A stretch of DNA of 64,000 nt from Alphaproteobacteria bacterium (GTDB lineage: Bacteria > Pseudomonadota > Alphaproteobacteria > Micavibrionales > UBA2020), in contig JAICWS010000002.1 in NCBI GenBank assembly GCA_025934695.1, positions 496,001 through 560,000 on the forward strand. The letters run 5' to 3'. Positions 1 through 64,000 of the stretch are shown here, in pieces. Both the position numbers and the translations under genes were made by a program. The first letter of the stretch is position 1; each line of letters begins with the position of its first letter. The notes below the pieces were generated by a model. The model was not told the DNA's origin, made no database searches, and saw only the letters and a list, made by a program, of their open reading frames with translations.

Positions 1-138
1 CCAGAGGTAAAACAGTTCCTAAACTAGGAAAACCGCTCTGTCACAAGAGTGCACGTTGCAGGATATTTATATCCGAGAGGGGGATACTATGTCAACTAAT
101 TCCGGGTGTGATAATGGGAATCCGGGCACCAAATCCGT

Positions 139-321
139 CTACGGCCGGAAGTTTTCGTTCGGGTCGCCGTCGTCGTAGGAATTGGATTTCGTCCGGTCCC
201 GGTAAGGCGTCGAGGAGTAATCGCGCTCGGGGTGGCGACGGCGTTCTTCGGCGTCCTTTCGGGCCTTTTCGTCGAATTCTTCCCGGATGTCGTCCATATC
301 GGTCCAGCCGTCGTCGTTCAT
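139..321 (-). CDS. Small charged hypothetical protein (60 aa)
   Basis: This frame encodes a 60-residue hydrophilic protein rich in Asp, Glu and Arg, with the charged run KARKDAEERRR at residues 19-29 and no membrane segment. The ATG at 319-321 was chosen because a GGAG stands about 6 bases upstream. The frame stays open further upstream, but the composition there looks less like protein. I recognise no family. It stands alone on this strand, divergent from the membrane-protein frame to its right. It is plausible but unproven. Confidence 0.45.
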   Translation of the reverse strand: MNDDGWTDMDDIREEFDEKARKDAEERRRHPERDYSSTPYRDRTKSNSYDDGDPNENFRP

Positions 322-575
322 TGAAAGCTCCGTTGTCGGATAAGGGATCTGTCTAAAGGGATGGAATCGAATAATCCTGAATAACAAGTCCATGACGGTT
401 TTGCCGACCGTGCTGTGAAGTCCCAGGCATGAAACGTGAATAGTCTTAAAAAACCACGCTGGCACAAGATGCACGCAACGATGAAAAGATAGCAAAGCTG
501 GAGTGTTATGTCAATAGTGAGCGTGCCTTCGCCTATACCCATCACTTCCTGAACTGGTTCACGAAGACCGAGCTT

Positions 576-803
576 TTGAAATGGCACCTGGTGCCGCCGC
601 GGCGCCAGGCGGCCATCGGCGTCATCCTGGCCGTGACCCTGGCGGCCTGCCTTTACGATTACCAGTTCTGCTATATGACCCTGCTGCTGCCCTTAAGTAT
701 CATGCACGTGCTGCTGGAATTCCCGCTCGATATGCAGGTCATTCTGGGCCTGCTGGCGCTGGTCACGGCCAAAGTCGCCAAGGCGCGCGGGCCGGTGCCC
801 TGA
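576..803 (+). CDS. Small membrane protein, start unresolved
   Basis: From the TTG at 576 this encodes 75 residues with two hydrophobic segments (about residues 11-26 and 32-66), so it is probably an inner-membrane protein. The same frame is open from 450. Residues read upstream of 576 (including ERAFAYTHHFLNWFTKTEL) look just as protein-like, but that stretch has no ATG, GTG or TTG. Either TTG 576 is the start, a rarer start such as CTG is used, or the 5' end was lost to a frameshift. An ATG at 429 opens a frame that stops after four codons. No family is recognised. Confidence 0.45.
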   Translation: MKWHLVPPRRQAAIGVILAVTLAACLYDYQFCYMTLLLPLSIMHVLLEFPLDMQVILGLLALVTAKVAKARGPVP

Positions 804-987
804 TGCCCGCTGAATGATGGAAAAAGCATATAAACCGGGTTTTTCAGAAGGGGGGCGCTTGACCCCGCCCCAAGTCGACCTTAAATTTGACCAGCCTGCG
901 CCGCAAGGGCTCCGCGCGACTGTGGGTGCCGGTCGATGGCGCGGGCAATGACGACCCGGACAGTTACATAAATTAAGGAAAACGAAC

Positions 988-2670
988 ATGGCCTCTTATC
1001 AATACGTCTATGTCATGAAAGGCCTGTCCAAGACCTATCCGGGCGGGAAAAAGGTGCTGGATAACATCTATCTCAGCTTCCTTCCCGGCGCGAAGATCGG
1101 CGTGCTTGGCCCCAACGGCTCGGGTAAGTCGACGCTGCTCAAAGTCATGGCCGGTGTGGAAAAGGAATTCCAGGGCGAAGCCTGGTCGGCCGAAGGCGCG
1201 CGCGTGGGCTACCTGCCGCAGGAGCCGCAGCTGGATCCCAACAAGACCGTGCTCGAAAACGTCATGGAAGCGATGAAGGACGTCAAATCGCTTCTCGACC
1301 GCTATAACGAGATCACGAACAAATTCTCCGAAGAAGGGGCCGATTTCGACGCGCTCATGGCCGAACAGGGCGAGCTGCAGACGAAGATCGAGCAGGCCGA
1401 CGGCTGGAACCTCGAGCGCACCCTCGAAATCGCGCTCGACGCCCTGCGCTGCCCGCCGGGAGACGCGAAAGTCACGCACCTTTCCGGCGGCGAAAAGCGC
1501 CGCGTGGCGCTGTGCCGCCTGCTGCTCGAAAAGCCCGACCTGCTGCTGCTCGACGAACCGACGAACCATCTGGACGCGGAATCCGTCCAATGGTTGCAGC
1601 GCACGCTGGCCGACTATCGCGGCACCATCGTCATGGTCACGCACGACCGCTACTTCCTCGACAACGTGACGGGCTGGATCCTCGAACTCGACCGTGGCTC
1701 CGGCATTCCGTACGAAGGCAACTATACCGGCTATCTCGACAAAAAATCCAAACGCCTCGAACAGGAAGGCCGCGAGCAGGAAGCGCGCCAGAAGACGCTG
1801 TCCCGCGAACTCGAATGGGTGCGCCAGTCGCCCAAGGCCCGCATGGCGAAATCCAAGGCGCGTATCACCGCTTATAACGACCTGCTGGCCGAAAGCGAAA
1901 AGCACGAGAAGACGCGCACGGCGCAGATCATCATCCCCGTGCCGCCGCGCCTTGGCCAAAACGTCGTCGAGTTCAAGAACGTCTCGAAAGGATATGACGA
2001 CCGCCTGCTGATCGACAATCTGTCGTTCAAGCTGCCGCCCGGCGGCATCGTCGGCGTCATCGGCGCGAACGGCGCCGGTAAAACCACCCTGTTCCGCATG
2101 ATCACGGGCGAGGAAAAGCCCGATGGCGGCGCGATCGACGTGGCGGAAGCCGTCAAGATCGGCTACGTCAACCAGAGCCGCGACGCGCTGAAGGGCGACA
2201 ACAACGTCTGGCAGGAAATCTCGGGCGGCAACGATATCTTCTATCTCGGCAAGCGCGAAGTGAACACCCGCGCCTACTGCGGCTCCTTCGGATTCCGCGG
2301 GCCGGACCAGCAGAAGAAGGTCGGCATTCTCTCGGGCGGCGAGCGCAACCGCGTGCATCTCGCCAAGATGCTCAAAGAACCCGCCAACCTGCTGCTGCTC
2401 GACGAACCGACCAACGACCTCGACACCGAAACCCTGGGCGCGCTCGAAGACGCACTCGAGAATTATGCCGGCTGCGCCGTGGTGATCTCCCACGACCGCT
2501 GGTTCCTTGACCGCCTCGCCACGCACATGCTCGCCTTCGAGGGCGACAGCCAAGTCGTCTTCTTCGAGGGCAACTACGAGGATTACGAGAAAGACCGCCG
2601 CAAGCGCTTCGGCGAGGACGCGGAACAGCCGCATCGCCTTAAGTACAAACCGCTTCGCCGCGCGTCGTAA
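988..2670 (+). CDS. ettA: Energy-dependent translational throttle protein EttA (ABC-F)
   Basis: This is a soluble ABC-F ATPase that binds the ribosomal E site and gates entry into elongation according to the ATP/ADP ratio. Two ABC domains are visible. The first Walker A, GPNGSGKST, lies at residues 41-49 and the second, GANGAGKTT, near residue 355. Both signature motifs (LSGGEKRR and LSGGERNR) and both Walker B regions (LLLLDEPTNHLD and LLLLDEPTNDLD) are intact. There are no membrane segments. The length of 560 aa is normal for EttA. The ATG at 988 follows AAGGAAAA. The C-terminal tail (after about 540) is basic. Confidence 0.95.
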   Translation: MASYQYVYVMKGLSKTYPGGKKVLDNIYLSFLPGAKIGVLGPNGSGKSTLLKVMAGVEKEFQGEAWSAEGARVGYLPQEPQLDPNKTVLENVMEAMKDVKSLLDRYNEITNKFSEEGADFDALMAEQGELQTKIEQADGWNLERTLEIALDALRCPPGDAKVTHLSGGEKRRVALCRLLLEKPDLLLLDEPTNHLDAESVQWLQRTLADYRGTIVMVTHDRYFLDNVTGWILELDRGSGIPYEGNYTGYLDKKSKRLEQEGREQEARQKTLSRELEWVRQSPKARMAKSKARITAYNDLLAESEKHEKTRTAQIIIPVPPRLGQNVVEFKNVSKGYDDRLLIDNLSFKLPPGGIVGVIGANGAGKTTLFRMITGEEKPDGGAIDVAEAVKIGYVNQSRDALKGDNNVWQEISGGNDIFYLGKREVNTRAYCGSFGFRGPDQQKKVGILSGGERNRVHLAKMLKEPANLLLLDEPTNDLDTETLGALEDALENYAGCAVVISHDRWFLDRLATHMLAFEGDSQVVFFEGNYEDYEKDRRKRFGEDAEQPHRLKYKPLRRAS

Positions 2671-2694
2671 CGCTTTATCCAAAGGGGGAAAGAC

Positions 2695-3078
2695 ATGCCG
2701 TTACTCCAGGTTCGCGCGCTGCCGCAGAAAAACCCAATCCGCATTCCTCAGGCGCTCAAGAAGGCCTGCGCTGCCATCGTGGAGGCCTACGGCTGCACGC
2801 CTGGCGAGGTCTGGGCGACCTATGATGAAATCCGCTCGGGCTTCTATATCGAGGGCCAGCAGGCGGTCGCGCAGCAACCGGCGGAAACGCATCCGCCCCT
2901 CGCGGAACTGCTCTGCTTCGAGGGCAAGCCGCAGGACGTGATTGAAAAGACGCTCGCCGCTACCGCACGGGCGCTGGGCGAGGGCCTCGGCACCGGCAAG
3001 AATGTCTTCGTGACTTACCGGGAAGTCAAATCCGGCCAAGTCATCGCGGGCGACATTATCGTACGCAAGGCGGGATAA
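2695..3078 (+). CDS. Tautomerase-superfamily protein
   Basis: This 127-residue protein starts Met-Pro (MPLLQVRALP). After Met removal it would expose the N-terminal proline that is the catalytic base in the 4-oxalocrotonate tautomerase/MIF superfamily. The beta-alpha-beta pattern occurs twice (residues 1-60 and about 63-127), as in fused two-repeat members, but the second repeat does not begin with a usable proline. The substrate is unknown. GGGGGAAAG precedes the ATG, and the kinase-like gene starts 3 bases after the stop, so the two are probably cotranscribed. The family call is an inference from pattern. Confidence 0.6.
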   Translation: MPLLQVRALPQKNPIRIPQALKKACAAIVEAYGCTPGEVWATYDEIRSGFYIEGQQAVAQQPAETHPPLAELLCFEGKPQDVIEKTLAATARALGEGLGTGKNVFVTYREVKSGQVIAGDIIVRKAG

Positions 3079-3081
3079 CGG

Positions 3082-3891
3082 TTGGCTGAAACGCCGCTGC
3101 AACTTTACCTGTCGCGCTGGGGTCTTTCTGATCCCGCGCTGCTCGCGACCACGAACACCAGCCATATTTACCGCGTCCATTGCGGCGGCGATGCCGCCGT
3201 CCTGAAATTGCTGTCCGACGCGGGACGCAAGGATGAATCCGCCGCTGCGAACGCGCTTCAATGCTTTGGCGGCAAAGGCGCGGTGCGGCTGCTGCGGCAC
3301 GACGCGGGGGCGCATCTGCTCGAATATGCGGACGGCGAAGATCTCAAGGCGCTCGTCATGCGCGGCGGCGACGAAGCGGCGGCGGAGATCATCGGCGACG
3401 TGCTGAACAGACTTCACGCCGCGCCGCGAAAGCCCGAAGGGCTTGTTCCGCTCCGCCGCTGGTTCCGCACGCTCTTCGCGCTCTCGGACCGCCATCCCGT
3501 TTGCGGTGATGCGGCGGCGGCGGCGGAAAAGCTGCTGGCCGAGAACGCCGCGCCGCGCGTCCTGCACGGCGATATCCACCACGAAAACATCCGTCATTCG
3601 GCGCGCGGCTGGCTGGCGCTCGATCCCAAGGGGCTTTACGGCCCGCGCCTTTACGACGCGGCGAATACCCTGTGCAACCCCGCGGGGATGGAAAGCCTGT
3701 CGGAAAACGAAGCGCGGCTGCTGAAGATATCCGGCCTTCTCGCGGACAAGCTGAAAGTCCCACGCGGCAAACTGCTGGCCTTCGTTTTCGCCTATGCCGG
3801 TTTAAGCGCCTGCTGGAGCATCGAGGACGGGCAGGACCCGTCGCACGCGCTGGCGATCGCCAGGCTGGCGCAGCCGCACGCCGATATCTAA
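3082..3891 (+). CDS. Aminoglycoside phosphotransferase-like kinase (APH(6)-like)
   Basis: This 269-residue protein has the small-molecule kinase fold of the APH(6)/hydroxyurea phosphotransferase group. The catalytic loop HGDIHHEN is at residues 162-169, and the metal-binding DPKG followed by GPRLYDAAN is near residues 180-194. The start is a TTG three bases after the upstream tautomerase stop, which implies translational coupling. Known APH(6) enzymes phosphorylate streptomycin, but many chromosomal relatives act on unknown metabolites, so resistance should not be assumed. Confidence 0.75.
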   Translation: MAETPLQLYLSRWGLSDPALLATTNTSHIYRVHCGGDAAVLKLLSDAGRKDESAAANALQCFGGKGAVRLLRHDAGAHLLEYADGEDLKALVMRGGDEAAAEIIGDVLNRLHAAPRKPEGLVPLRRWFRTLFALSDRHPVCGDAAAAAEKLLAENAAPRVLHGDIHHENIRHSARGWLALDPKGLYGPRLYDAANTLCNPAGMESLSENEARLLKISGLLADKLKVPRGKLLAFVFAYAGLSACWSIEDGQDPSHALAIARLAQPHADI

Positions 3892-3895
3892 AGAA

Positions 3896-4513
3896 TTACT
3901 TCGCGAGCTTGACCTGGTGCTTGCGCAAAGAGTCGAGCAGCGCCTCGACCTTGCCGCCGCCAGATTCGATCACGCCGTCGAAATCGTCGCGCTGGGTGAC
4001 GCTCATGCTGATTTTTTCGACAAGCACGTCGACGATCTTCATCTGGCCGCCCTTGTTGCGGACGCGCCATTCGACGTCGACCGGCGGGCCGTCATTCTGC
4101 ATGATCTGGCTGGAGACCATCGTATCCTGGTCGCCCGAAGGCTCCGCGCCGGTCACCTTGAAAGCCTGGCCCGAATAATCCTGGAAGCGCCGGGTATAGG
4201 TCTCGACGATCATGTTCTCGAACAGCTTGAAGTATTCGTCGCGCTGGGCGTCTGTCGCCTCGCGGTAATGGGTCCCCAGCACGAAGCGGCCGATCGTATG
4301 GATGTCGAAATTCTCCTCCAGCAGCGCCCGGACGCGGCGCGCGCGCTCGGCCTTCGGCAGGCCCTTGGCCGTCAGCGAGGTCAGCGCCTTGTCGCCCAGT
4401 TTCTGCACGAAGGCAACGGCCGGACTGTCGGCACCCTTGGCATTGGCGGGCAGGCATGCGCCGAACAGGAACAGCGCCAGGATCAGGGTGAGTGAAAGGG
4501 CACGCATCTTCAT
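3896..4513 (-). CDS. mlaC: MlaC family periplasmic phospholipid-binding protein
   Basis: MlaC shuttles phospholipids across the periplasm between the outer-membrane MlaA complex and the inner-membrane Mla ABC transporter, maintaining lipid asymmetry. The N-terminus is a signal peptide (hydrophobic residues 5-19) with a probable cleavage after ANA at residue 25. A Cys at position 20 gives a weak lipobox alternative. The body has the family pattern FDIHTIGRFVLG and YTRRFQDYSGQAFKV. The length (205 aa) is normal. It follows mlaA by 25 bases on the same strand, forming a two-gene unit. The MlaFEDB genes are not in this window. Confidence 0.88.
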   Translation of the reverse strand: MKMRALSLTLILALFLFGACLPANAKGADSPAVAFVQKLGDKALTSLTAKGLPKAERARRVRALLEENFDIHTIGRFVLGTHYREATDAQRDEYFKLFENMIVETYTRRFQDYSGQAFKVTGAEPSGDQDTMVSSQIMQNDGPPVDVEWRVRNKGGQMKIVDVLVEKISMSVTQRDDFDGVIESGGGKVEALLDSLRKHQVKLAK

Positions 4514-4538
4514 CGCCTCTTCGGTTCAGGTTGGTCTA

Positions 4539-5327
4539 TTAGGGGTGATCGGGTTGCTGCTGCTTCGCGCCCTTGTCGTAGTCGGGAATATCGACGTTCT
4601 CGGGCTTCCTGTGCTGGATCTTGGCGCGGCGCTCCTGCGCATAGGCGCTGCGCACCGCGGCGTAATAATCGAGGCTGTTGGCGCGCAGGTCGTTCATCGC
4701 CTTCATGATGCGCGAACGCTGGTCGACGTAATCGACGCCGAGGCGCGTGTAATAAATCCAGCGGCGGTGGGTGTTGAAGGCCCAGAGGCGCACCGGGTCG
4801 ACATAGCTGTCGGCCGCCGTGCCTGCCGCGTCGCGCAGCGACGAGGGGCCGAGGACGGGAATGACGATGTAGAAGCCGGGTCCGAAGCCCCAGACGCCCA
4901 GCGTCTGGCCGAAGTCGGCGTCTTTGTATTGCAGTCCGGCGCTCGTCGCCGGGTCCATCAGGCCGCCAACGCCCGCCGTCGTGTTGATGACGAAGCGCGC
5001 GGTCGATACGCCGGCCTGGCGGAAGTCGCCCTGCAGCAACTCATTGCCCACCAGGATCGGCGAGGTCAGGTTGCGCATGAAGTTATGCACGCCCGAACGC
5101 ATGAAATCCGGCACGATCGCCACATAGACGCGGCAGATCGGGTCGATGATGATCTTGTCGAGGACATTGTTGAACCCGAAGATGCCGCGGTTGATCGGCT
5201 CGAACGGGTCGTTGATCCCGGCCTTGGCGCCGTCCTTCGGATCGACCGAGTGCGCGCAGCTGGCCGTGCCCATCACCAGGAACACGCAGAAAAGCATGAT
5301 CAGAAATTTAGATGCCGGCTTCTTCAT
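4539..5327 (-). CDS. mlaA: MlaA (VacJ) family lipoprotein
   Basis: This is an outer-membrane lipoprotein that removes mislocalised phospholipids from the outer leaflet and passes them to MlaC. A lipoprotein signal ends in TASC with the lipidated Cys at 24. The hallmark DPFEPINR is near residues 41-48, followed by the hydrophobic ring and donut segments typical of VacJ. The C-terminal tail is basic, then rich in Gln and Pro. It lies directly upstream of mlaC. The length (262 aa) fits the family. Confidence 0.92.
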   Translation of the reverse strand: MKKPASKFLIMLFCVFLVMGTASCAHSVDPKDGAKAGINDPFEPINRGIFGFNNVLDKIIIDPICRVYVAIVPDFMRSGVHNFMRNLTSPILVGNELLQGDFRQAGVSTARFVINTTAGVGGLMDPATSAGLQYKDADFGQTLGVWGFGPGFYIVIPVLGPSSLRDAAGTAADSYVDPVRLWAFNTHRRWIYYTRLGVDYVDQRSRIMKAMNDLRANSLDYYAAVRSAYAQERRAKIQHRKPENVDIPDYDKGAKQQQPDHP

Positions 5328-5388
5328 TCTTTCCCCAAGTACGGATTCTACCGCCCTTACAGTCTATCGCTATAAAATTACTCAATAC

Positions 5389-6483
5389 TTAACCGTCTTC
5401 CATGTGCAACAACGCCGTGGTTCCGAGGAGAAGACTGACCGCCGCGGGTGTCCAGGCTGCCAGGTAAACAGGTATCTTCTGGGAAATACCAAAGGCGTGA
5501 AGCATTGATTCCATGAAGAATATAAAGAAGCCGACGCCGACTCCCAAGACGATCATAGCCCCCGTACCGCCGAATCTTGGCGGGCGTAGCGAAAATGTCG
5601 CAGCCAATAAGATCATCGCCATGAACAGGAAGGGTTGGGCGAGCAGGGCCTGGAAGTGGATATGCAGGGGCGTGGTCGGCACCCCCGTCTCTTCCATAAT
5701 ATATATGTAATCCGGGATACTCCAGAAGGAGATGGTATCCGGGTCGGCGAAGGATTCTTCGATCTTCTGGGACGTCAGCTCGGTCGGCAGGCGGCGGATC
5801 GCCTCGTGGTTCGAGGCATTATGTTCATTTACCAGCGCGTCATGGATTTCCCAGTAGCCGTCTTTCAGGAAGGCCTCGGGCGCGTCGATGCGGGCCGTAA
5901 AATTGTCCGCGTTATCGAAAAAGAACACCATGACGTCCGCCAGCCGCCAGGCTTTTTCATCGAAACTTTCGGAATGGATCAGGGCATAGCCGTCTTTCGT
6001 CGGTTGGCGCAGCCAGATGCCGGTGCGCGACACGGTGACAAGGTTGCTGTTCTGTTGCAGGTAGAGGCTCAGCATCTGGTTGTATTTGGCCAGCAAGGTC
6101 GACGAAACTGGGTTGACGACGGTCGTCGAAAAGACCCCGACCAGAATGGCGCCCGCCAGCATGGGCGTCAGGAACTGCCAGACCGATACGCCGGCGGCCC
6201 GGATAACAATGAGTTCATTTGTCTTGTTGAGGCGCCAGCAGGTGAAAATAGCGGCGAACAGCACGCCGAAGGGCAGCATGATCTGCGCCATCTCGGGCAT
6301 CTGCAGCCCGCCGATGGCCAGCAGCGTGCGGAACGGCACATTTTCGTGGGTGGCGGCGCGGCGCATGAGATCGATGATCGTGAACAAATATACCACGCCC
6401 ATCAGCACGCACATGACGGCGGTGAAACCGGCCAGGAAGCGGCCGAAGATATAGCGGAACAGCGTAGGCGAGCCGCTGATCAT
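5389..6483 (-). CDS. lptG: LPS export ABC transporter permease LptG
   Basis: This is one of the two integral-membrane subunits of the LptB2FG complex, which extracts lipopolysaccharide from the inner membrane. The hydrophobic N-terminal pair (about 10-75), periplasmic beta-jellyroll middle (about 120-270) and three or four C-terminal membrane helices are all present. The ATG at 6483 (MISGSPTLFRYIF) was chosen over an upstream in-frame start because it overlaps the lptF stop as ATGA, which is typical translational coupling. The protein is 364 aa. Confidence 0.92.
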   Translation of the reverse strand: MISGSPTLFRYIFGRFLAGFTAVMCVLMGVVYLFTIIDLMRRAATHENVPFRTLLAIGGLQMPEMAQIMLPFGVLFAAIFTCWRLNKTNELIVIRAAGVSVWQFLTPMLAGAILVGVFSTTVVNPVSSTLLAKYNQMLSLYLQQNSNLVTVSRTGIWLRQPTKDGYALIHSESFDEKAWRLADVMVFFFDNADNFTARIDAPEAFLKDGYWEIHDALVNEHNASNHEAIRRLPTELTSQKIEESFADPDTISFWSIPDYIYIMEETGVPTTPLHIHFQALLAQPFLFMAMILLAATFSLRPPRFGGTGAMIVLGVGVGFFIFFMESMLHAFGISQKIPVYLAAWTPAAVSLLLGTTALLHMEDG

Positions 6484-7634
6484 GCCGACCGTCCTTCCCA
6501 GCGCCGGTTCAGGCGCGCGTTCCATGCGCGCACCGCGCGCATGATGCGCTGTTCGCCCACGAGGTGCAGCGACCAGGCGCAGAAGAGAATGGGCGCAATC
6601 GTCAGCGTGACCAGGAAAATATCGGCCGACAGGTGTTTTTTCGCGGCATTGGTGATAAAGGCGTTCAGCATCGCCAGCGCCGCCACGGCGACGGCGGCCC
6701 CCAAGACTTTCCTGCTCTGGCCGCGGCGATTGAAGGGGCCGAGCAGGATGGAGGCCAGCGCCACCATCGAAAAGCTGAAGGTCGTAAAGGGCGTCGTCAG
6801 CCGATTGACGGCCTCGGCCATGAACAGGTCATGCGTCTCGCGGCCCTTGCGGTCGGTGGCGTCATAATCGAAAAGCTCGGGCAGCGTGCGCTCGCCCGCG
6901 TCATGGCTGCGCCGTTGCGGCCCGTTTTCGAGGCCGTTGATCTCGATCGTGTAGCGCGAGAAATAAAGCTTGGTGATGACCGTCGTGTCGTCGTCCATCT
7001 GCTGGCGCAGCCCGTCGAAAACGACGATATCGGGCACGTCGCCGTTGAGCGCAATGCGGCCGCGCTTCGCGGTGATGGTCACCGGCGGCTTGCTCTTGTC
7101 GCGCGTGTCGTGGATGACAAGGCCGGTCAGGTCGCCGTTCTCGCTGCGCGAGCGCACATAGACCGTCAGGTCCTTGCCGAAGGTATTGAACACGCCTTCG
7201 CGCACCAGGAAGGCCGAATACTGGTTGCGGATGGCGTCGCGCAGGTCCTGCATGGCGGCGAACGACATGGGCGACAGGTAGGTGGTCAGGCATAAAAGGA
7301 TCAACGTGATACCGGCAGCGACGGCCAGCGCGGGCTTGGCCATCGCATACTGGTCGACACCGCAGGAGCGCAGAACGATCAGCTCATTATCCATAATCAT
7401 TTTATTGTAAACGAAGAGGATGGCGGTGACGAGCGAAATGGGGAGGATGGTTTCCAGAAAGCGCGGCAGCGAAAGGGCGACCAGCTTGATGAAGAGCATC
7501 GGCGGCGCGTCGGAATTCGCCACCAGTTCAAGGAGCTTAAGCGACTGGGTCAACCATATCACCGCCGTCAGCGTCAACGCGATGAACAGCGTCGCCGAGA
7601 GCAGATTCTTCATAAGGTAGCGCGTCACCAGCAT
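6480..7634 (-). CDS. lptF: LPS export ABC transporter permease LptF
   Basis: This is the partner permease of LptG in LPS transport. It is 384 aa, starting MLVTRYLMKNLL, with an N-terminal membrane helix pair, a periplasmic domain from about 115 to 275 (motifs VFNTFGKDLTVYVRS and GRIALNGD), and C-terminal helices in about 285-360. It is the first gene of the lptF-lptG pair and is divergent from pepA, an arrangement conserved across many proteobacteria. The promoter must lie in the 114-base gap to pepA. Confidence 0.92.
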   Translation of the reverse strand: MLVTRYLMKNLLSATLFIALTLTAVIWLTQSLKLLELVANSDAPPMLFIKLVALSLPRFLETILPISLVTAILFVYNKMIMDNELIVLRSCGVDQYAMAKPALAVAAGITLILLCLTTYLSPMSFAAMQDLRDAIRNQYSAFLVREGVFNTFGKDLTVYVRSRSENGDLTGLVIHDTRDKSKPPVTITAKRGRIALNGDVPDIVVFDGLRQQMDDDTTVITKLYFSRYTIEINGLENGPQRRSHDAGERTLPELFDYDATDRKGRETHDLFMAEAVNRLTTPFTTFSFSMVALASILLGPFNRRGQSRKVLGAAVAVAALAMLNAFITNAAKKHLSADIFLVTLTIAPILFCAWSLHLVGEQRIMRAVRAWNARLNRRWEGRSA

Positions 7635-7748
7635 TTTCAGGCATCTCGGGGTAGCATAAAGGCGTGCATCTCTTTATATTTTATATTCATGTTTTCCGGG
7701 CTTTTTCTAGCCCATTCCCTGTCAAAAAGAAAGTGAAACAGGCTTTCC

Positions 7749-9251
7749 ATGAAGATCTCATTCGACACAAAACCCCAGAAAACCGATGCTTTCGTCGCTT
7801 TCGCGACGGAAGGAGGCAAGCTTCTGGAGCCGGGCAAGTGGGCCGACAAGAAAACCGGCGGCGCGCTCAAGCGCGCGATCGAGGCCGAAAAGTTCGAAGC
7901 CAAGAAAGGCCAGACGCTTGTCGTTCCGGGACCCCAGGGGCTGCCCCACAGTCATGTGATCATCGTGGGCCTCGGCAAGCCGGAGGAGCTCAAAGAGAAA
8001 GATTTTGAGAAGCTCGGCGGCACGGTCGTCTCGATCCTCAACGGCCGCAAGGCCTCCTCGGCCGAAATGGCCTTCCGCACCGACGGCGCGAAAATCAAGA
8101 ATATCGATCCGCGCCATGCCGCCGCGCGCATGGCGACAGGCGCGCTGCTCTCTGCCTATCGTTTCGACAAATACCTGACCAAGGAACCGAAAGAGAAGAA
8201 ACCGACGCTCAAGTCGCTTGCCTTCACCGTCGAAGATCCGGCCAAGGTCAAGAAGCTCTTCTCCGAAGACCAGAAAGTGGCGGATGCCGTTTATCTGGTG
8301 CGCGACCTCGTCTCGGAGGCGCCGAACGTGCTCTACCCCGAAAGCTTCGCCACCATCATCAAAAAAGAACTGTCGCCGCTGGGCGTCGACGTGAACATTC
8401 TCGATGCGCGCGATATCGAGCGCAAGGGCATGGGCGCGCTGATGGCGGTCGGACAAGGCAGCGCGCGCGAACCGAAACTCGTCTCGATGGAATACCGCGG
8501 CGCGGGCAAGAAGGATCCCACCGTCTGCTTCGTCGGCAAGGGCGTGACCTTCGACACCGGCGGCATTTCCATCAAGCCGGGTCCCGGCATGGAAGAAATG
8601 AAATGGGACATGGCGGGCGCAGCCGCCGTGACGGGCCTGATGAAGGCCTTGGCCGCGCGCGAAGCGAAAGTGAATGCCGTCGGCGTCGTGGCGCTGGCCG
8701 AAAACATGCCGTCCGGCACCGCCTGCCGGCCTGGCGACATCGTGACCACGATGTCGGGGCAAACGGTGGAAATTCTCAATACGGACGCGGAAGGCCGCTT
8801 GATCCTGTGCGACGCGCTCTGGTACGCGCAGGAGGAGTTCGAGCCTACTCATATTGTCGACCTTGCGACGCTGACGGGCGCCGTGATCATCGCGCTGGGG
8901 CATGAATATGGCGGCATTTTCTGCAACGACAGCGACTTCGCCCGCGACCTGATCGAGGCTGGCAAGACCGTCGGCGAAGAGCTCTGGCGCATGCCGCTCA
9001 ATGATGCCTGGGACAAGGCGATCGACAGCCCCGCCGCTGACATGAAGAATATTTCCGGCGGCCGCGACGCGGGTTCCGCCATCGGCGCGCATTTCCTCAA
9101 GCGGTTCATCCAGGACGGCGTGAAATGGGCGCATCTCGACATCGCCGGCGTCGCCTGGGCGAACAAGGACCGCGTGAGTGTGCCCAAGGGCGCCTCGGCC
9201 TTCGGCGTGCGCCTGCTCGACCGCTACGTGGCCGAGAACTGGGAGAAGTGA
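7749..9251 (+). CDS. pepA: Leucyl aminopeptidase (M17)
   Basis: This is a cytosolic hexameric two-metal aminopeptidase that removes N-terminal residues from peptides. In some bacteria PepA also acts as a DNA-binding regulator. The metal-binding Lys/Asp motif GKGVTFDTGGISIKP is near residue 264, and the family signature NTDAEGRL is near 344-351. The N-terminal macro-like domain spans about 1-160. The length (500 aa) is normal. The ATG at 7749 follows an A-rich, weakly Shine-Dalgarno-like stretch (AAAGTGAAACAGG). It is divergent from lptF. Confidence 0.95.
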   Translation: MKISFDTKPQKTDAFVAFATEGGKLLEPGKWADKKTGGALKRAIEAEKFEAKKGQTLVVPGPQGLPHSHVIIVGLGKPEELKEKDFEKLGGTVVSILNGRKASSAEMAFRTDGAKIKNIDPRHAAARMATGALLSAYRFDKYLTKEPKEKKPTLKSLAFTVEDPAKVKKLFSEDQKVADAVYLVRDLVSEAPNVLYPESFATIIKKELSPLGVDVNILDARDIERKGMGALMAVGQGSAREPKLVSMEYRGAGKKDPTVCFVGKGVTFDTGGISIKPGPGMEEMKWDMAGAAAVTGLMKALAAREAKVNAVGVVALAENMPSGTACRPGDIVTTMSGQTVEILNTDAEGRLILCDALWYAQEEFEPTHIVDLATLTGAVIIALGHEYGGIFCNDSDFARDLIEAGKTVGEELWRMPLNDAWDKAIDSPAADMKNISGGRDAGSAIGAHFLKRFIQDGVKWAHLDIAGVAWANKDRVSVPKGASAFGVRLLDRYVAENWEK

Positions 9252-9261
9252 CCGCATTGGC

Positions 9262-9356
9262 GGTCATCCCCGCGAAGGCGGGGATCCGGGCCGCGCGAAG
9301 CGCATTTATAAATGCCGCGTTGCGGCGGACCAGACCCCCGCCTGCGCGGGGGCGAC
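9262..9356. repeat. Paired palindromic intergenic repeat (REPIN-like)
   Basis: Two hairpins face each other: TCATCCCCGCGAAGGCGGGGATC on the left and ACCCCCGCCTGCGCGGGGGC on the right, with about 35 bases between. Copies with the same CCCCGC core lie at 39718-39790 and 61594-61675. It fills most of the gap between pepA and the LplT-Aas gene. Confidence 0.75.
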
Positions 9357-9379
9357 GTTAATTTGATAACGGGGGGACT

Positions 9380-12300
9380 ATGTCCATTTTAACCTCGCGG
9401 CGGTTCCTGCCGCTGTTCGTGACCCAGTTTTTGGGCGCTTTCAACGACTCGATGTTCAAGAACGGCATCGCGATGCTGATCACCTTCAAGATCGCAAGCG
9501 GGCATTCGGCCGTTCTCGTGGCGCTGGCGGGCGGCGTCTTTATCCTGCCGTTCTTCCTGTTCTCGGCGACGGCGGGGCAGATTTCGGACAAGATGGACCG
9601 CGCGACGATCGCCCGCTACGTGAAGATGGCGGAAATCGCTATCATGGGTTTTGCCTGCCTCGGCTTCATGACCGGCAGCGTCATACTGCTGATGATCGCG
9701 CTGTTCGGCATGGGCATCCATTCGACCTTCTTCGGCCCCGTCAAATACGCGATCATCCCGCAGCACCTCGACGGCAAGGACCTGCTGGCGGGCAACGCCT
9801 ATGTCGAGGCGGGCACTTTCCTCGCCATTCTTATTGGCACGATCCTGGGCGGGCTGCTGATCGCGGCGCCGGGCGGCAGCTATGTGATTTCGCTGGCCCT
9901 CCTCGTCATTGCGGGCGCGGGCTATTTCGCGAGCCGTTACATTCCTCCGGCGCCGGGCCCCACGCCCGGCCTCGTCATCAACCGCAACTTCTGGCGCGAG
10001 ACGATGGTCATCATGGACCAGATTAAGACGAACATCGACGTCTACCGTTCCATCCTCGCGATTTCCTGGTTCTGGCTCGTGGGCTCGGTCTATCTCGCCC
10101 AGTTCCTGCCCTTCGCCAAGGATTACTTGGGCGGGGATGAGCATGTGGCGACGCTGCTGCTGACGCTCTTTTCCATCGGCATCGGCGCGGGCTCGATCCT
10201 GTGCAACCGCCTTCTCAAGGGCCAGGTGCAGGCGACCTATGTGCCCGTCGCGGCCATCGGCATGGCCATCTTCGGCGTCGACCTGTTCTTCGCCTCGCAT
10301 AACGGCACTCGCGCCGGCGGCGTACTGATGGGCGCGGGCGAATTCCTGTCGCATCCCTCGAACTGGCGCATCGTTATCGACATGTTCATGATCGCGGTCT
10401 CGGGCGGCCTGTTCGGCGTGCCGCTTTATGCCATTGTACAAAAGGAATCCGATCCCGCCTTCCTCGCGCGGCAGATCGCGGGGCTCAATATTTCGAATGC
10501 GCTGTTCATGGTCGCGGGTTCCGTAATTACCGCGATCCTGCTCGCCATGGCGATGACGATTCCGCAGATCTTCCTGGTCATGGCGCTCCTCAACGTGCTG
10601 GTCGCCGCCTATATCGCGCAGCTGTTGCCCGACGCGCTGTTCCGCTCGGTCGCGCGCACCGTCTTCGGCTGGCTCTACGGTGTCGAGGTCAAAGGCCTCG
10701 AGAATTTCGAAGCTGCCGGCAGCAAGGTGCTGATCATCGCGAACCATACCTCCTTCCTCGACGCGGCCCTCATCGCCGCCTACTTGCCGGTGAAAGTCAC
10801 TTTCGCCATCAACACGCATATCGCGCAGAGATGGTGGATGAAGCCACTGATGAAGATCGTCGACGCTTTCCCGGTCGATCCCACCAATCCGATGGCGATT
10901 AAATCTCTCGTCGACGTCGTGAAGAGCGGCAAGATTGGCATGATCTTCCCCGAAGGGCGCATCACGGTCACGGGCTCCCTCATGAAGGTCTACGAGGGCC
11001 CCGGCCTCATCGCCGACAAGGCGGGGGCGAAGATTCTGCCCATTCGCATCGACGGCGCGCAGTATACGCATTTCTCGCGCCTGCATGGCAAGGTCTCCTT
11101 GAGGCTCTTCCCCAAGATCACGCTCTCCATCCTGCCGCCGCGCGATTTCACGCTGCCCGAAGGCGTCTATGGCCGCAAGCGCCGCCATCTCGCGGCGGGC
11201 CAGCTTTACGACATGATGTCGATGATGATGTTCACGGCCAGCGACATCGACAAGCCGCTCCTCTCGTCGCTGTTCGAGGCGCGGCAGACCTATGGCGGCG
11301 GCCATCTGATCGCGGAAGACCCCGAACGTCACCCCGTCAATTACCGCAACTTCATCGCCCGCGCGATCGTGCTGGGCCGACTGATCGAGCGCGACGTCAA
11401 GACCGAGGGCGGCATTCCGGCGGTCGGCATCCTACTGCCGAATATGGTTGGCACGGCGCTGACCCTGTTCGGCCTGCACGCGGTCCGCAAAGTGCCTGCC
11501 ATGCTGAACTTCTCCTCCGGCCCCGCCCAGGTCGCCAGCGCCTGCAACACGGCGGCGATCAAAAGCGTCGTGACGTCGCGCCGTTTCATCGACATGGGCA
11601 AGATGGACGCGACCGTGAAAGCGCTCGAGGAAGCGGGCGTCGAGCTCGTCTATCTCGAAGACCTGCGCAAGAAGCTGCGGCTGAGCGACAAGCTCGTCGG
11701 CCTCGTTGCGAAGTTCGTGCCCTCGGTCGTCGATGCTTTCCGCAAGCCCGCGCATGCGAACGATCCCGCGATCATCCTTTTTACCTCGGGCTCCGAAGGC
11801 ACGCCCAAGGGCGTCGTCCTGTCCCACCGCAATATTCAGGCGAACCGCTGTCAGCTGGCGTCACGCGTGGATTTCGGCCCCTCCGACATCGTCTTCAACT
11901 GCCTGCCGATGTTCCATTCCTTCGGCCTCACGGGCGGCACGCTGCTGCCGATCCTCTATGGCATCCGCGCCTTCTATTATCCGTCGCCCTTGCATTACCG
12001 GATCGTGCCGGAGCTGATTTACGACACGAACGCGACCATCCTTTTCGGCACCGACACCTTTCTGGCCGGTTATGCACGCTTCGCGCATGCCTATGACTTC
12101 CATGCCATCCGTTATGTCTTCGCGGGCGCGGAAAAGCTCAAAGAGGAAACGCGCAAGATCTATGCCGAAAAATACGGCGTGCGCATCTTCGAAGGTTATG
12201 GCGCGACGGAAACCGCGCCCGTCATCGCCGTCAACACGCCCATGCATAACCGCCCAGGCTCCGTCGGACGCCTGATGCCAGGCCTCGAACATCGTCTCGA

Positions 12301-12784
12301 AGCGGTCGAAGGCATGGGCGAAGCCGCCGGCAAGCTCGTCATCCGCGGGCCCAACGTGATGCTGGGATACCTCAAAGCCGACGCGCCCGGCGTGCTGCAA
12401 CCGCCCGAACAGGGTTGGTACGACACCGGCGACATCGTGGCGATGGACGGCGAAGGCTTTGTCACCATCCAGGGCCGCCTCAAGCGCTTCGCCAAGATCG
12501 CGGGCGAGATGGTTTCGCTGACCGCCGTCGAATCCGCGGTGCAAAAGCTGTGGCCCGACAAGCATCACGCCGTCATCAGCATACGCGACGAGAAGAAGGG
12601 CGAAAAGCTGATCCTGTTCACGACCCAGCCGGACGCGAAACCGGAAGAGATCCTGCAGCATTTCCGCAAACTTGGCCTGTCCGAGCTCGCGGTGCCCAAA
12701 CAGATCGAGCCCGTGGCCGAAATCCCGGTCCTCGGCACTGGCAAGACCGACTACGTCAGCCTCAAGAAGATTGCGGAGGGATAA
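9380..12784 (+). CDS. aas: Fused LplT-Aas: lysophospholipid flippase, acyltransferase and acyl-ACP synthetase
   Basis: This 1134-residue protein joins three modules. Residues 1-420 form a major-facilitator membrane domain like LplT. Residues about 430-625 form a PlsC-type acyltransferase with the HX4D motif (H456, D461) and FPEGR at 523-527. Residues about 650-1134 form an AMP-binding acyl-ACP synthetase with TSGSEGTPKG near 800, GYGATET and YDTGD. Together they import lysophospholipid and reacylate it at the inner membrane. In E. coli the first module is a separate gene. GGGGGGAC precedes the ATG. A lipoprotein gene starts 1 base after the stop. Confidence 0.92.
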   Translation: MSILTSRRFLPLFVTQFLGAFNDSMFKNGIAMLITFKIASGHSAVLVALAGGVFILPFFLFSATAGQISDKMDRATIARYVKMAEIAIMGFACLGFMTGSVILLMIALFGMGIHSTFFGPVKYAIIPQHLDGKDLLAGNAYVEAGTFLAILIGTILGGLLIAAPGGSYVISLALLVIAGAGYFASRYIPPAPGPTPGLVINRNFWRETMVIMDQIKTNIDVYRSILAISWFWLVGSVYLAQFLPFAKDYLGGDEHVATLLLTLFSIGIGAGSILCNRLLKGQVQATYVPVAAIGMAIFGVDLFFASHNGTRAGGVLMGAGEFLSHPSNWRIVIDMFMIAVSGGLFGVPLYAIVQKESDPAFLARQIAGLNISNALFMVAGSVITAILLAMAMTIPQIFLVMALLNVLVAAYIAQLLPDALFRSVARTVFGWLYGVEVKGLENFEAAGSKVLIIANHTSFLDAALIAAYLPVKVTFAINTHIAQRWWMKPLMKIVDAFPVDPTNPMAIKSLVDVVKSGKIGMIFPEGRITVTGSLMKVYEGPGLIADKAGAKILPIRIDGAQYTHFSRLHGKVSLRLFPKITLSILPPRDFTLPEGVYGRKRRHLAAGQLYDMMSMMMFTASDIDKPLLSSLFEARQTYGGGHLIAEDPERHPVNYRNFIARAIVLGRLIERDVKTEGGIPAVGILLPNMVGTALTLFGLHAVRKVPAMLNFSSGPAQVASACNTAAIKSVVTSRRFIDMGKMDATVKALEEAGVELVYLEDLRKKLRLSDKLVGLVAKFVPSVVDAFRKPAHANDPAIILFTSGSEGTPKGVVLSHRNIQANRCQLASRVDFGPSDIVFNCLPMFHSFGLTGGTLLPILYGIRAFYYPSPLHYRIVPELIYDTNATILFGTDTFLAGYARFAHAYDFHAIRYVFAGAEKLKEETRKIYAEKYGVRIFEGYGATETAPVIAVNTPMHNRPGSVGRLMPGLEHRLEAVEGMGEAAGKLVIRGPNVMLGYLKADAPGVLQPPEQGWYDTGDIVAMDGEGFVTIQGRLKRFAKIAGEMVSLTAVESAVQKLWPDKHHAVISIRDEKKGEKLILFTTQPDAKPEEILQHFRKLGLSELAVPKQIEPVAEIPVLGTGKTDYVSLKKIAEG

Positions 12785-12785
12785 T

Positions 12786-13538
12786 TTGTTGCGCTATGTC
12801 CTGACCTGTCTGGCTGTGCTGTTGCTCGCCTCCTGCATTCCGGTGGAGGATTGGGGCGGCTATTGGGATAAGGGCGTCGTCTACCCGGAGATGGCCGGAA
12901 CGTGGCGGGAGGTCGGCAAATCCGGTGGTCCGGGTCTCGTGCGCATCGTGAACAAGAAGGGCACCTACCGCGTCGACAGTCTCGACCCCAAGGACCGGCG
13001 CGACAAGGATTACACGCCGATGTTCGCGAAAAGCCTGCAGGTCGGGCAATATAGTTTCCTCATGACCTCGACGGGCGCGGTCGAGAAGAGCGACCGCAAT
13101 CTTGTCCGTTACCTGCTCGAGAAAGGCACTCTTACCGAATATAGCCTGTCGGACGATGCGATGGCGAAATTCCTGCGCTGGCACCATCCTTTCGCGCGCA
13201 ACATTGCGGTGTCGGGCTGCAAGGAAAAATGTCTGCTGCATTCGGTCCGGATAAAAGTGTTCGATAGCGAGGTCTTCAAAATCCTCGCCGAAATTCCCAA
13301 TACGCCCGAGTTCTGGAGCGTGGCCGACCAATGGCGCAAGGTGGGCGCGGCGCCGCGCGCGGATAAGCCGCATAGACGCAATCCGGCTGCAGCGAAGCCT
13401 TTGGCGGCGCAGCCAGAGATCAAGCCATCTCCGCCTGAAACGCCGCGTGCCGAACCTCGGGCTGAACAGCCGCAGCCCACGCAACCGCGCACGGAAGAGC
13501 CGCGCATTCCCGCACCGACAGACCAGATTTCGCTTTGA
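12786..13538 (+). CDS. Putative lipoprotein with Pro-rich C-terminus
   Basis: This 250-residue protein starts at a TTG 5 bases after GGAGG (a TTG three bases later is equally possible). Its N-terminus is a lipoprotein signal, with LLASC placing the lipidated Cys near residue 17. The middle (30-200) is a globular domain I do not recognise, with GGPGLVRIVNKKGTYRV and a Cys pair (CKEKC). The last 50 residues are rich in Pro, Ala and Glu and are probably disordered. It starts 1 base after the LplT-Aas stop, which suggests coupled expression. Confidence 0.75.
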   Translation: MLRYVLTCLAVLLLASCIPVEDWGGYWDKGVVYPEMAGTWREVGKSGGPGLVRIVNKKGTYRVDSLDPKDRRDKDYTPMFAKSLQVGQYSFLMTSTGAVEKSDRNLVRYLLEKGTLTEYSLSDDAMAKFLRWHHPFARNIAVSGCKEKCLLHSVRIKVFDSEVFKILAEIPNTPEFWSVADQWRKVGAAPRADKPHRRNPAAAKPLAAQPEIKPSPPETPRAEPRAEQPQPTQPRTEEPRIPAPTDQISL

Positions 13539-13541
13539 AAT

Positions 13542-14051
13542 TTAGAAGGAAAACCGCTCGGGCGGTGCTTTGCCGTGCGGCGAGACGCGGTCGCGGGCGA
13601 CGTTGGAGACTTCGCCGCGCGGCGATACGGCCAGCGTGGCTTCATAAAGCCCGTCGGGGTCGGTGATATGAACTTTGGCGGTAAATGTTCCGCCGCTCTC
13701 GGTGACGAGGACCTGGTCGAGCCAGCCCTGTTTGGTGAAGTAAATGCGGAATTTCAGGTAATCCGCCACATTCTCCTGCGTCAGCTTGATCGGCGCGGCG
13801 CGATTGACGTGGTGGATATTGGCGACGCTGCCGTCGAGCATCACGGTCTCGCCCGGCAAGCTCACATAGCAAAGCGGCTGGCCTTTGATGCCCATGCGGG
13901 CAAGCGACACCAGTTTTCCTTGGGGGTAAAAAGGCAGGTCGAGCGTCTCGATATCCGAATCTTCGGGCGTGAATTTATAGGCGGGCTCGATACGGTTGAT
14001 GTCGCGCACGAGAGCCAGTTTTTCATCCGCTTTGGCGGTTTTCCATACCAT
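13542..14051 (-). CDS. Conserved-looking hypothetical protein (169 aa)
   Basis: The ATG at 14051 (MVWKTAKADEKL) was chosen because AAGG lies 7 bases upstream. The ATG at 14096 lacks such a site. The protein is soluble, with no signal peptide or membrane segment, and alternates short beta-like stretches (KLVSLARMGI, PLCYVSLPGETVML, TFTAKVHITDPDG). It contains one central Cys and no obvious catalytic motif. It converges on the upstream lipoprotein gene with a 3-base gap and is divergent from holC. No family is recognised. Confidence 0.7.
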   Translation of the reverse strand: MVWKTAKADEKLALVRDINRIEPAYKFTPEDSDIETLDLPFYPQGKLVSLARMGIKGQPLCYVSLPGETVMLDGSVANIHHVNRAAPIKLTQENVADYLKFRIYFTKQGWLDQVLVTESGGTFTAKVHITDPDGLYEATLAVSPRGEVSNVARDRVSPHGKAPPERFSF

Positions 14052-14129
14052 TTTTAAGCCTTGCGCTTTGCCATCCTTTCTTCCAATAATGGGCATTATC
14101 CATGTAAAACACAAGGCATGCCTGCTCAC

Positions 14130-14579
14130 ATGACGACCGTCCGTTTTTATCACATGATCCAAAAACGCCTCGAGCAGGCGCTGCCCGAAATTGTGGCCAA
14201 GGCCCTCGAACGAAAGCACCGCATCCTCATCAAGGCGGGCAGCCGCGAGCGCATCGAGGTGCTCGACACCGCGCTCTGGACGCAGGACCCGGCCAGCTTC
14301 CTGCCCCACGGACATGCCAAGGACGGGTTCGAGGCGGACCAACCGGTGTTCCTCACCACCGAGGACGAAAACCCCAATGGCGCAGACGTGCTGATTTTGA
14401 CCGACGGCGCCTCGTCGCAGATGACGGACAAATTCGCTCTGTGCTGCGAAATGTTCGATGGCAACGATGAAGAGGCCGTCAAAAGTGCGCGCGAAAAATG
14501 GAAATTGTATAAAGACAAGGGCTACACCGCCGCCTATTTCCAGCAGGACGAGAGCGGCAAGTGGCAGCAAAAACAATAA
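14130..14579 (+). CDS. holC: DNA polymerase III subunit chi
   Basis: HolC links the clamp-loader complex (through psi) to SSB at the replication fork. The start MTTVRFYHMIQKRLEQALP matches the family N-terminus. The core IRIEVLDTALWTQDPASFLPHG equivalent (residues about 40-70), then QPVFLTTEDENPNGADVLIL and FDGNDEEAVKSAREKW, follows the usual chi order. ATG 14118 is an alternative start, but neither start has a well-spaced Shine-Dalgarno sequence. The length (149 aa) is normal. Confidence 0.85.
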   Translation: MTTVRFYHMIQKRLEQALPEIVAKALERKHRILIKAGSRERIEVLDTALWTQDPASFLPHGHAKDGFEADQPVFLTTEDENPNGADVLILTDGASSQMTDKFALCCEMFDGNDEEAVKSAREKWKLYKDKGYTAAYFQQDESGKWQQKQ

Positions 14580-14590
14580 GGAGTTCTTCC

Positions 14591-15067
14591 ATGCGCATTC
14601 CAAGGCTCGCCGCGACATTAAGCATCGTGGCGCTGTTTTCCTTCGCGGGCGGCTTCGCGGCGCAGGTCCTGATGGGAAACCACGCCTTCGCCAGCGGGTT
14701 GAGCAGTTTTTTCGCCGTTCATGACGACAAGAACAGCAAGGGCTGGAACGTCTATGTCTCCGACGGGCAGCCGGGCATGATCTTCTACGGCGAAAACGGC
14801 CAGATGCGCATCCAGACCGGCACCTATAACAGCGGCGGCGAACGCGGGCAGCCGATGTTCTCCCTCAACGACACCAAGGGCGAGATCAAGCTGCTGCTGC
14901 GCATCGCGGGGCCGAGCGAATCGCCCGTCATCGTCATGAAAGACAACCACGGCACCGATCGCCTCGTCATGGGGCTTTCGTTCGATGATAAACAGTCGCC
15001 GTTCCTGAACATCACCGATGAGACGGGCAGCCACGACGTCTTCGGGCACTACGGCGGGCATCCCTGA
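14591..15067 (+). CDS. Membrane-anchored or secreted hypothetical protein
   Basis: This 158-residue protein starts at ATG 14591, after AAGGAG, 11 bases downstream of holC. Residues 8-30 are a hydrophobic signal or anchor segment. The exported part is Gly-rich and beta-like, with repeated short blocks (GWNVYVSDGQPGMIFYGENG, GQPMFSLNDTKGEIKLLL, SPVIVMKDNHGTDRLVMGL), which suggests a small beta-sheet domain. There is no catalytic motif. It is likely cotranscribed with holC. The function is unknown. Confidence 0.75.
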   Translation: MRIPRLAATLSIVALFSFAGGFAAQVLMGNHAFASGLSSFFAVHDDKNSKGWNVYVSDGQPGMIFYGENGQMRIQTGTYNSGGERGQPMFSLNDTKGEIKLLLRIAGPSESPVIVMKDNHGTDRLVMGLSFDDKQSPFLNITDETGSHDVFGHYGGHP

Positions 15068-15073
15068 AAGAAC

Positions 15074-15172
15074 CACCCCGATGAAAATCGGGGTCCAGTT
15101 TATAAACTTCTACCTCAACATTTATGAGGGAGAAGTTATATGACTGGACTCCGGCTTTCGCCGGAGTGGGAG
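15074..15172. repeat. Large imperfect inverted repeat between convergent genes
   Basis: Left hairpin CCCCGATGAAAATCGGGG and right hairpin CTCCGGCTTTCGCCGGAG bracket a longer inverted repeat (CCAGTTTATAAACTTCT pairing with AGAAGTTATATGACTGG). It lies between two convergent genes, where it could also end transcription from both sides. The architecture matches the other paired-hairpin elements in this window, but the core sequence differs. Confidence 0.65.
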
Positions 15173-15182
15173 GGCTGAAAGA

Positions 15183-15527
15183 TTACTGCCCGCACGGAAA
15201 CGCCCGCGCAAAAGCCGCAGCCACCGCGAGGTCCGCGCTCATGCTCCGCGATTCAGGGTATTCGGCTTCGTAGGTGCGGAAGATATCGACATACTGCTGG
15301 CTCTTGACCGCGGCGTGGTTGCAGGCGCGGTATTCGCCGATGCTCCCCGCCAGCAGCTCGTCGGCGACGGCAGTCACATAGCCGGCGCAATAGCCGTAGT
15401 CGAGGTTGGATTGGCTCTGGCACATTTCGGCCAGCTGGGCGCCGGTCAGGCGCGTTACATCCGCCGCGCTGGACGGCGTTGCCGCTCCGAGAAAGAGAGT
15501 AATCAGGAGTGCTGCGATACCCCGCAT
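15183..15527 (-). CDS. Rap1a/Tai-like small secreted protein
   Basis: This 114-residue protein has a signal peptide (hydrophobic 4-16, probable cleavage after PSSA near 21). Its mature part has four cysteines in the order EMCQ, YGYCAGY, YRACNHA and FPCG at the end. This spacing resembles the Rap1a/Tai family, whose known members are periplasmic immunity proteins against T6SS amidase toxins. The ATG lies 10 bases after the stop of the M23 peptidase gene, so the two form an operon. Immunity function is an inference; no toxin gene is visible. Confidence 0.65.
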   Translation of the reverse strand: MRGIAALLITLFLGAATPSSAADVTRLTGAQLAEMCQSQSNLDYGYCAGYVTAVADELLAGSIGEYRACNHAAVKSQQYVDIFRTYEAEYPESRSMSADLAVAAAFARAFPCGQ

Positions 15528-15537
15528 GGCGAAGGCA

Positions 15538-17025
15538 TCAGTTGGCTTGCGCCACCGCCGAAGCGACCGGATGCAGCGCCTTCGCGAATTCAGCATCGCG
15601 CGACGCCACGATCTGCTTGAAGGCTTTCAGGTCCTTGCCGCCGAGCGCGCGACCGCCCGCCAGCTTCACGCCGGCCGGGTTGACCTGCTTGCCGCCGATC
15701 AGGATTTCGTAGTGCAGGTGGGGACCCGTCGAGCGGCCCGTCGTGCCGACATAGCCGATGACCTGGCCCTGTTTCACGCGGCTGCCCGGACGGATGCCGG
15801 CATGGAAGCCTTGCATGTGCGCATAGGCCGTTTCCAGGCCCGCGCGGTGGCGGATGCGGCAGTAGTTGCCGTAGGAAGAGAACTTGCCGGCCTTCTCGAT
15901 CACGCCGTCGCCCGCCGCGTAAATCGGCGTGCCGCGGGGTGCCGCGAAGTCGATGCCCTTGTGCATCTTGGTATAGCCCAGGATCGGATGGAAACGCATG
16001 CCGAAGCCCGAGGAGATGCGGGCCCCGTCGATGGGCGTCTTCATCAGGGGCTTCTTGGCCGAGGCGCCGGTCGTATCGAAATATTCGACCTCGCCCGCCT
16101 TGTCTTCATAGCGGTAGAGCGGCATCACGCGGCCGTCGAGGCCAAGGCGCGCGTAAACGATATTGCCCCGTCCGGGGACGACACTGCCGTCGTCGGTGAT
16201 GTACTGTTCGTACAGCACTTCAAAGGTGTTGCCGGGCTGCAGTTCGCGCTGGAAGTCGACCCCGAAGGAATAGAGCTTGATGAGCTCCAGGATCACGCTG
16301 TCGGGCAGGCCCTGCGCCTGCGCGTCGACGAACAGCGAGTTCTCGATCTTGCCGCGCACGGCTTTCATCTCGCGGTGGATGGTTTTCGCTTCCTGGTTGA
16401 CCTTGAACGACCCGTCTACCGCGCGGTTGACGATGACGGAGTTGACCATGTCGCGCTCGATGCGCAGGCCCGCGAATTTCGGGTCGGCGATGGAGGGATC
16501 GCGGTGGAAGAAGACGGTGATCGGATGGCCGTCCTTCAGGTCGCGCGGGTTATAAACCTTGCTGAGCGCCTGGATCGCGCTATAGGCCTCTTCGCGCGGC
16601 ACCTTGTTGCGCACGAGAATGTCCATCAGCGTGTCGCCCTTGCCGACGGACAGCTTCTTCTGCGAGCCCGCATCGGGCGAAGCTTCCAGGAGATTGGTGA
16701 TGCCGGTCTGGATGCTGGCGAGCTGTTTCGACAGGCCGTTCGATGGCGCTGCCGCCGGCTGAACGGCCGGATCGTCCGCTTTCGCGAAGGAATAGCTGGG
16801 CGCAACGGGTGTCGTTTCGAACGCCGATTTCAGGCTGTCTGAATGCTCGAGAGGATTTGCGTTGGGTGAGGGAACTGCGGCCGCAACGGCTGCGTTGGCT
16901 GCGGCGCTCTGGGCAACCGTAACCGGAGCCGGTTGCGATTCTCCGGCGATGCAGGCGTAAATCATTCCAAGGAATGCGGCGGTGAACACGACATGGCGCA
17001 GGCCGATGCGACGCTTACGGAACAT
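15538..17025 (-). CDS. M23 family metallopeptidase (LytM-type) with LysM-like region
   Basis: This envelope protein is expected to cleave peptidoglycan cross-links. It has an N-terminal membrane anchor or signal (about 10-25), a low-complexity Ala/Pro linker, a LysM-like region (LSVGKGDTLMDILVRN) near 125-145, and a C-terminal M23 domain. The zinc ligands are visible as MHKGIDFAAPRG (HxxxD) and HLHYE (HxH). Because both motifs are intact it should be an active enzyme, not a degenerate activator like EnvC. ATG 17025 was preferred to an upstream TTG at 17055. The protein is 495 aa. Confidence 0.88.
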   Translation of the reverse strand: MFRKRRIGLRHVVFTAAFLGMIYACIAGESQPAPVTVAQSAAANAAVAAAVPSPNANPLEHSDSLKSAFETTPVAPSYSFAKADDPAVQPAAAPSNGLSKQLASIQTGITNLLEASPDAGSQKKLSVGKGDTLMDILVRNKVPREEAYSAIQALSKVYNPRDLKDGHPITVFFHRDPSIADPKFAGLRIERDMVNSVIVNRAVDGSFKVNQEAKTIHREMKAVRGKIENSLFVDAQAQGLPDSVILELIKLYSFGVDFQRELQPGNTFEVLYEQYITDDGSVVPGRGNIVYARLGLDGRVMPLYRYEDKAGEVEYFDTTGASAKKPLMKTPIDGARISSGFGMRFHPILGYTKMHKGIDFAAPRGTPIYAAGDGVIEKAGKFSSYGNYCRIRHRAGLETAYAHMQGFHAGIRPGSRVKQGQVIGYVGTTGRSTGPHLHYEILIGGKQVNPAGVKLAGGRALGGKDLKAFKQIVASRDAEFAKALHPVASAVAQAN

Positions 17026-17383
17026 TCTTGTCCGCGGGGACGTAAACTGTAACAATTCGTGAAGACCTTCTGCTGTTGCGGCTTTAAGCCGGGAGTGAAC
17101 ACGAGAATGGTTTTGAAAGCAAGCGACTGAACAACCGAACGGTTAATGTTGAAGCCCATAATATACTAGTATTTTGAGTATTATCAAAGTAAATCACAAA
17201 TCAATTTTCCTAATATTTTATCGATTTACTTATCCACACTTTGCCATATAGAATGCGTAACCGTCCGGGAATACAACTGGACGCGCATATATAATTGTGT
17301 AGGATGCGCGAGATTGAGCGCAGAAAAGAGTGATTCATATGACCATTATGCCGGGACAAGGCCTTCAGAAGGACGAGGAGACA
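17026..17383. other. AT-rich divergent intergenic region upstream of fabI
   Basis: This 358-base gap between the divergent M23 peptidase and fabI genes is much more AT-rich than its surroundings, especially 17155-17250. It should hold both promoters. A TATAAT at 17290-17295 is a possible fabI -10, but no good -35 lies 17 bases upstream. A perfect DnaA-box consensus TTATCCACA is at 17230-17238. No gene is supported here. Confidence 0.5.
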
Positions 17384-18217
17384 ATGACGAACGCGAGCAC
17401 TCTCATGAAGGGCAAGCGCGGACTCATCATGGGCGTCGCGAACGACCGTTCGATCGCCTGGGGCATTGCCGAGACCTGCCATAATCACGGCGCCGAGCTC
17501 GCCTTCACCTTCCAGGGCGATGCTCTCGAAAAGCGCGTACGCCCCCTGGCCGATAGCGTACAGTCCAAAATCGTCGTCCCCTGCGACGTGACCGATCACA
17601 AGAGCATCGATGCCACCTTCTCAGCCGTCGAAAAAGAATGGGGCAGCCTCGACTTCGTCGTCCATGCCATCGCTTATTCCGACAAAAACGAACTCGACGG
17701 CATGTACCTGAACACCACGCGCGAGAATTTCCTCAAGACTATGGATATTTCCGTCTATTCATTCACCGCGGTGGCGCAGCGCGCTGTCCCGCTGATGAAG
17801 AATGGCGGCAGCCTGATCACCATGAGCTACCACGGCGCCGAGCGCGTCATGCCGCATTATAATGTCATGGGTGTGGCCAAGGCCGCGCTCGAAGCCTCCG
17901 TGCGCTACCTCGCGAACGACGTGGGCAAGAACGGCATCCGAGTCAACGCGATTTCCGCGGGCCCCATCAAGACGCTGGCTGCGTCCGGCATCGGCGATTT
18001 CCGCTACATCCTGAAATGGAACGAGCTGAACTCCCCCTTGCGCCGCAACGTTACCACGCAGGAAGTCGGCGGGGCAGGGCTGTTCCTGCTCAGCGACCTC
18101 GGCGCGGGCGTGACGGGCGAAGTGCTTTATGTCGACTCCGGTTATCACACGGTCGGCATGGTCTGCGTCGACTCCGCCAAGCAGACGGCCGAGCTTCTGA
18201 ACGGCATTTCGGGTTAA
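17384..18217 (+). CDS. fabI: Enoyl-[acyl-carrier-protein] reductase (NADH) FabI
   Basis: FabI catalyses the last reduction of each fatty-acid elongation cycle. It is a short-chain dehydrogenase. The cofactor-binding region GVANDRSIAWGIA is at residues 17-29, and the FabI active-site arrangement is Y149, Y159 and K166 (in YNVMGVAK). The ATG at 17384 was chosen because GGACGAGGAG stands just upstream; in-frame ATGs further 5' would add a non-conserved tail. The length (277 aa) is normal. A hairpin repeat follows the stop. Confidence 0.95.
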   Translation: MTNASTLMKGKRGLIMGVANDRSIAWGIAETCHNHGAELAFTFQGDALEKRVRPLADSVQSKIVVPCDVTDHKSIDATFSAVEKEWGSLDFVVHAIAYSDKNELDGMYLNTTRENFLKTMDISVYSFTAVAQRAVPLMKNGGSLITMSYHGAERVMPHYNVMGVAKAALEASVRYLANDVGKNGIRVNAISAGPIKTLAASGIGDFRYILKWNELNSPLRRNVTTQEVGGAGLFLLSDLGAGVTGEVLYVDSGYHTVGMVCVDSAKQTAELLNGISG

Positions 18218-18226
18218 TATTCATTT

Positions 18227-18342
18227 CCCTCTCCCGCGCTAGTCGCGGGAGAGGGTTAGGGAGAGGGATTGTACTGCACTCGCCAGTCGAGGCCGGGACA
18301 ATCCCTCTCCCCAGCCCTCTCCCAACATGCGTTGGGAGAGGG
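18227..18342. repeat. Paired CCCTCTCCC hairpin repeat
   Basis: Left hairpin CCCTCTCCCGCG/CGCGGGAGAGGG (18227-18255) and right hairpin CCCTCTCCCAAC/GTTGGGAGAGGG (18315-18342) are joined by an outer GGGAGAGGGATTGT/ACAATCCCTCTCCC pairing. The whole element could fold as one cruciform. It lies in the fabI-aroC gap. Its CCCTCTCCC core differs from the CCCCGC family elsewhere in the window. Confidence 0.75.
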
Positions 18343-18362
18343 GGCGATACAGCGAATTTCAA

Positions 18363-19445
18363 ATGTCCTCGAATACTTTCGGAACATTGTTCAGATACAC
18401 GACCTGGGGCGAAAGTCACGGGCCGGCGATCGGCTGCGTGGTCGACGGAATTCCTCCCCGTATTGAGCTCTCCGAAGCCGATATCCAGTTTTATCTCGAC
18501 CGCCGCAAGCCGGGGCAGAATCGCTTCGCCACCCAGCGCCAGGAAGAGGACAGGGTCAAAATCCTCTCCGGGGTTTTCGAGGGCCAGACGCTGGGCACGC
18601 CGATCAGCTTGATGATCGAGAATACCGATGCCCGCTCGAAAGATTATTCCGAGATTAAGGATAAGTACCGCCCCGGCCACGCCGATTTCACTTATGACGC
18701 CAAGTACGGCATTCGCGACTATCGCGGCGGCGGACGTTCCTCGGCGCGCGAAACGGCGTCCCGCGTGGCGGCAGGGGCCGTCGCGCGCAAAATCCTCGAG
18801 GCGGCGCTGGGACGGGAGGTAAAAATCCGCGCCGGCGTCGTGCAGGTCGGCCCGCACAAGATCAATCGCTCGAACTGGGACTGGGAACAGGTGAACGAGA
18901 ACGCCTTCTTCACCCCGGATAAGGAAATTGTCCCCGAGCTGGAAAAATTCCTCGACGCCAGGCGCAAGAGCGGCTCGAGCGCGGGCGCCATCGTTGAAGT
19001 AGTGGCGAGCGGCATCCCCGCGGGCCTCGGCGCGCCGGTCTCCGGAAAACTCGACGCCGATATCGCGCAGGCGATGATGGGCATCAACGCTGTGAAAGGC
19101 ATTGAGATCGGCGCGGGCTTTGCGGCCGTCGAAATGGGCGGCGAAGAAAATTCGGACCAGATCCGCATCAAGGACGGCAAGCCCGTCTTTCTGTCCAATC
19201 ATGCGGGCGGCATTCTGGGCGGCATTTCCACTGGACAGGAAATCGTTGCGCGCGTGGCGTTCAAGCCGACCAGCTCGATATTGCATCCGATGAAAACCAT
19301 CGACAGCAAGGGCGCGGAAACCGAGATCGTCACGAAAGGCCGCCACGACCCTTGCGTCGGCCTGCGCGGCGCGCCCGTCGTCGAGGCGATGATGGCGATC
19401 GTGCTATGCGATCATTGGCTGCGCCACAAGGCGCAGTGTTTGTGA
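18363..19445 (+). CDS. aroC: Chorismate synthase
   Basis: AroC is the last enzyme of the shikimate pathway. It converts 5-enolpyruvylshikimate-3-phosphate to chorismate using reduced FMN. Family signatures are clear: [14 protein letters not shown] near residues 17-30 and [20 protein letters not shown] near 125-144. The ATG at 18363 gives the usual N-terminus [20 protein letters not shown] and a normal length of 360 aa. The Shine-Dalgarno sequence is weak. It sits about 20 bases downstream of the paired hairpin repeat, so it may have its own promoter inside or beyond that element. Confidence 0.95.
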
Positions 19446-19699
19446 GAAATTCTCATTGCCATTCCGCGCAGCATTTGTGTTTCGCGTTCGCGGGCCGGGG
19501 ATGACAGCGGGCGGCTAATTTCCGAGTCAAATCAGATTCTTGGGATTCGATTTTAAGGTTCTACCGAATCGGTGAATCGCAAGTTGATGCGATATCAGGC
19601 TTATTGGCGCAATGACTCTCCATAATATCGGGCGGATGCTTTCCGGAGTCAACTAATTATCCATCTGAAAAATAACGGTATTTTCAAAATTTTCGGACG

Positions 19700-19848
19700 G
19701 CGGGAAAAAAGACTCGACTCTTATCCACAGAGACGGGAAACTTTGACTCAAGGAAAAGCGCCGCCCGATTTTATCGGCCACGGCGCCTCCCTTAATACTT
19801 CGCTTCGATGATATTGCCCCATGTGTTTCCGCACATGGGGCTTTTTTT
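19700..19848 (+). ncRNA. Candidate small RNA ending in an intrinsic terminator
   Basis: This is a gene-free stretch with two consecutive structures. A two-step hairpin (GCGCCG/CGGCGC enclosing CCGAT/ATCGG) lies at about 19759-19787. A strong intrinsic terminator ends the stretch at 19848. The terminator is about 370 bases past aroC and before sppA, so it is better explained by a separate short transcript. The 5' end is not defined; 19700 is an estimate. No known RNA family (6S, SRP, tmRNA or RNase P) is recognised. Confidence 0.35.
19817..19848 (+). terminator. Intrinsic terminator
   Basis: The stem CCCCATGTG/CACATGGGG (19817-19825 and 19832-19840) has a 6-base loop and is followed by CTTTTTTT. 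The rest of the 19446-19957 gap holds the candidate RNA above, a TTATCCACA box at 19721-19729 and presumably the sppA promoter. Confidence 0.8.
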
Positions 19849-19957
19849 ATGCCGGTGAAACTGGGAAAAAATATATCCCCAATTTATTTGTCGTTCAACA
19901 CGGAATGTTGCGCTACACTCCCTAAAATTTTTCCCAGCTGCCGCGAAAGGTGTTGAC

Positions 19958-21814
19958 ATGGCCGAAGCCCCGAAGGAGCAGGTGCAATACAAACGTCCGG
20001 GTTTCATCCGGCGCTTCCTGACTCGCTTTTTCGTTTTCATCGGCGTGCTCACGACCCTCTCCTTCATCGCCGTCGGCGTCACCGTGTCGCGAGTTTCCGA
20101 ATATTTGCCGGGCCCGCTGCCCAATAAAATCCTGCTGACCTATACGTTCAAGCAGGGGCTCGTCGAATACGACGGCAAGCCCTCGCTCACCCAGCCGCTG
20201 CTCAAGACGCCGGTGACGTTCCGCGACGTGATCCTTGCGCTGCAGAAAGCCGGGAAGGACGCGCGCGTCAAAGGTTTCGCCGCGCACCTGCAGGACGCGA
20301 GCTTCAGCGTCGCGCAGGCGCAGGAATTGCGCGACGCGATCGCCGCGTTCCGCAAGACCGGCAAGTTCGCCTATATCTTCGCCGACTCTTATGGCGCCTT
20401 CGCGCCCGGCATGTCGGATTATTATCTCGCCTGTTCTTTCGACCAGGTGTGGCTGGCGTCGCTGGGCATCGTCGGCATCACCGGCGTCGCGGCCGAAGTG
20501 CCCTTCGTGCGCGGCACGCTCGATAAGGTCGGCGTCCTGCCGCAGTTCAGCCACAAGGGAAAATATAAATCCGCTTCCGAAAGCTTGACCGAAACCGACA
20601 TGAGCGCGCCCAACCGCGAGGCGACTGAAGATCTCGTGAACGACCTCTACGACCAGCTCGTCAAGGGCATCGCCGCCGACCGCAAGATGACGGACGACCA
20701 GGTCCAGAAGCTCGTCGATAACGCGCCCTATAGCGATACCGAGGCCTTGCAGGCCAAGCTCGTCGACCGTGTCGGCGATTACGACGAGTTCCTAGACCAG
20801 GCGAAGAAAGACGCGGGCACTACCGGCGTGAAGCCGGTCGATCTTATGAACGGCTATGCGGCCGAAACCGACGATGGCCAGAAAGACCTGCCCGAGTTCC
20901 TGAAGAAATATGCCGACAAGCCCGAAACGCCAGCCAAGACCGCGCGCAAGATCGCCCTCATCTACGGGGTGGGCGAGATCGTGTCTTATAAGGACGAGCA
21001 TGGCACCTTCGGCGGCGAGGGCATGTCGGCCGAAAAAGTGACCGAGGCCTTCAAGGCGGCGGAGAAGGACGGCAATGTCGCCGCCATCGTCTTCCGCGTC
21101 GACAGCCCCGGCGGCTCGCCCCAGGCGGCTGAAACCATCCGCCGCGTGATGATGGATGCCCGCAACAAGGGCCGCCCGGTCATCATGTCGATGGGCGGCA
21201 CCGCCGCTTCCGGCGGCTACTGGATCGCGACCGGCGCGGACAAGATCGTGGCACAGCCCGCGACGCTAACCGGCTCGATCGGAGTCTTCGGCGGCAAGAT
21301 GGTACTGGCGCCCCTGTGGGGCAAGCTCGACTTCAACTGGGTCGGCGTCCAGCGTGGCGCGAACGCGCGCATGTGGTCGACGAACAAGCCCTTCTCCGAC
21401 GCGGAATACGCGCGGTTCGACTCGCTTCTCAACGATACCTACGAGCAATTCCTCAAGCGCGTGATGGATGCCCGCAAGATGACGCATGACCAGGCCGATG
21501 CGATCGCGCAGGGCCGCGTCTGGACGGGCCGCGAGGCGAAGGACAAGGGCCTCGTCGACGAGCTCGGCGGCCTCGACAAGGCCATCGAGATCGCGAAGAA
21601 GGAAGCGAAGCTCGACACGACCAAGGAAATCCCGGTCGAAGTGTTCCCCGAGCCTGAAAACGGCCTGGAGCAGCTGGTGACGATGATGACCGAGGGCTCG
21701 TTCGGCGTGCCCGACATCAGCGCGGAAAAGCTCCTCAACCAGCTGGGCACGGCAATCCAGACGCAGACGCAGCCGCAGGGCATGCTGCGCGCGCCGCTGA
21801 TGCAAATCCATTAA
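19958..21814 (+). CDS. sppA: Signal peptide peptidase SppA, 67 kDa type
   Basis: SppA is an inner-membrane serine protease that degrades signal peptides left after secretion. It is 618 aa, the long two-domain type. There is one N-terminal membrane helix (about 22-44). The catalytic Lys is at 204 in GKYKSASES of the first domain, and the nucleophile Ser is at 418 in GGTAASGGYW of the second, giving the Ser-Lys dyad split across the tandem repeats as in E. coli. The ATG follows AAAGGTG. An APH-like gene starts 3 bases after the stop. Confidence 0.93.
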   Translation: MAEAPKEQVQYKRPGFIRRFLTRFFVFIGVLTTLSFIAVGVTVSRVSEYLPGPLPNKILLTYTFKQGLVEYDGKPSLTQPLLKTPVTFRDVILALQKAGKDARVKGFAAHLQDASFSVAQAQELRDAIAAFRKTGKFAYIFADSYGAFAPGMSDYYLACSFDQVWLASLGIVGITGVAAEVPFVRGTLDKVGVLPQFSHKGKYKSASESLTETDMSAPNREATEDLVNDLYDQLVKGIAADRKMTDDQVQKLVDNAPYSDTEALQAKLVDRVGDYDEFLDQAKKDAGTTGVKPVDLMNGYAAETDDGQKDLPEFLKKYADKPETPAKTARKIALIYGVGEIVSYKDEHGTFGGEGMSAEKVTEAFKAAEKDGNVAAIVFRVDSPGGSPQAAETIRRVMMDARNKGRPVIMSMGGTAASGGYWIATGADKIVAQPATLTGSIGVFGGKMVLAPLWGKLDFNWVGVQRGANARMWSTNKPFSDAEYARFDSLLNDTYEQFLKRVMDARKMTHDQADAIAQGRVWTGREAKDKGLVDELGGLDKAIEIAKKEAKLDTTKEIPVEVFPEPENGLEQLVTMMTEGSFGVPDISAEKLLNQLGTAIQTQTQPQGMLRAPLMQIH

Positions 21815-21817
21815 CGG

Positions 21818-22807
21818 ATGCTGAAAGCCGACTGGGAAAAGACCGGCGAAATCCTCTCTGTCGGTGACAATGTTATTCGCGCCATGGCGGCGCAGGGGTT
21901 GCCGGGGCGCGATATCCTCTCCCATGAGATCATCGCCGGCGGCTGCGCGAACCTGAATATCAACGTTTCTGTCGCTGGCCGCAACCGTCCGGTTATCCTG
22001 CGCATTTATATACGCGATAGTTCGGCCGCCCTGCGCGAGGCTGCCATTTCCCGCCGCGTCGCGCCCGAGATTCCGGCGCCGGAATTTCTTTATGCCGGCG
22101 CATACGGTGATTACCGTTTCGCGCTGGCCGACTGCATCGAGGGCGTGACGCTACGCGACGTGCTGCTGGACAAGGACGAAGATCCGCTGTGCGCGGTCCA
22201 TGATGCGGGCCGCTATTGCGCTCTTCTGCAGAAGCACCGCTTTGCGCATCCCGGTCATCTTGACGAAAACGCGAAGGTGCAGGCGCCCGAGTCGCCGCCG
22301 GACTTCGTGACGTTTACCAACGAATGCCTGGCGCATCCGTTTATCCAGTCCTGCTTCGGCGCGGCCAAGTCCGGACGCATCGCGCGGCTGGTCGAGAAAA
22401 ACCGCGCGCTGCTCCCCGATGCGAAGCAGGCCTTCCTCGTCCATGGCGATTACGATCCCGCCAATATCCTCGTGCGGCGCGACGGCGCGGGCTGGACGGT
22501 ATCCGGCATTCTGGATTGGGAATTCGCCTCGTCCGGTCCCTGGCTCTGGGACGTCAGCAATATGCTGCGCTATAGCCACTTGCTGCCGCCGACATACGAA
22601 GGGGCGTTCCTCGAAGGACTGGTCGACGGCGGCGTGACGTTGCCGCCGGGCTGGCGCGTCACGATGCGGCTGATGAATATCACCTCGCTGCTCTGGCTCC
22701 TGCGCAAATGCGCGGACGGCGACCGGCCGCGGACGGTAGCGGACATTGCCAGGCTGACGGATTATATTGTGGACTGGCTCGACAGCCCGCAGGCGAAAGC
22801 CGGTTAG
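21818..22807 (+). CDS. Aminoglycoside phosphotransferase-family kinase
   Basis: This 329-residue small-molecule kinase has the catalytic loop HGDYDPANIL near residues 209-218 and the metal-binding ILDWEFASSG near 228. The N-lobe has ILRIYIRD, which may supply the ATP-binding Lys/Arg region. Its substrate is unknown. It starts 3 bases after sppA and is probably cotranscribed. It is only distantly similar to the other APH-like kinase near 3.1 kb. Its stop overlaps the stop of the convergent gene (TTAG shared). Confidence 0.75.
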   Translation: MLKADWEKTGEILSVGDNVIRAMAAQGLPGRDILSHEIIAGGCANLNINVSVAGRNRPVILRIYIRDSSAALREAAISRRVAPEIPAPEFLYAGAYGDYRFALADCIEGVTLRDVLLDKDEDPLCAVHDAGRYCALLQKHRFAHPGHLDENAKVQAPESPPDFVTFTNECLAHPFIQSCFGAAKSGRIARLVEKNRALLPDAKQAFLVHGDYDPANILVRRDGAGWTVSGILDWEFASSGPWLWDVSNMLRYSHLLPPTYEGAFLEGLVDGGVTLPPGWRVTMRLMNITSLLWLLRKCADGDRPRTVADIARLTDYIVDWLDSPQAKAG

Positions 22808-23739
22808 GGTTTCGGAGGCTTCGATGCAGCAGGCGGTGCCGAAGACGCCATTTTCGCTTCCAGCTTCTTCACTCCTTCGATCGCGCCCTCGGGCGAGATG
22901 AAGTGAAGAGTTTCCATCACCGGCATGCCGTACATCTGGCCGGCGGCGGATTCTTTGTAGGTGACGTTGGCGGAATCGGTTTGACCGGTGAATATATAGA
23001 GTTCCTCGATGTCCTGCGGCTTCAGGAAGTAAAGATATTTCGTGTTCTCGACGCCGTAAAGTTGCGGCGCTTCCGCGGCGAGATCAGTGGCGAAGTCGTT
23101 CAAAACGTCGCGGTGGCGCAGGCGGCGTTCGTCCATCGCCTTCGCGATCAGCGTGCCTTCATCGGCCTCGCGGTACCACTGCTGTTGCGGCGTTTCCGTG
23201 AAGGGAACGAAGATGTTCGAATTCGAGATGACGGTCTCGGCGTCGAATTCCGTGTCGCGGACATTGAACGGAATTGATTTGTTCTGGCCGAAGACGACGT
23301 CGAAAAGCAGGAAGTCCCCGTGCTGGCGGGGGCCATCGACGATACGCGCGATGCGCGACGGGTCGATCAGCACCATGTCCGGGTGCTGAAAGCAATTCAG
23401 TTCCGTCGTGGTGACTGGCCCGTTCGCTGCATCAATCGCGGTCAGCCGGCGGGACGACAGGGCGTCGCGCAGGCGCTGTTCCTCGTCCGCCGTCAGGAAG
23501 GTGATGAAAGGCTTGACGCCGTCGGCGATAAGGTAGATCGCGCGGTATCCAGTCACGGTGTCGTCGCGTCTTGCGAAGGCGACGCAATCGATGGCGGAAG
23601 GATCGATATGTTCGACGCGGTCTTCCGGTCCCATGGCCCTGCCGGTCGGGCGGCCCGTTTCGGGCGAGGTCTCCGGCCAGCGGCGTGGGATGCCCATAAG
23701 GGCAGCGCGCGCGGCGGAATGGTCAAAATCGTCCTTCAT
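22804..23739 (-). CDS. Hypothetical protein (311 aa)
   Basis: This is a soluble protein with no signal peptide, membrane helix or catalytic motif that I recognise. Residues 50-160 alternate strands and helices (TGYRAIYLIADGVKPFITFLT; HGDFLLFDVVFGQNKSIPFNV). The C-terminus is a charged Ala/Pro/Lys tail ending KPPKP. The ATG at 23739 gives the longest protein-like start. It is convergent with the APH-like gene and overlaps its stop. No family was recognised, and it may be lineage-specific. Confidence 0.7.
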   Translation of the reverse strand: MKDDFDHSAARAALMGIPRRWPETSPETGRPTGRAMGPEDRVEHIDPSAIDCVAFARRDDTVTGYRAIYLIADGVKPFITFLTADEEQRLRDALSSRRLTAIDAANGPVTTTELNCFQHPDMVLIDPSRIARIVDGPRQHGDFLLFDVVFGQNKSIPFNVRDTEFDAETVISNSNIFVPFTETPQQQWYREADEGTLIAKAMDERRLRHRDVLNDFATDLAAEAPQLYGVENTKYLYFLKPQDIEELYIFTGQTDSANVTYKESAAGQMYGMPVMETLHFISPEGAIEGVKKLEAKMASSAPPAASKPPKP

Positions 23740-23858
23740 GATCGGCTTCCCTTGGTCAGGATGGCTGTCAAACAGGGCGACCTTAGAGGATTTCAGACAT
23801 TATGTCAAAAAATAATAGCTCTGGAGCCGGGGTGCCGGTCCAAGCGGTTCGATTCATT

Positions 23859-24860
23859 TCACGAATTATATCCGAAATGGTCGACCGCGCTGCTCTCCGC
23901 ATGGGTGTGCGACAATTCGGCCAGCGTCAGGACAGTGGACGCATCGAGTTTGTGGCCGCGCGCCAAAGTGTGGCTGCGGCCGAAGCCCGACGATGCGTCC
24001 GCGGACATCGTGCTGGACGGGGGAGCCCAGGTGATATGCGGTTGCGCATCGTCGAAAGAGGAAAGCGCCTGCGCACCCAGAACGTGATCGAGGTGTTGCA
24101 TTGAATTGCCCGAGCGGGCAGGGGTGGCGGACGCTGTGGCGGGCGCAGCATGTGCTTCCGTCGCGGCAGGCGCAGCCGATGTGCTGGCGCTGGCGGAGTG
24201 GGAAGCGGCTGAGTTGCCGCCGGTGAACTTGTGGCCGAACATGGCGTAAATCTGGTCGAAGCTGCGCGCGTTGCCCTGCGCGTCGTAGAACACGCCTTTG
24301 TTGTGTTTCGCTTCTTCGGGGAAGGCCGCGGCGGCGGAGGCGTCGCCGTTCTGTGCGCGGTCATTCAGGAATTTCGCGGCGCCGCCCGCGCCCAGGAAAT
24401 GCGCGATGGACAATTCGGTCGGGCCGACCTGGCTGGTGGTGTGGGTCTTCAGGTACGACTTGTTCTCCGTCGTATAGGCGCCGGCCATCAGCGCGGAAAT
24501 CTTCGGATCATTGCGCAGGTTCAGGATCGCGTCGCGCGCCTTGCAGTCGCCCACGCAGGCCTTGCCGTTCTTGATCTGGATCTGGTCGGCATAATGGCCG
24601 AGGCCGAACTTGGCCCCGTAGTTCTTCATCATATGCAGCCAGGTGTTGGAGACGAACTGGTACAGCCCGCGCGCGGAAGAATGGGCGGCTTTCGCGGTGG
24701 GGTTAAAACCGCTCTCGGCGGAAGCTTTTGCCATCAAGAAGGAAAAATCTGCCCCCGTCTTGGCGCTGGCGTTCTGCACGGCGCTGATGACCTCGTTCGA
24801 GGCAACGCCTTGATATCTATGACCTATATGTGAGCCTGCGGCTAACCCTGCGGATCCCAT
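23859..24860 (-). CDS. Lytic transglycosylase SLT-domain protein
   Basis: This 333-residue protein has an N-terminal SLT (soluble lytic transglycosylase) domain at about 20-170. The catalytic Glu is in AKASAESGFNP near residues 45-55, and the partner motif ARGLYQFVSNTW follows near 63-74. Such enzymes cut the glycan strand of peptidoglycan. The C-terminal half is low-complexity Ala/Ser/Thr sequence with a His-rich end. There is no clear signal peptide, so export may depend on another route. GGGAG lies about 9 bases before the ATG. It is divergent from the next gene. Confidence 0.78.
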   Translation of the reverse strand: MGSAGLAAGSHIGHRYQGVASNEVISAVQNASAKTGADFSFLMAKASAESGFNPTAKAAHSSARGLYQFVSNTWLHMMKNYGAKFGLGHYADQIQIKNGKACVGDCKARDAILNLRNDPKISALMAGAYTTENKSYLKTHTTSQVGPTELSIAHFLGAGGAAKFLNDRAQNGDASAAAAFPEEAKHNKGVFYDAQGNARSFDQIYAMFGHKFTGGNSAASHSASASTSAAPAATEAHAAPATASATPARSGNSMQHLDHVLGAQALSSFDDAQPHITWAPPSSTMSADASSGFGRSHTLARGHKLDASTVLTLAELSHTHAESSAVDHFGYNS

Positions 24861-25030
24861 AACCCTAACTCCCGGGGCCTTTTTGGCCTCCTGTTAAGGG
24901 TAACTTTGCAAAGGGCGTGCCAGAGAAGAAATACGGGAAATGCCCGCGCCATTGCCAGCACTAGGGGGCCTATGTTACGCCTGTTCTCAACACCTTCATA
25001 TATCTGCAGCTTTCCGGAAAGGGACAAACC

Positions 25031-25570
25031 ATGTCCGATTTTGACGCCAAAGACTACGCCGAACTGGTCAATGATTCCAAAACCCCTGAAGACGTCGACG
25101 CGGCCTTCGAGGTCATCAAGGCGTTGCCCGCCGCCGAGCAAAAAGCGGCGCTGGACGAGGTCGAAAAGACCTTCGTCGCTTACTGGCGCGACAACCTGCC
25201 GCCCCGCGACGAGATCGAGGAAATCAAATCCGTGATGGCGGTGATCGACCAGGCGCGCAACACGCCGCAGGGCCAGTTCCTGAAGGCGCAGCTCGACAGC
25301 GGCCCCGGCGGCGAAATGTCGCTCTCCGAAAACCTGGCGATGTCGCAGGTCTTCTTGAATATTCATAACCTCAAGGGCGAGGCGGCCGATCCGGTCGTAA
25401 AAGTTTACGTCGATGCGGCGTCCAAGCTGTCGGATGATGATTACGGCACCTTCTTCGGCCAGATGAAGCTGCTCGTCAACGTCGTCGACAAACTGTCGGA
25501 AACCGAGGCCGCCAAGGCCCCGGCCGTGGTGAAGAAAAACCCCTTCCGCAAAGGGCCGAACCCGTCCTAG
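25031..25570 (+). CDS. Acidic helical hypothetical protein (179 aa)
   Basis: The protein is acidic and predicted mostly helical, without signal peptide, membrane helix or cysteines. It has a basic C-terminal end (VVKKNPFRKGPNPS). The ATG at 25031 follows a weak purine-rich site (GGAAAGGGA). It is followed by a strong hairpin with a T-run, so it is probably monocistronic. I recognise no family. Confidence 0.68.
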   Translation: MSDFDAKDYAELVNDSKTPEDVDAAFEVIKALPAAEQKAALDEVEKTFVAYWRDNLPPRDEIEEIKSVMAVIDQARNTPQGQFLKAQLDSGPGGEMSLSENLAMSQVFLNIHNLKGEAADPVVKVYVDAASKLSDDDYGTFFGQMKLLVNVVDKLSETEAAKAPAVVKKNPFRKGPNPS

Positions 25571-25599
25571 GGCTTTATCCGTTCATTGAAAATGCTAGT

Positions 25600-25637
25600 A
25601 TTCCGGCAGCCTTCATCTCGGCTGCCGGAATTGTTTT
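25600..25637 (+). terminator. Intrinsic terminator just upstream of the acyl-CoA dehydrogenase gene
   Basis: TTCCGGCAGCC (25601-25611) pairs with GGCTGCCGGAA (25620-25630) around an 8-base loop, followed by TTGTTTT. The Shine-Dalgarno AAGGAG of the next gene begins right at its end, so the hairpin either ends the preceding gene or acts as a leader attenuator for the dehydrogenase. Confidence 0.75.
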
Positions 25638-25651
25638 AAGGAGTCCGCATC

Positions 25652-27436
25652 ATGTACCACGCCCCGCTCAAAGACATGCGCTTCGTGCTGAACGAAATCG
25701 CCGGCATGGACGATATCGCGAAGCTGCCGGGGTACGAGCATGCGACGCATGACGTCGTCGAAGCGGTGCTGACCGAGGCCGCGCGCCTGGCCGGCGAAGT
25801 CTGGGCGCCGACGAACAAGACCGGCGACCGGCAGATGTCGAAACTCGACAATGGCGCGGTCAAGACGCCCGACGGTTTCAAGGACGCCTACAAGCAGTTC
25901 GCGGACGGCGGCTGGACCGGCATCGTCTGCGACCAGGAATTCGGCGGGCAGGGGCTGCCCCATTCCATCAACATGGCGGTCGGCGAAATGTGGCAGGCGG
26001 CGAACCTTGCCCTGTCGCTCTGCCCCTTGCTGTCGCAGGCCGCGATCGAGGCGATCGAGCGCCTTGGCACCGAGGAGCAGAAAAAGACCTACCTGCCCAA
26101 AATGATCTCGGGCGAATGGACCGGCTCAATGCACCTGACCGAGCCGCAGGCGGGCACCGACCTCGCCGCCATCCGCACCATGGCGAAGAAGAACGGCGAC
26201 CATTACCTGATGAAGGGCCAGAAAATCTTCATCACCTGGGGCGAACATGATTTCACGCCCAACATCATCCATCTCGTCCTCGCCCGCATCGACGGGCTGC
26301 CGGAAGGCAACGACGGTCTCGGCCTCTTCATCGTGCCGAAATTCATCCTCAATGCCGACGGCAGCATTGGCAAGCGCAACGACGTGCGCGCCGTGTCATT
26401 GGAACATAAACTGGGCATCCACGGCTCGCCTACCTGCGTCATGATGTACGGCGAAAACGACGGGGCGGTCGCCTACCTCATCGGCGAAGCGGGCGCCGGC
26501 CTCAGGAACATGTTCATCATGATGAACAACGCGCGTCTCGGCGTCGGCCAGCAGGGGGTGGCGCTCGGTGAAGCGGCTTACCAGCATGCGCTCGCCTATG
26601 CGAAAGACCGCGTGCAGGGCACCAAGATCGGCGACAGGAGCGGCAAGCGCGTCGCCATCATCGAGCACCCCGATGTACGCCGCATGCTGCTGACCATGAA
26701 GACGAACACCGAAACCGCCCGGGCGCTCGCCTATTACGCAGGCGGCATGATCGACCGCGCCAAGCGCGAACAGGACGCGAAGGCCAAGGGCGATGCGCAG
26801 GCGCGCCTCGATTTACTGGTTCCCATCGTCAAGGCCTGGGCGACCGATATGGCGGTCGAAACCGCCTCGACGGGGCTGCAGATCCACGGTGGTATGGGCT
26901 TTATCGAAGAAACCGGCGCCGCCCAATATTATCGCGACAGCCGCATTCTTCCCATTTACGAAGGCACCAACGGCATCCAGGCGAATGATTTCCTGTTCCG
27001 CAAGATCCTGCGCGACAACGGCGCGGAAGCGGCGAAGTTCCTGGGCGAGATTAAAACCTTCCTGAAGAATTTCGCGCAGAAGCCCAGCGACGACCTCGAC
27101 GCCATTCAGAGCTCCCTTACCAAGGCGATCGCGGCAGTCGAGGAAACGACGGCCTGGATGCTCGCGAACGCGAAATCGAACACCGACGCCATGGCAGCCT
27201 CCGCCGTGCCGTTCCTGCGTCAGTTCTCGCTGGTGGCTGGCGGCTACATGATGGCGCGCCTCGCGCTGGCGGCACACGAGGCGCTGCATGGCGGGGATGA
27301 CGCGAACTTCTACAACACCAAGCTGATCACCGCGCGCTTCTTCGCCGAAGCCCTGCTGCCGGTCGTCCACGGCCTCTCCGCCCCCATCATGGGCGGCCAG
27401 AAGGCGGCCGTGCAGATCGCGAACGACCAATTCTGA
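25652..27436 (+). CDS. Acyl-CoA dehydrogenase, DmdC-like long form
   Basis: This 594-residue FAD enzyme is expected to introduce a 2,3-double bond into an acyl-CoA. It belongs to the longer acyl-CoA dehydrogenase group with an extra C-terminal domain, which includes 3-methylmercaptopropionyl-CoA dehydrogenase (DmdC). Seen: MHLTEPQAGTDLAAI (FAD/substrate region, about 165-180), IHGGMGFIEETGAAQ near 412 and IYEGTNGIQANDFLF near 437 with the expected catalytic Glu. The C-terminal extra helices lie at about 470-594. The substrate cannot be fixed from sequence. Confidence 0.85.
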   Translation: MYHAPLKDMRFVLNEIAGMDDIAKLPGYEHATHDVVEAVLTEAARLAGEVWAPTNKTGDRQMSKLDNGAVKTPDGFKDAYKQFADGGWTGIVCDQEFGGQGLPHSINMAVGEMWQAANLALSLCPLLSQAAIEAIERLGTEEQKKTYLPKMISGEWTGSMHLTEPQAGTDLAAIRTMAKKNGDHYLMKGQKIFITWGEHDFTPNIIHLVLARIDGLPEGNDGLGLFIVPKFILNADGSIGKRNDVRAVSLEHKLGIHGSPTCVMMYGENDGAVAYLIGEAGAGLRNMFIMMNNARLGVGQQGVALGEAAYQHALAYAKDRVQGTKIGDRSGKRVAIIEHPDVRRMLLTMKTNTETARALAYYAGGMIDRAKREQDAKAKGDAQARLDLLVPIVKAWATDMAVETASTGLQIHGGMGFIEETGAAQYYRDSRILPIYEGTNGIQANDFLFRKILRDNGAEAAKFLGEIKTFLKNFAQKPSDDLDAIQSSLTKAIAAVEETTAWMLANAKSNTDAMAASAVPFLRQFSLVAGGYMMARLALAAHEALHGGDDANFYNTKLITARFFAEALLPVVHGLSAPIMGGQKAAVQIANDQF

Positions 27437-27443
27437 AAGGCCG

Positions 27444-28001
27444 TCAGTCTTCCGCGTCTTTCTTGTGAGAGGCCATCGCCTTTTTCAGGTCCTTGACCGC
27501 GCGCTTGGGGCCGTGAAGTCCTTTGCACTTGAATTTTTTGCCGCGCTGCTTGTTGTAAGAGACGAAAAATTCTTCCACCTGGCACAGCAGCGTCTTGCTC
27601 ACGTCGTCGATGGTCCGGATATGTTCGTGCTGGTATGAATGCACCGCGGCGCCGAGCAGCCGCGGGTTCTCGTCCGTTTCGCCATCCTGCGTCTGTTCCG
27701 CCTCGATGATGCCGACGATGCGGATGTCGATAAGCATGCCCGTGGTGGCGGGCGCGTCCATCATCACCATCACATCGAACGGATCGCCGTCGCCGCCCAG
27801 GGTCGAGGGGATGAAGCCGAAATCGAACGGAAACATCATCCCTTCGGGCAGGAGGCCGCCTAAAGCGAACAGGCCCGTTTTGGGGTCATACTTGAATTTG
27901 TTGCGCGATCCTTTGGGCGTTTCGATAATTGCGCGACACTGGAACTTCTTTTCGTCGAGCTCGGGATCGAGTCCGGAAATATCGAACGGGTTCTTTGACA
28001 T
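27444..28001 (-). CDS. ppa: Inorganic pyrophosphatase (family I)
   Basis: This soluble Mg-dependent enzyme hydrolyses pyrophosphate from biosynthesis. The family-I signature appears as DGDPFDVMVM near residues 71-80, preceded by MMFPFDFGFIPSTLGG. The remaining region carries the usual acidic metal ligands (DIRIVGIIEAEQTQDGETDENPR). The length (185 aa) is normal. The C-terminus is Lys-rich (KKFKCKGLHGPKRAVKDLKK), which is somewhat unusual. It is convergent with the acyl-CoA dehydrogenase, 7 bases apart. Confidence 0.88.
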   Translation of the reverse strand: MSKNPFDISGLDPELDEKKFQCRAIIETPKGSRNKFKYDPKTGLFALGGLLPEGMMFPFDFGFIPSTLGGDGDPFDVMVMMDAPATTGMLIDIRIVGIIEAEQTQDGETDENPRLLGAAVHSYQHEHIRTIDDVSKTLLCQVEEFFVSYNKQRGKKFKCKGLHGPKRAVKDLKKAMASHKKDAED

Positions 28002-28073
28002 GGGCGGAATCCTTTATGGTTCCCAACCGCCAATCACGGAATAATGTTCAAAAATTCACCCTTTCGGGTCCGC

Positions 28074-28442
28074 CTACCATTTGCTGATATCCCAGGGGTC
28101 CACCTTCGGCGGATAGATCGCGCCGCAGGCGTGCCGCGCGGGCGGGTCGACGCGCAATATGTCGCCGGCGAACTGGCGCTCGATGCGGGCCATGGCGTCC
28201 TCCGTGCAGCGCAGGGTCAGGCGGGCGTTGCCGTCGGCGGTGGGCGCGGCAATGGCGGGTGCTTCGGCATTGCCCTTGAAATCCTCGCTCTGCCGAGCCA
28301 ACCACGCCGTGAGGCGGGCGGAAAAATCTTCGGCCTGCGTCTGCGGATCGCCGGTCGGGAGCGTCAGGGTCAGCGTGAAATCACCCAGCTTTCTGCCGCG
28401 GCTTTTGAAATTGAAGAACGGGCTGATTTTATTGTTGCGCAT
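28074..28442 (-). CDS. Small hypothetical protein, paralog-like partner of the gene at 30405-30773
   Basis: This 122-residue soluble protein starts 3 bases after the stop of the tyrosyl-tRNA synthetase fusion gene, as the last gene of a three-gene operon. Residues 40-102 (ARLTAWLARQ, NARLTLRC, ARIERQFAGDILRVDPP) align by eye with the same region of the first gene of the operon (ERLQNWAAAS, PRLRIACP, AEIQNAFGPKIKTVDEIP), suggesting diverged duplicates. There is no known family and no catalytic motif. Confidence 0.7.
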   Translation of the reverse strand: MRNNKISPFFNFKSRGRKLGDFTLTLTLPTGDPQTQAEDFSARLTAWLARQSEDFKGNAEAPAIAAPTADGNARLTLRCTEDAMARIERQFAGDILRVDPPARHACGAIYPPKVDPWDISKW

Positions 28443-28445
28443 GGG

Positions 28446-30404
28446 TTATTCCTCCGGCTCGCCGCCAAAAGGCGGTTTCAGCATAGGGGGTTCAAGTATC
28501 GGTACCTTGGGTGCGCGCTTCCTTGCGGCGGGCGTCAGCGCCGGCGCCAGAGTCGGTGCGGGCGTGGCTTCCGGTTCCGGCTCCGGCACGAAGCGGCTTT
28601 GCGGCGCGGGGGTCGGCTGCGGCGCGAACTGCCAGGGCGACATCATGCGCCGCCAGTCCTGCAGCATCTTCCAGCCGTCGGGCGTGAAGCCGCCCTCGCC
28701 GAAGGGAATGTCCTTGTTCAGCTGCGTGGTGTCGAGCTGCTTGAAGATATGCGTGAGCACGTCGATGCTTTTGGGCTGGGTGGCATAATCGAAAGCGTCC
28801 TTGAACATCATCGACTGGAAATCGAGCATGAAAAAGGCGTAATCGTTGATGGCGGTCAGCGCCTCCTTGGTGACGAGCGCGGTATCGGCGGTGCCGGGCG
28901 CCAGCCATAATTGCTGCGTATTCTCGTGCACCTTGTCGCGGTGGAGCAGCGAGACGCCAAGGATGTTCCCCGGCTCGTCGCGCTTGGTGATCTTCCACAG
29001 CCAGGCGCTTTTCGGGTCTTTCTGGAAGATGACGTCGCGCAACAGCTCCCGCGCCTTGGACTCGGCGATCTTGGGCGCTTCATGCGGCGTCAGGCCGAGA
29101 TATTTCACCAGTTCCCAGGCCGGCAGATATTTGGAGAGGAAATCGATCTCGTGCATGTGGAGGGGTTCCATCCACAGGTGCTCGGTCTCGAGGCGGATCG
29201 GTTTTGAAATCTCGATACGGAACCAGTCGCGCTTGCCGACTTTCAGGATATCGCCGGTCTTGACCGTCAGCAGCGCCTCGGGGTCTTTCAGCTTCTGCCC
29301 GTCCAGTTCGACGCCGCCCTGGCGAATAAGACGGCGCGTGTCGCTGCGGCTCTTGCCATAGCGGCACAGGGCCACGAGGTCGAGCGCCTCAATCTGCGGG
29401 CCCATGACGGCCACTGTCGGGAGAACTTCCGGCGGCATACCCTTCGACACCGTATGCTCGAAATAATCCTGTTCGGCGGCGGAGATGGTGTCGCCGTGAT
29501 AGCGCGCGACGATGGCGCGGGCGAGGCGCAGTTTGGCGTCGCGCGGGTCGCTTTCGATGAAATCGCTCATCTTCGCGATCTCGTTCAGCGGCGTGTCGGT
29601 ATACATCTTGAAGTATCGCGTGATCAGCTCGTCCGGAATGCTCATCGTGCGACCGAACTTGTCGCGCGGGCTGTGCAGCAACCCGATATAGTTGCCTTGG
29701 CCTTTCGACTGTTTGCCGCGCCCGTCGATGCCGGGCGTGATCTGCGTGGTCACGATGCTCTGCGGTGCTTTGCCGTATTTCTCCTGCAGCAGGCGGCCCA
29801 TCGACTCGTTGAACAACTGGTCCGAGCCGATGATGGCAAGGTCGGACTCCACAACAACCGAGTCATATCCCTGCAGGATGGGATAGAGCGTCTCGTGCAC
29901 GTAAATTTCGCGGTTATGCGCCACGCGCGCGCGGAAGGTGTCGCGCGACAAAAGCTTCGCCTGGGTGACGAGGGAGGCGAGGTCGATAAAGGCGCTCATC
30001 GACATCTTGTCATACCATTCCGAATTGCGGCGGATTTCGATGAGGTTCGGATCGTCGAAGCGCAGCACCAGCTTCGCCTGCTCGGTGAAGGACTGGATAT
30101 TCTCCGCGACTTCGTCGGCGCTCATGAACGGCCGGGTTTCGAGCCGCCCGTCGGGGTCGCCGATGCGCGTCGTGAAATCGCCGATGACGAAGACGACCTT
30201 GTGGCCCAGGTCCTGCATATAGCGCATCAGCCACAGGTTCACCGCGTGCCCGATGTGGAGAAGCGGCGTGCGCACGTCGACACTGTATTTGATGCGCAAA
30301 GACCGTCCCTTGCGCAGCTTGTCGTAAAGTTCCTCGCGCGAGAAATACTGGTCGGCCGTGCGGTCGAAATGCGACAGGATGCTGTCGATATTATGGGCGC
30401 CCAT
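28446..30404 (-). CDS. tyrS: Tyrosyl-tRNA synthetase fused to a C-terminal GNAT-like domain
   Basis: This 652-residue protein has a class I TyrRS catalytic core (about 20-335) with HIGH at 50-53, GDFTTRIGDPDGRLETR near 75-91 and YPILQGYD at 174-181. The KMSKS loop is degenerate, KQSKG at 231-235, followed by GNYIGL. An S4 RNA-binding domain spans about 340-396. Residues about 402-590 resemble a RimJ-type GNAT fold (IRLETEHLWMEPL; SAWLWKITKRDEPGNILGVSL; TKEALTAINDYAFFML), but the acetyl-CoA loop GxGxA is not intact. A Pro-rich tail follows. Normal TyrRS is about 400 aa. Its ATG abuts the upstream stop (TAAATG). It may be the only TyrRS of the cell or a paralog. Confidence 0.82.
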   Translation of the reverse strand: MGAHNIDSILSHFDRTADQYFSREELYDKLRKGRSLRIKYSVDVRTPLLHIGHAVNLWLMRYMQDLGHKVVFVIGDFTTRIGDPDGRLETRPFMSADEVAENIQSFTEQAKLVLRFDDPNLIEIRRNSEWYDKMSMSAFIDLASLVTQAKLLSRDTFRARVAHNREIYVHETLYPILQGYDSVVVESDLAIIGSDQLFNESMGRLLQEKYGKAPQSIVTTQITPGIDGRGKQSKGQGNYIGLLHSPRDKFGRTMSIPDELITRYFKMYTDTPLNEIAKMSDFIESDPRDAKLRLARAIVARYHGDTISAAEQDYFEHTVSKGMPPEVLPTVAVMGPQIEALDLVALCRYGKSRSDTRRLIRQGGVELDGQKLKDPEALLTVKTGDILKVGKRDWFRIEISKPIRLETEHLWMEPLHMHEIDFLSKYLPAWELVKYLGLTPHEAPKIAESKARELLRDVIFQKDPKSAWLWKITKRDEPGNILGVSLLHRDKVHENTQQLWLAPGTADTALVTKEALTAINDYAFFMLDFQSMMFKDAFDYATQPKSIDVLTHIFKQLDTTQLNKDIPFGEGGFTPDGWKMLQDWRRMMSPWQFAPQPTPAPQSRFVPEPEPEATPAPTLAPALTPAARKRAPKVPILEPPMLKPPFGGEPEE

Positions 30405-30773
30405 TTAGAAGCCGAAGATCCGCTTCCACAGCGGGCTCTTCCCCTTTGGCTTGGGCAGGGGGATCTCGTCGACCGTCTTGATCTTCGGACCGAAGGCATT
30501 CTGGATCTCCGCCAGCATCGCGGGCGGGCAGGCGATGCGCAGGCGCGGGCGGTCGTCATGGGTGACGGGCAGCACTTCGCCCTTCAGCTGGCCGCCCTTG
30601 CCTGAGGCCGCGGCCCAGTTCTGCAGCCGCTCGAGGAACAGGATCGCCTGCTGGAACGGCGGGCGCTTTTCATCCTCCGGATTTTCCAACCGGTTGACGC
30701 CCGCGTGGCGCGACAGCCGCAGGATGTAATGGTGAGCCCTAGGATCGGCCTTGTCGTTAAAATTATCTTTCAT
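30405..30773 (-). CDS. Small hypothetical protein, first gene of the TyrRS-GNAT operon
   Basis: This 122-residue soluble protein's TAA stop directly abuts the ATG of the synthetase fusion gene, implying tight translational coupling. It has PPFQQAILFLERLQNWAAAS (helical), then PRLRIACPPAMLAEIQNAFGP and a basic C-terminus (KGKSPLWKRIFGF). It resembles the last gene of the operon over about 60 residues. No family is recognised. An accessory or tRNA-binding role is only an inference from its position. Confidence 0.72.
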   Translation of the reverse strand: MKDNFNDKADPRAHHYILRLSRHAGVNRLENPEDEKRPPFQQAILFLERLQNWAAASGKGGQLKGEVLPVTHDDRPRLRIACPPAMLAEIQNAFGPKIKTVDEIPLPKPKGKSPLWKRIFGF

Positions 30774-30920
30774 GGGTAGCCGACTTTAGGCTGCTTTTCA
30801 TATTCGGTCAAGCCACCCGTCCTCAAGGTGGGTTTACAAGCCTATAACCATATTTTACCCTGTCCTATCTATCCTTGGCGGGATATAGGGTGGTTTTTGA
30901 ATGGGCGTTCAAGGCCACGC

Positions 30921-31727
30921 ATGAAACACGAAGATGGATTCCACTTCCTCGAATTCCCCAGCAAGTCGGGTAAAACCGACGCGCTGATCATCTTCCTGCA
31001 TGGCTATTCGAACCATCCTGACATGTTCGCGCCCGTGGCCGAACATCTCCAGAAAGAATTTCCGAACGCCGACGTGCTGCTGGTGCGCGGGCCGGTGCCG
31101 CTGCACGTCAACCAGCAGCGCAAGGACGACCTCGGCATTCCCGACGTCGACGATCTTTACAGCTGGTACAAGGCGCCCGGCAAGGCGCAGGACAGCCTGC
31201 AGCTGGCCTTAAGCCAGCTGTTCAACCGCGTGCCGGTCGTGGACGATCTCAATAAATTTGCCGATGCGCAGCTCGCCAAGCGAGGCCTGAAGGACGACAG
31301 CCTCGTGCTGTACGGCTTTTCGCTGGGCGGCGCGATGGTGGTGCAGATGGGGACGCGCCGGCCCAATCCAGTCGCGGCGGTCGTGGCGCATTCCGCGCCC
31401 GTCTTCCCCATCATCAAGCCCAGGTCGAAACCCGAGACGCTGCTGCTGATGGGCGATGAAGACCATTTCTTCTATACCCGCGTCGTCAGCGTGAAAAAGC
31501 CCAACAAGCTCAAGAAAGCCTTCGACAAGGCGCTGTCAACGATCAGCGTACACTATGATTCGTCGCTGGCGCGGATCAAGGCTGCCGGCATTCCCGTGAA
31601 AGGCGTGATCGTGAAAGGCCTGCATCACACGATCAATGAAGATTCGTTCACGGCCACTGTCGATTTCCTGAAGGGCAAGCTGAAGAAATCAAAAGCGCCT
31701 AAGCCGCCGGCGCCCCCGGCCCCCTGA
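30921..31727 (+). CDS. Alpha/beta hydrolase, phospholipase/carboxylesterase type
   Basis: This 268-residue protein has the serine-hydrolase fold. The oxyanion/start strand is ALIIFLHGYSNHPDMF, the nucleophile elbow GFSLGG is near residue 134, an acidic residue lies in LLMGDEDHFFY, and the catalytic His is in KGLHHTINEDS near 236. The C-terminus is a Lys/Pro/Ala tail. ATG 30921 was chosen because AAGG lies 6 bases upstream. The substrate is unknown. A bidirectional terminator follows the stop. Confidence 0.82.
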   Translation: MKHEDGFHFLEFPSKSGKTDALIIFLHGYSNHPDMFAPVAEHLQKEFPNADVLLVRGPVPLHVNQQRKDDLGIPDVDDLYSWYKAPGKAQDSLQLALSQLFNRVPVVDDLNKFADAQLAKRGLKDDSLVLYGFSLGGAMVVQMGTRRPNPVAAVVAHSAPVFPIIKPRSKPETLLLMGDEDHFFYTRVVSVKKPNKLKKAFDKALSTISVHYDSSLARIKAAGIPVKGVIVKGLHHTINEDSFTATVDFLKGKLKKSKAPKPPAPPAP

Positions 31728-31742
31728 TTATCCACACAATAA

Positions 31743-31776
31743 AAAAATCCCCGGGGCTCGCGCCGCGGGGATTTTT
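31743..31776. terminator. Bidirectional intrinsic terminator
   Basis: AAAAATCCCC (31743-31752) pairs with GGGGATTTTT (31767-31776), giving A- and T-runs on both sides. It separates the convergent hydrolase and Cys-rich protein genes. A DnaA-box-like TTATCCACA at 31728-31736 overlaps the end of the hydrolase gene. Confidence 0.85.
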
Positions 31777-31793
31777 AAAGCGTTTAGTGGCTG

Positions 31794-31982
31794 TTAGCCG
31801 CAGCCGCCGCCGGGAGGGCAGTGTCCGCCTTTTTTCGGCTTGGCCGGGCAGCACTTCTCGTCATTGGCGGGTTTCGCAGGCGGCGTGCCGCCGGGGCAGC
31901 AATCCGCGCCGGGCTTGCAGCACTCTTTGAATTCCTTGCAGCAGTCGCCTTTTTTCTTCGCGTGGGGCTTGTGATGGCTCAT
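31794..31982 (-). CDS. Cysteine-rich miniprotein, possible metal binder
   Basis: This 62-residue protein has ten cysteines, eight of them as CC pairs (DCCKEFKECC, DCCPGG, KCCPAK), and the end GGHCPPGGGCG. The rest is Lys, Pro, Gly and His (MSHHKPHAKKKGD). There is no signal peptide. The composition suggests zinc or copper binding as in metallothioneins, but the spacing matches no metallothionein class I can name. The ATG at 31982 was chosen because AGGAG lies 6 bases upstream. It has its own terminator. Confidence 0.65.
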   Translation of the reverse strand: MSHHKPHAKKKGDCCKEFKECCKPGADCCPGGTPPAKPANDEKCCPAKPKKGGHCPPGGGCG

Positions 31983-32196
31983 GGTCATCTCCTGTGGACA
32001 GATTGGACTGGGAAAATCATACCTTGGGCGGCACATCATTGCCAGCCCCCTGATGGGGCCGGGAAATTCCGTTAACCCGCGAGAATCATTCGCGGCGGCG
32101 CGATTTTTGCATGCCATAATATAGATAGCCGGGGCGTTAGGAAAATTCATTGGTCGCCGCTCCCGACTTGGTTAGGATGAGCAAACGAACGGCGCG

Positions 32197-33294
32197 ATGA
32201 CGACACTTTTGGACATATACGAACAAAAACGGGGGGCGGGGGAGCTCGCGGCGGACGCCGACCAGCTCTATGCGGTCGAGGCGCTCGACCAGCTCGCGAA
32301 GTCGCTTCACGGCTATGTGCCGCGCCCGCGTAAAGTCGGGCTGTTCTCGCGCCGTCCCGCGCCCGTGCCGAAAGGCTTCTATTTTTACGGCGGGGTGGGC
32401 CGCGGCAAATCGATGGTCATGGATTTGTTTTTTGCCTCCGCGCCCGTCGCCAAAAAACGCCGCGTGCATTTCCATGCTTTCATGCTCGAGGTGCATGATT
32501 TCCTGTTTACCCTGCGCTCCAGCCGCACCAAACAAAACGACCGCATCGACGGCGACCTGGTTCTTGCGGCTGAACATTTCGCCAGGGACGCGGCGCTGCT
32601 TTGCTTCGACGAATTCCAGGTCAAGGATGTGGCGGACGCGATGATTTTGGGCCGCCTGTTCACCGCGCTGTTCGATCTGGGCGTGGTCGTGGTGATGACT
32701 TCGAACATCGCGCCCGACGACCTTTATGCCGATGGCTTGCAGCGCGACCGCTTTATTCCGTTTATCGAACTGCTGAAGGAACGTCTCAACGTCGTCGCCT
32801 TCACCGGCGAGACCGATTACCGCCTGCGGCACCTGCGCGATCTGAAAGTGTATTTCTGGCCGCATGACGCCGACGCGCACCGCGAGCTGCAGGGGATTTT
32901 CAAGACGATCGCCGGCAGCGACGCGGGGAAGCCCCTCGACATCACGGTCAAAGGTCGCACGATCCATGTGCCGTTGGCAGGCAAGCGCGTCGCCTTCTTC
33001 ACTTTCGCGGAACTGTGCGACACCCCCAAAAGCGCGCTCGATTACCTGGAACTGGCAAAGCGCTTTTCGGTCTTCATCGTCGAAAACGTGCCGCGCCTGA
33101 ACGACAGCCGGCGCGATGCGACGGTGCGCTTCATCACGCTTGTCGATACGCTTTACGACAATCATGCGAAAATCGTCCTGTCGGCCGCGGCGCCGCCCGG
33201 CGAATTGTATCGCGGCGATGACAATGCGAAAGTGTTCGAGCGCACCGTGAGCCGTCTCATGGAAATGCAGTCGCGCGAGTACCGGGAGGGCTGA
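32197..33294 (+). CDS. zapE: Cell division protein ZapE (AFG1-like AAA ATPase)
   Basis: This 365-residue AFG1-family P-loop ATPase is known in E. coli to act at the Z-ring and in mitochondria in protein turnover. Walker A is GGVGRGKSMVMD near 65-76 and Walker B is LLCFDEFQVKDVADAMIL near 134-151. The conserved C-terminal block (RFSVFIVENVPRLNDSRRD; RFITLVDTLYD) is present. The length is normal. It starts a run of three same-strand genes, and the DUF2336 gene starts 3 bases after its stop. Confidence 0.92.
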   Translation: MTTLLDIYEQKRGAGELAADADQLYAVEALDQLAKSLHGYVPRPRKVGLFSRRPAPVPKGFYFYGGVGRGKSMVMDLFFASAPVAKKRRVHFHAFMLEVHDFLFTLRSSRTKQNDRIDGDLVLAAEHFARDAALLCFDEFQVKDVADAMILGRLFTALFDLGVVVVMTSNIAPDDLYADGLQRDRFIPFIELLKERLNVVAFTGETDYRLRHLRDLKVYFWPHDADAHRELQGIFKTIAGSDAGKPLDITVKGRTIHVPLAGKRVAFFTFAELCDTPKSALDYLELAKRFSVFIVENVPRLNDSRRDATVRFITLVDTLYDNHAKIVLSAAAPPGELYRGDDNAKVFERTVSRLMEMQSREYREG

Positions 33295-33297
33295 CAT

Positions 33298-34545
33298 ATG
33301 TTTTCCTTCTTTAAAAAGATTTTTGGCGGCGGGAACAAAAAGAAATATGCCGAACAGAAAAAACGCCTCGCCGGCGGCGATCCGGCGCAGCTTCAGGCGC
33401 TGGCCGAAAGCAGGGAGACTAACCCCGAGATCCTTTATTATCTTGCCAAAAACGGCACGCCGGAGGCGCGCCGCGCTGTCGCCGTTAATCCGTCCACACC
33501 CGTTCATGCTTCCGCCCTGCTGGCGACCGACGACAGCATCGACGTGCGCGTGGCGCTGGCCGGACGCCTCGTCGACCTGCTGCCGGATCTGAGCCCCGAG
33601 AAATACGCGCAGCTCTATGCCTATGCGGTGCAGGCGCTGGGCATGCTGGCGCAGGACGAGGTTTTCAAGGTGCGCAAGGCGCTCTCCACTACGTTGCGCG
33701 ACTACGCCAAGGCGCCCCCGCCCGTGGTTGCGCGCCTTGCCCGCGACGTCGAGCGCGAGGTGTCGGAGCCGATCCTGCGCTTCTGCGTCGCGCTGGCGGA
33801 CGAAGACATGCTGGATATCCTCAAAGGCCATCCCGAAGGCTGGGTCGTGCAGGCCATCGCCCAGCGGCCCGAGGTGAGCGAGGATGTCTCCGACGCCATT
33901 TTTGAAACCGGCGACGAGCCCGGCACCGCGCTGCTCCTCAACAACGCGGGCGCGCGGATTTCAGAAGGAACGCTCCAGAAGATCATCGAGCGCTCGCGCA
34001 GCGTCCCCGAATGGCACAAGCCCGTGGCGATGCGCAAGGAACTGTCGGTCGAGCTCGCGCGACGCCTGACCGGCTTCGTAAACGCAAAAATTCTCGACGT
34101 GCTTAAGAAACGCAGCGACTTCGATGCGGCCACACGCGCGGGCATCGTCTCCATCGTGCAGCGGCGCATCGAATACCAGCGCGAGGGCGGGCCGAAGGAA
34201 TCGCCCGAAGAAAAAGTGGAGCGCTACGCCGCTGCCAAGAAGCTCACCGCCGACGTGCTGCTCGACGCCCTGTCGTGGCGGGAGATGGATTTCGCCATCC
34301 TTGCCCTGTCGAAAATGTCGGGCGTGACGCCAGCCACCGTGAAGCGGATGCTCGACGCTGGACCCAAGCCTATCGTCGCCTTGTGCTGGAAAGCGGGCAT
34401 CGCGCCTCGCACCTGCGTCGATATCCAGAAGCTCGCCGGGCGCCTGCAGCCGAAAGAGCTGATTTACCCCAAGGGCGGCACGGATTATCCGCTCTCGCCC
34501 GCTGATATCCGCTGGCAACTTGAATTTTTCGGCGTGAAGAAATAA
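33298..34545 (+). CDS. DUF2336 domain protein
   Basis: This 415-residue soluble protein is built of HEAT-like helical repeats. The central part (about 90-320) matches the DUF2336 pattern that is typical of Alphaproteobacteria (repeated EPILRFCVALADEDML, GWVVQAIAQRPEVSEDVSDAI, GTALLLNNAGARIS and EWHKPVAMRKELS units). The N-terminus is basic and aromatic (MFSFFKKIFGG), which suggests membrane association. The function is unknown. It is very close to zapE and probably cotranscribed. The ATG follows GGAGGG. Confidence 0.8.
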   Translation: MFSFFKKIFGGGNKKKYAEQKKRLAGGDPAQLQALAESRETNPEILYYLAKNGTPEARRAVAVNPSTPVHASALLATDDSIDVRVALAGRLVDLLPDLSPEKYAQLYAYAVQALGMLAQDEVFKVRKALSTTLRDYAKAPPPVVARLARDVEREVSEPILRFCVALADEDMLDILKGHPEGWVVQAIAQRPEVSEDVSDAIFETGDEPGTALLLNNAGARISEGTLQKIIERSRSVPEWHKPVAMRKELSVELARRLTGFVNAKILDVLKKRSDFDAATRAGIVSIVQRRIEYQREGGPKESPEEKVERYAAAKKLTADVLLDALSWREMDFAILALSKMSGVTPATVKRMLDAGPKPIVALCWKAGIAPRTCVDIQKLAGRLQPKELIYPKGGTDYPLSPADIRWQLEFFGVKK

Positions 34546-34579
34546 CATTTTAATAGAAGTCCGAACCCCGGGGCCTGGG

Positions 34580-35434
34580 ATGGAATCTCTTCTTCAGGAA
34601 ACGCAAAGAAAGGCGGCGGCGGGAGATCCCATCGCCATGATTCATTTGTCGCGCTGGCTCTACCGCGGCGAGCAGGGGGTTACGGCCAATCGCGAACTCA
34701 GCTTCGACTGGGCGAAAAAGGCCGCCACTCTCGGCAATGCGGAAGCCCAGCGCATGACCGGCCTCAAGCTTGAATATGGCGATGGCACCGGCAAGGACCG
34801 CGTGAAGGCCTTCGAATGGTACCGCAAGGCCTATGAAAACGGCGATCCCGAATGCTGCTACCAGCTGGCCACCTTTTTCGAAGGCCAGAAGGGGATGGAG
34901 GCGCACCTGCCGACCGCCATCGCCTATTACGAGGAGGGCGCGCGGCGCGGCTGCGGCGCCAGCCAGTACCAGCTGGCCTTTCGCCACCTTATGGGCCGCG
35001 GCGTGCCGCGCGACCCGGTGCGTGCGCTCGACCTGCTGGAGGAATCCGGGCGCAACGGCATCCCCTCCGCCTTCGAGGCGTTGGGCCGGCTTTACCTGCA
35101 GGGGCGCGAAACGCCGCGCGACGCCGACATGGCGTTCGATTGCTTCACGCGGGGGCTGGAATTCTTCGACGTCGACGACGCCATCGCCCTCGGCGACTGC
35201 CCGATCTATTACGCGCTTTGTCTCCTGACCGGCACGGGTTGCGGCCAAGACCGCAAGCTGGGGCGAGAAGTATTGCAGGTGGCGGCCAACGCGGGCAATC
35301 CCGTCGCACTCGACGTGCTGGCCGAAGGCGTGATCCGCAACCCGCAGATCCAGGAATGTTTCGGCTTCGATACGATCGAATCCTTCCGCAAGACCGGCAA
35401 GGGCGACTGGGATATCTCGCGCCTGTTGCGCTAG
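34580..35434 (+). CDS. Sel1-like repeat protein
   Basis: This 284-residue soluble protein has about six Sel1/TPR-type repeats, such as GNAEAQRMTGLKLEYGDGTG, GCGASQYQLAFRHLMGRGV and GIPSAFEALGRLYLQGRET. Such proteins act as scaffolds in signalling or envelope functions. There is no signal peptide. It follows the DUF2336 gene by 34 bases and converges on the hybrid sensor kinase. The specific partner is unknown. Confidence 0.82.
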   Translation: MESLLQETQRKAAAGDPIAMIHLSRWLYRGEQGVTANRELSFDWAKKAATLGNAEAQRMTGLKLEYGDGTGKDRVKAFEWYRKAYENGDPECCYQLATFFEGQKGMEAHLPTAIAYYEEGARRGCGASQYQLAFRHLMGRGVPRDPVRALDLLEESGRNGIPSAFEALGRLYLQGRETPRDADMAFDCFTRGLEFFDVDDAIALGDCPIYYALCLLTGTGCGQDRKLGREVLQVAANAGNPVALDVLAEGVIRNPQIQECFGFDTIESFRKTGKGDWDISRLLR

Positions 35435-35443
35435 ACTTTTGGT

Positions 35444-37582
<2,139 letters not shown>

Positions 37583-37613
37583 TATTCCAATAGACAATGC
37601 GCGGAAGCGCGGG

Positions 37614-38147
37614 TCAAGGGGCGGGCGTTCGCAGCATGCGCGCGGGCCCAGCCTTAGGCGCGGTCATGCCGATCCATTTTTCAATCGAATTGCCCGCGAC
37701 CGGCGCGAAATCGATGCACCAGCGGTCGTGGCTGCCCTTCTCGGAAATCCAGGGAATATTGTCCATCCGGTCGACGACGAGTTCGTGTTCATATGGATCG
37801 TAATAAACCGCGCGGTCGCCTTCTTTTTTCAAAAAGACGACATAATGGTCCTCGCCCTGAATGATATTGGCGATTGCCACGCCGCCGTCATAGGTATCGA
37901 GGCCGGTTTTGGAATAGGATGACAGCAGTCCTTTGCTCAAATCCTGCATGCGCGGGGCGGGCGTGCCGACCTTCGGGTCGGGCTGCGCCGCGTCGCGGTA
38001 GAAAGCGTAATCGCCGCCAAGGCCGTAGATATGCGCGACGGTCGCAAGGCAGGCGGGACCGCAGGAATAATCGTCCTGCTGGCGGACAAAGAAATCATCC
38101 GCGGCGGTGCCCGCCAGAGGAATACGGATGGGAAGTTCGTCGCGCAT
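37614..38147 (-). CDS. C39-like cysteine peptidase
   Basis: This 177-residue stand-alone protein has the papain-like C39 peptidase pattern: oxyanion Gln at 23 or 24, nucleophile Cys29 in DDYSCGPACLATVAHIYG, His101 in GEDHYVVFLKKEG and Asp117 in VYYDPYEHE. C39 domains usually sit on ABC exporters and cut double-glycine leader peptides; here there is no transporter domain, signal peptide or membrane segment. It lies 8 bases after a 51-residue membrane-peptide gene and 31 bases before a sensor kinase, all on one strand. Confidence 0.78.
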   Translation of the reverse strand: MRDELPIRIPLAGTAADDFFVRQQDDYSCGPACLATVAHIYGLGGDYAFYRDAAQPDPKVGTPAPRMQDLSKGLLSSYSKTGLDTYDGGVAIANIIQGEDHYVVFLKKEGDRAVYYDPYEHELVVDRMDNIPWISEKGSHDRWCIDFAPVAGNSIEKWIGMTAPKAGPARMLRTPAP

Positions 38148-38155
38148 CGCCAGTC

Positions 38156-38311
38156 CTAGAATTTTCCGCCCAGCATGTTAAGCATCGAGGTGATCTTGAC
38201 GCCATAGATCAGGGCGATCATCACGACGCCCGCGCCGATGAAGATGCCCGTCAGGACGATCGCCCCGGCATCGGCGTCGCCAGACTCGTCCCGAAGGAAT
38301 TTTTTGAACAT
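38156..38311 (-). CDS. Short single-helix membrane peptide, Flp-pilin-like
   Basis: The 51-residue product begins MFKKFLRDESGDADAG, followed by a hydrophobic helix (about 17-40) and ending NMLGGKF. The start resembles Flp-type pilins (basic N-terminus, RDESG, then a hydrophobic stretch), but the usual Glu-Tyr after the cleavage site is absent. It may be a pilin-like subunit or a small signal peptide precursor. ATG 38311 was chosen over an earlier in-frame start at 38341. It is the first gene of the set with the peptidase and kinase. Confidence 0.65.
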   Translation of the reverse strand: MFKKFLRDESGDADAGAIVLTGIFIGAGVVMIALIYGVKITSMLNMLGGKF

Positions 38312-39710
<1,399 letters not shown>

Positions 39711-39717
39711 TTTTAAT

Positions 39718-39790
39718 CGTCATCCCCGCGAAAGCGGGGATCTTGTCGGTCTGCAAAACCATGGGATTTCCGCTTGCGCGGGAATGACGC
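39718..39790. repeat. Paired palindromic intergenic repeat (CCCCGC family)
   Basis: CGTCATCCCCGCGAAAGCGGGGATC faces GGGATTTCCGCTTGCGCGGGAATGACG across a short spacer, so the ends CGTCAT and ATGACG also pair. It is the same family as the elements near 9.3 kb and 61.6 kb. It lies between mdh and sucC, whose Shine-Dalgarno (AAGGAAAAGGAAG) follows at once. Confidence 0.8.
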
Positions 39791-39812
39791 GAGAGGGGAA
39801 GGAAAAGGAAGA

Positions 39813-40985
<1,173 letters not shown>

Positions 40986-40986
40986 C

Positions 40987-41865
40987 ATGTCAGTTCTGAT
41001 CGGCAAAGATACCAAAGTCATCTGCCAGGGCTTCACCGGCGCGCAAGGCACTTTCCATTCCGAACAGGCCATCGCTTACGGCACCAAAATGGTCGGCGGC
41101 ATCACGCCCGGCAAAGGCGGCACCAAGCACCTCGACCTGCCCGTGTTCAACACGGTCAAGGACGCGGTCAAGGAAACCGGCGCCACCGCCAGCGTGATCT
41201 ATGTTCCGCCCCCTTTCGCGGCGGATGCGATCCTCGAAGCCATCGACGCGGATCTCGACCTCGTCGTCTGCATCACCGAGGGCATCCCCGTGCTCGACAT
41301 GGTCAAGGTCAAGCGCAAGCTGCAAGGCTCGAAAACGCGACTGATCGGCCCTAACTGCCCCGGCGTCATCACGCCCGGCGAATGTAAGATCGGCATCATG
41401 CCCGGCCATATCCACAAGCGCGGCAAGGTCGGCATCGTCTCGCGTTCCGGCACGCTCACCTATGAAGCCGTCGCGCAAACGACGGCGAACGGTTTGGGTC
41501 AGACGACCTGCATTGGCATCGGCGGCGACCCGGTCAATGGCACGAGCTTTATCGACGCGCTGAAACTCTTTCTCGACGATCCCGAAACCGAAGCGATCCT
41601 GATGATCGGTGAAATTGGCGGCTCGGGCGAAGAAGACGCGGCGGATTTCATCAAACAGGCCAAAAAGAAAAAACCCATCGCCGGCTTCATCGCAGGCGTC
41701 ACGGCGCCCCCGGGCCGCCGCATGGGCCATGCCGGCGCCATCATCGCGGGCGGCAAGGGTGCGGCGAAAGACAAGATCGCGGCATTCAAATCAGCAGGTT
41801 TCGTCGTGGCGGACAGCCCGGCGGGCCTCGGCGATGCCGTGATGAAGGCGATGAAAGCCGCCTGA
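40987..41865 (+). CDS. sucD: Succinyl-CoA ligase [ADP-forming] subunit alpha
   Basis: The 292-residue alpha subunit carries the phosphohistidine that transfers phosphate to the beta subunit. The conserved start [21 protein letters not shown] and CoA-binding region are clear, [20 protein letters not shown] is present, and the active-site His is near 248 in [15 protein letters not shown]. It is coupled to sucC (1-base gap). Confidence 0.97.
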
Positions 41866-41889
41866 ATAGGTTTTAGAAGAAGAAAGACA

Positions 41890-44757
41890 ATGACACACCG
41901 CGACGCCCTCAGCTTCCTCAGTGCCACCAGCCCCGACTATATCGCCGAGCTGTACGAGAAATATGCGAAAAATCCGGGCAGCGTCGACGAAAGCTGGGCC
42001 GCCATGTTCAGCATGCTGGGCGACGAGGGCAAGCTTCTGGTGCAGGAACTTAGGGGCGCCAGCTGGACGCCGCAGCCCGAGAAACTGGCGGCGGTCCTGT
42101 CGACGCCGGCCAACACCGACGACGCGGGCCCGGCGAAAAAAGCCGAGAAGCCGCGCGGCGCGCCCGGTATGGACTCGCGCGCTGTCGTGTCCGACTCTCT
42201 TCGCGCCTTCCTGCTCATGCGTTCCTACCAGGTGCGCGGCCACCTGATGGCGGATCTCGACCCGCTCGGCCTCATGGAGCGCAAATACCATCCCGAGCTC
42301 GATCCGAAGACGTACGGTTTCACGGAATCCGACATGGACCGCCCGATCATGATGGGCGGGGCGCTGGGCATCGATACCGCGCCCTTGCGCGACATCGTCA
42401 AGCTGCTGCAGGATACCTACAGCGGCACGATCGGCGTCGAGTTCATGCACATCCAGAACCCCGAACAAAAGGCCTGGCTGCAGCAGCGCTTCGAGAAAAG
42501 CCGCAACCGTCCGGCCTTTTCGGTCGCCGAGAAAAAGCATTTCCTGCGCCGCCTGACCGCCGCCGAAGGCTTCGAGAAATTCCTCGACACCAAGTTCGTC
42601 GGCACCAAGCGCTTCGGCGTCGAGGGCGGCGAAAGCGTCATTCCCTCGATCGAGGAAGTCATCGCGCGCGGCGCGCAGATCGGCGTGCAGGAAATCGTGC
42701 TTGGCATGGCCCACCGCGGCCGCCTCAACGTGCTGACGAACATCCTCAGCAAGCCCTTCACGGCCATGTTCTCGGAGTTCCAGGGCACGCCCGCGAAGCC
42801 CGACGATGTGCAGGGCTCGGGCGACGTGAAGTACCATATGGGCACCTCGTCCGACCGCGACTTCAACGGCACGACCGTCCATATGTCGCTCGTCCCCAAC
42901 CCCTCGCACCTCGAATTCGTCGATCCCGTGGTCGTCGGCAAGGCGCGCGCCAAGCAGGCGCTGCGCAAGGATCCCGACCGCCAGCAGGTCCTGGCGATCC
43001 TCATCCACGGCGACGCCGCGCTGTCGGGCCAAGGCATTGTCTCGGAAACCATCATGATGTCCGAGCTGCCGGGCTATCGCGTCGGCGGCACCGTGCACAT
43101 CGTCATCAACAACCAGATCGGCTTCACCACGGCGCCGCTCTATTCGCGCTCGGGCAGCTATTGCACCGACGTCGCGAAGACCGTGCAGGCGCCGATCTTC
43201 CACGTCAACGGCGACGACGTCGAAGCCGTCATGCATGTCTCTCGCATGGCCGCGGAATACCGCCAAGCCTTCAAGAAAGACGTCTTCGTCGACATCATCT
43301 GCTACCGCCGCCACGGCCATAACGAGTCGGACGAGCCTGCCTTCACGCAGCCGCAGATGTACAAGACGATCAAGGAAAAGCCGACGACCCGTGCCGTCTA
43401 TGCGCAGAAGCTGGTGACGGAAGGCGCGATAACCCAGGACGAAGCCGACCAGATCTACAAGGATTTCAACGCGCAGCTGGAGAAGGAATTCCAGGCCGCC
43501 ACCAGCTACAAGCCCAACCGGGCCGACATGCTGGAAGGCCACTGGAGCGGTCTCAAGCTCGCCTATGGCGAGGAACGCTCGGGCGAAACGGCGATCACGC
43601 CGGAACTGGCGCAGAAGATCGGCAAGGCGATCACGACCGTGCCGAAGGATTTCGACCTCAATCCGAAAATCGCGCGCCAGCTCGACGCCAAAAAGAAGAT
43701 GTTCGAAACCGGCGAAGGCTTCGACTGGGCGACGGCCGAAGCGCTCGCTTTCGGCGCGCTCGCCTGCGAGGGGCACCGCGTGCGCCTCTCGGGCCAGGAT
43801 TGCGGCCGCGGCACCTTCTCGCAGCGCCACGCGGCGCTGACCGACCAGGCCAATGAATTCCGCTATATCCCACTCAACAACATCGACCCGGGCCAGGCGA
43901 AGTTCGAGGTGCACGACAGCCCCTTGTCCGAAGCCGCCGTGATGGGCTTCGAATACGGCTATTCCACCGCCAACCCGAACGCCCTCGTGCTGTGGGAAGG
44001 CCAATTTGGCGACTTTGCAAATGGGGCGCAGGTCATCATCGACCAGTTCATCGCCTCGGGCGAGACGAAATGGCTGCGCATGTCGGCGCTCGTCCTCCTG
44101 CTGCCGCATGGTTATGAGGGGCAGGGGCCGGAACATTCCTCGGGCCGCCTCGAGCGCTTCTTGCAGCTGTCGGCGGAAGACAACTGGCAGGTTCTCAACT
44201 GCTCGACGCCCGCCAACTATTTCCACGCGTTGCGCCGCCAGATGCGCCGCGACTTCCGCAAGCCCCTCGTCATCATGACGCCGAAATCCTTGCTGCGCCA
44301 TAAACTGTGCATCTCCCCGCTCAAGGATATGACCGGCGAGACGCGCTTCCACCGCGTTATCCCCGAAGCGCAGCAGTTGGATAAAGACGTCAAGCGCGTC
44401 GTGCTGTGCAGCGGCAAGGTTTATTACGACCTGCTGGAGGCACGCGAGAAAAAGGGCATCAAGAACATCGCGCTCGTGCGTCTTGAACAGTTCTATCCTT
44501 TCCCGGAAAAGCCGCTCGGCGACCAGCTGGCGAAATATCCGAACGCCGAAGTGGTCTGGTGCCAGGAAGAGCCTGCGAACCAGGGCGCCTGGTGGTTCCT
44601 CGACCGCCGCATCGAAGGCGTGCTGAAAAGCATCAAGCACAAGGCGGACCGCCCGTCCTACGTCGGCCGCCCCGAAGCCGCCGCGCCCGCGACCGGCTCG
44701 CTCAAAACGCATAACAAGGAACAGGAAGCGCTCATCAACGGTGCGCTTACGCTATAG
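41890..44757 (+). CDS. sucA: 2-oxoglutarate dehydrogenase E1 component
   Basis: This is the thiamine-diphosphate enzyme (955 aa) that decarboxylates 2-oxoglutarate and passes the succinyl group to SucB. The N-terminal helper segment (FLSATSPDYIAELYEKYAKNPGSVDESW), the MAHRGRLNVL block near 276 and the ThDP region (DVFVDIICYRRHGHNESDEP, about 467) are present. The length is normal. It is spaced 24 bases from sucD. Confidence 0.97.
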   Translation: MTHRDALSFLSATSPDYIAELYEKYAKNPGSVDESWAAMFSMLGDEGKLLVQELRGASWTPQPEKLAAVLSTPANTDDAGPAKKAEKPRGAPGMDSRAVVSDSLRAFLLMRSYQVRGHLMADLDPLGLMERKYHPELDPKTYGFTESDMDRPIMMGGALGIDTAPLRDIVKLLQDTYSGTIGVEFMHIQNPEQKAWLQQRFEKSRNRPAFSVAEKKHFLRRLTAAEGFEKFLDTKFVGTKRFGVEGGESVIPSIEEVIARGAQIGVQEIVLGMAHRGRLNVLTNILSKPFTAMFSEFQGTPAKPDDVQGSGDVKYHMGTSSDRDFNGTTVHMSLVPNPSHLEFVDPVVVGKARAKQALRKDPDRQQVLAILIHGDAALSGQGIVSETIMMSELPGYRVGGTVHIVINNQIGFTTAPLYSRSGSYCTDVAKTVQAPIFHVNGDDVEAVMHVSRMAAEYRQAFKKDVFVDIICYRRHGHNESDEPAFTQPQMYKTIKEKPTTRAVYAQKLVTEGAITQDEADQIYKDFNAQLEKEFQAATSYKPNRADMLEGHWSGLKLAYGEERSGETAITPELAQKIGKAITTVPKDFDLNPKIARQLDAKKKMFETGEGFDWATAEALAFGALACEGHRVRLSGQDCGRGTFSQRHAALTDQANEFRYIPLNNIDPGQAKFEVHDSPLSEAAVMGFEYGYSTANPNALVLWEGQFGDFANGAQVIIDQFIASGETKWLRMSALVLLLPHGYEGQGPEHSSGRLERFLQLSAEDNWQVLNCSTPANYFHALRRQMRRDFRKPLVIMTPKSLLRHKLCISPLKDMTGETRFHRVIPEAQQLDKDVKRVVLCSGKVYYDLLEAREKKGIKNIALVRLEQFYPFPEKPLGDQLAKYPNAEVVWCQEEPANQGAWWFLDRRIEGVLKSIKHKADRPSYVGRPEAAAPATGSLKTHNKEQEALINGALTL

Positions 44758-44766
44758 GAGATGAAA

Positions 44767-45999
44767 ATGGCATCAGAAATCGTGGTCCCCGCACTGGGCG
44801 AGTCGGTGAAGGAAGCGACCGTGGCAAAATGGCTCAAGAAAGTGGGCGACGCGGTCGCAGTCGATGACGCGCTGGTCGAGCTGGAAACCGACAAGGTGAC
44901 GCTCGAAGTGAACGCGAAATCCGCCGGCGTGCTGAAAGAGATCAAGGTGCAGACAGGCGCCAACGTCGCCGTCGGCGCCGTGCTCGGCACCATCGGTGAA
45001 GGCGCCGGCGCTGCCGCCGCGCCGAAAGCTGCCGAAGCCAAGGCGCCCGCGAAGACGGAACAAAAGCCCGAACCGAAGGCCCAGCAGGCCGCGGCAAAGC
45101 CGGTCAGCAACGACAGTTTCCTCTCGCCCGCCGTGCGCAAGCTGGTGGACGACAAGAAGGTCGATACCGCCAACATCCAGGGCACCGGCAAGGACGGCCG
45201 CCTGACCAAGGGCGACGTGCTCGACGCGCTGAACAAGCCGCAAACCGCGGCACCCGCCGCGAAAGCGCCCGCGCAGCCCTCCGGCCCGCGGCAGAACGCC
45301 GAACGCGAGGAACGCGTGCGCATGACCCGGCTGCGCCAGCGCATCGCCGAGCGCCTGAAAGAGGCGCAGAACACCGCCGCCATGCTCACGACCTTCAACG
45401 AGGTCGACATGAGTCATGTCATGGCCCTGCGCAACCAGTACAAGGAATCCTTCGAGAAGAAACACGGCGTCAAGCTGGGCTTCATGTCCTTCTTCGTGAA
45501 GGCCGCGATCCAGGCGCTCAAAGACTTCCCGGCCGTGAACGCTGAGATCGACGGACAGGATATCGTTTATAAAAACTATTACGACATCGGGGTCGCCGTC
45601 TCCACGCCCACCGGCCTCATCGTCCCCGTCCTGCGCGACGCGGATGCCAAGGGCTTCGCCAAGATCGAAAAGGAGATCGGTGAGCTCGGCGGCCGCGCCC
45701 GTGACGGCAAGATCGGCCTCGAGGAACTGACCGGCGGCACCTTCACTATCACGAACGGCGGCATCTTCGGCTCGCTCATGTCGACGCCGATCCTGAACCC
45801 GCCGCAATCAGGCATCCTCGGCATGCACAAGATCCAGGAACGCCCCGTCGCCGTCAACGGCCAGGTCGTTATCCGCCCGATGATGTATATTGCGCTTTCC
45901 TACGATCACCGCATCGTCGACGGCAAGGAAGCGGTCTCCTTCCTCGTGCGCGTCAAGGACGCGATCGAAGATCCGCAGCGGCTGCTGCTGGATGTTTAA
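44767..45999 (+). CDS. sucB: 2-oxoglutarate dehydrogenase E2 (dihydrolipoyl succinyltransferase)
   Basis: This 410-residue core of the complex has one lipoyl domain (lipoyl Lys43 in [11 protein letters not shown]), an Ala/Pro linker, a peripheral subunit-binding domain (about 118-155, [17 protein letters not shown]) and a catalytic domain with the active His near 381 in [12 protein letters not shown] 44767 was chosen because AGGAG lies 6 bases upstream; ATG 44761 is too close to that site. It follows sucA by 9 bases. Confidence 0.96.
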
Positions 46000-46005
46000 C
46001 TAGTC

Positions 46006-46142
46006 CATGCCGCCGAAGGGCGGCATCCGGGCAACGCCGATAGGCGGTGTATGCGGCGTTGTCTCAATTAGTGTCGAACGGATTTGTTATATGTGCCGCC
46101 GACGCGGCGCGGCCGGACCCCGCCCTTCGGCGGGGTGGTGGA
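46006..46142. repeat. Cluster of hairpins between sucB and hutF
   Basis: Three palindromes lie in this convergent gap: GCCGCCGAAGGGCGGC (46009-46024), CAACGCCG pairing with CGGCGTTG (46032-46061), and CCCCGCCCTTCGGCGGGG near 46119-46136. None has a T-run on the plus strand. It may act as a paired-hairpin repeat and as a transcription barrier for both flanking genes. Confidence 0.6.
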
Positions 46143-46152
46143 ATGCCCTTCC

Positions 46153-47535
46153 TTACCCCAGCTTCCCCATCACCTTGCGGAACTTCTCCAGCACCACTTC
46201 CTGGCGCTTGTGGTGGCGGTTTTTGACGACCCAGCGGCCGCCGGCCATCACGTCGCGCACAGGGTTTTCGTTGGCGCCGAAAATAGCGGCGTCGAGGATA
46301 TGGTCGCGGATCTTGCCTGTCATGACCGGCAAGTTCGGGTCAAGCACCAGGAAGTCGGCGCGATAGCCCGCGTCGATCTTGCCGGTCTTGCGGCCCAGCG
46401 CCTGTGCGCCGCCAGACAAAGCGCGGTCATAGAGCGTCGCGCCGACTGACGGAATATCGTGATCCTTGATGATCGTGCGCTCGCGGTGGACGAGGCGCTG
46501 GATATATTCCAGCCAGCGCAATTCCTCCACGACGCTGACCGTGATATGGCTGTCGGACCCGATGGCGAAAGCGCCGCCTTCATTGAAATATTTGACCAGC
46601 GGGAAGATGCCGTCGCCCAAGTTCGCTTCTGTCGTTGGGCAGAGGCCCGCGACCGCGCCCGATTTGGCCAAGCCCTTGATCTCCTCGTCGTTCACATGGG
46701 TGCAGTGGACGAGGCACCATTTTTCGTCGATATTCCCGTTTTCCAGCAGCCATTCGACCGGTCGCTTACCCGACCATTCAATGCAGCCTTCCACCTCGCC
46801 CGTCTGTTCGGCGGCATGGATATGGATGGGACTGTCGGGCAGGAATTTGCGGAAAGCCTGCGTGCCTTCGCGCAGCATCTCCGGCGACACGGCGCGCAGA
46901 GAGTGATGCGCAAGGCCAATCGTAATCTGCGGCGTAGTGCGGTATTCGCCGTAGAGTTCTTCGATCATGCGCATCAGCTGCGGCACGGTATTGATGAAGC
47001 GCTTCTGCCCTTCCGTGGGCGGCTTTTCGCCGAAGCCGCCATAGGCGTAGAGCGAGGGCATGTGCGTGATCGCGATGCCCGTTTCCAGCGCCGCCTTGAT
47101 GACCTGGCGCGACAGGACAGAGCGGTCGGGATAGGGCGAGCCGTCCTTCTGGTGGTGGATATAATGGAATTCGCCGACCGTGGTGTAGCCGGCCTTCAGC
47201 ATCTCGACGAAAATCTGCGCCGCCAGCGCTTCCATATCCTCGGGCTCGATAAAGGCGAGGAAGCGGTACATGGTGTCGCGCCAGCTCCAGAAGGAATCCT
47301 TCTTGCCAGTTGCGCGCTCGGCGAGGCCCGCCATGGCGCGTTGAAAGGCGTGGCTATGAATATTCGGCATGCCCGGGATCAGGGGGCCGGTCACGAATTC
47401 GGCTTCCTTGGCGGTCGTGTCCGGATTCTTGAAGCTGTCGACGCCGACGATCCAGCCGTCCTTGTCGTATTCGATCAGGACATTGTCGGCCCAGCCGTCG
47501 GGCAAAAGCGCAGTGGGGGCGAAAAGCGTGGTCAT
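46153..47535 (-). CDS. hutF: Formimidoylglutamate deiminase
   Basis: This amidohydrolase-superfamily enzyme converts N-formimidoylglutamate to N-formylglutamate and ammonia, step four of the longer histidine pathway. It is 460 aa. Metal-binding NIHSHAFQRAMAGLAER is near residue 60; IHIHAAEQTGEV near 240 and HCTHVNDEEI near 277 supply further ligands, and FAIGSDSHITV near 318 supplies the Asp. Its presence with hutG means formate and ammonia, not formamide, are released. It is divergent from hutI. Confidence 0.93.
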   Translation of the reverse strand: MTTLFAPTALLPDGWADNVLIEYDKDGWIVGVDSFKNPDTTAKEAEFVTGPLIPGMPNIHSHAFQRAMAGLAERATGKKDSFWSWRDTMYRFLAFIEPEDMEALAAQIFVEMLKAGYTTVGEFHYIHHQKDGSPYPDRSVLSRQVIKAALETGIAITHMPSLYAYGGFGEKPPTEGQKRFINTVPQLMRMIEELYGEYRTTPQITIGLAHHSLRAVSPEMLREGTQAFRKFLPDSPIHIHAAEQTGEVEGCIEWSGKRPVEWLLENGNIDEKWCLVHCTHVNDEEIKGLAKSGAVAGLCPTTEANLGDGIFPLVKYFNEGGAFAIGSDSHITVSVVEELRWLEYIQRLVHRERTIIKDHDIPSVGATLYDRALSGGAQALGRKTGKIDAGYRADFLVLDPNLPVMTGKIRDHILDAAIFGANENPVRDVMAGGRWVVKNRHHKRQEVVLEKFRKVMGKLG

Positions 47536-47604
47536 GGCGTCGCTGTATTTTCCCTGTAAAACCCTTTATATAAGGATAAATGGCGCGGGCGAAAAGGCAA
47601 AGCG

Positions 47605-48828
47605 ATGTTTGACAGTCTCTGGAAAAACCTCCATGTCGCGACGATGGCTGGCGGCTACGGCATTATCAATAACGCCGCCATCGGCATCAAGGACCGCAAG
47701 ATCGCTTGGATCGGCAAGGCCGAAGACCTGCCGGCAGAGCCGGAAAAGCTTTCCGAGTACGTCATGGATGGCGAAGGCATGTTTGCCACGCCCGGCCTCA
47801 TCGACTGCCACACCCATCTTGCCTATGCCGGCGACCGCGCGCCCGAGTTCGAGCAGCGGTTGCAAGGCGCCTCCTACGAAGAAATAGCGAAGGCGGGCGG
47901 CGGCATCAACACGACGGTCCAGGCGACACGCGAACTGCCGGAAAAGGAAATCCTCGAGCTCACCATCAAACGCCTGCGCAGCCTGTTCTTCGAGGGCGTC
48001 ACGACCTACGAGATCAAATCCGGCTACGGGCTCGACCTGCATAGCGAAAAGAAGCTGCTGCGGGTGGCGACGGCCGTGCGCGACGAGCTGGAACTGCGCG
48101 TGCAGCGCACCTTCCTGGGCGCTCATGCCGTGCCGCCGGAATTCAAGGGCCGCGCGGAAGAATATGTCGACCTGATCTGCGGCGAAATGCTCCCCGAACT
48201 CGCCGAAGAGGGGCTGGTTGACGCGGTCGATGCCTTCTGTGAAGGCATCGGCTTCTTACCGGCGCAGGTGCGGCGGATTTTCGATACCGCGAAGGAATTG
48301 AATCTGCCCGTCAAGCTGCATGCCGAACAGCTGTCGAACCTGCACGGCGCGGCGCTGGCGGCGGAATATCACGCACTGTCAGCGGATCATCTTGAATATG
48401 TCGATGAGGCCGGCGTCGAGGCCATGGCGAAGGCGGGCACCGTCGCGGTATTGCTGCCGGGTGCTTTTTATTACCTGCGGGAGAAAGTGGTGCCGCCCAT
48501 CGACCTGTTCCGCAAGCATAAAGTCCCCATCGCCATCGCGACCGATCACAATCCCGGCACCGCGCCGGTCCTGTCGGCGGTGCTCATGCTGAATATGGCC
48601 TGCACCCTGTTTCGGATGACGCCCGAGGAGGCGCTGCTCGGCATGACGCGCAACGCTGCGCAGGCGCTGGGCTATCTCGACGTCTGCGGCACGCTGGAAA
48701 TAGGCAAGGCCGCCGACCTGGCGCTGTGGGAAATCGCGCACCCGCGCGACCTGTGCTATTTCGTCGGCGTCAATCCGTGCCGCGGCAGCATGGTGGGCGG
48801 GGAATGGCATCCGTTCGAGAGGGAATGA
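47605..48828 (+). CDS. hutI: Imidazolonepropionase
   Basis: This enzyme hydrolyses 4-imidazolone-5-propanoate to N-formimidoylglutamate. It is 407 aa, in the amidohydrolase fold. Metal ligands are in [13 protein letters not shown] near 70, [13 protein letters not shown] near 238 and [11 protein letters not shown] near 313. It starts 69 bases from hutF on the other strand, so the two share a control region. Its stop overlaps the start of the next gene. Confidence 0.94.
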
Positions 48829-49550
48829 TGAAACGCGCGCTGCTGGCCGCCCTTCTTGTTGTTTGCAGTCATGCCGCGCTGGCGGCGGACCCGGATGCCG
48901 ATTACCTCGCGATGGTCGATGCCGCTGTCGCCAAGCCCGCCGAAGCGAAATGGTGCGAGATTCGCGCACGCTATCCCGACACGTCGTTTTACCATGCCCA
49001 TCTCGGCCTCCAGATCAAGAAGGTGACGATGGAAGCCGGGCAGAAGATGCTCAACGACAAAACAAAAGAATCCGTCGATGCCTTCAGGGATTTCATGCAT
49101 AAAAACGCCGCCGCCGTCGGTGCTCATTATTACGCGGCTTACCTGTATAACTGGAACAACGATCTCGTGAAATCGAAGGTCGATGCGCTGCTGCCCGACT
49201 TCGGCCACGGCGTCGATTATATCGATCCGAAGTTCGAAAAGGGCGCGGCCGAGGCGCTGCTGGGCTGCATCCTGAAAACCGGCGACGGGCGCTCGCAAAA
49301 GACGGCCTACCAGGTCGTAACGGTGGACGAGGCGGAAATTCTCGTCGACAAATATTACAACGTCAATCCCGTGGCGCTTGATAACGTGAAAGCCGACGGG
49401 CATGTATTTGATGTCGTCACCATCGAAATCCCCGACAGTAAGATCCGTCAGAAGCTGTATTTCCAGCTTGACGACCGGCTGGTGCGCGGCGCCGTGGCCG
49501 CCGAACTCGCGGAAAAACTCAAACCGCCGCTGCCGGCGAAGACGCCTTAA
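48828..49550 (+). CDS. Secreted hypothetical protein, DUF4919-like
   Basis: This 240-residue protein has a clean signal peptide ([20 protein letters not shown]). The mature part begins DPDADYLAMVDAAVAKPAEAKW and ends with ILKTGDGRSQKTAYQVVTV and QKLYFQLDDRL, an order that recalls DUF4919 proteins; this match is from memory and weak. The start overlaps the hutI stop (either ATG 48825 or 48828 is possible). It may be only a fellow traveller in the hut cluster. Its stop overlaps that of the convergent Ada-like gene (TTAA). Confidence 0.7.
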   Translation: MKRALLAALLVVCSHAALAADPDADYLAMVDAAVAKPAEAKWCEIRARYPDTSFYHAHLGLQIKKVTMEAGQKMLNDKTKESVDAFRDFMHKNAAAVGAHYYAAYLYNWNNDLVKSKVDALLPDFGHGVDYIDPKFEKGAAEALLGCILKTGDGRSQKTAYQVVTVDEAEILVDKYYNVNPVALDNVKADGHVFDVVTIEIPDSKIRQKLYFQLDDRLVRGAVAAELAEKLKPPLPAKTP

Positions 49551-50398
49551 GCCTCGCCCTGTTCGAGATCGAGAAGCCTTCGTTTGCGCTCCGGGCTCCA
49601 GCGATAGCCCGACAGGCTGCCGTCGCTGCGGATGACGCGGTGACAGGGGATCGCGACCGCGATGCGGTTTGTCGCGATCGCGCGCGCGACCGCGCGCGCC
49701 GCTTCCGGACGGCCAATGCCTTTGGCGACATCGGTATAGGTGCAGGTCTTCCCGGCGGGAATTTTTTGCAGGTACTTCCAGACCTTGATCTGAAAGGCCG
49801 TGCCCCGAATATCGAGCGGCAGGTCCAGCAGGTCTCTACTGCCCTGTAAATATGCCGACAGGCTTTTCATCCATGCAGAGAATTGTTCTTGTCCCGGGCC
49901 GCCCATCGGTATCAGCTTCGCGGCGGGGAACTCCTTCTGGAGCGCGGTGCGAAGCTCGTCTTCGTTCCTGCCCCAGTGGATAAAGCAGATGCCGCGGTCC
50001 GTGGCGCCAATCATCAAGAGGCCGAGCGGCGTCGCCGCCGCGGCATAGGAAATCTCCTGCGCCTTGCCGCCCTCGCGGTACTGGCGCGGCGTCATGCCGA
50101 GGCGCGTATCGTTGCGGGAATAGACGCGGCTCGACGAATTGAAACCTGCATCATAAATGGCTTCGGTGACTGACGTCTTTTCGTGCAGGCGGGTCTTCAG
50201 CGCCTTCATCCGGCAGGATTCCTGGTATTCTTTGGGAGTGACGCCGATGGCCGATTTGAACCTGCGCTGGAAATGAAAGGGACTTAAGCCCGCCCGGCCG
50301 GCGAGATCGTTGAGGCGCAGCGTTTCATCGGCATGCGCGGCAATATAGCGGCAAATATCTTGCATCGCATCGCTATCCTTGATCTTTGGCTTCGTCAT
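49547..50398 (-). CDS. ada: Ada-like AraC regulator fused to O6-alkylguanine-DNA alkyltransferase
   Basis: This 283-residue protein has an AraC-type helix-turn-helix domain (residues about 10-105; LNDLAGRAGLSPFHFQRRFK and VTEAIYDAGFNSSSRVYSR) joined to an MGMT domain with the alkyl-accepting Cys in IPCHRVI near 252. It lacks the N-terminal zinc-binding Cys4 domain of E. coli Ada, so it cannot sense methylphosphotriesters in the classical way. It repairs O6-alkylguanine and may regulate genes. It interrupts the hut cluster, and a link to histidine use is unproven. Confidence 0.9.
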   Translation of the reverse strand: MTKPKIKDSDAMQDICRYIAAHADETLRLNDLAGRAGLSPFHFQRRFKSAIGVTPKEYQESCRMKALKTRLHEKTSVTEAIYDAGFNSSSRVYSRNDTRLGMTPRQYREGGKAQEISYAAAATPLGLLMIGATDRGICFIHWGRNEDELRTALQKEFPAAKLIPMGGPGQEQFSAWMKSLSAYLQGSRDLLDLPLDIRGTAFQIKVWKYLQKIPAGKTCTYTDVAKGIGRPEAARAVARAIATNRIAVAIPCHRVIRSDGSLSGYRWSPERKRRLLDLEQGEA

Positions 50399-50471
50399 TG
50401 ATTGCTCCCTTCATGAAGGAAGATAGCCCGGTGTTGCCGATGAAACTATCCGCTTCTTGCGGCAGCGAAAA

Positions 50472-51266
50472 TTATTTCCGCGACGCGCCCCAGTCGAGCA
50501 GCGCCTGCAGTACGCCTTTCAGGGTCAGCTGCAATTTCTCTGCTTTTTCAGTGCGATAGAGATAAGGCGCGGTTTCGTCCATATAATTGCCCCAAGTCAG
50601 CTCCACCTGCAGGGCATGGACGTCGTTGGCCGGATTGCCGTAGTGGCGTGTGATATGGCCGCCCACGAATCTTTTGTTCAGCACGGCGGAATAGCCGCTC
50701 GCCGACGCCGCCTTGAACGCGGCCTCGGCCATTTCGGGCGCGCAGCTTTTGCCGTTGGCGGAGCCGAGATTGAGGTCCCACAGCCTGCCCTCGAACAGGC
50801 GCGGCACTTCCGTTTTAATGGAATGCGCGTCGTAAACGATGGCGAAGCCATGCTCGGCCTTAATGCGCGCGATCTCTTCTTCCAGCGTCTCGTGATAGGG
50901 CAGCCAGTAGGAAGCGACGCGGTTGAGCTTTTCGATCTCGTCCGGTTCGTCGCCTGCGCGGTAAATCGGCGCGCCGTCGAAAGTTTCCAAGGGGCACAAA
51001 CCCGTTTTGACCTGCCCCGGGTAAAGATGCTGATCGTCCTGCGGGCGGTTGAGGTCGACGACATAGCGCGAGTGCGTCGCCATCAACAGGCTCGCGCCCA
51101 TCTCCTGCGCGAACCAGTAGAGCTTGTCGACATGCCAGTCGGTATCGGGCAGCTTGAGCGCTTCCGCCGTCATGCGGTGCTTCAGGTCGGGCGGCACGAA
51201 GGTTCCCATGTGCGGGATGCTGATCAGGAGGGGCGATGCGCCCTGGATAAGACGGCGGCGCTGCAT
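50472..51266 (-). CDS. hutG: N-formylglutamate deformylase
   Basis: This 264-residue enzyme hydrolyses N-formylglutamate to glutamate and formate, the last step of the longer histidine pathway. The start LLISIPHMGTFVPP, the central VYDAHSIKTEVPRLFEG with its Asp/His, and HITRHYGNP fit the N-formylglutamate amidohydrolase family. It starts 1 base after the hutH stop, so hutU-hutH-hutG read as an operon (same strand, short gaps). Confidence 0.92.
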   Translation of the reverse strand: MQRRRLIQGASPLLISIPHMGTFVPPDLKHRMTAEALKLPDTDWHVDKLYWFAQEMGASLLMATHSRYVVDLNRPQDDQHLYPGQVKTGLCPLETFDGAPIYRAGDEPDEIEKLNRVASYWLPYHETLEEEIARIKAEHGFAIVYDAHSIKTEVPRLFEGRLWDLNLGSANGKSCAPEMAEAAFKAASASGYSAVLNKRFVGGHITRHYGNPANDVHALQVELTWGNYMDETAPYLYRTEKAEKLQLTLKGVLQALLDWGASRK

Positions 51267-51267
51267 G

Positions 51268-52827
51268 TTACATGATCAGCGAGGGCAGCAGCTTGCGCCC
51301 GACGAAGGGCAAGAACGCGCCCGCTTCGACCAGCCGGGTGGTGACGCGGATGTCGGGAGCGAAGTAATGATCCTCGTCGTAATGGCTGACCTGCGAGCGG
51401 ATCAGCCTGACGGCGTCCTGTAACGGCTTCGAGGTTTTCAACGGCTTGTGGAAATCGATGCCCTGCGCCGCCGCCAAAAGCTCGACCGCCACGATATTGG
51501 CCGTGTTCGAGCCCATTTCGTTGAGCCGCCGCGCGGCATAGGTCGCCATGCTGACATGATCCTCCTGGTTGGCGGAGGTCGGGATGCTGTCGACGCAAGA
51601 GGGATGCGCGAGATTTTTGTTCTCGGAGGCCAGCGCGGCCGCCGTCACATGGGCGATCATGAAGCCCGAATTGACGCCCGCATTCTTGACGAGGAACGGC
51701 GGCAGTCCGCTGATTTTGTGGTCGATCAGCATGGCGATGCGCCGCTCGCTCATCCCGCCGATCTCGGCAATCGCCAGCGCCAGCGTGTCCGCGGCCATGG
51801 CGATCGGCTCGGCATGGAAGTTGCCGCCCGATTTGACCTCGCCCGTCTCGGGGAAAACCAGCGGATTATCGGTGACCGCATTCACCTCGCGGTGGAAGAT
51901 ATCAGACGCAAAGCGGATATGGTCGAGGCAGGCGCCCATCACCTGCGGCATGCAGCGCAACGAATAAGGGTCCTGCACGCGCGGGTCTTCCTTCTCGTCC
52001 CTGTGGGACTGGCGAATGGCGCTGCCCTTGAGCAGGTTGATGTAAATCTTCGCCACGTCGATCTGGCCAAGCTGGCGGCGGATGCGCTGGATGTCGGGCT
52101 CGAACGGCGTCGTCGAACCCTTGGCAGCGTCAACCGACATGGCGCCAGCCACGACCGCGCCTGCGAAACAGTCTTCCGCGCGGAACAGTCCGCGCAGCGC
52201 CAGCGCCGTCGAGACCTGCGTGCCGTTCAGCAGCGCGAGGCCTTCCTTGGGCGCGAGACTTAAAGGTTTAAGGCCGATCTTGCGCAGCTCCGTGCGCGAA
52301 TCCGCCAGAATGCCGTGCACGCGCACCTGCCCCGCGCCGATCAGCGGCAGCGCCAGATGGGCCAGCGGCGCGAGATCGCCCGAGGCACCGACCGAACCTT
52401 TTTCCGGGAGGCAGGGATAGACTTCGTTGTTGTACAGCGTGATCAGGAAATCCACGACCTCGCGGCGCACGCCGGAATAGCCCTGCGCCAGCGCATTGAT
52501 CTTCAGCAGCAGAACCAGACGCACGATATCGTCGTCAAGGAATCTCCCGACGCCCGTCGCATGCGACAGGATGATGTTACGCTGCAGCTGCTCGAACTGG
52601 TTCTCGGGAATTTTCACCTTGGCCAGCGCGCCAAAGCCGGTGTTTATGCTGTAAACGACTTTTCCGGCGGCAATGACGGCATCGACCTGCTTCTTGCCGG
52701 CTTCGATTTTCTTGTACGCCGAGGTCTCCAGCACGATGGGCACATGGTGCTTCACAATCGTGCGCAGGAGGGAGAGCGGAACCTCGCCCGGTTTAATCAG
52801 CAGTCTAGCGCCTTGTGTCATTGCCAC
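51268..52827 (-). CDS. hutH: Histidine ammonia-lyase
   Basis: This enzyme deaminates histidine to trans-urocanate. It is 519 aa. The MIO prosthetic group would form from A148-S149-G150 in GSVGASGDLAPLAH. The INTGFGALAKVKI block near 61-73 and the SIPTSANQEDHVSM region near 412 also fit. The length is normal. It sits downstream of hutU by 39 bases and upstream of hutG by 1 base. Confidence 0.96.
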   Translation of the reverse strand: MAMTQGARLLIKPGEVPLSLLRTIVKHHVPIVLETSAYKKIEAGKKQVDAVIAAGKVVYSINTGFGALAKVKIPENQFEQLQRNIILSHATGVGRFLDDDIVRLVLLLKINALAQGYSGVRREVVDFLITLYNNEVYPCLPEKGSVGASGDLAPLAHLALPLIGAGQVRVHGILADSRTELRKIGLKPLSLAPKEGLALLNGTQVSTALALRGLFRAEDCFAGAVVAGAMSVDAAKGSTTPFEPDIQRIRRQLGQIDVAKIYINLLKGSAIRQSHRDEKEDPRVQDPYSLRCMPQVMGACLDHIRFASDIFHREVNAVTDNPLVFPETGEVKSGGNFHAEPIAMAADTLALAIAEIGGMSERRIAMLIDHKISGLPPFLVKNAGVNSGFMIAHVTAAALASENKNLAHPSCVDSIPTSANQEDHVSMATYAARRLNEMGSNTANIVAVELLAAAQGIDFHKPLKTSKPLQDAVRLIRSQVSHYDEDHYFAPDIRVTTRLVEAGAFLPFVGRKLLPSLIM

Positions 52828-52866
52828 GTTTAATTCTCCACTTCCGCCCCGTTCACCGGTTAAGTC

Positions 52867-54561
52867 CTATTTTTCGACCATCGGCAGGTTCAGGCCCTTT
52901 TCCTTCGCGCAGGCGATGGCCTCGGCGTAGCCTGCGTCGGCATGACGCATGACGCCAGTGCCGGGATCGTTGGTGAGGACGCGCTCGAGGCGCGCCGCTG
53001 CTTCTTTGGTGCCGTCGGCCACGATGACCATGCCCGAGTGCTGCGAAAAGCCCATGCCCACGCCGCCGCCGTGATGCAGCGAGACCCAGGTGGCGCCGCT
53101 TGCGGTATTGAGTAACGCGTTCAGCAGCGGCCAGTCCGACACGGCGTCCGATCCGTCCTTCATTCCTTCCGTTTCGCGGTTGGGCGAGGCGACGGAGCCG
53201 CTGTCGAGATGGTCGCGGCCGATGACGATGGGCGCTTTCAACTCGCCCTTCGCGACCATGTCGTTGAAGGCGAGGCCCAACTTGGCGCGGTCGCCTAAAC
53301 CCACCCAGCAGATGCGGGCGGGCAGGCCCTGGAACTTGATGCGCTGGGCCGCCATGTCGAGCCAGTTGTGCAGGTGCTTGTCGTGGGGCAGCAGCTCTTT
53401 GACGCGCTTGTCGGTCTTAAAGATGTCTTCCGGGTCGCCCGACAGCGCAGCCCAGCGAAATGGCCCCACGCCACGACAGAATAGCGGTCGGATATAGGCG
53501 GGGACGAAGCCTGGGAAGTCAAACGCGTTGGCGACACCGTCTTCCTTGGCCATCTGACGGATGTTGTTGCCGTAATCGAAGGTGGGGACGCCCATCGCAT
53601 GCAGGTCCAGCATCGCGCGGACGTGCTTGGCAATCGAATGCTTGGCGGCCCTGATGACCTCGTCGGGACTGGTGCGGCGTTTCGTCTCCGCCTGTTCCCA
53701 AGTCCAGCCTTCGGGCAGGTAGCCGTTGAGCGGGTCGTGCGCGCTGGTCTGGTCGGTGACCATGTCGGGGCGGTATTTTTTGTCTTTCTTCGCCAGTTCG
53801 GCGATCTTCGGAAAAATTTCGGCTGCATTGCCCAGCAGGCCGACGGAGATGGCCTTGCCCTGCCTGTGCGCTTCCTCGATCATGGCAATCGCCTCATCCA
53901 GGCTGTTCGCCTTTTTGTCGAGGTATTTGGTCGCCAAGCGCCGCTCGATGCGGCTGGCCTGGCATTCGACGCCCAGCAGCGAGGCGCCCGCCATGGTGGC
54001 CGCCAGCGGCTGCGCGCCGCCCATGCCACCGAGGCCGCCGGTCAAAATCCATTTGCCTCTTAAATCGCCCTGGTAATGCTTGCGCCCGGCTTCAGCGAAA
54101 GTTTCGTATGTCCCCTGCACGATCCCCTGTGTGCCAATGTATATCCACGATCCCGCCGTCATCTGGCCGTACATCATCAGGCCCTTGGCGTCGAGCTCGC
54201 GGAAATGCGCCCAGGTCGCCCAGTTCGGCACGAGGTTGGAGTTTGCCAGCAGCACGCGCGGCGCGTTTTCATGCGTTCTGAACACGCCGACCGGCTTGCC
54301 CGACTGGATCAGCAGCGTTTCGTCGGCGTTCAGTTTTTTCAGCGTCTCGACGATCTTGTCGAAACATTCCCAGTTCCGCGCCGCCTTGCCAATTCCTCCA
54401 TAAACCACCAGCTCATCCGGGTTCTCGGCCACGTCGGGGTCGAGGTTGTTCATGAGCATGCGCAAGGGCGCTTCGGTCAGCCAGCTCTTCGCGCTCAGCT
54501 TGTCGCCGTGCGGCGCCCGGATGATGCGTTTGTTGGCGAGGCTGGCTTTTGTGGCGGTCAT
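52867..54561 (-). CDS. hutU: Urocanate hydratase
   Basis: This NAD-dependent enzyme (564 aa) hydrates urocanate to imidazolonepropionate. NAD binding is seen in [18 protein letters not shown] near 174. The catalytic region [20 protein letters not shown] is near 409-428. It is the first gene of the hutU-hutH-hutG strand set, with a large palindromic repeat upstream. No hutC-type repressor gene is visible in the window. Confidence 0.96.
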
Positions 54562-54565
54562 TTAC

Positions 54566-54677
54566 ACCTTCCGTAACCCCGGCGGAAGCCGGGGTCTAGC
54601 ATCTTTCAATGGGAGCGGTGGTCATTGATCCACCGCTCAAGCCGATAAATCTTAGACCCCGGCTTTTGCCGGGGTTA
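54566..54677. repeat. Large palindromic repeat between lpdA and hutU
   Basis: Two hairpins (GTAACCCCGGCGGAAGCCGGGGTC and GACCCCGGCTTTTGCCGGGGTTAC) are inverted copies of each other around a central GAGCGGTGGTCATTGATCCACCGCTC palindrome. The full element is almost perfectly symmetric. It fills the gap between the lpdA stop and hutU. Confidence 0.8.
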
Positions 54678-54681
54678 CAAG

Positions 54682-56088
54682 TCAAATGTGGATGGCACGG
54701 CCATCCACCGCCAGCGCCGCTTCCTTGACCGCTTCGTTGAGGGTCGGATGCGCGTGGCAGGTGCGGGCGATGTCTTCGGATGAGCCGCCGAATTCCATGG
54801 CGAGGGCGACTTCCGCGATCATCGTGCCGGCTTCGGCGCCGACAATGTGGCAGCCCAGCACGCGGTCGGTTTTCGCGTCAGCCAGAATCTTGACGAAGCC
54901 TTCGGTCGCGTTCATCGCGCGAGCGCGGCCGTTCGCCATGAAGGGGAATTTGCCGGCCTTATATTCGACGCTGGCTTCCTTCAGCTGTTCTTCCGTCTTG
55001 CCGACCGAGGCGACCTCGGGAAAGGTATAAACTACGTTCGGGATCGCGTCGTAATTGATATGGCCCGACTGCCCCGCGATGATCTCGGCGCAGACCACGC
55101 CTTCATCTTCCGCCTTATGCGCCAGCATCGCTCCGCGCACCACGTCGCCGATCGCGTAAATGCCTTTCACATTGGTCTGGAAATGATCGTCAATCTCGAC
55201 CCGGCCGCGATTGTCGACCTTAACGCCCGCCTTTTCGAGGCCGAGGCCCGACGTATAAGGGCGGCGGCCGATACTCAGCAGTACGGTCTCGACTTCCAGC
55301 TTCTCGGCCGCGCCGCCATTGGCGGGTTCCAGCGTCAGCGTCACCTTGTCCTTGCCGGTCTGCGCGCCGGTGACTTTCGTGGATAGTTTCAATTCCATGC
55401 CCTGCTTGGTCATGACCTTCTTCATCTCTTTCGAGACTTCCAGGTCCATGCCGGGCAGCAACCGGTCCATGAATTCGATGACGGTCACCTTCGCGCCCAG
55501 GCGCTGCCAGACCGAGCCCATCTCGAGCCCGATCACGCCGCCGCCGATGACGGCGAGGGAAGCGGGAACTTTCGCCAATGCAAGCGCGCCGGTCGAGGTC
55601 ACGATCTGCTTCTCGTCGACCGCAATGCCGTTGAGCGGCGTGCTTTCCGAACCCGTGGCAATGACGATGTTCTTGGCCGAGACGGTTTTCTTGCCGTCCT
55701 TGCCGGAAATTTCGACGGTGCCGGGCGCGGTGATGGTGCCGAGGCCCATGAGATGGTCGACCTTGTTCTTCTTGAACAGGAAGCCGATGCCCTTGGTGTT
55801 CGCGTCGACGACCTTGTCCTTGAAAGCCATCATTTTCTTGATGTCGATTTTCGGCGCGTTGACTTCGATGCCAATGGTCGAAAAATCATGCGCCGCATGC
55901 TCGTATTTCTCCGAGACCGAGAGCAGGGCTTTCGACGGTATGCAGCCCACGTTCAGGCAGGTGCCGCCCAGCGTATTGTCTTTTTCGACGCAGGCCGTTT
56001 TCAGGCCCAGCTGCGCCGCGCGAATCGCGCAGACATATCCGCCGGGGCCGGAGCCGATCACCACCACATCGTATTGCGCATCTGCCAT
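54682..56088 (-). CDS. lpdA: Dihydrolipoyl dehydrogenase (E3)
   Basis: This flavin disulfide oxidoreductase (468 aa) reoxidises the lipoyl group of SucB and of related complexes. FAD binding is in GSGPGGYVCAI at 12-22, the redox disulfide is C44-C49 in GGTCLNVGC, the NAD domain has GGGVIGLEMGSVW near 185, and the catalytic His is in CHAHPTLNEAV near the C-terminus. In many relatives it follows sucB directly. Here the hut cluster lies between them and lpdA is reversed, so it is transcribed separately. Confidence 0.96.
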   Translation of the reverse strand: MADAQYDVVVIGSGPGGYVCAIRAAQLGLKTACVEKDNTLGGTCLNVGCIPSKALLSVSEKYEHAAHDFSTIGIEVNAPKIDIKKMMAFKDKVVDANTKGIGFLFKKNKVDHLMGLGTITAPGTVEISGKDGKKTVSAKNIVIATGSESTPLNGIAVDEKQIVTSTGALALAKVPASLAVIGGGVIGLEMGSVWQRLGAKVTVIEFMDRLLPGMDLEVSKEMKKVMTKQGMELKLSTKVTGAQTGKDKVTLTLEPANGGAAEKLEVETVLLSIGRRPYTSGLGLEKAGVKVDNRGRVEIDDHFQTNVKGIYAIGDVVRGAMLAHKAEDEGVVCAEIIAGQSGHINYDAIPNVVYTFPEVASVGKTEEQLKEASVEYKAGKFPFMANGRARAMNATEGFVKILADAKTDRVLGCHIVGAEAGTMIAEVALAMEFGGSSEDIARTCHAHPTLNEAVKEAALAVDGRAIHI

Positions 56089-56197
56089 GATTTTGTCCCT
56101 TTTTTTGACGGGCCCAATTTATCGCAAAGCCCTTGGTCTATCGAGTCAATTTGGCGTTCAAAAATTATGTCTATCGCCTTGTATTTCCATAACAAAT

Positions 56198-56226
56198 TTG
56201 ACAGAGTATCGCAGCTTTGATATTCA
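56198..56226 (+). promoter_or_regulatory. Sigma70-like promoter of small RNA copy A
   Basis: A perfect -35 TTGACA (56198-56203) is followed after 17 bases by TATTCA (56221-56226), giving a predicted start near 56233. Copies B and C keep the same geometry, which supports function. Confidence 0.65.
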
Positions 56227-56232
56227 GGAGTC

Positions 56233-56353
56233 TTCGACAAAATCCATCTCCGTGGTTGTCGAAGAAGTTTCTGGACCTTAACTGGACGAGCGGTCTGGAG
56301 AGTGTGTAAAAAACAAAAGAGGCCGGGCCCGTAACCCCGGCCTCTTTAATTTT
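56233..56353 (+). ncRNA. Tandem small RNA, copy A
   Basis: A predicted transcript of about 120 bases begins with a hairpin, TTCGACAA (56233-56240) pairing with TTGTCGAA (56256-56263), around a 15-base loop containing CATCTCCGTG. It then has an unpaired middle and ends in an intrinsic terminator (AAAGAGGCCGGG/CCCCGGCCTCTTT then AATTTT). The CTCC loop is complementary to Shine-Dalgarno purines, as in known alphaproteobacterial trans-acting RNAs. This is inference, and the 5' end is estimated. Confidence 0.7.
56316..56353 (+). terminator. Intrinsic terminator of small RNA copy A
   Basis: The stem AAAGAGGCCGGG (56316-56327) pairs with CCCGGCCTCTTT and runs into TAATTTT. The same terminator sequence ends copies B and C. 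Confidence 0.8.
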
Positions 56354-56469
56354 GGGCGGCATTCTACAATGGGTAGGCCTATGGGAGGTCCCACCCCGCG
56401 ACGATGATTTCCATAATAATTTCAAATACCTGTCATCGGAAAGGAAGTGCAAATTTTTTCATAAATTGT

Positions 56470-56498
56470 TTGACCCGAATCGGTCGTTTTGATATTCG
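56470..56498 (+). promoter_or_regulatory. Sigma70-like promoter of small RNA copy B
   Basis: TTGACC (56470-56475), a 17-base spacer and TATTCG (56493-56498). The stretch upstream (TTTTTTCATAAATTGT) is repeated before copy C. Confidence 0.6.
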
Positions 56499-56504
56499 GG
56501 AGTC

Positions 56505-56616
56505 TTCGACAAAATCCATCTCCGTGGTTGTCGAGGAGTTTCTGGACAAACTGAAGTCATAGAGAGTGTGTAAAATATAAGAGGCCGGGCCCGTAACCCC
56601 GGCCTCTTCAATTTTC
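56505..56616 (+). ncRNA. Tandem small RNA, copy B
   Basis: The predicted transcript has the same design as copy A. Its 5' stem is TTCGACAA (56505-56512)/TTGTCGA (56528-56534), with the loop carrying CATCTCCGTGG. The middle GAGTTTCTGGACAAACTGAA is shared with copy C. The terminator AAGAGGCCGGG/CCCCGGCCTCTT spans 56579-56608 and is followed by CAATTTT. Confidence 0.7.
56579..56615 (+). terminator. Intrinsic terminator of small RNA copy B
   Basis: AAGAGGCCGGG (56579-56589) pairs with CCCGGCCTCTT (56598-56608) and is followed by CAATTTT. It is nearly identical to the copy A terminator. Confidence 0.8.
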
Positions 56617-56795
56617 GGCGGGCAGGCGGCCGCATGGCATGCGAAAGAAATATAAGCTTGGCTTTGCGAGCGGGGTTTGAACGGGAATACGTCGACCCAA
56701 AAGACATCCCGGGGCATCAGGAGAGCACACGCAAACCCTATTTAATTTTCCATATTAAATAATTGTTTTTGAACGCAGATTTTTTCATAAATTGT

Positions 56796-56824
56796 TTGAC
56801 CCGAATCTCCCGTTTTGATATTCG
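56796..56824 (+). promoter_or_regulatory. Sigma70-like promoter of small RNA copy C
   Basis: TTGACC (56796-56801), a 17-base spacer and TATTCG (56819-56824), the same boxes as copy B. Confidence 0.6.
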
Positions 56825-56830
56825 GGAGTC

Positions 56831-56937
56831 TTCGACAAAATTCATCTCCGTGTTGTCGAGGAGTTTCTGGACAAACTGAAGTCATAGAGAGAGTGTGTAA
56901 CGAGAGGCCGGGCCCGTAACCCCGGCCTCTTGAATTT
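56831..56937 (+). ncRNA. Tandem small RNA, copy C
   Basis: This is the third copy of the unit. The stem is TTCGACAA (56831-56838)/TTGTCGA (56853-56859), with the loop ATTCATCTCCGTG one base shorter and with one substitution, leaving CATCTCCGTG unchanged. The middle GAGTTTCTGGACAAACTGAA and the GAGAGGCCGGG terminator are conserved. It ends about 115 bases before the start codon of the next gene, so it could be a separate RNA or the upstream part of that gene's leader. Confidence 0.68.
56903..56937 (+). terminator. Intrinsic terminator of small RNA copy C
   Basis: AGAGGCCGGG (56903-56912) pairs with CCCGGCCTCT (56921-56930), followed by TGAATTTT. Confidence 0.78.
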
Positions 56938-57051
56938 TGGGCTGACCCGAATATTAAGCACTGAAAAAACAAAACTTTTCCCTATTGAAACGAAGCTTGC
57001 ATTCGCACCCGCTTTGAGTTATGGTAACTCAAAATTTTGAGGGCATTTACA

Positions 57052-58023
57052 ATGAAAAAAGCGCGGTTGGAAGACGGCCAAGTCGTCCTGGCTCATCAGT
57101 TCAACAAGGCGGTCCATGCGGGCCAGCTGCTCTGCGCCGATCCTAACTGCACTGCGCATATGGTCTTTCGCAAGGAATCCCTGACCCACGGCGCCTCGGC
57201 GATCCGCAGCGCCTCCTTCGTATCCAAGGCGGTCAGCGACCATATCGCCCATTGCTCCGCGCACGAAGATTTCGCGATCCTGGCGCGCACGAAAAAGAGC
57301 ATCGAGCAGGCGCTGAAAGACGACAAGACCTCGATCATCATCAACCTCAACATGGCGCTCACCGACGACTTCAACAATGTCGCGCGCGATCTCGTCTGCG
57401 TTCCCTCCACCTTCGAAAAAGGCACTTATGTCACGGCTTCCGCGAAAAGCGTCGAAGACGTGCTCGACTACATCAAAACCATCGAGGAAAAGGGCGGCAA
57501 GCAGGGTCTGGCCAAGACCTTCGTCAACTACAAGAGCAAGACGATGCCGGTCACGGATTTCGTCATCGACAGCGAAGATAAATACCGCGACCTTCTCAAC
57601 AAGCTTTACAAAAAGGTCGACACCGCCAGGCCGGAAGCCGATCTCGCCGACTTCCCGCGCCTGATCGACTTCAAGGCCACGAAGCGCTCGCGGGGCCTCG
57701 ATGAAGGCGATCTGTTCGGCACGCCGGTGGGCATCATGAAAGCGCAGGGCAACAAGGTCGTGCTGCTGCAGGCGGCCGATGTTCCGCCCGAGTTCCAGAC
57801 CACCCTGCGCGGCGAAAACGTTCATATCGTCGCCATTCCGCGGCTCGACCTGACGGAGGCGAAAAAGGTCCTCCAGCGCCTGCGCAACACCGCGAATTCG
57901 AAATCCTACCTTCACATGCATTGGAAAGTCGTGGGCGCGCATCAGTTCACGCCCATTGAAACGCCGGAGCCGGCGCAGCAGCCCAAACCGGCGCCGGGCC
58001 AGCAAACCTCCTTCGGGATTTAA
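57052..58023 (+). CDS. Hypothetical protein with N-terminal Cys/His cluster
   Basis: This 323-residue soluble protein has C28 and C33 in LLCADPNCTAHMVFR, and H64, H67 and C68 in SDHIAHC, a likely zinc site. The arrangement recalls the N-terminal zinc ribbon of CoiA-like competence nucleases, but no nuclease motif was identified, so this is a weak suggestion. The remainder is mixed alpha/beta, and the tail is Pro/Gln-rich (PEPAQQPKPAPGQQ). ATG 57052 follows GAGGG; a TTG at 57037 is an alternative. It lies just downstream of the triple small-RNA array. Confidence 0.7.
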   Translation: MKKARLEDGQVVLAHQFNKAVHAGQLLCADPNCTAHMVFRKESLTHGASAIRSASFVSKAVSDHIAHCSAHEDFAILARTKKSIEQALKDDKTSIIINLNMALTDDFNNVARDLVCVPSTFEKGTYVTASAKSVEDVLDYIKTIEEKGGKQGLAKTFVNYKSKTMPVTDFVIDSEDKYRDLLNKLYKKVDTARPEADLADFPRLIDFKATKRSRGLDEGDLFGTPVGIMKAQGNKVVLLQAADVPPEFQTTLRGENVHIVAIPRLDLTEAKKVLQRLRNTANSKSYLHMHWKVVGAHQFTPIETPEPAQQPKPAPGQQTSFGI

Positions 58024-58090
58024 GCCGCCATTATATGGCTTGATTTTACCGCCTGAAGCCTGATTTCATGGGGTGGAGGAAGGCTCCATC

Positions 58091-59986
58091 ATGTCATCCG
58101 ACAGCCGCCCGGCCAGCCGGGCGCAGCAACTGCATGAAGAGGCGATACGCACGCTCACCGCGGGGCGCGTCGACGAAGGCATGGCGCTGCTCAAAAAAGC
58201 GCTCGCCGCTGCCGAAGGCTCGCCGATGGCCAGCAGCATCATCCTGAACGACCTCGGCATGGCCTGCTGGCAGAAGGGCCAGCTGACGGCCGCCGAGAAG
58301 CATTACAAAAAGGCGGTCACGCTGGGGCCGATGAACGCCCGGGCCCTTGGCAATTACGGCGCCTTCCTCGTCGAGCAAAAACGCCTCGACGAGGCCGAAC
58401 CGATGCTCAAGCAAGCGCTCGCGATGCTGCCCGGCCATTACAAGATCCAGAGCGACTATGGCCGACTGATGCACCGACGGGGCCGGCTTGCGACCGCGGA
58501 ACGGCATTACCTGGAGGCGATCCGCCTCAATCCCGAATGGGTCAACGCCTATTGCAATCTCGGCGACCTGCTGGTGGAAATGAATCGCCACGAGGAAGCG
58601 GCAAGCGCCTACGTGGCGGCCTTGAAGCTGCGGCCCAAAAACGTCGCCGCACATAACGGCATGGGCAAGCTCTGCGTCAAGATGAAGCGCTTCGACGAGG
58701 CGCTCGACTGGTTTAACAAGGCCCTCGCGCTGGATCCGGCGCTGGAACGCTCATGGGAGCGCAAGCTCAACCTGCTCGAGCGCACGCATCGGCTCGAGGA
58801 AGCGGAAGAGGCGCTGAAACAGGCAAAAGCAGCCTGTCCGAATTCCCTCAACATCGGTTCCATCGAGGCGCGCCTGCTGCGCCGCGCCGGGAAACTCGAC
58901 GAGGCGATCGCGCTGCTGGAGAAGCTGCGCCCCGCGGCGGAACAGCTCGAGAAAACCGACCCGCAATTGCTCTGGGGCATACTGTTCGAACTGGCCGAAC
59001 TTTACGACCGCACGGATCGCTATGACGCCGCCTTCGCCAGCATGGCGCGCGCCAAGGCCGGCGAGGCGAACGATGTCAAGGCGCTCGCCTACGACAAAGA
59101 CGAGCTTCCCCTGCGGGTCGGCATCCTGAACGATCTTTTCACGCCCAATCTCGCGAGAAGGCCTGGCGCCGCGCCCTTGGCCAAGGCGCCTGTTTTTCTG
59201 GTGGGATTCCCGCGCTCCGGCACCACGCTGCTCGACCAGATATTGTCGAGCCATCCGAAGATCCGCGTGGCCGACGAAGAGCCCGCTGTCGACAAAATGG
59301 CGCGCGACATCGTCGATGCTTATGCCGCAAGCTTTCCGCGCCGCAAACAGGGCAATGCCGGCCATCCGGCGTTGGCGGCGCTGGCGGACCTCACGCTTGA
59401 AGATGTGCAGGCGATGCGCAAACGTTTCTTTGCCGAACATGGCGCCTGGACGGAAAACTGGGACGGCGTCTTTATCGACAAACTGCCGCTCAATATTATC
59501 CATGCCGGCCTGATCGGGCGCACCTTTCCGGGGACAAAGTTCATCCTTGCGCTGCGCCACCCGTGCGATGCCGTTCTCAGCTGTTATTTAAGGCGCTTCG
59601 ACCTGAACACCGCGATGGTCCAGTTCTTCAGCCTCGAGGATGCGGCACAGTTCTATGATGCCGTTTTCCGCTTATGGGAACATTATAATAGCGTTCTGAA
59701 GCTCGATGTGCATGCCATCCACTATGAAGATGTCGTCAGCGATTTCCGTCCGGCGGTAGGGCCCCTGCTCGATTTCCTCGGCTTGGCCTGGGACGATGCG
59801 GTTCTTGAATATGACCGCACCGCGCGCGAGAAGGCGCATATCAGCACGCCCAGCTATCACCAGGTCACGCAGAAAATCTACACGCGCGCCAGCGGCCGCT
59901 GGCTGCGCTACCGAAAGCATATGGAACCCGTGCTGCCGATCCTGGCGCCTTGGGTAAATAAGTTCGGCTATTCAATGGATCAGTGA
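58091..59986 (+). CDS. TPR-repeat sulfotransferase
   Basis: In this 631-residue protein, residues about 10-240 form five or six tetratricopeptide repeats (for example AEKHYKKAVTLGPMNARALGNYG and EAASAYVAALKLRPKNVAAHNGMG, each broken here into under 25 residues). Residues about 365-620 form a sulfotransferase domain with the PAPS-binding start VFLVGFPRSGTTLLDQ near 368 and IHYEDVVSDF later. The acceptor is unknown and could be a polysaccharide or protein. The ATG lies 7 bases after GGAGGAAGG. The stop overlaps the convergent KTSC gene by 7 bases. Confidence 0.85.
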   Translation: MSSDSRPASRAQQLHEEAIRTLTAGRVDEGMALLKKALAAAEGSPMASSIILNDLGMACWQKGQLTAAEKHYKKAVTLGPMNARALGNYGAFLVEQKRLDEAEPMLKQALAMLPGHYKIQSDYGRLMHRRGRLATAERHYLEAIRLNPEWVNAYCNLGDLLVEMNRHEEAASAYVAALKLRPKNVAAHNGMGKLCVKMKRFDEALDWFNKALALDPALERSWERKLNLLERTHRLEEAEEALKQAKAACPNSLNIGSIEARLLRRAGKLDEAIALLEKLRPAAEQLEKTDPQLLWGILFELAELYDRTDRYDAAFASMARAKAGEANDVKALAYDKDELPLRVGILNDLFTPNLARRPGAAPLAKAPVFLVGFPRSGTTLLDQILSSHPKIRVADEEPAVDKMARDIVDAYAASFPRRKQGNAGHPALAALADLTLEDVQAMRKRFFAEHGAWTENWDGVFIDKLPLNIIHAGLIGRTFPGTKFILALRHPCDAVLSCYLRRFDLNTAMVQFFSLEDAAQFYDAVFRLWEHYNSVLKLDVHAIHYEDVVSDFRPAVGPLLDFLGLAWDDAVLEYDRTAREKAHISTPSYHQVTQKIYTRASGRWLRYRKHMEPVLPILAPWVNKFGYSMDQ

Positions 59987-60252
59987 AGAGTGGGCTGGCG
60001 CGGCGGCGGCGGCAGGCGGCGCGGCAGGTCCGAAGGCCGGTAAATCTCGGCATAGCGGTGGCCGCGGGCCTTGAAGACGGTGTTGAACCAGTTTCCGATT
60101 GATTCAGCCGCCAGCAGTTCCTCATATTCCCAGCGTGCGACGTCGAAGTACCAATAGATGCTGCCCGTCGTGAATTTGACGTCCAGCACTTGGCGGACGT
60201 CGTGATATCGCATGCCCTCAATCGCTTCGGAATCGACTGGCTGATATTCCAT
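59980..60252 (-). CDS. KTSC domain protein
   Basis: This 90-residue protein matches the KTSC pattern: MEYQPVDSEAIEGMRYH, then DVKFTTGSIYWYFDVARWEYEEL and SIGNWFNTVFKARG. KTSC domains occur alone or fused to Lys-tRNA synthetase-related and other proteins, and their role is not firmly known. The C-terminus is Pro/Arg-rich. It converges on and overlaps the sulfotransferase gene. Confidence 0.8.
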   Translation of the reverse strand: MEYQPVDSEAIEGMRYHDVRQVLDVKFTTGSIYWYFDVARWEYEELLAAESIGNWFNTVFKARGHRYAEIYRPSDLPRRLPPPPRQPTLH

Positions 60253-60379
60253 ATCCTCACCTCAAAATTGCAAATGCGTGAAATGTCGGAACATCTCATG
60301 TTTATGTAAAAATTTTTCCGTATATACAGCCCGCTGCGATTTTCCTAAACTGACCGGACCCAAAACAGGAGAATCGAAG

Positions 60380-61585
60380 ATGAAACTCGGCATCGTGCGC
60401 ACGCCCGAAGACGACGCAGGCGGCCCTTCGCTGGACCTCGAAAAAGCCATCGCGGAATTCTACACGGATTTCCCCGAGCATAAGAAAGACGTCTTCATCC
60501 TGAACCACCAGAAGTTCGCCAGCGGGCAAGAGGCGGTCAAAAGCATCGCGCCCGCGCTCGACGCGCTGAAGGGCGACTGCCCCGGGGCGAAGCTGCCGTT
60601 CGCGAAATCCATGGCAGCTGGCATGTTCGCGGGCAAGCTGCCCTGCTCGGTCAATATCATGGCAAGCCCCTTCAGCCAGAAACCGGAAGAGCCGATCTTT
60701 GGCCGCATCGTCATCCCGGCGGGCGATGAGTTTTCCGCGCGGCTCATGAAATCGATCTTCGTTTCCAACGATCCGGTGGCGAACACGACTTTCCCCGTCA
60801 TGAAGGACGAATACAACAACACCGAAATGTGGCAGCGCTACGTGCTCGACCACGAGCTCGGCCATGCGGTCACGCAACTCGCGCTCAACAAGGCGGAGAT
60901 GAAGGTCTCCAGTCTTGGCAACCGCGCCGAATGCGAGGCGGATGTTTACTCGATGATCCGCCATTACCAGCGTTATGGCCACGACAGCACCTTCCCCGAA
61001 TACGTCCGCGACCTGCGCAACATGAATGCGGTTCACAAGGGTGATGTCACGCACTGGACCACGCGCGCACTGAACGAGCTCATCGACATGAACGCCGAAG
61101 GAAAGCTGAACAACCTGACGCCGCAGCAGGCGCGGGACCTCGCGGTCGATATCGCGGCGCGCAACCACCTGTCCGCCGACGCCGAGTACAACATGAGCCA
61201 GGCCTTCGCCGAAACCGTCAAGATCACCCGCGAGGCGCGGAAGAAAAAGACCTCCGATGGCTCCCGGATCATGAGCTATCTCGACAAGGTCTGCGACATC
61301 GCGGCAAACACGAAATCGCCCGCGGTGCAGGAAACCTGCAAGCATTACATGTCGCACATCAAACATTACACGCCGCTCGACCTGCCGCAGGACCGTTCCG
61401 GCGCCGATATCCGCAAGATGGCCGAGAACCTTAAGAAAGCCTATGCGACCAAGCTGACGCACGAGCCGCGCGACACCAGCCTCGGCCGCGTGTTCCGCGA
61501 CGCCGTCATCGACGCGCAGATCAACAAGCCCGCCAACGATCCCAAGCCGGCCGCCAAAAAGCCGGACGGGCCGAAGGCGGCTTAA
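60380..61585 (+). CDS. Zincin-like putative metallopeptidase
   Basis: This 401-residue soluble protein lacks a signal peptide. H158-E-L-G-H162 in LDHELGHAVTQ is a canonical HExxH zinc motif, and 22 residues later RAECEADVYSM supplies candidate third ligands (E184, E186, D188). The C-terminus is Lys/Pro/Ala-rich. No standard peptidase family was recognised. ATG 60380 follows AGGAG and gives the start MKLGIVRTPEDD. Proteolytic activity is inferred from the motif alone. Confidence 0.75.
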   Translation: MKLGIVRTPEDDAGGPSLDLEKAIAEFYTDFPEHKKDVFILNHQKFASGQEAVKSIAPALDALKGDCPGAKLPFAKSMAAGMFAGKLPCSVNIMASPFSQKPEEPIFGRIVIPAGDEFSARLMKSIFVSNDPVANTTFPVMKDEYNNTEMWQRYVLDHELGHAVTQLALNKAEMKVSSLGNRAECEADVYSMIRHYQRYGHDSTFPEYVRDLRNMNAVHKGDVTHWTTRALNELIDMNAEGKLNNLTPQQARDLAVDIAARNHLSADAEYNMSQAFAETVKITREARKKKTSDGSRIMSYLDKVCDIAANTKSPAVQETCKHYMSHIKHYTPLDLPQDRSGADIRKMAENLKKAYATKLTHEPRDTSLGRVFRDAVIDAQINKPANDPKPAAKKPDGPKAA

Positions 61586-61593
61586 TCCACGCT

Positions 61594-61675
61594 CGTCATC
61601 CCCGCGAAAACGGGGATCCCGTCGTTTTCGGAATCGAAAAATGCTGTGCGAGATCCCCGCTTTCGCGGGGATGAG
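61594..61675. repeat. Paired palindromic intergenic repeat (CCCCGC family)
   Basis: CGTCATCCCCGCGAAAACGGGGATCC (61594-61619) faces AGATCCCCGCTTTCGCGGGGATGAG (61651-61675). The family core matches the elements at 9262-9356 and 39718-39790. The accessory segment begins immediately to its right. Confidence 0.8.
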
Positions 61676-61686
61676 GCCGAAGAGGC

Positions 61687-61703
61687 GTCATTTCAAATGA
61701 ACC
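61687..61703. repeat. att-like direct repeat, left copy
   Basis: GTCATTTCAAATGAACC is identical over 17 bases to 63486-63502 and contains the near-palindrome TCATTTCAAATGA. Confidence 0.6.
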
Positions 61704-61714
61704 TCTAGTTGCGG

Positions 61715-61755
61715 GGACACTATACTTAATTTGAAGTGAGTTAAGTATAGTGTCC
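61715..61755. repeat. 15-base perfect inverted repeat with GGACACTA core
   Basis: GGACACTATACTTAA (61715-61729) pairs perfectly with TTAAGTATAGTGTCC (61741-61755). The related GGGGACACTACACCTAATT stands at 63125-63143. From memory such motifs flank REP-associated Y1 transposases in many genomes. No such transposase is present here. Confidence 0.6.
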
Positions 61756-61876
61756 TCGGCGCTTGCCGTGCGCCAGCGCGGCGAAGAACCCGACAATGGC
61801 CGTGGTCGCGCCGCGGCGCGACATGCTACAGGCCAAGGAAGTGCTGTCGCGTCTCCTCGTGCCGCCGACGGTGTAG
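61751..61876 (+). pseudogene. Possible C-terminal gene fragment
   Basis: An open stretch reads AKNPTMAVVAPRRDMLQAKE followed by VLSRLLVPPTV and a stop at 61876. It looks like the end of a protein, but its origin is unknown and it has no start. It may be noise in high-GC DNA. The rest of 61877-62101 shows nothing recognisable. Confidence 0.2.
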
Positions 61877-62101
61877 AAAGGCGCGGCGCGTCCGCGCGCA
61901 CCGGGCCGCTGCCGAAGCCGGGATATTCTATGCGATTATGGCGTGGGAAGTTGAATATCCGTTGCCATAAAGTCCGATCATCAGTTCAAAAAAACCAGCG
62001 AAGCGCGCTGTGCGTATAAAGGAGCAGCGGTGTCGTTGCGGCGTAACCCCGGCCGCGCGGCGCTGTTGTTTAAACCCCAGGCACAAGGAAACTAAAGGCA
62101 C

Positions 62102-62797
62102 ATGGCACAATGTACAGCACCAAGAGATGGCCACCGCACAGCGAGCGGAGCAGCGAACTGCCCCGCATGTCGTGGCGGTCGTTATCGCGGCTACTCCTCG
62201 TATTCGTCCTACTCTCCGTCCTACAGCACCCCGTCCTATTCCTCGTCTGGCGGCAGCGCAAGGCCGAGATGGTCGCGACCCGGCTCAGTCGTGGTGTACA
62301 CGCCTGCCGAGGTGCGGGCACTTACACCGTTCCGCGAAAGCGTCGAGAAGCGCGCTTCCTTGCCTGATCTTCGGGACGTCTTTCTCTGCCACGCGTGGGA
62401 CGACCGGGCAGCTGCCGCCAAGGAGCTGCACGATCTGCTCGTGTCGCACGGCGTCTCGGTTTGGTTCAGCGAAAAGGACGTTGGCCTCGGCGTGCCGTTG
62501 ATGCGCGCCATCGACAAGGGCTTGGCGAACTCGCGGATCGGGCTCGTGCTAGTTACCCCTGCGCTGTTGCTCCGCCTCCCCAAGGAAGGCATTGCCGACA
62601 AAGAGCTTTCCACATTGCTGGCGCGTGACCAGCTCGTTCCCATCGTGCACAACACGACGTATGAAGCTCTCCGCGAAATCAGTCCCATGCTTGCCTCCCG
62701 AAGCGGTCTAAGCACCGGCGAAGCGTCGATGGCAGAAGTAGCGGCCAAGATCGCCGAACTGATCGCCATCGACGTCAAGCCGGCCAACGTATCTTAA
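62102..62797 (+). CDS. TIR-domain protein with N-terminal zinc-ribbon-like Cys cluster
   Basis: This 231-residue protein begins MAQCTAPRDGHRTASGAANC with PAC next, so Cys4, His11, Cys20 and Cys23 could bind zinc. A Ser/Tyr-rich linker (about 30-60) follows. The TIR domain lies at about 90-175, with VFLCHAWDDRAAAA (first strand), VSVWFSEKDVGLG carrying the expected catalytic Glu, and NSRIGLVLVTPALL. Bacterial TIR domains are NAD+-consuming or signal-making enzymes used in antiphage defence. There is no obvious partner gene beside it. The ATG follows AAAGGCAC. Confidence 0.82.
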   Translation: MAQCTAPRDGHRTASGAANCPACRGGRYRGYSSYSSYSPSYSTPSYSSSGGSARPRWSRPGSVVVYTPAEVRALTPFRESVEKRASLPDLRDVFLCHAWDDRAAAAKELHDLLVSHGVSVWFSEKDVGLGVPLMRAIDKGLANSRIGLVLVTPALLLRLPKEGIADKELSTLLARDQLVPIVHNTTYEALREISPMLASRSGLSTGEASMAEVAAKIAELIAIDVKPANVS

Positions 62798-62879
62798 CTC
62801 CAATTATCGTAGCTGCTAAACCTCCCCCACCCGCTCTCGGTAGAGAGCGGGTGGGCGAGAGAAAAAAATGTTGCCTCCG

Positions 62880-63119
62880 TCAGCCGAACTTTAACAGGAG
62901 GCCGTCGATCACATCCGTCACCATACGCTGCTGCGGTTTAGGCAGGCGGGCTAATCTGCTCAATCTGCTGCTGGTACTTCGGTGCGGGGCCACGCTTTGC
63001 GTTCTTCGCCGCCATCCCGAGCAATACTTCCACGTCCATCGACAAAGCGTCGGAGAGGCCGGGAAGCAGGGAAACGGCAACTTGCGACGGTCATTCTCAT
63101 AAGGCGCATAGGTTTGTTA
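62880..63119 (-). pseudogene. Frameshifted XRE-family transcriptional regulator remnant
   Basis: Three frames together spell the C-terminal half of a lambda-repressor-like regulator: YAPYENDRRKLP, then VSLLPGLSDALSMDVEVLLG with RGPAPKYQQQIEQI, then ARLPKPQQRMVTDVIDGLLL and a stop at 62880. Two frameshifts separate the parts, and the N-terminal HTH start is missing; the GGGGACACTA motif lies just beyond. It is therefore inactive. Confidence 0.6.
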
Positions 63120-63297
63120 ATTCAGGGGACACTACACCTAATTAAATAATCAAAAAAATTCGGTCGGGGCTCGCGCTCCGGCATTTAATCCGTGACGGCA
63201 TTCATGCCGACCTGGGCTCCTGACTTCAAGGACGTTCATTGCCGCGTAACGTTCAAGAAATTTCCAGTTTTCCGACTATTGGCCGCGGCGGCGGCGC

Positions 63298-63411
63298 GCT
63301 GAACCTGCCTATAACGGCTCGGGTCGGCTGACCACCAACGAGAACGGGCGCTCGCTGTCGCTGACCTACGACGGCTCTAGGCGCGTCTCGACGCTGGTGA
63401 CGCCCGATGAC
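63298..63411 (+). pseudogene. RHS/YD-repeat fragment
   Basis: One frame reads YNGSGRLTTNENGRSLSLTY and DGSRRVSTLVTPDDLRDK, the spacing of RHS/YD repeats found in polymorphic toxins and wall proteins. Only about 35 residues are present, with no start or secretion signal, so it is a relic. 63144-63297 holds nothing I recognise. Confidence 0.45.
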
Positions 63412-63485
63412 CTGCGCGATAAACTAATCCAACAGCGAGCAGAGTCGGCCGGGATTACAGACGGGGGTTACGTTCTTCTTTTGAT

Positions 63486-63502
63486 GTCATTTCAAATGAA
63501 CC
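63486..63502. repeat. att-like direct repeat, right copy
   Basis: The second copy of GTCATTTCAAATGAACC overlaps the end of the hydrolase gene on the minus strand. Confidence 0.6.
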
Positions 63503-64000
63503 CGGAACCACTCCATCAGCGTCTCCGCGACGAAGATGGCATCGTCCTTGCGGTTGTCGAAGAGGTGCGTGGCCTCGTCGTCGAGCGTGATGAGCTCCCT
63601 GTCGCAGGTAGCGCGGGAAACGATCGCCTCGGCGTTCTCGAAGCTGACGATGCTGTCGAAGGGCGCATGAAAGACGAATAGTTTGCATTTCAATAGCGCC
63701 GTATCTTCCGGCACGTGCTGCGAGGTCATATCCTCGACGAAGCTTTTCTTGAAGGCGACCTGGCGGCCCACGACGTTCACCTCGATCGTATCGTCCTTGT
63801 AGGTCAGGTGATTGTTGCGGCGGAATTTGTCAATGACGTATGACGGGTCGCGCGGCGAGCCAATGGTTGCCAGCGCCTGCACATACGGCAGCTGTTTCAT
63901 GGCTGAAATCGCGGCTGTCCCGCTGATGGAATGGCCGATGAGGAGTTTCGGCGGCGCGTGATTTTTGGCCACGTCCTGGCAGGCCGCGACAATGTCGAGC
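63487..64000 (-). CDS. Alpha/beta hydrolase, hydrolase half of the hydrolase-OsmC type (partial)
   Basis: The gene is open to the right edge, so its N-terminus is missing. Visible are the nucleophile strand LLIGHSISGTAAISA, then IGSPRDPSYVIDKF, KKSFVEDMTSQ, LFVFHAPFDSIVSFENAEAI and LDDEATHLFDNRKDDAIFVAE with the His. This order matches the hydrolase domain of bifunctional alpha/beta hydrolase-OsmC proteins, but a stop falls after the hydrolase part (FRVHLK), so the OsmC domain is absent, at least in this frame. Confidence 0.78.
   Translation of the reverse strand, partial: LDIVAACQDVAKNHAPPKLLIGHSISGTAAISAMKQLPYVQALATIGSPRDPSYVIDKFRRNNHLTYKDDTIEVNVVGRQVAFKKSFVEDMTSQHVPEDTALLKCKLFVFHAPFDSIVSFENAEAIVSRATCDRELITLDDEATHLFDNRKDDAIFVAETLMEWFRVHLK

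What the first reader, a model, noticed from the sequence alone, without database searches (positions are those of the whole stretch)
56198..56937. Triple tandem small-RNA locus with shared promoters, hairpin loop and terminators
Three copies of one unit follow each other in a 960-base gap between lpdA and the gene at 57052. Each has a TTGAC[A/C] -35, exactly 17 bases, TATTC[A/G], a TTCGACAA/TTGTCGA stem with a CATCTCCGTG loop, and the same GAGGCCGGG terminator. Copies B and C also share GAGTTTCTGGACAAACTGAA, and copy A has diverged in the middle. Constant ends with a drifting middle suggest sibling trans-acting RNAs, perhaps base-pairing through the CTCC loop with ribosome-binding sites. I do not recognise the family. 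Tandem sibling RNAs with CU-rich loops are known in Alphaproteobacteria, so the idea has precedent.
Basis: partly seen in the sequence, partly recalled or inferred. Interest (0 to 1): 0.85.

Follow-up and report, generated by a model that had tools for sequence, protein, structure and literature searches.

The report
Tandem small-RNA genes with methylation-type promoters
Three sibling small-RNA genes sit side by side next to a central metabolism gene in an uncultured Micavibrio-like bacterium; relatives keep them, and their promoters carry the DNA-methylation sites that other alphaproteobacteria use to time genes to the cell cycle, so these RNAs may be switched on at a set stage of each cycle.

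Summary
In detail: three units (A 56198-56350, B 56470-56612, C 56796-56936), each with a TTGAC-N18-TATTC promoter (3 in the window, 0.03 expected), a hairpin with AUCUCC in its loop, a second short hairpin and a strong terminator hairpin. No Rfam family matches. Homologues occur only in one family of Micavibrio-like bacteria (nine genomes, three genera, one to three or more copies, beside lpdA); none in 384 other genomes of the class. Units stay 75-96% alike between copies while the spacers between them do not align, orthologous copies are kept between species, and terminator pairs covary. This is a conserved sRNA family, not a fresh duplication.

New here: the promoters carry GANTC (CcrM methylation) sites at fixed places. 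20 of 21 family promoters have one in the -35/-10 spacer (about 1 expected), and all 17 typical units have another just before the start; the N base changes while GA..TC stays. The genome encodes CcrM, GcrA and Hfq, and the only other promoter of this design shared with a sister species precedes a DUF4164-zapA (cell division) operon. Best reading: GcrA/CcrM-timed sibling trans-acting sRNAs. Expression, timing and targets are untested.

The parts
56198..56226 (+). copy A promoter: -35 TTGACA 56198-56203, 17-nt spacer without GANTC, -10 TATTCA 56221-56226
56228..56232 (+). copy A GANTC site (GAGTC) between -10 and the presumed start
56231..56265 (+). copy A hairpin 1, loop with AUCUCC at 56246-56251
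56268..56308 (+). copy A hairpin 2 and GAGAGUGUGU element
56316..56347 (+). copy A terminator hairpin
56470..56498 (+). copy B promoter: TTGACC 56470-56475, GAATC (GANTC) 56477-56481, TATTCG 56493-56498
56500..56504 (+). copy B GANTC site (GAGTC) before the presumed start
56503..56537 (+). copy B hairpin 1, loop with AUCUCC at 56518-56523
56539..56571 (+). copy B hairpin 2 and UAGAGAGUGUGU element
56579..56608 (+). copy B terminator hairpin
56796..56824 (+). copy C promoter: TTGACC 56796-56801, GAATC (GANTC) 56803-56807, TATTCG 56819-56824
56826..56830 (+). copy C GANTC site (GAGTC) before the presumed start
56829..56862 (+). copy C hairpin 1, loop with AUCUCC at 56844-56849
56864..56898 (+). 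copy C hairpin 2 and UAGAGAGAGUGUGU element
56901..56932 (+). copy C terminator hairpin
54682..56088 (-). lpdA, dihydrolipoyl dehydrogenase, the constant divergent neighbour
   Evidence: TIGR01350 E 3.2e-180
57052..58020 (+). conserved protein of unknown function, downstream neighbour; no Pfam or NCBIfam match
   Evidence: same neighbour seen in same-genus loci

Best explanation
The locus holds three independently transcribed sibling small RNAs of about 110-125 nt, members of one conserved family found so far only in one family of Micavibrio-like bacteria. Each has its own sigma70-type promoter and its own terminator. CcrM-methylated GANTC sites next to the -35 element and just before the start make these promoters targets of the GcrA-sigma70 system, so B and C (and A less or differently, as it lacks the spacer site) would be transcribed in a defined part of the cell cycle. 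The RNAs would then act in trans, with Hfq, by pairing the exposed AUCUCC loop (an anti-Shine-Dalgarno sequence) with GGAGAU-like ribosome-binding sites and blocking translation. Shown by sequence: units, promoters, GANTC conservation, structure, constraint, presence of CcrM, GcrA and Hfq. Inferred: transcription, methylation, cell-cycle timing, Hfq binding, targets and repression.
For: Three promoters of one design, 0.03 expected. Folding z -4.2 to -5.2. Homologues in nine genomes of three genera, E 1e-12 or better. 96.5% of structure cells paired, 10 pairs with changes on both sides, neither reached by any of 500 shuffles; 9 of 11 terminator pairs covary; slid structures fall to 48-58%. Units 75-96% identical within genomes while 60-nt flanks are near shuffled level; G002b/G003b unit 100%, flanks about 80%. 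Copies are orthologous across species (A with G001a 99/94; G002b with G003b; G002c with G003c). GANTC in 20 of 21 spacers (19 scored by the script plus G002c, which it mis-parsed), shuffled mean 1.15, maximum 6 in 2000 rounds; only two offsets are used. N varies while GA..TC stays at both sites (GAATC/GACTC, GAGTC/GAATC). CcrM: NF050803 E 2.6e-188 with RAMA domain; GcrA: NF050816 E 5.5e-48; Hfq. Same design before DUF4164-zapA in G000 and G001, reversed-pattern control 0. In Caulobacter the GANTC of ctrA P1 lies at -28/-29, and GANTC sites between -10 and -35 mark promoters activated at 40-60 min (PMC4287350); GcrA footprints the -35 and adjacent GANTC of ctrA P1 (PMC3667746). AUCUCC is 70-100% unpaired.
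Against: No RNA-seq or methylome was available. Copy A has no spacer GANTC. The sites do not fully match the Caulobacter YGAKTCK extended motif. Mutating the ctrA P1 GANTC left its activity unchanged in Caulobacter (PMC3667746), so position alone does not prove control. Stem 1 support is mostly one-sided wobble changes (one pair with a change on both sides), and hairpin 2 hardly varies. The g2 genus unit (L100) lacks AUCUCC. Duplex tests with eleven start regions gave nothing that survives multiple testing. NCBIfam scores of CcrM and GcrA are below the Caulobacter-based curated cut-offs, although Pfam cut-offs are passed.
Confidence: 0.45

Rival explanations
1. Ordinary sibling trans-acting sRNAs whose promoters are controlled by some other regulator or are constitutive; the GANTC pattern reflects a different protein's site (the GACYCGAAT...ATTCGGGAGTC arms form an imperfect inverted repeat).
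For: All sRNA evidence above holds without GcrA; arms around the promoter are partly symmetric; copy A lacks the spacer site.
Against: N of GANTC varies while GA..TC stays, sites use two fixed offsets across four genera, and the same design stands before zapA; CcrM and GcrA are present.
Confidence: 0.3
2. The RNAs act mainly as sponges or protein-binding decoys, or through the UAGAG(A/G)GUGU element, rather than by anti-Shine-Dalgarno pairing of the AUCUCC loop.
For: TTTCT...TAGAG(A/G)GTGT is nearly invariant and, unlike AUCUCC, persists in G013 of genus g2; CrfA in Caulobacter shows that sRNA-sRNA sponging occurs in this class (PMC12559287).
Against: AUCUCC is invariant and exposed in three genera; no partner RNA is known.
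Confidence: 0.19
3. The units encode short peptides.
For: Copy B can be read GTG GTT GTC GAG GAG TTT CTG GAC AAA CTG AAG TCA TAG.
Against: The frame is broken by 1-nt differences between homologues (GAAGAAG versus GAAGAG or GAGGAG), copy C lacks the start codon in that frame, no Shine-Dalgarno sequence precedes it, and changes follow pairing, not codons.
Confidence: 0.03
4. Repetitive DNA (REP-like elements or a recent tandem duplication) without RNA function.
For: Tandem near-identical copies with palindromes.
Against: Copies occur only at this locus in the genome, are orthologous between species and conserved against freely diverging spacers.
Confidence: 0.03

Closest known systems
alphaR8 / suhB / MmgR / SisA-D (RF00519)
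   Same: Alphaproteobacterial sRNA family with several siblings, Rho-independent terminator, conserved anti-Shine-Dalgarno C/U-rich stretch
   Different: alphaR8 core is single-stranded UUUCCUCCCU below a weak hairpin, usually beside an FGase gene, with unrelated promoters for the four Caulobacter siblings (PMC12559287); here AUCUCC in a strong hairpin loop, beside lpdA, near-identical GANTC promoters; no RF00519 match on the sense strand or in the genome
NmsRA/NmsRB of Neisseria
   Same: Sibling sRNAs acting through anti-Shine-Dalgarno sequences
   Different: They control TCA-cycle enzymes and are under RelA (PMC5362039); relation to them by sequence was not tested beyond Rfam
EcpR1 of Sinorhizobium
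   Same: Alphaproteobacterial trans-sRNA with two stem-loop domains and a strongly conserved loop 1 that pairs with mRNAs; tied to the cell cycle
   Different: Stress-induced, encoded downstream of divK-pleD, represses gcrA and dnaA (PMC4414408); here the sRNA itself appears to be under GcrA/CcrM
GcrA/CcrM promoters of Caulobacter (ctrA P1, mipZ, podJ)
   Same: GANTC next to the -35 or between -35 and -10; CcrM and GcrA present
   Different: The studied cases are protein genes; here three consecutive sRNA promoters each carry GANTC (two of them at both places)

Membership tests
alphaR8 / suhB (RF00519) | covariance-model score at or above the gathering score (41 bits) | tested here: not met
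   no gathering hit in the window; best 18.4 bits and on the minus strand; none in the genome at E 0.001
alphaR8 / suhB (RF00519) | single-stranded UUUCCUCCCU core | tested here: not met
   the loop is AUCUCCGUG; no UUUCCUCCCU in the units
any Rfam 15 family | gathering-score match | tested here: not met
tandem sibling trans-acting sRNAs (class) | several homologous units, each with own promoter and terminator | tested here: met
tandem sibling trans-acting sRNAs (class) | stable transcripts that regulate mRNAs in trans | not testable with these tools
   no RNA-seq; duplex screen of eleven start regions inconclusive
GcrA/CcrM-controlled promoters | CcrM and GcrA encoded in the genome | tested here: met
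GcrA/CcrM-controlled promoters | conserved GANTC in the promoter, near the -35/-10 | tested here: met
   20 of 21 spacers, fixed offsets; window copy A is the exception
GcrA/CcrM-controlled promoters | Caulobacter extended motif YGAKTCK | tested here: not met
   spacer site reads CGAATCN on one strand and NGATTCG on the other, start site GGAGTCT; the extended motif showed no preference in Brevundimonas (PMC7987155)
GcrA/CcrM-controlled promoters | methylation and GcrA dependence of transcription | not testable with these tools
   needs methylome, ChIP and mutants

The most novel reading that the evidence does not exclude
A tandem array of small RNAs whose copies are each switched by CcrM methylation and GcrA, so that replication of the locus triggers a pulse of anti-Shine-Dalgarno RNA once per cell cycle in a predator-related lineage; copy number and loss of the site in copy A would tune that pulse.
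Probability: 0.35. Interest if true: 0.72.

Novelty: new member of a known kind. Interest (0 to 1): 0.5.

Why it matters
Cell-cycle timing by DNA methylation is best known for protein genes in alphaproteobacteria. A conserved sRNA family whose copies carry the methylation sites would link replication-coupled methylation directly to post-transcriptional control, in a lineage related to Micavibrio for which my paper search found no sRNA work. It also gives a defined family (model, loci, promoters) for testing why bacteria keep several near-identical sibling RNAs in a row.

Tried and rejected
Rfam at gathering and at permissive thresholds: nothing on the sense strand beyond chance. Wider homologues: 384 other genomes of the class gave none; the weak order-level hits (E 1e-4 to 0.008) are mostly generic terminators in unrelated contexts. 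L040 of G129 keeps AUCUCC in a loop, AGAGUGUGUG and a terminator but has no relatives among 98 family members except two short matches, so it is only a lead. Viral contigs: none. Peptide coding: frames break. Cis-acting leader of gene 57052 or lpdA: each unit ends in its own terminator, lpdA is divergent, and the G002 locus shows a separate TTGACA promoter for the downstream gene. Targets: loop and UAGAG element against start regions of gcrA, ccrM (two starts), zapA, DUF4164, hfq, lpdA, 57052, 58073, hutU and hutH gave best shuffle fractions 0.015 (58073) and 0.03 (ccrM), not significant for 22 tests.

Full report
What is there. Between lpdA (56088, minus strand) and a conserved gene of unknown function (57052, plus strand) three homologous units follow each other on the plus strand. 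Each has TTGAC[A/C], 17 bases, TATTC[A/G]; this arrangement occurs only these three times in the window, 0.03 expected. After it come a 9-10 bp stem whose loop contains AUCUCC, a UUUCU...AGAGA stem followed by GUGUGU, and a terminator hairpin of 11-12 pairs. The plus strands fold better than all 200 shuffles each; the minus strands less so. Rfam has no family for it.

Where else. The window lies in a 4.13 Mb, 99% complete genome, where the unit occurs only here. Homologues were found in the other five genomes of its genus and in three genomes of two other genera of its family, with one to three or more copies, upstream of lpdA. The NCBI taxonomy still lists Micavibrio under Bdellovibrionota. 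None of 384 other class members searched has it at E 0.001 (strict filters, so weak homologues may be missed). In a fourth genus (g2), the place upstream of lpdA holds a diverged unit: G013 keeps TTGACA, a spacer GAATC, a UCUCGACGG/CCGUCGAAGA hairpin, AUAGAGUGUGUC and a terminator with a CCGUAAC loop, but no AUCUCC; G009-G011 keep the promoter and terminator type only.

Constraint. Within a genome the units are 75-96% identical while the 60 bases on either side are about as alike as shuffled sequence; between G002 and G003 the middle unit is 100% identical with flanks near 80%. A tree groups copy A with the lpdA-proximal copy of G001, and the G002 b and c copies with their positional partners in G003, so the copies are old and kept apart (short sequences, several weak forks). 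On the structure-guided alignment 96.5% of cells pair, 10 pairs show double changes, and slid controls drop to about 55%. The covariation is concentrated in the terminator; the first stem changes mainly through G-U/G-C and U-A/U-G exchanges and the second hardly varies. The alignment was fitted to the structure, which favours it. Peptide coding is contradicted by frame-breaking single-base differences.

Promoters. Nearly every promoter of the family contains GANTC, the site of the CcrM methyltransferase, in the spacer: at offset 7 from the first base of the -35 (one base after the hexamer) or about 5 bases before the -10. It is present in 20 of 21; the script scored 19 because it mis-parsed G002c, whose listed offsets 7 and 30 show the site; shuffled spacers give a mean of 1.15. 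These promoters are related, so they are not 21 independent cases. The stronger points are that the N base changes (GAATC to GACTC in G014; GAGTC to GAATC at the start site in G017b, G014 and G016) while GA and TC do not, that neighbouring spacer bases vary, and that the spacer site persists in all four genera. All 17 typical units have a second GANTC one base after the -10. GANTC is otherwise sparse: 109 in 64 kb, about half of the random expectation. If the start lies seven bases after the -10, the spacer site begins at -28. In Caulobacter, ctrA P1 has its GANTC at -28/-29, GANTC between -10 and -35 marks promoters activated at 40-60 min (PMC4287350), and GcrA protects the -35 and adjacent GANTC of ctrA P1 (PMC3667746). 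The window's genome encodes CcrM (with RAMA domain), GcrA and Hfq. A pattern search for this promoter design in the genus returned the sRNA promoters and few others, with none for the reversed control; the only other site shared by two species (G000, G001) stands before a DUF4164-zapA operon, followed in G000 by 6S RNA and a 5-formyltetrahydrofolate cyclo-ligase gene. ZapA is a cell-division protein, and cell-division genes (ftsZ, ftsN, mipZ) are among those that depend on CcrM in Caulobacter (PMC3973325); zapA itself is not named there.

How it most likely works. GcrA-sigma70 reads the methylated sites and fires B and C (A, without the spacer site, less or differently) at a set stage of the cell cycle; the RNAs end at their own terminators, bind Hfq, and pair the exposed AUCUCC loop with GGAGAU-like ribosome-binding sites. 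The transcription, methylation, timing, Hfq and target steps are inferred. The persistence of the UAGAG(A/G)GUGU element in the genus that lacks AUCUCC means that the effective site could instead be that element. A small duplex screen gave no target.

What it is not. It fails the tests for alphaR8/suhB, a multi-sibling anti-Shine-Dalgarno family of this class. It resembles NmsR siblings and EcpR1 in working principle only. It is best called a new family of a known kind, tandem sibling sRNAs, with a conserved methylation-type promoter.

Noticed in passing
L122:1318-1398 (G000:C3, upstream of ccrM): The 80 bases around the ccrM start hold several GANTC sites (GAATC, GATTC, GAGTC, GAATC, GATTC), suggesting that ccrM is itself methylation-controlled.
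   Followed up: no
L138:1501-2964 (G000:C2:889171 onwards): A promoter with GACTC at the same offset 7 and GAATC near the -10 precedes DUF4164-zapA, then 6S RNA and 5-formyltetrahydrofolate cyclo-ligase; the promoter is kept in G001.
   Followed up: partly
window 56143-56147: The divergent lpdA promoter region has its own GAGTC/GACTC (TTGACTCGATA on the lpdA strand), kept in G001, G002 and G005.
   Followed up: no
L040:1500-1680 minus strand (G129, another family of the order): Possible distant relative: loop with AUCUCCCC, AAAGAGUGUGUGUG and a terminator; no clear homologues in that family.
   Followed up: partly
L065, L066, L067 upstream of lpdA (genus g2): A different short RNA-like unit with GAATC in the promoter spacer and a CCGUAACA terminator loop stands at the same place.
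   Followed up: partly
window about 54565-54610: hutU is preceded by a strong hairpin (ACCCCGGCUUCCGCCGGGGU) directly before its ribosome-binding site.
   Followed up: no
window 58073-59986: TPR repeats fused to a sulfotransferase domain (PF13469).
   Followed up: no
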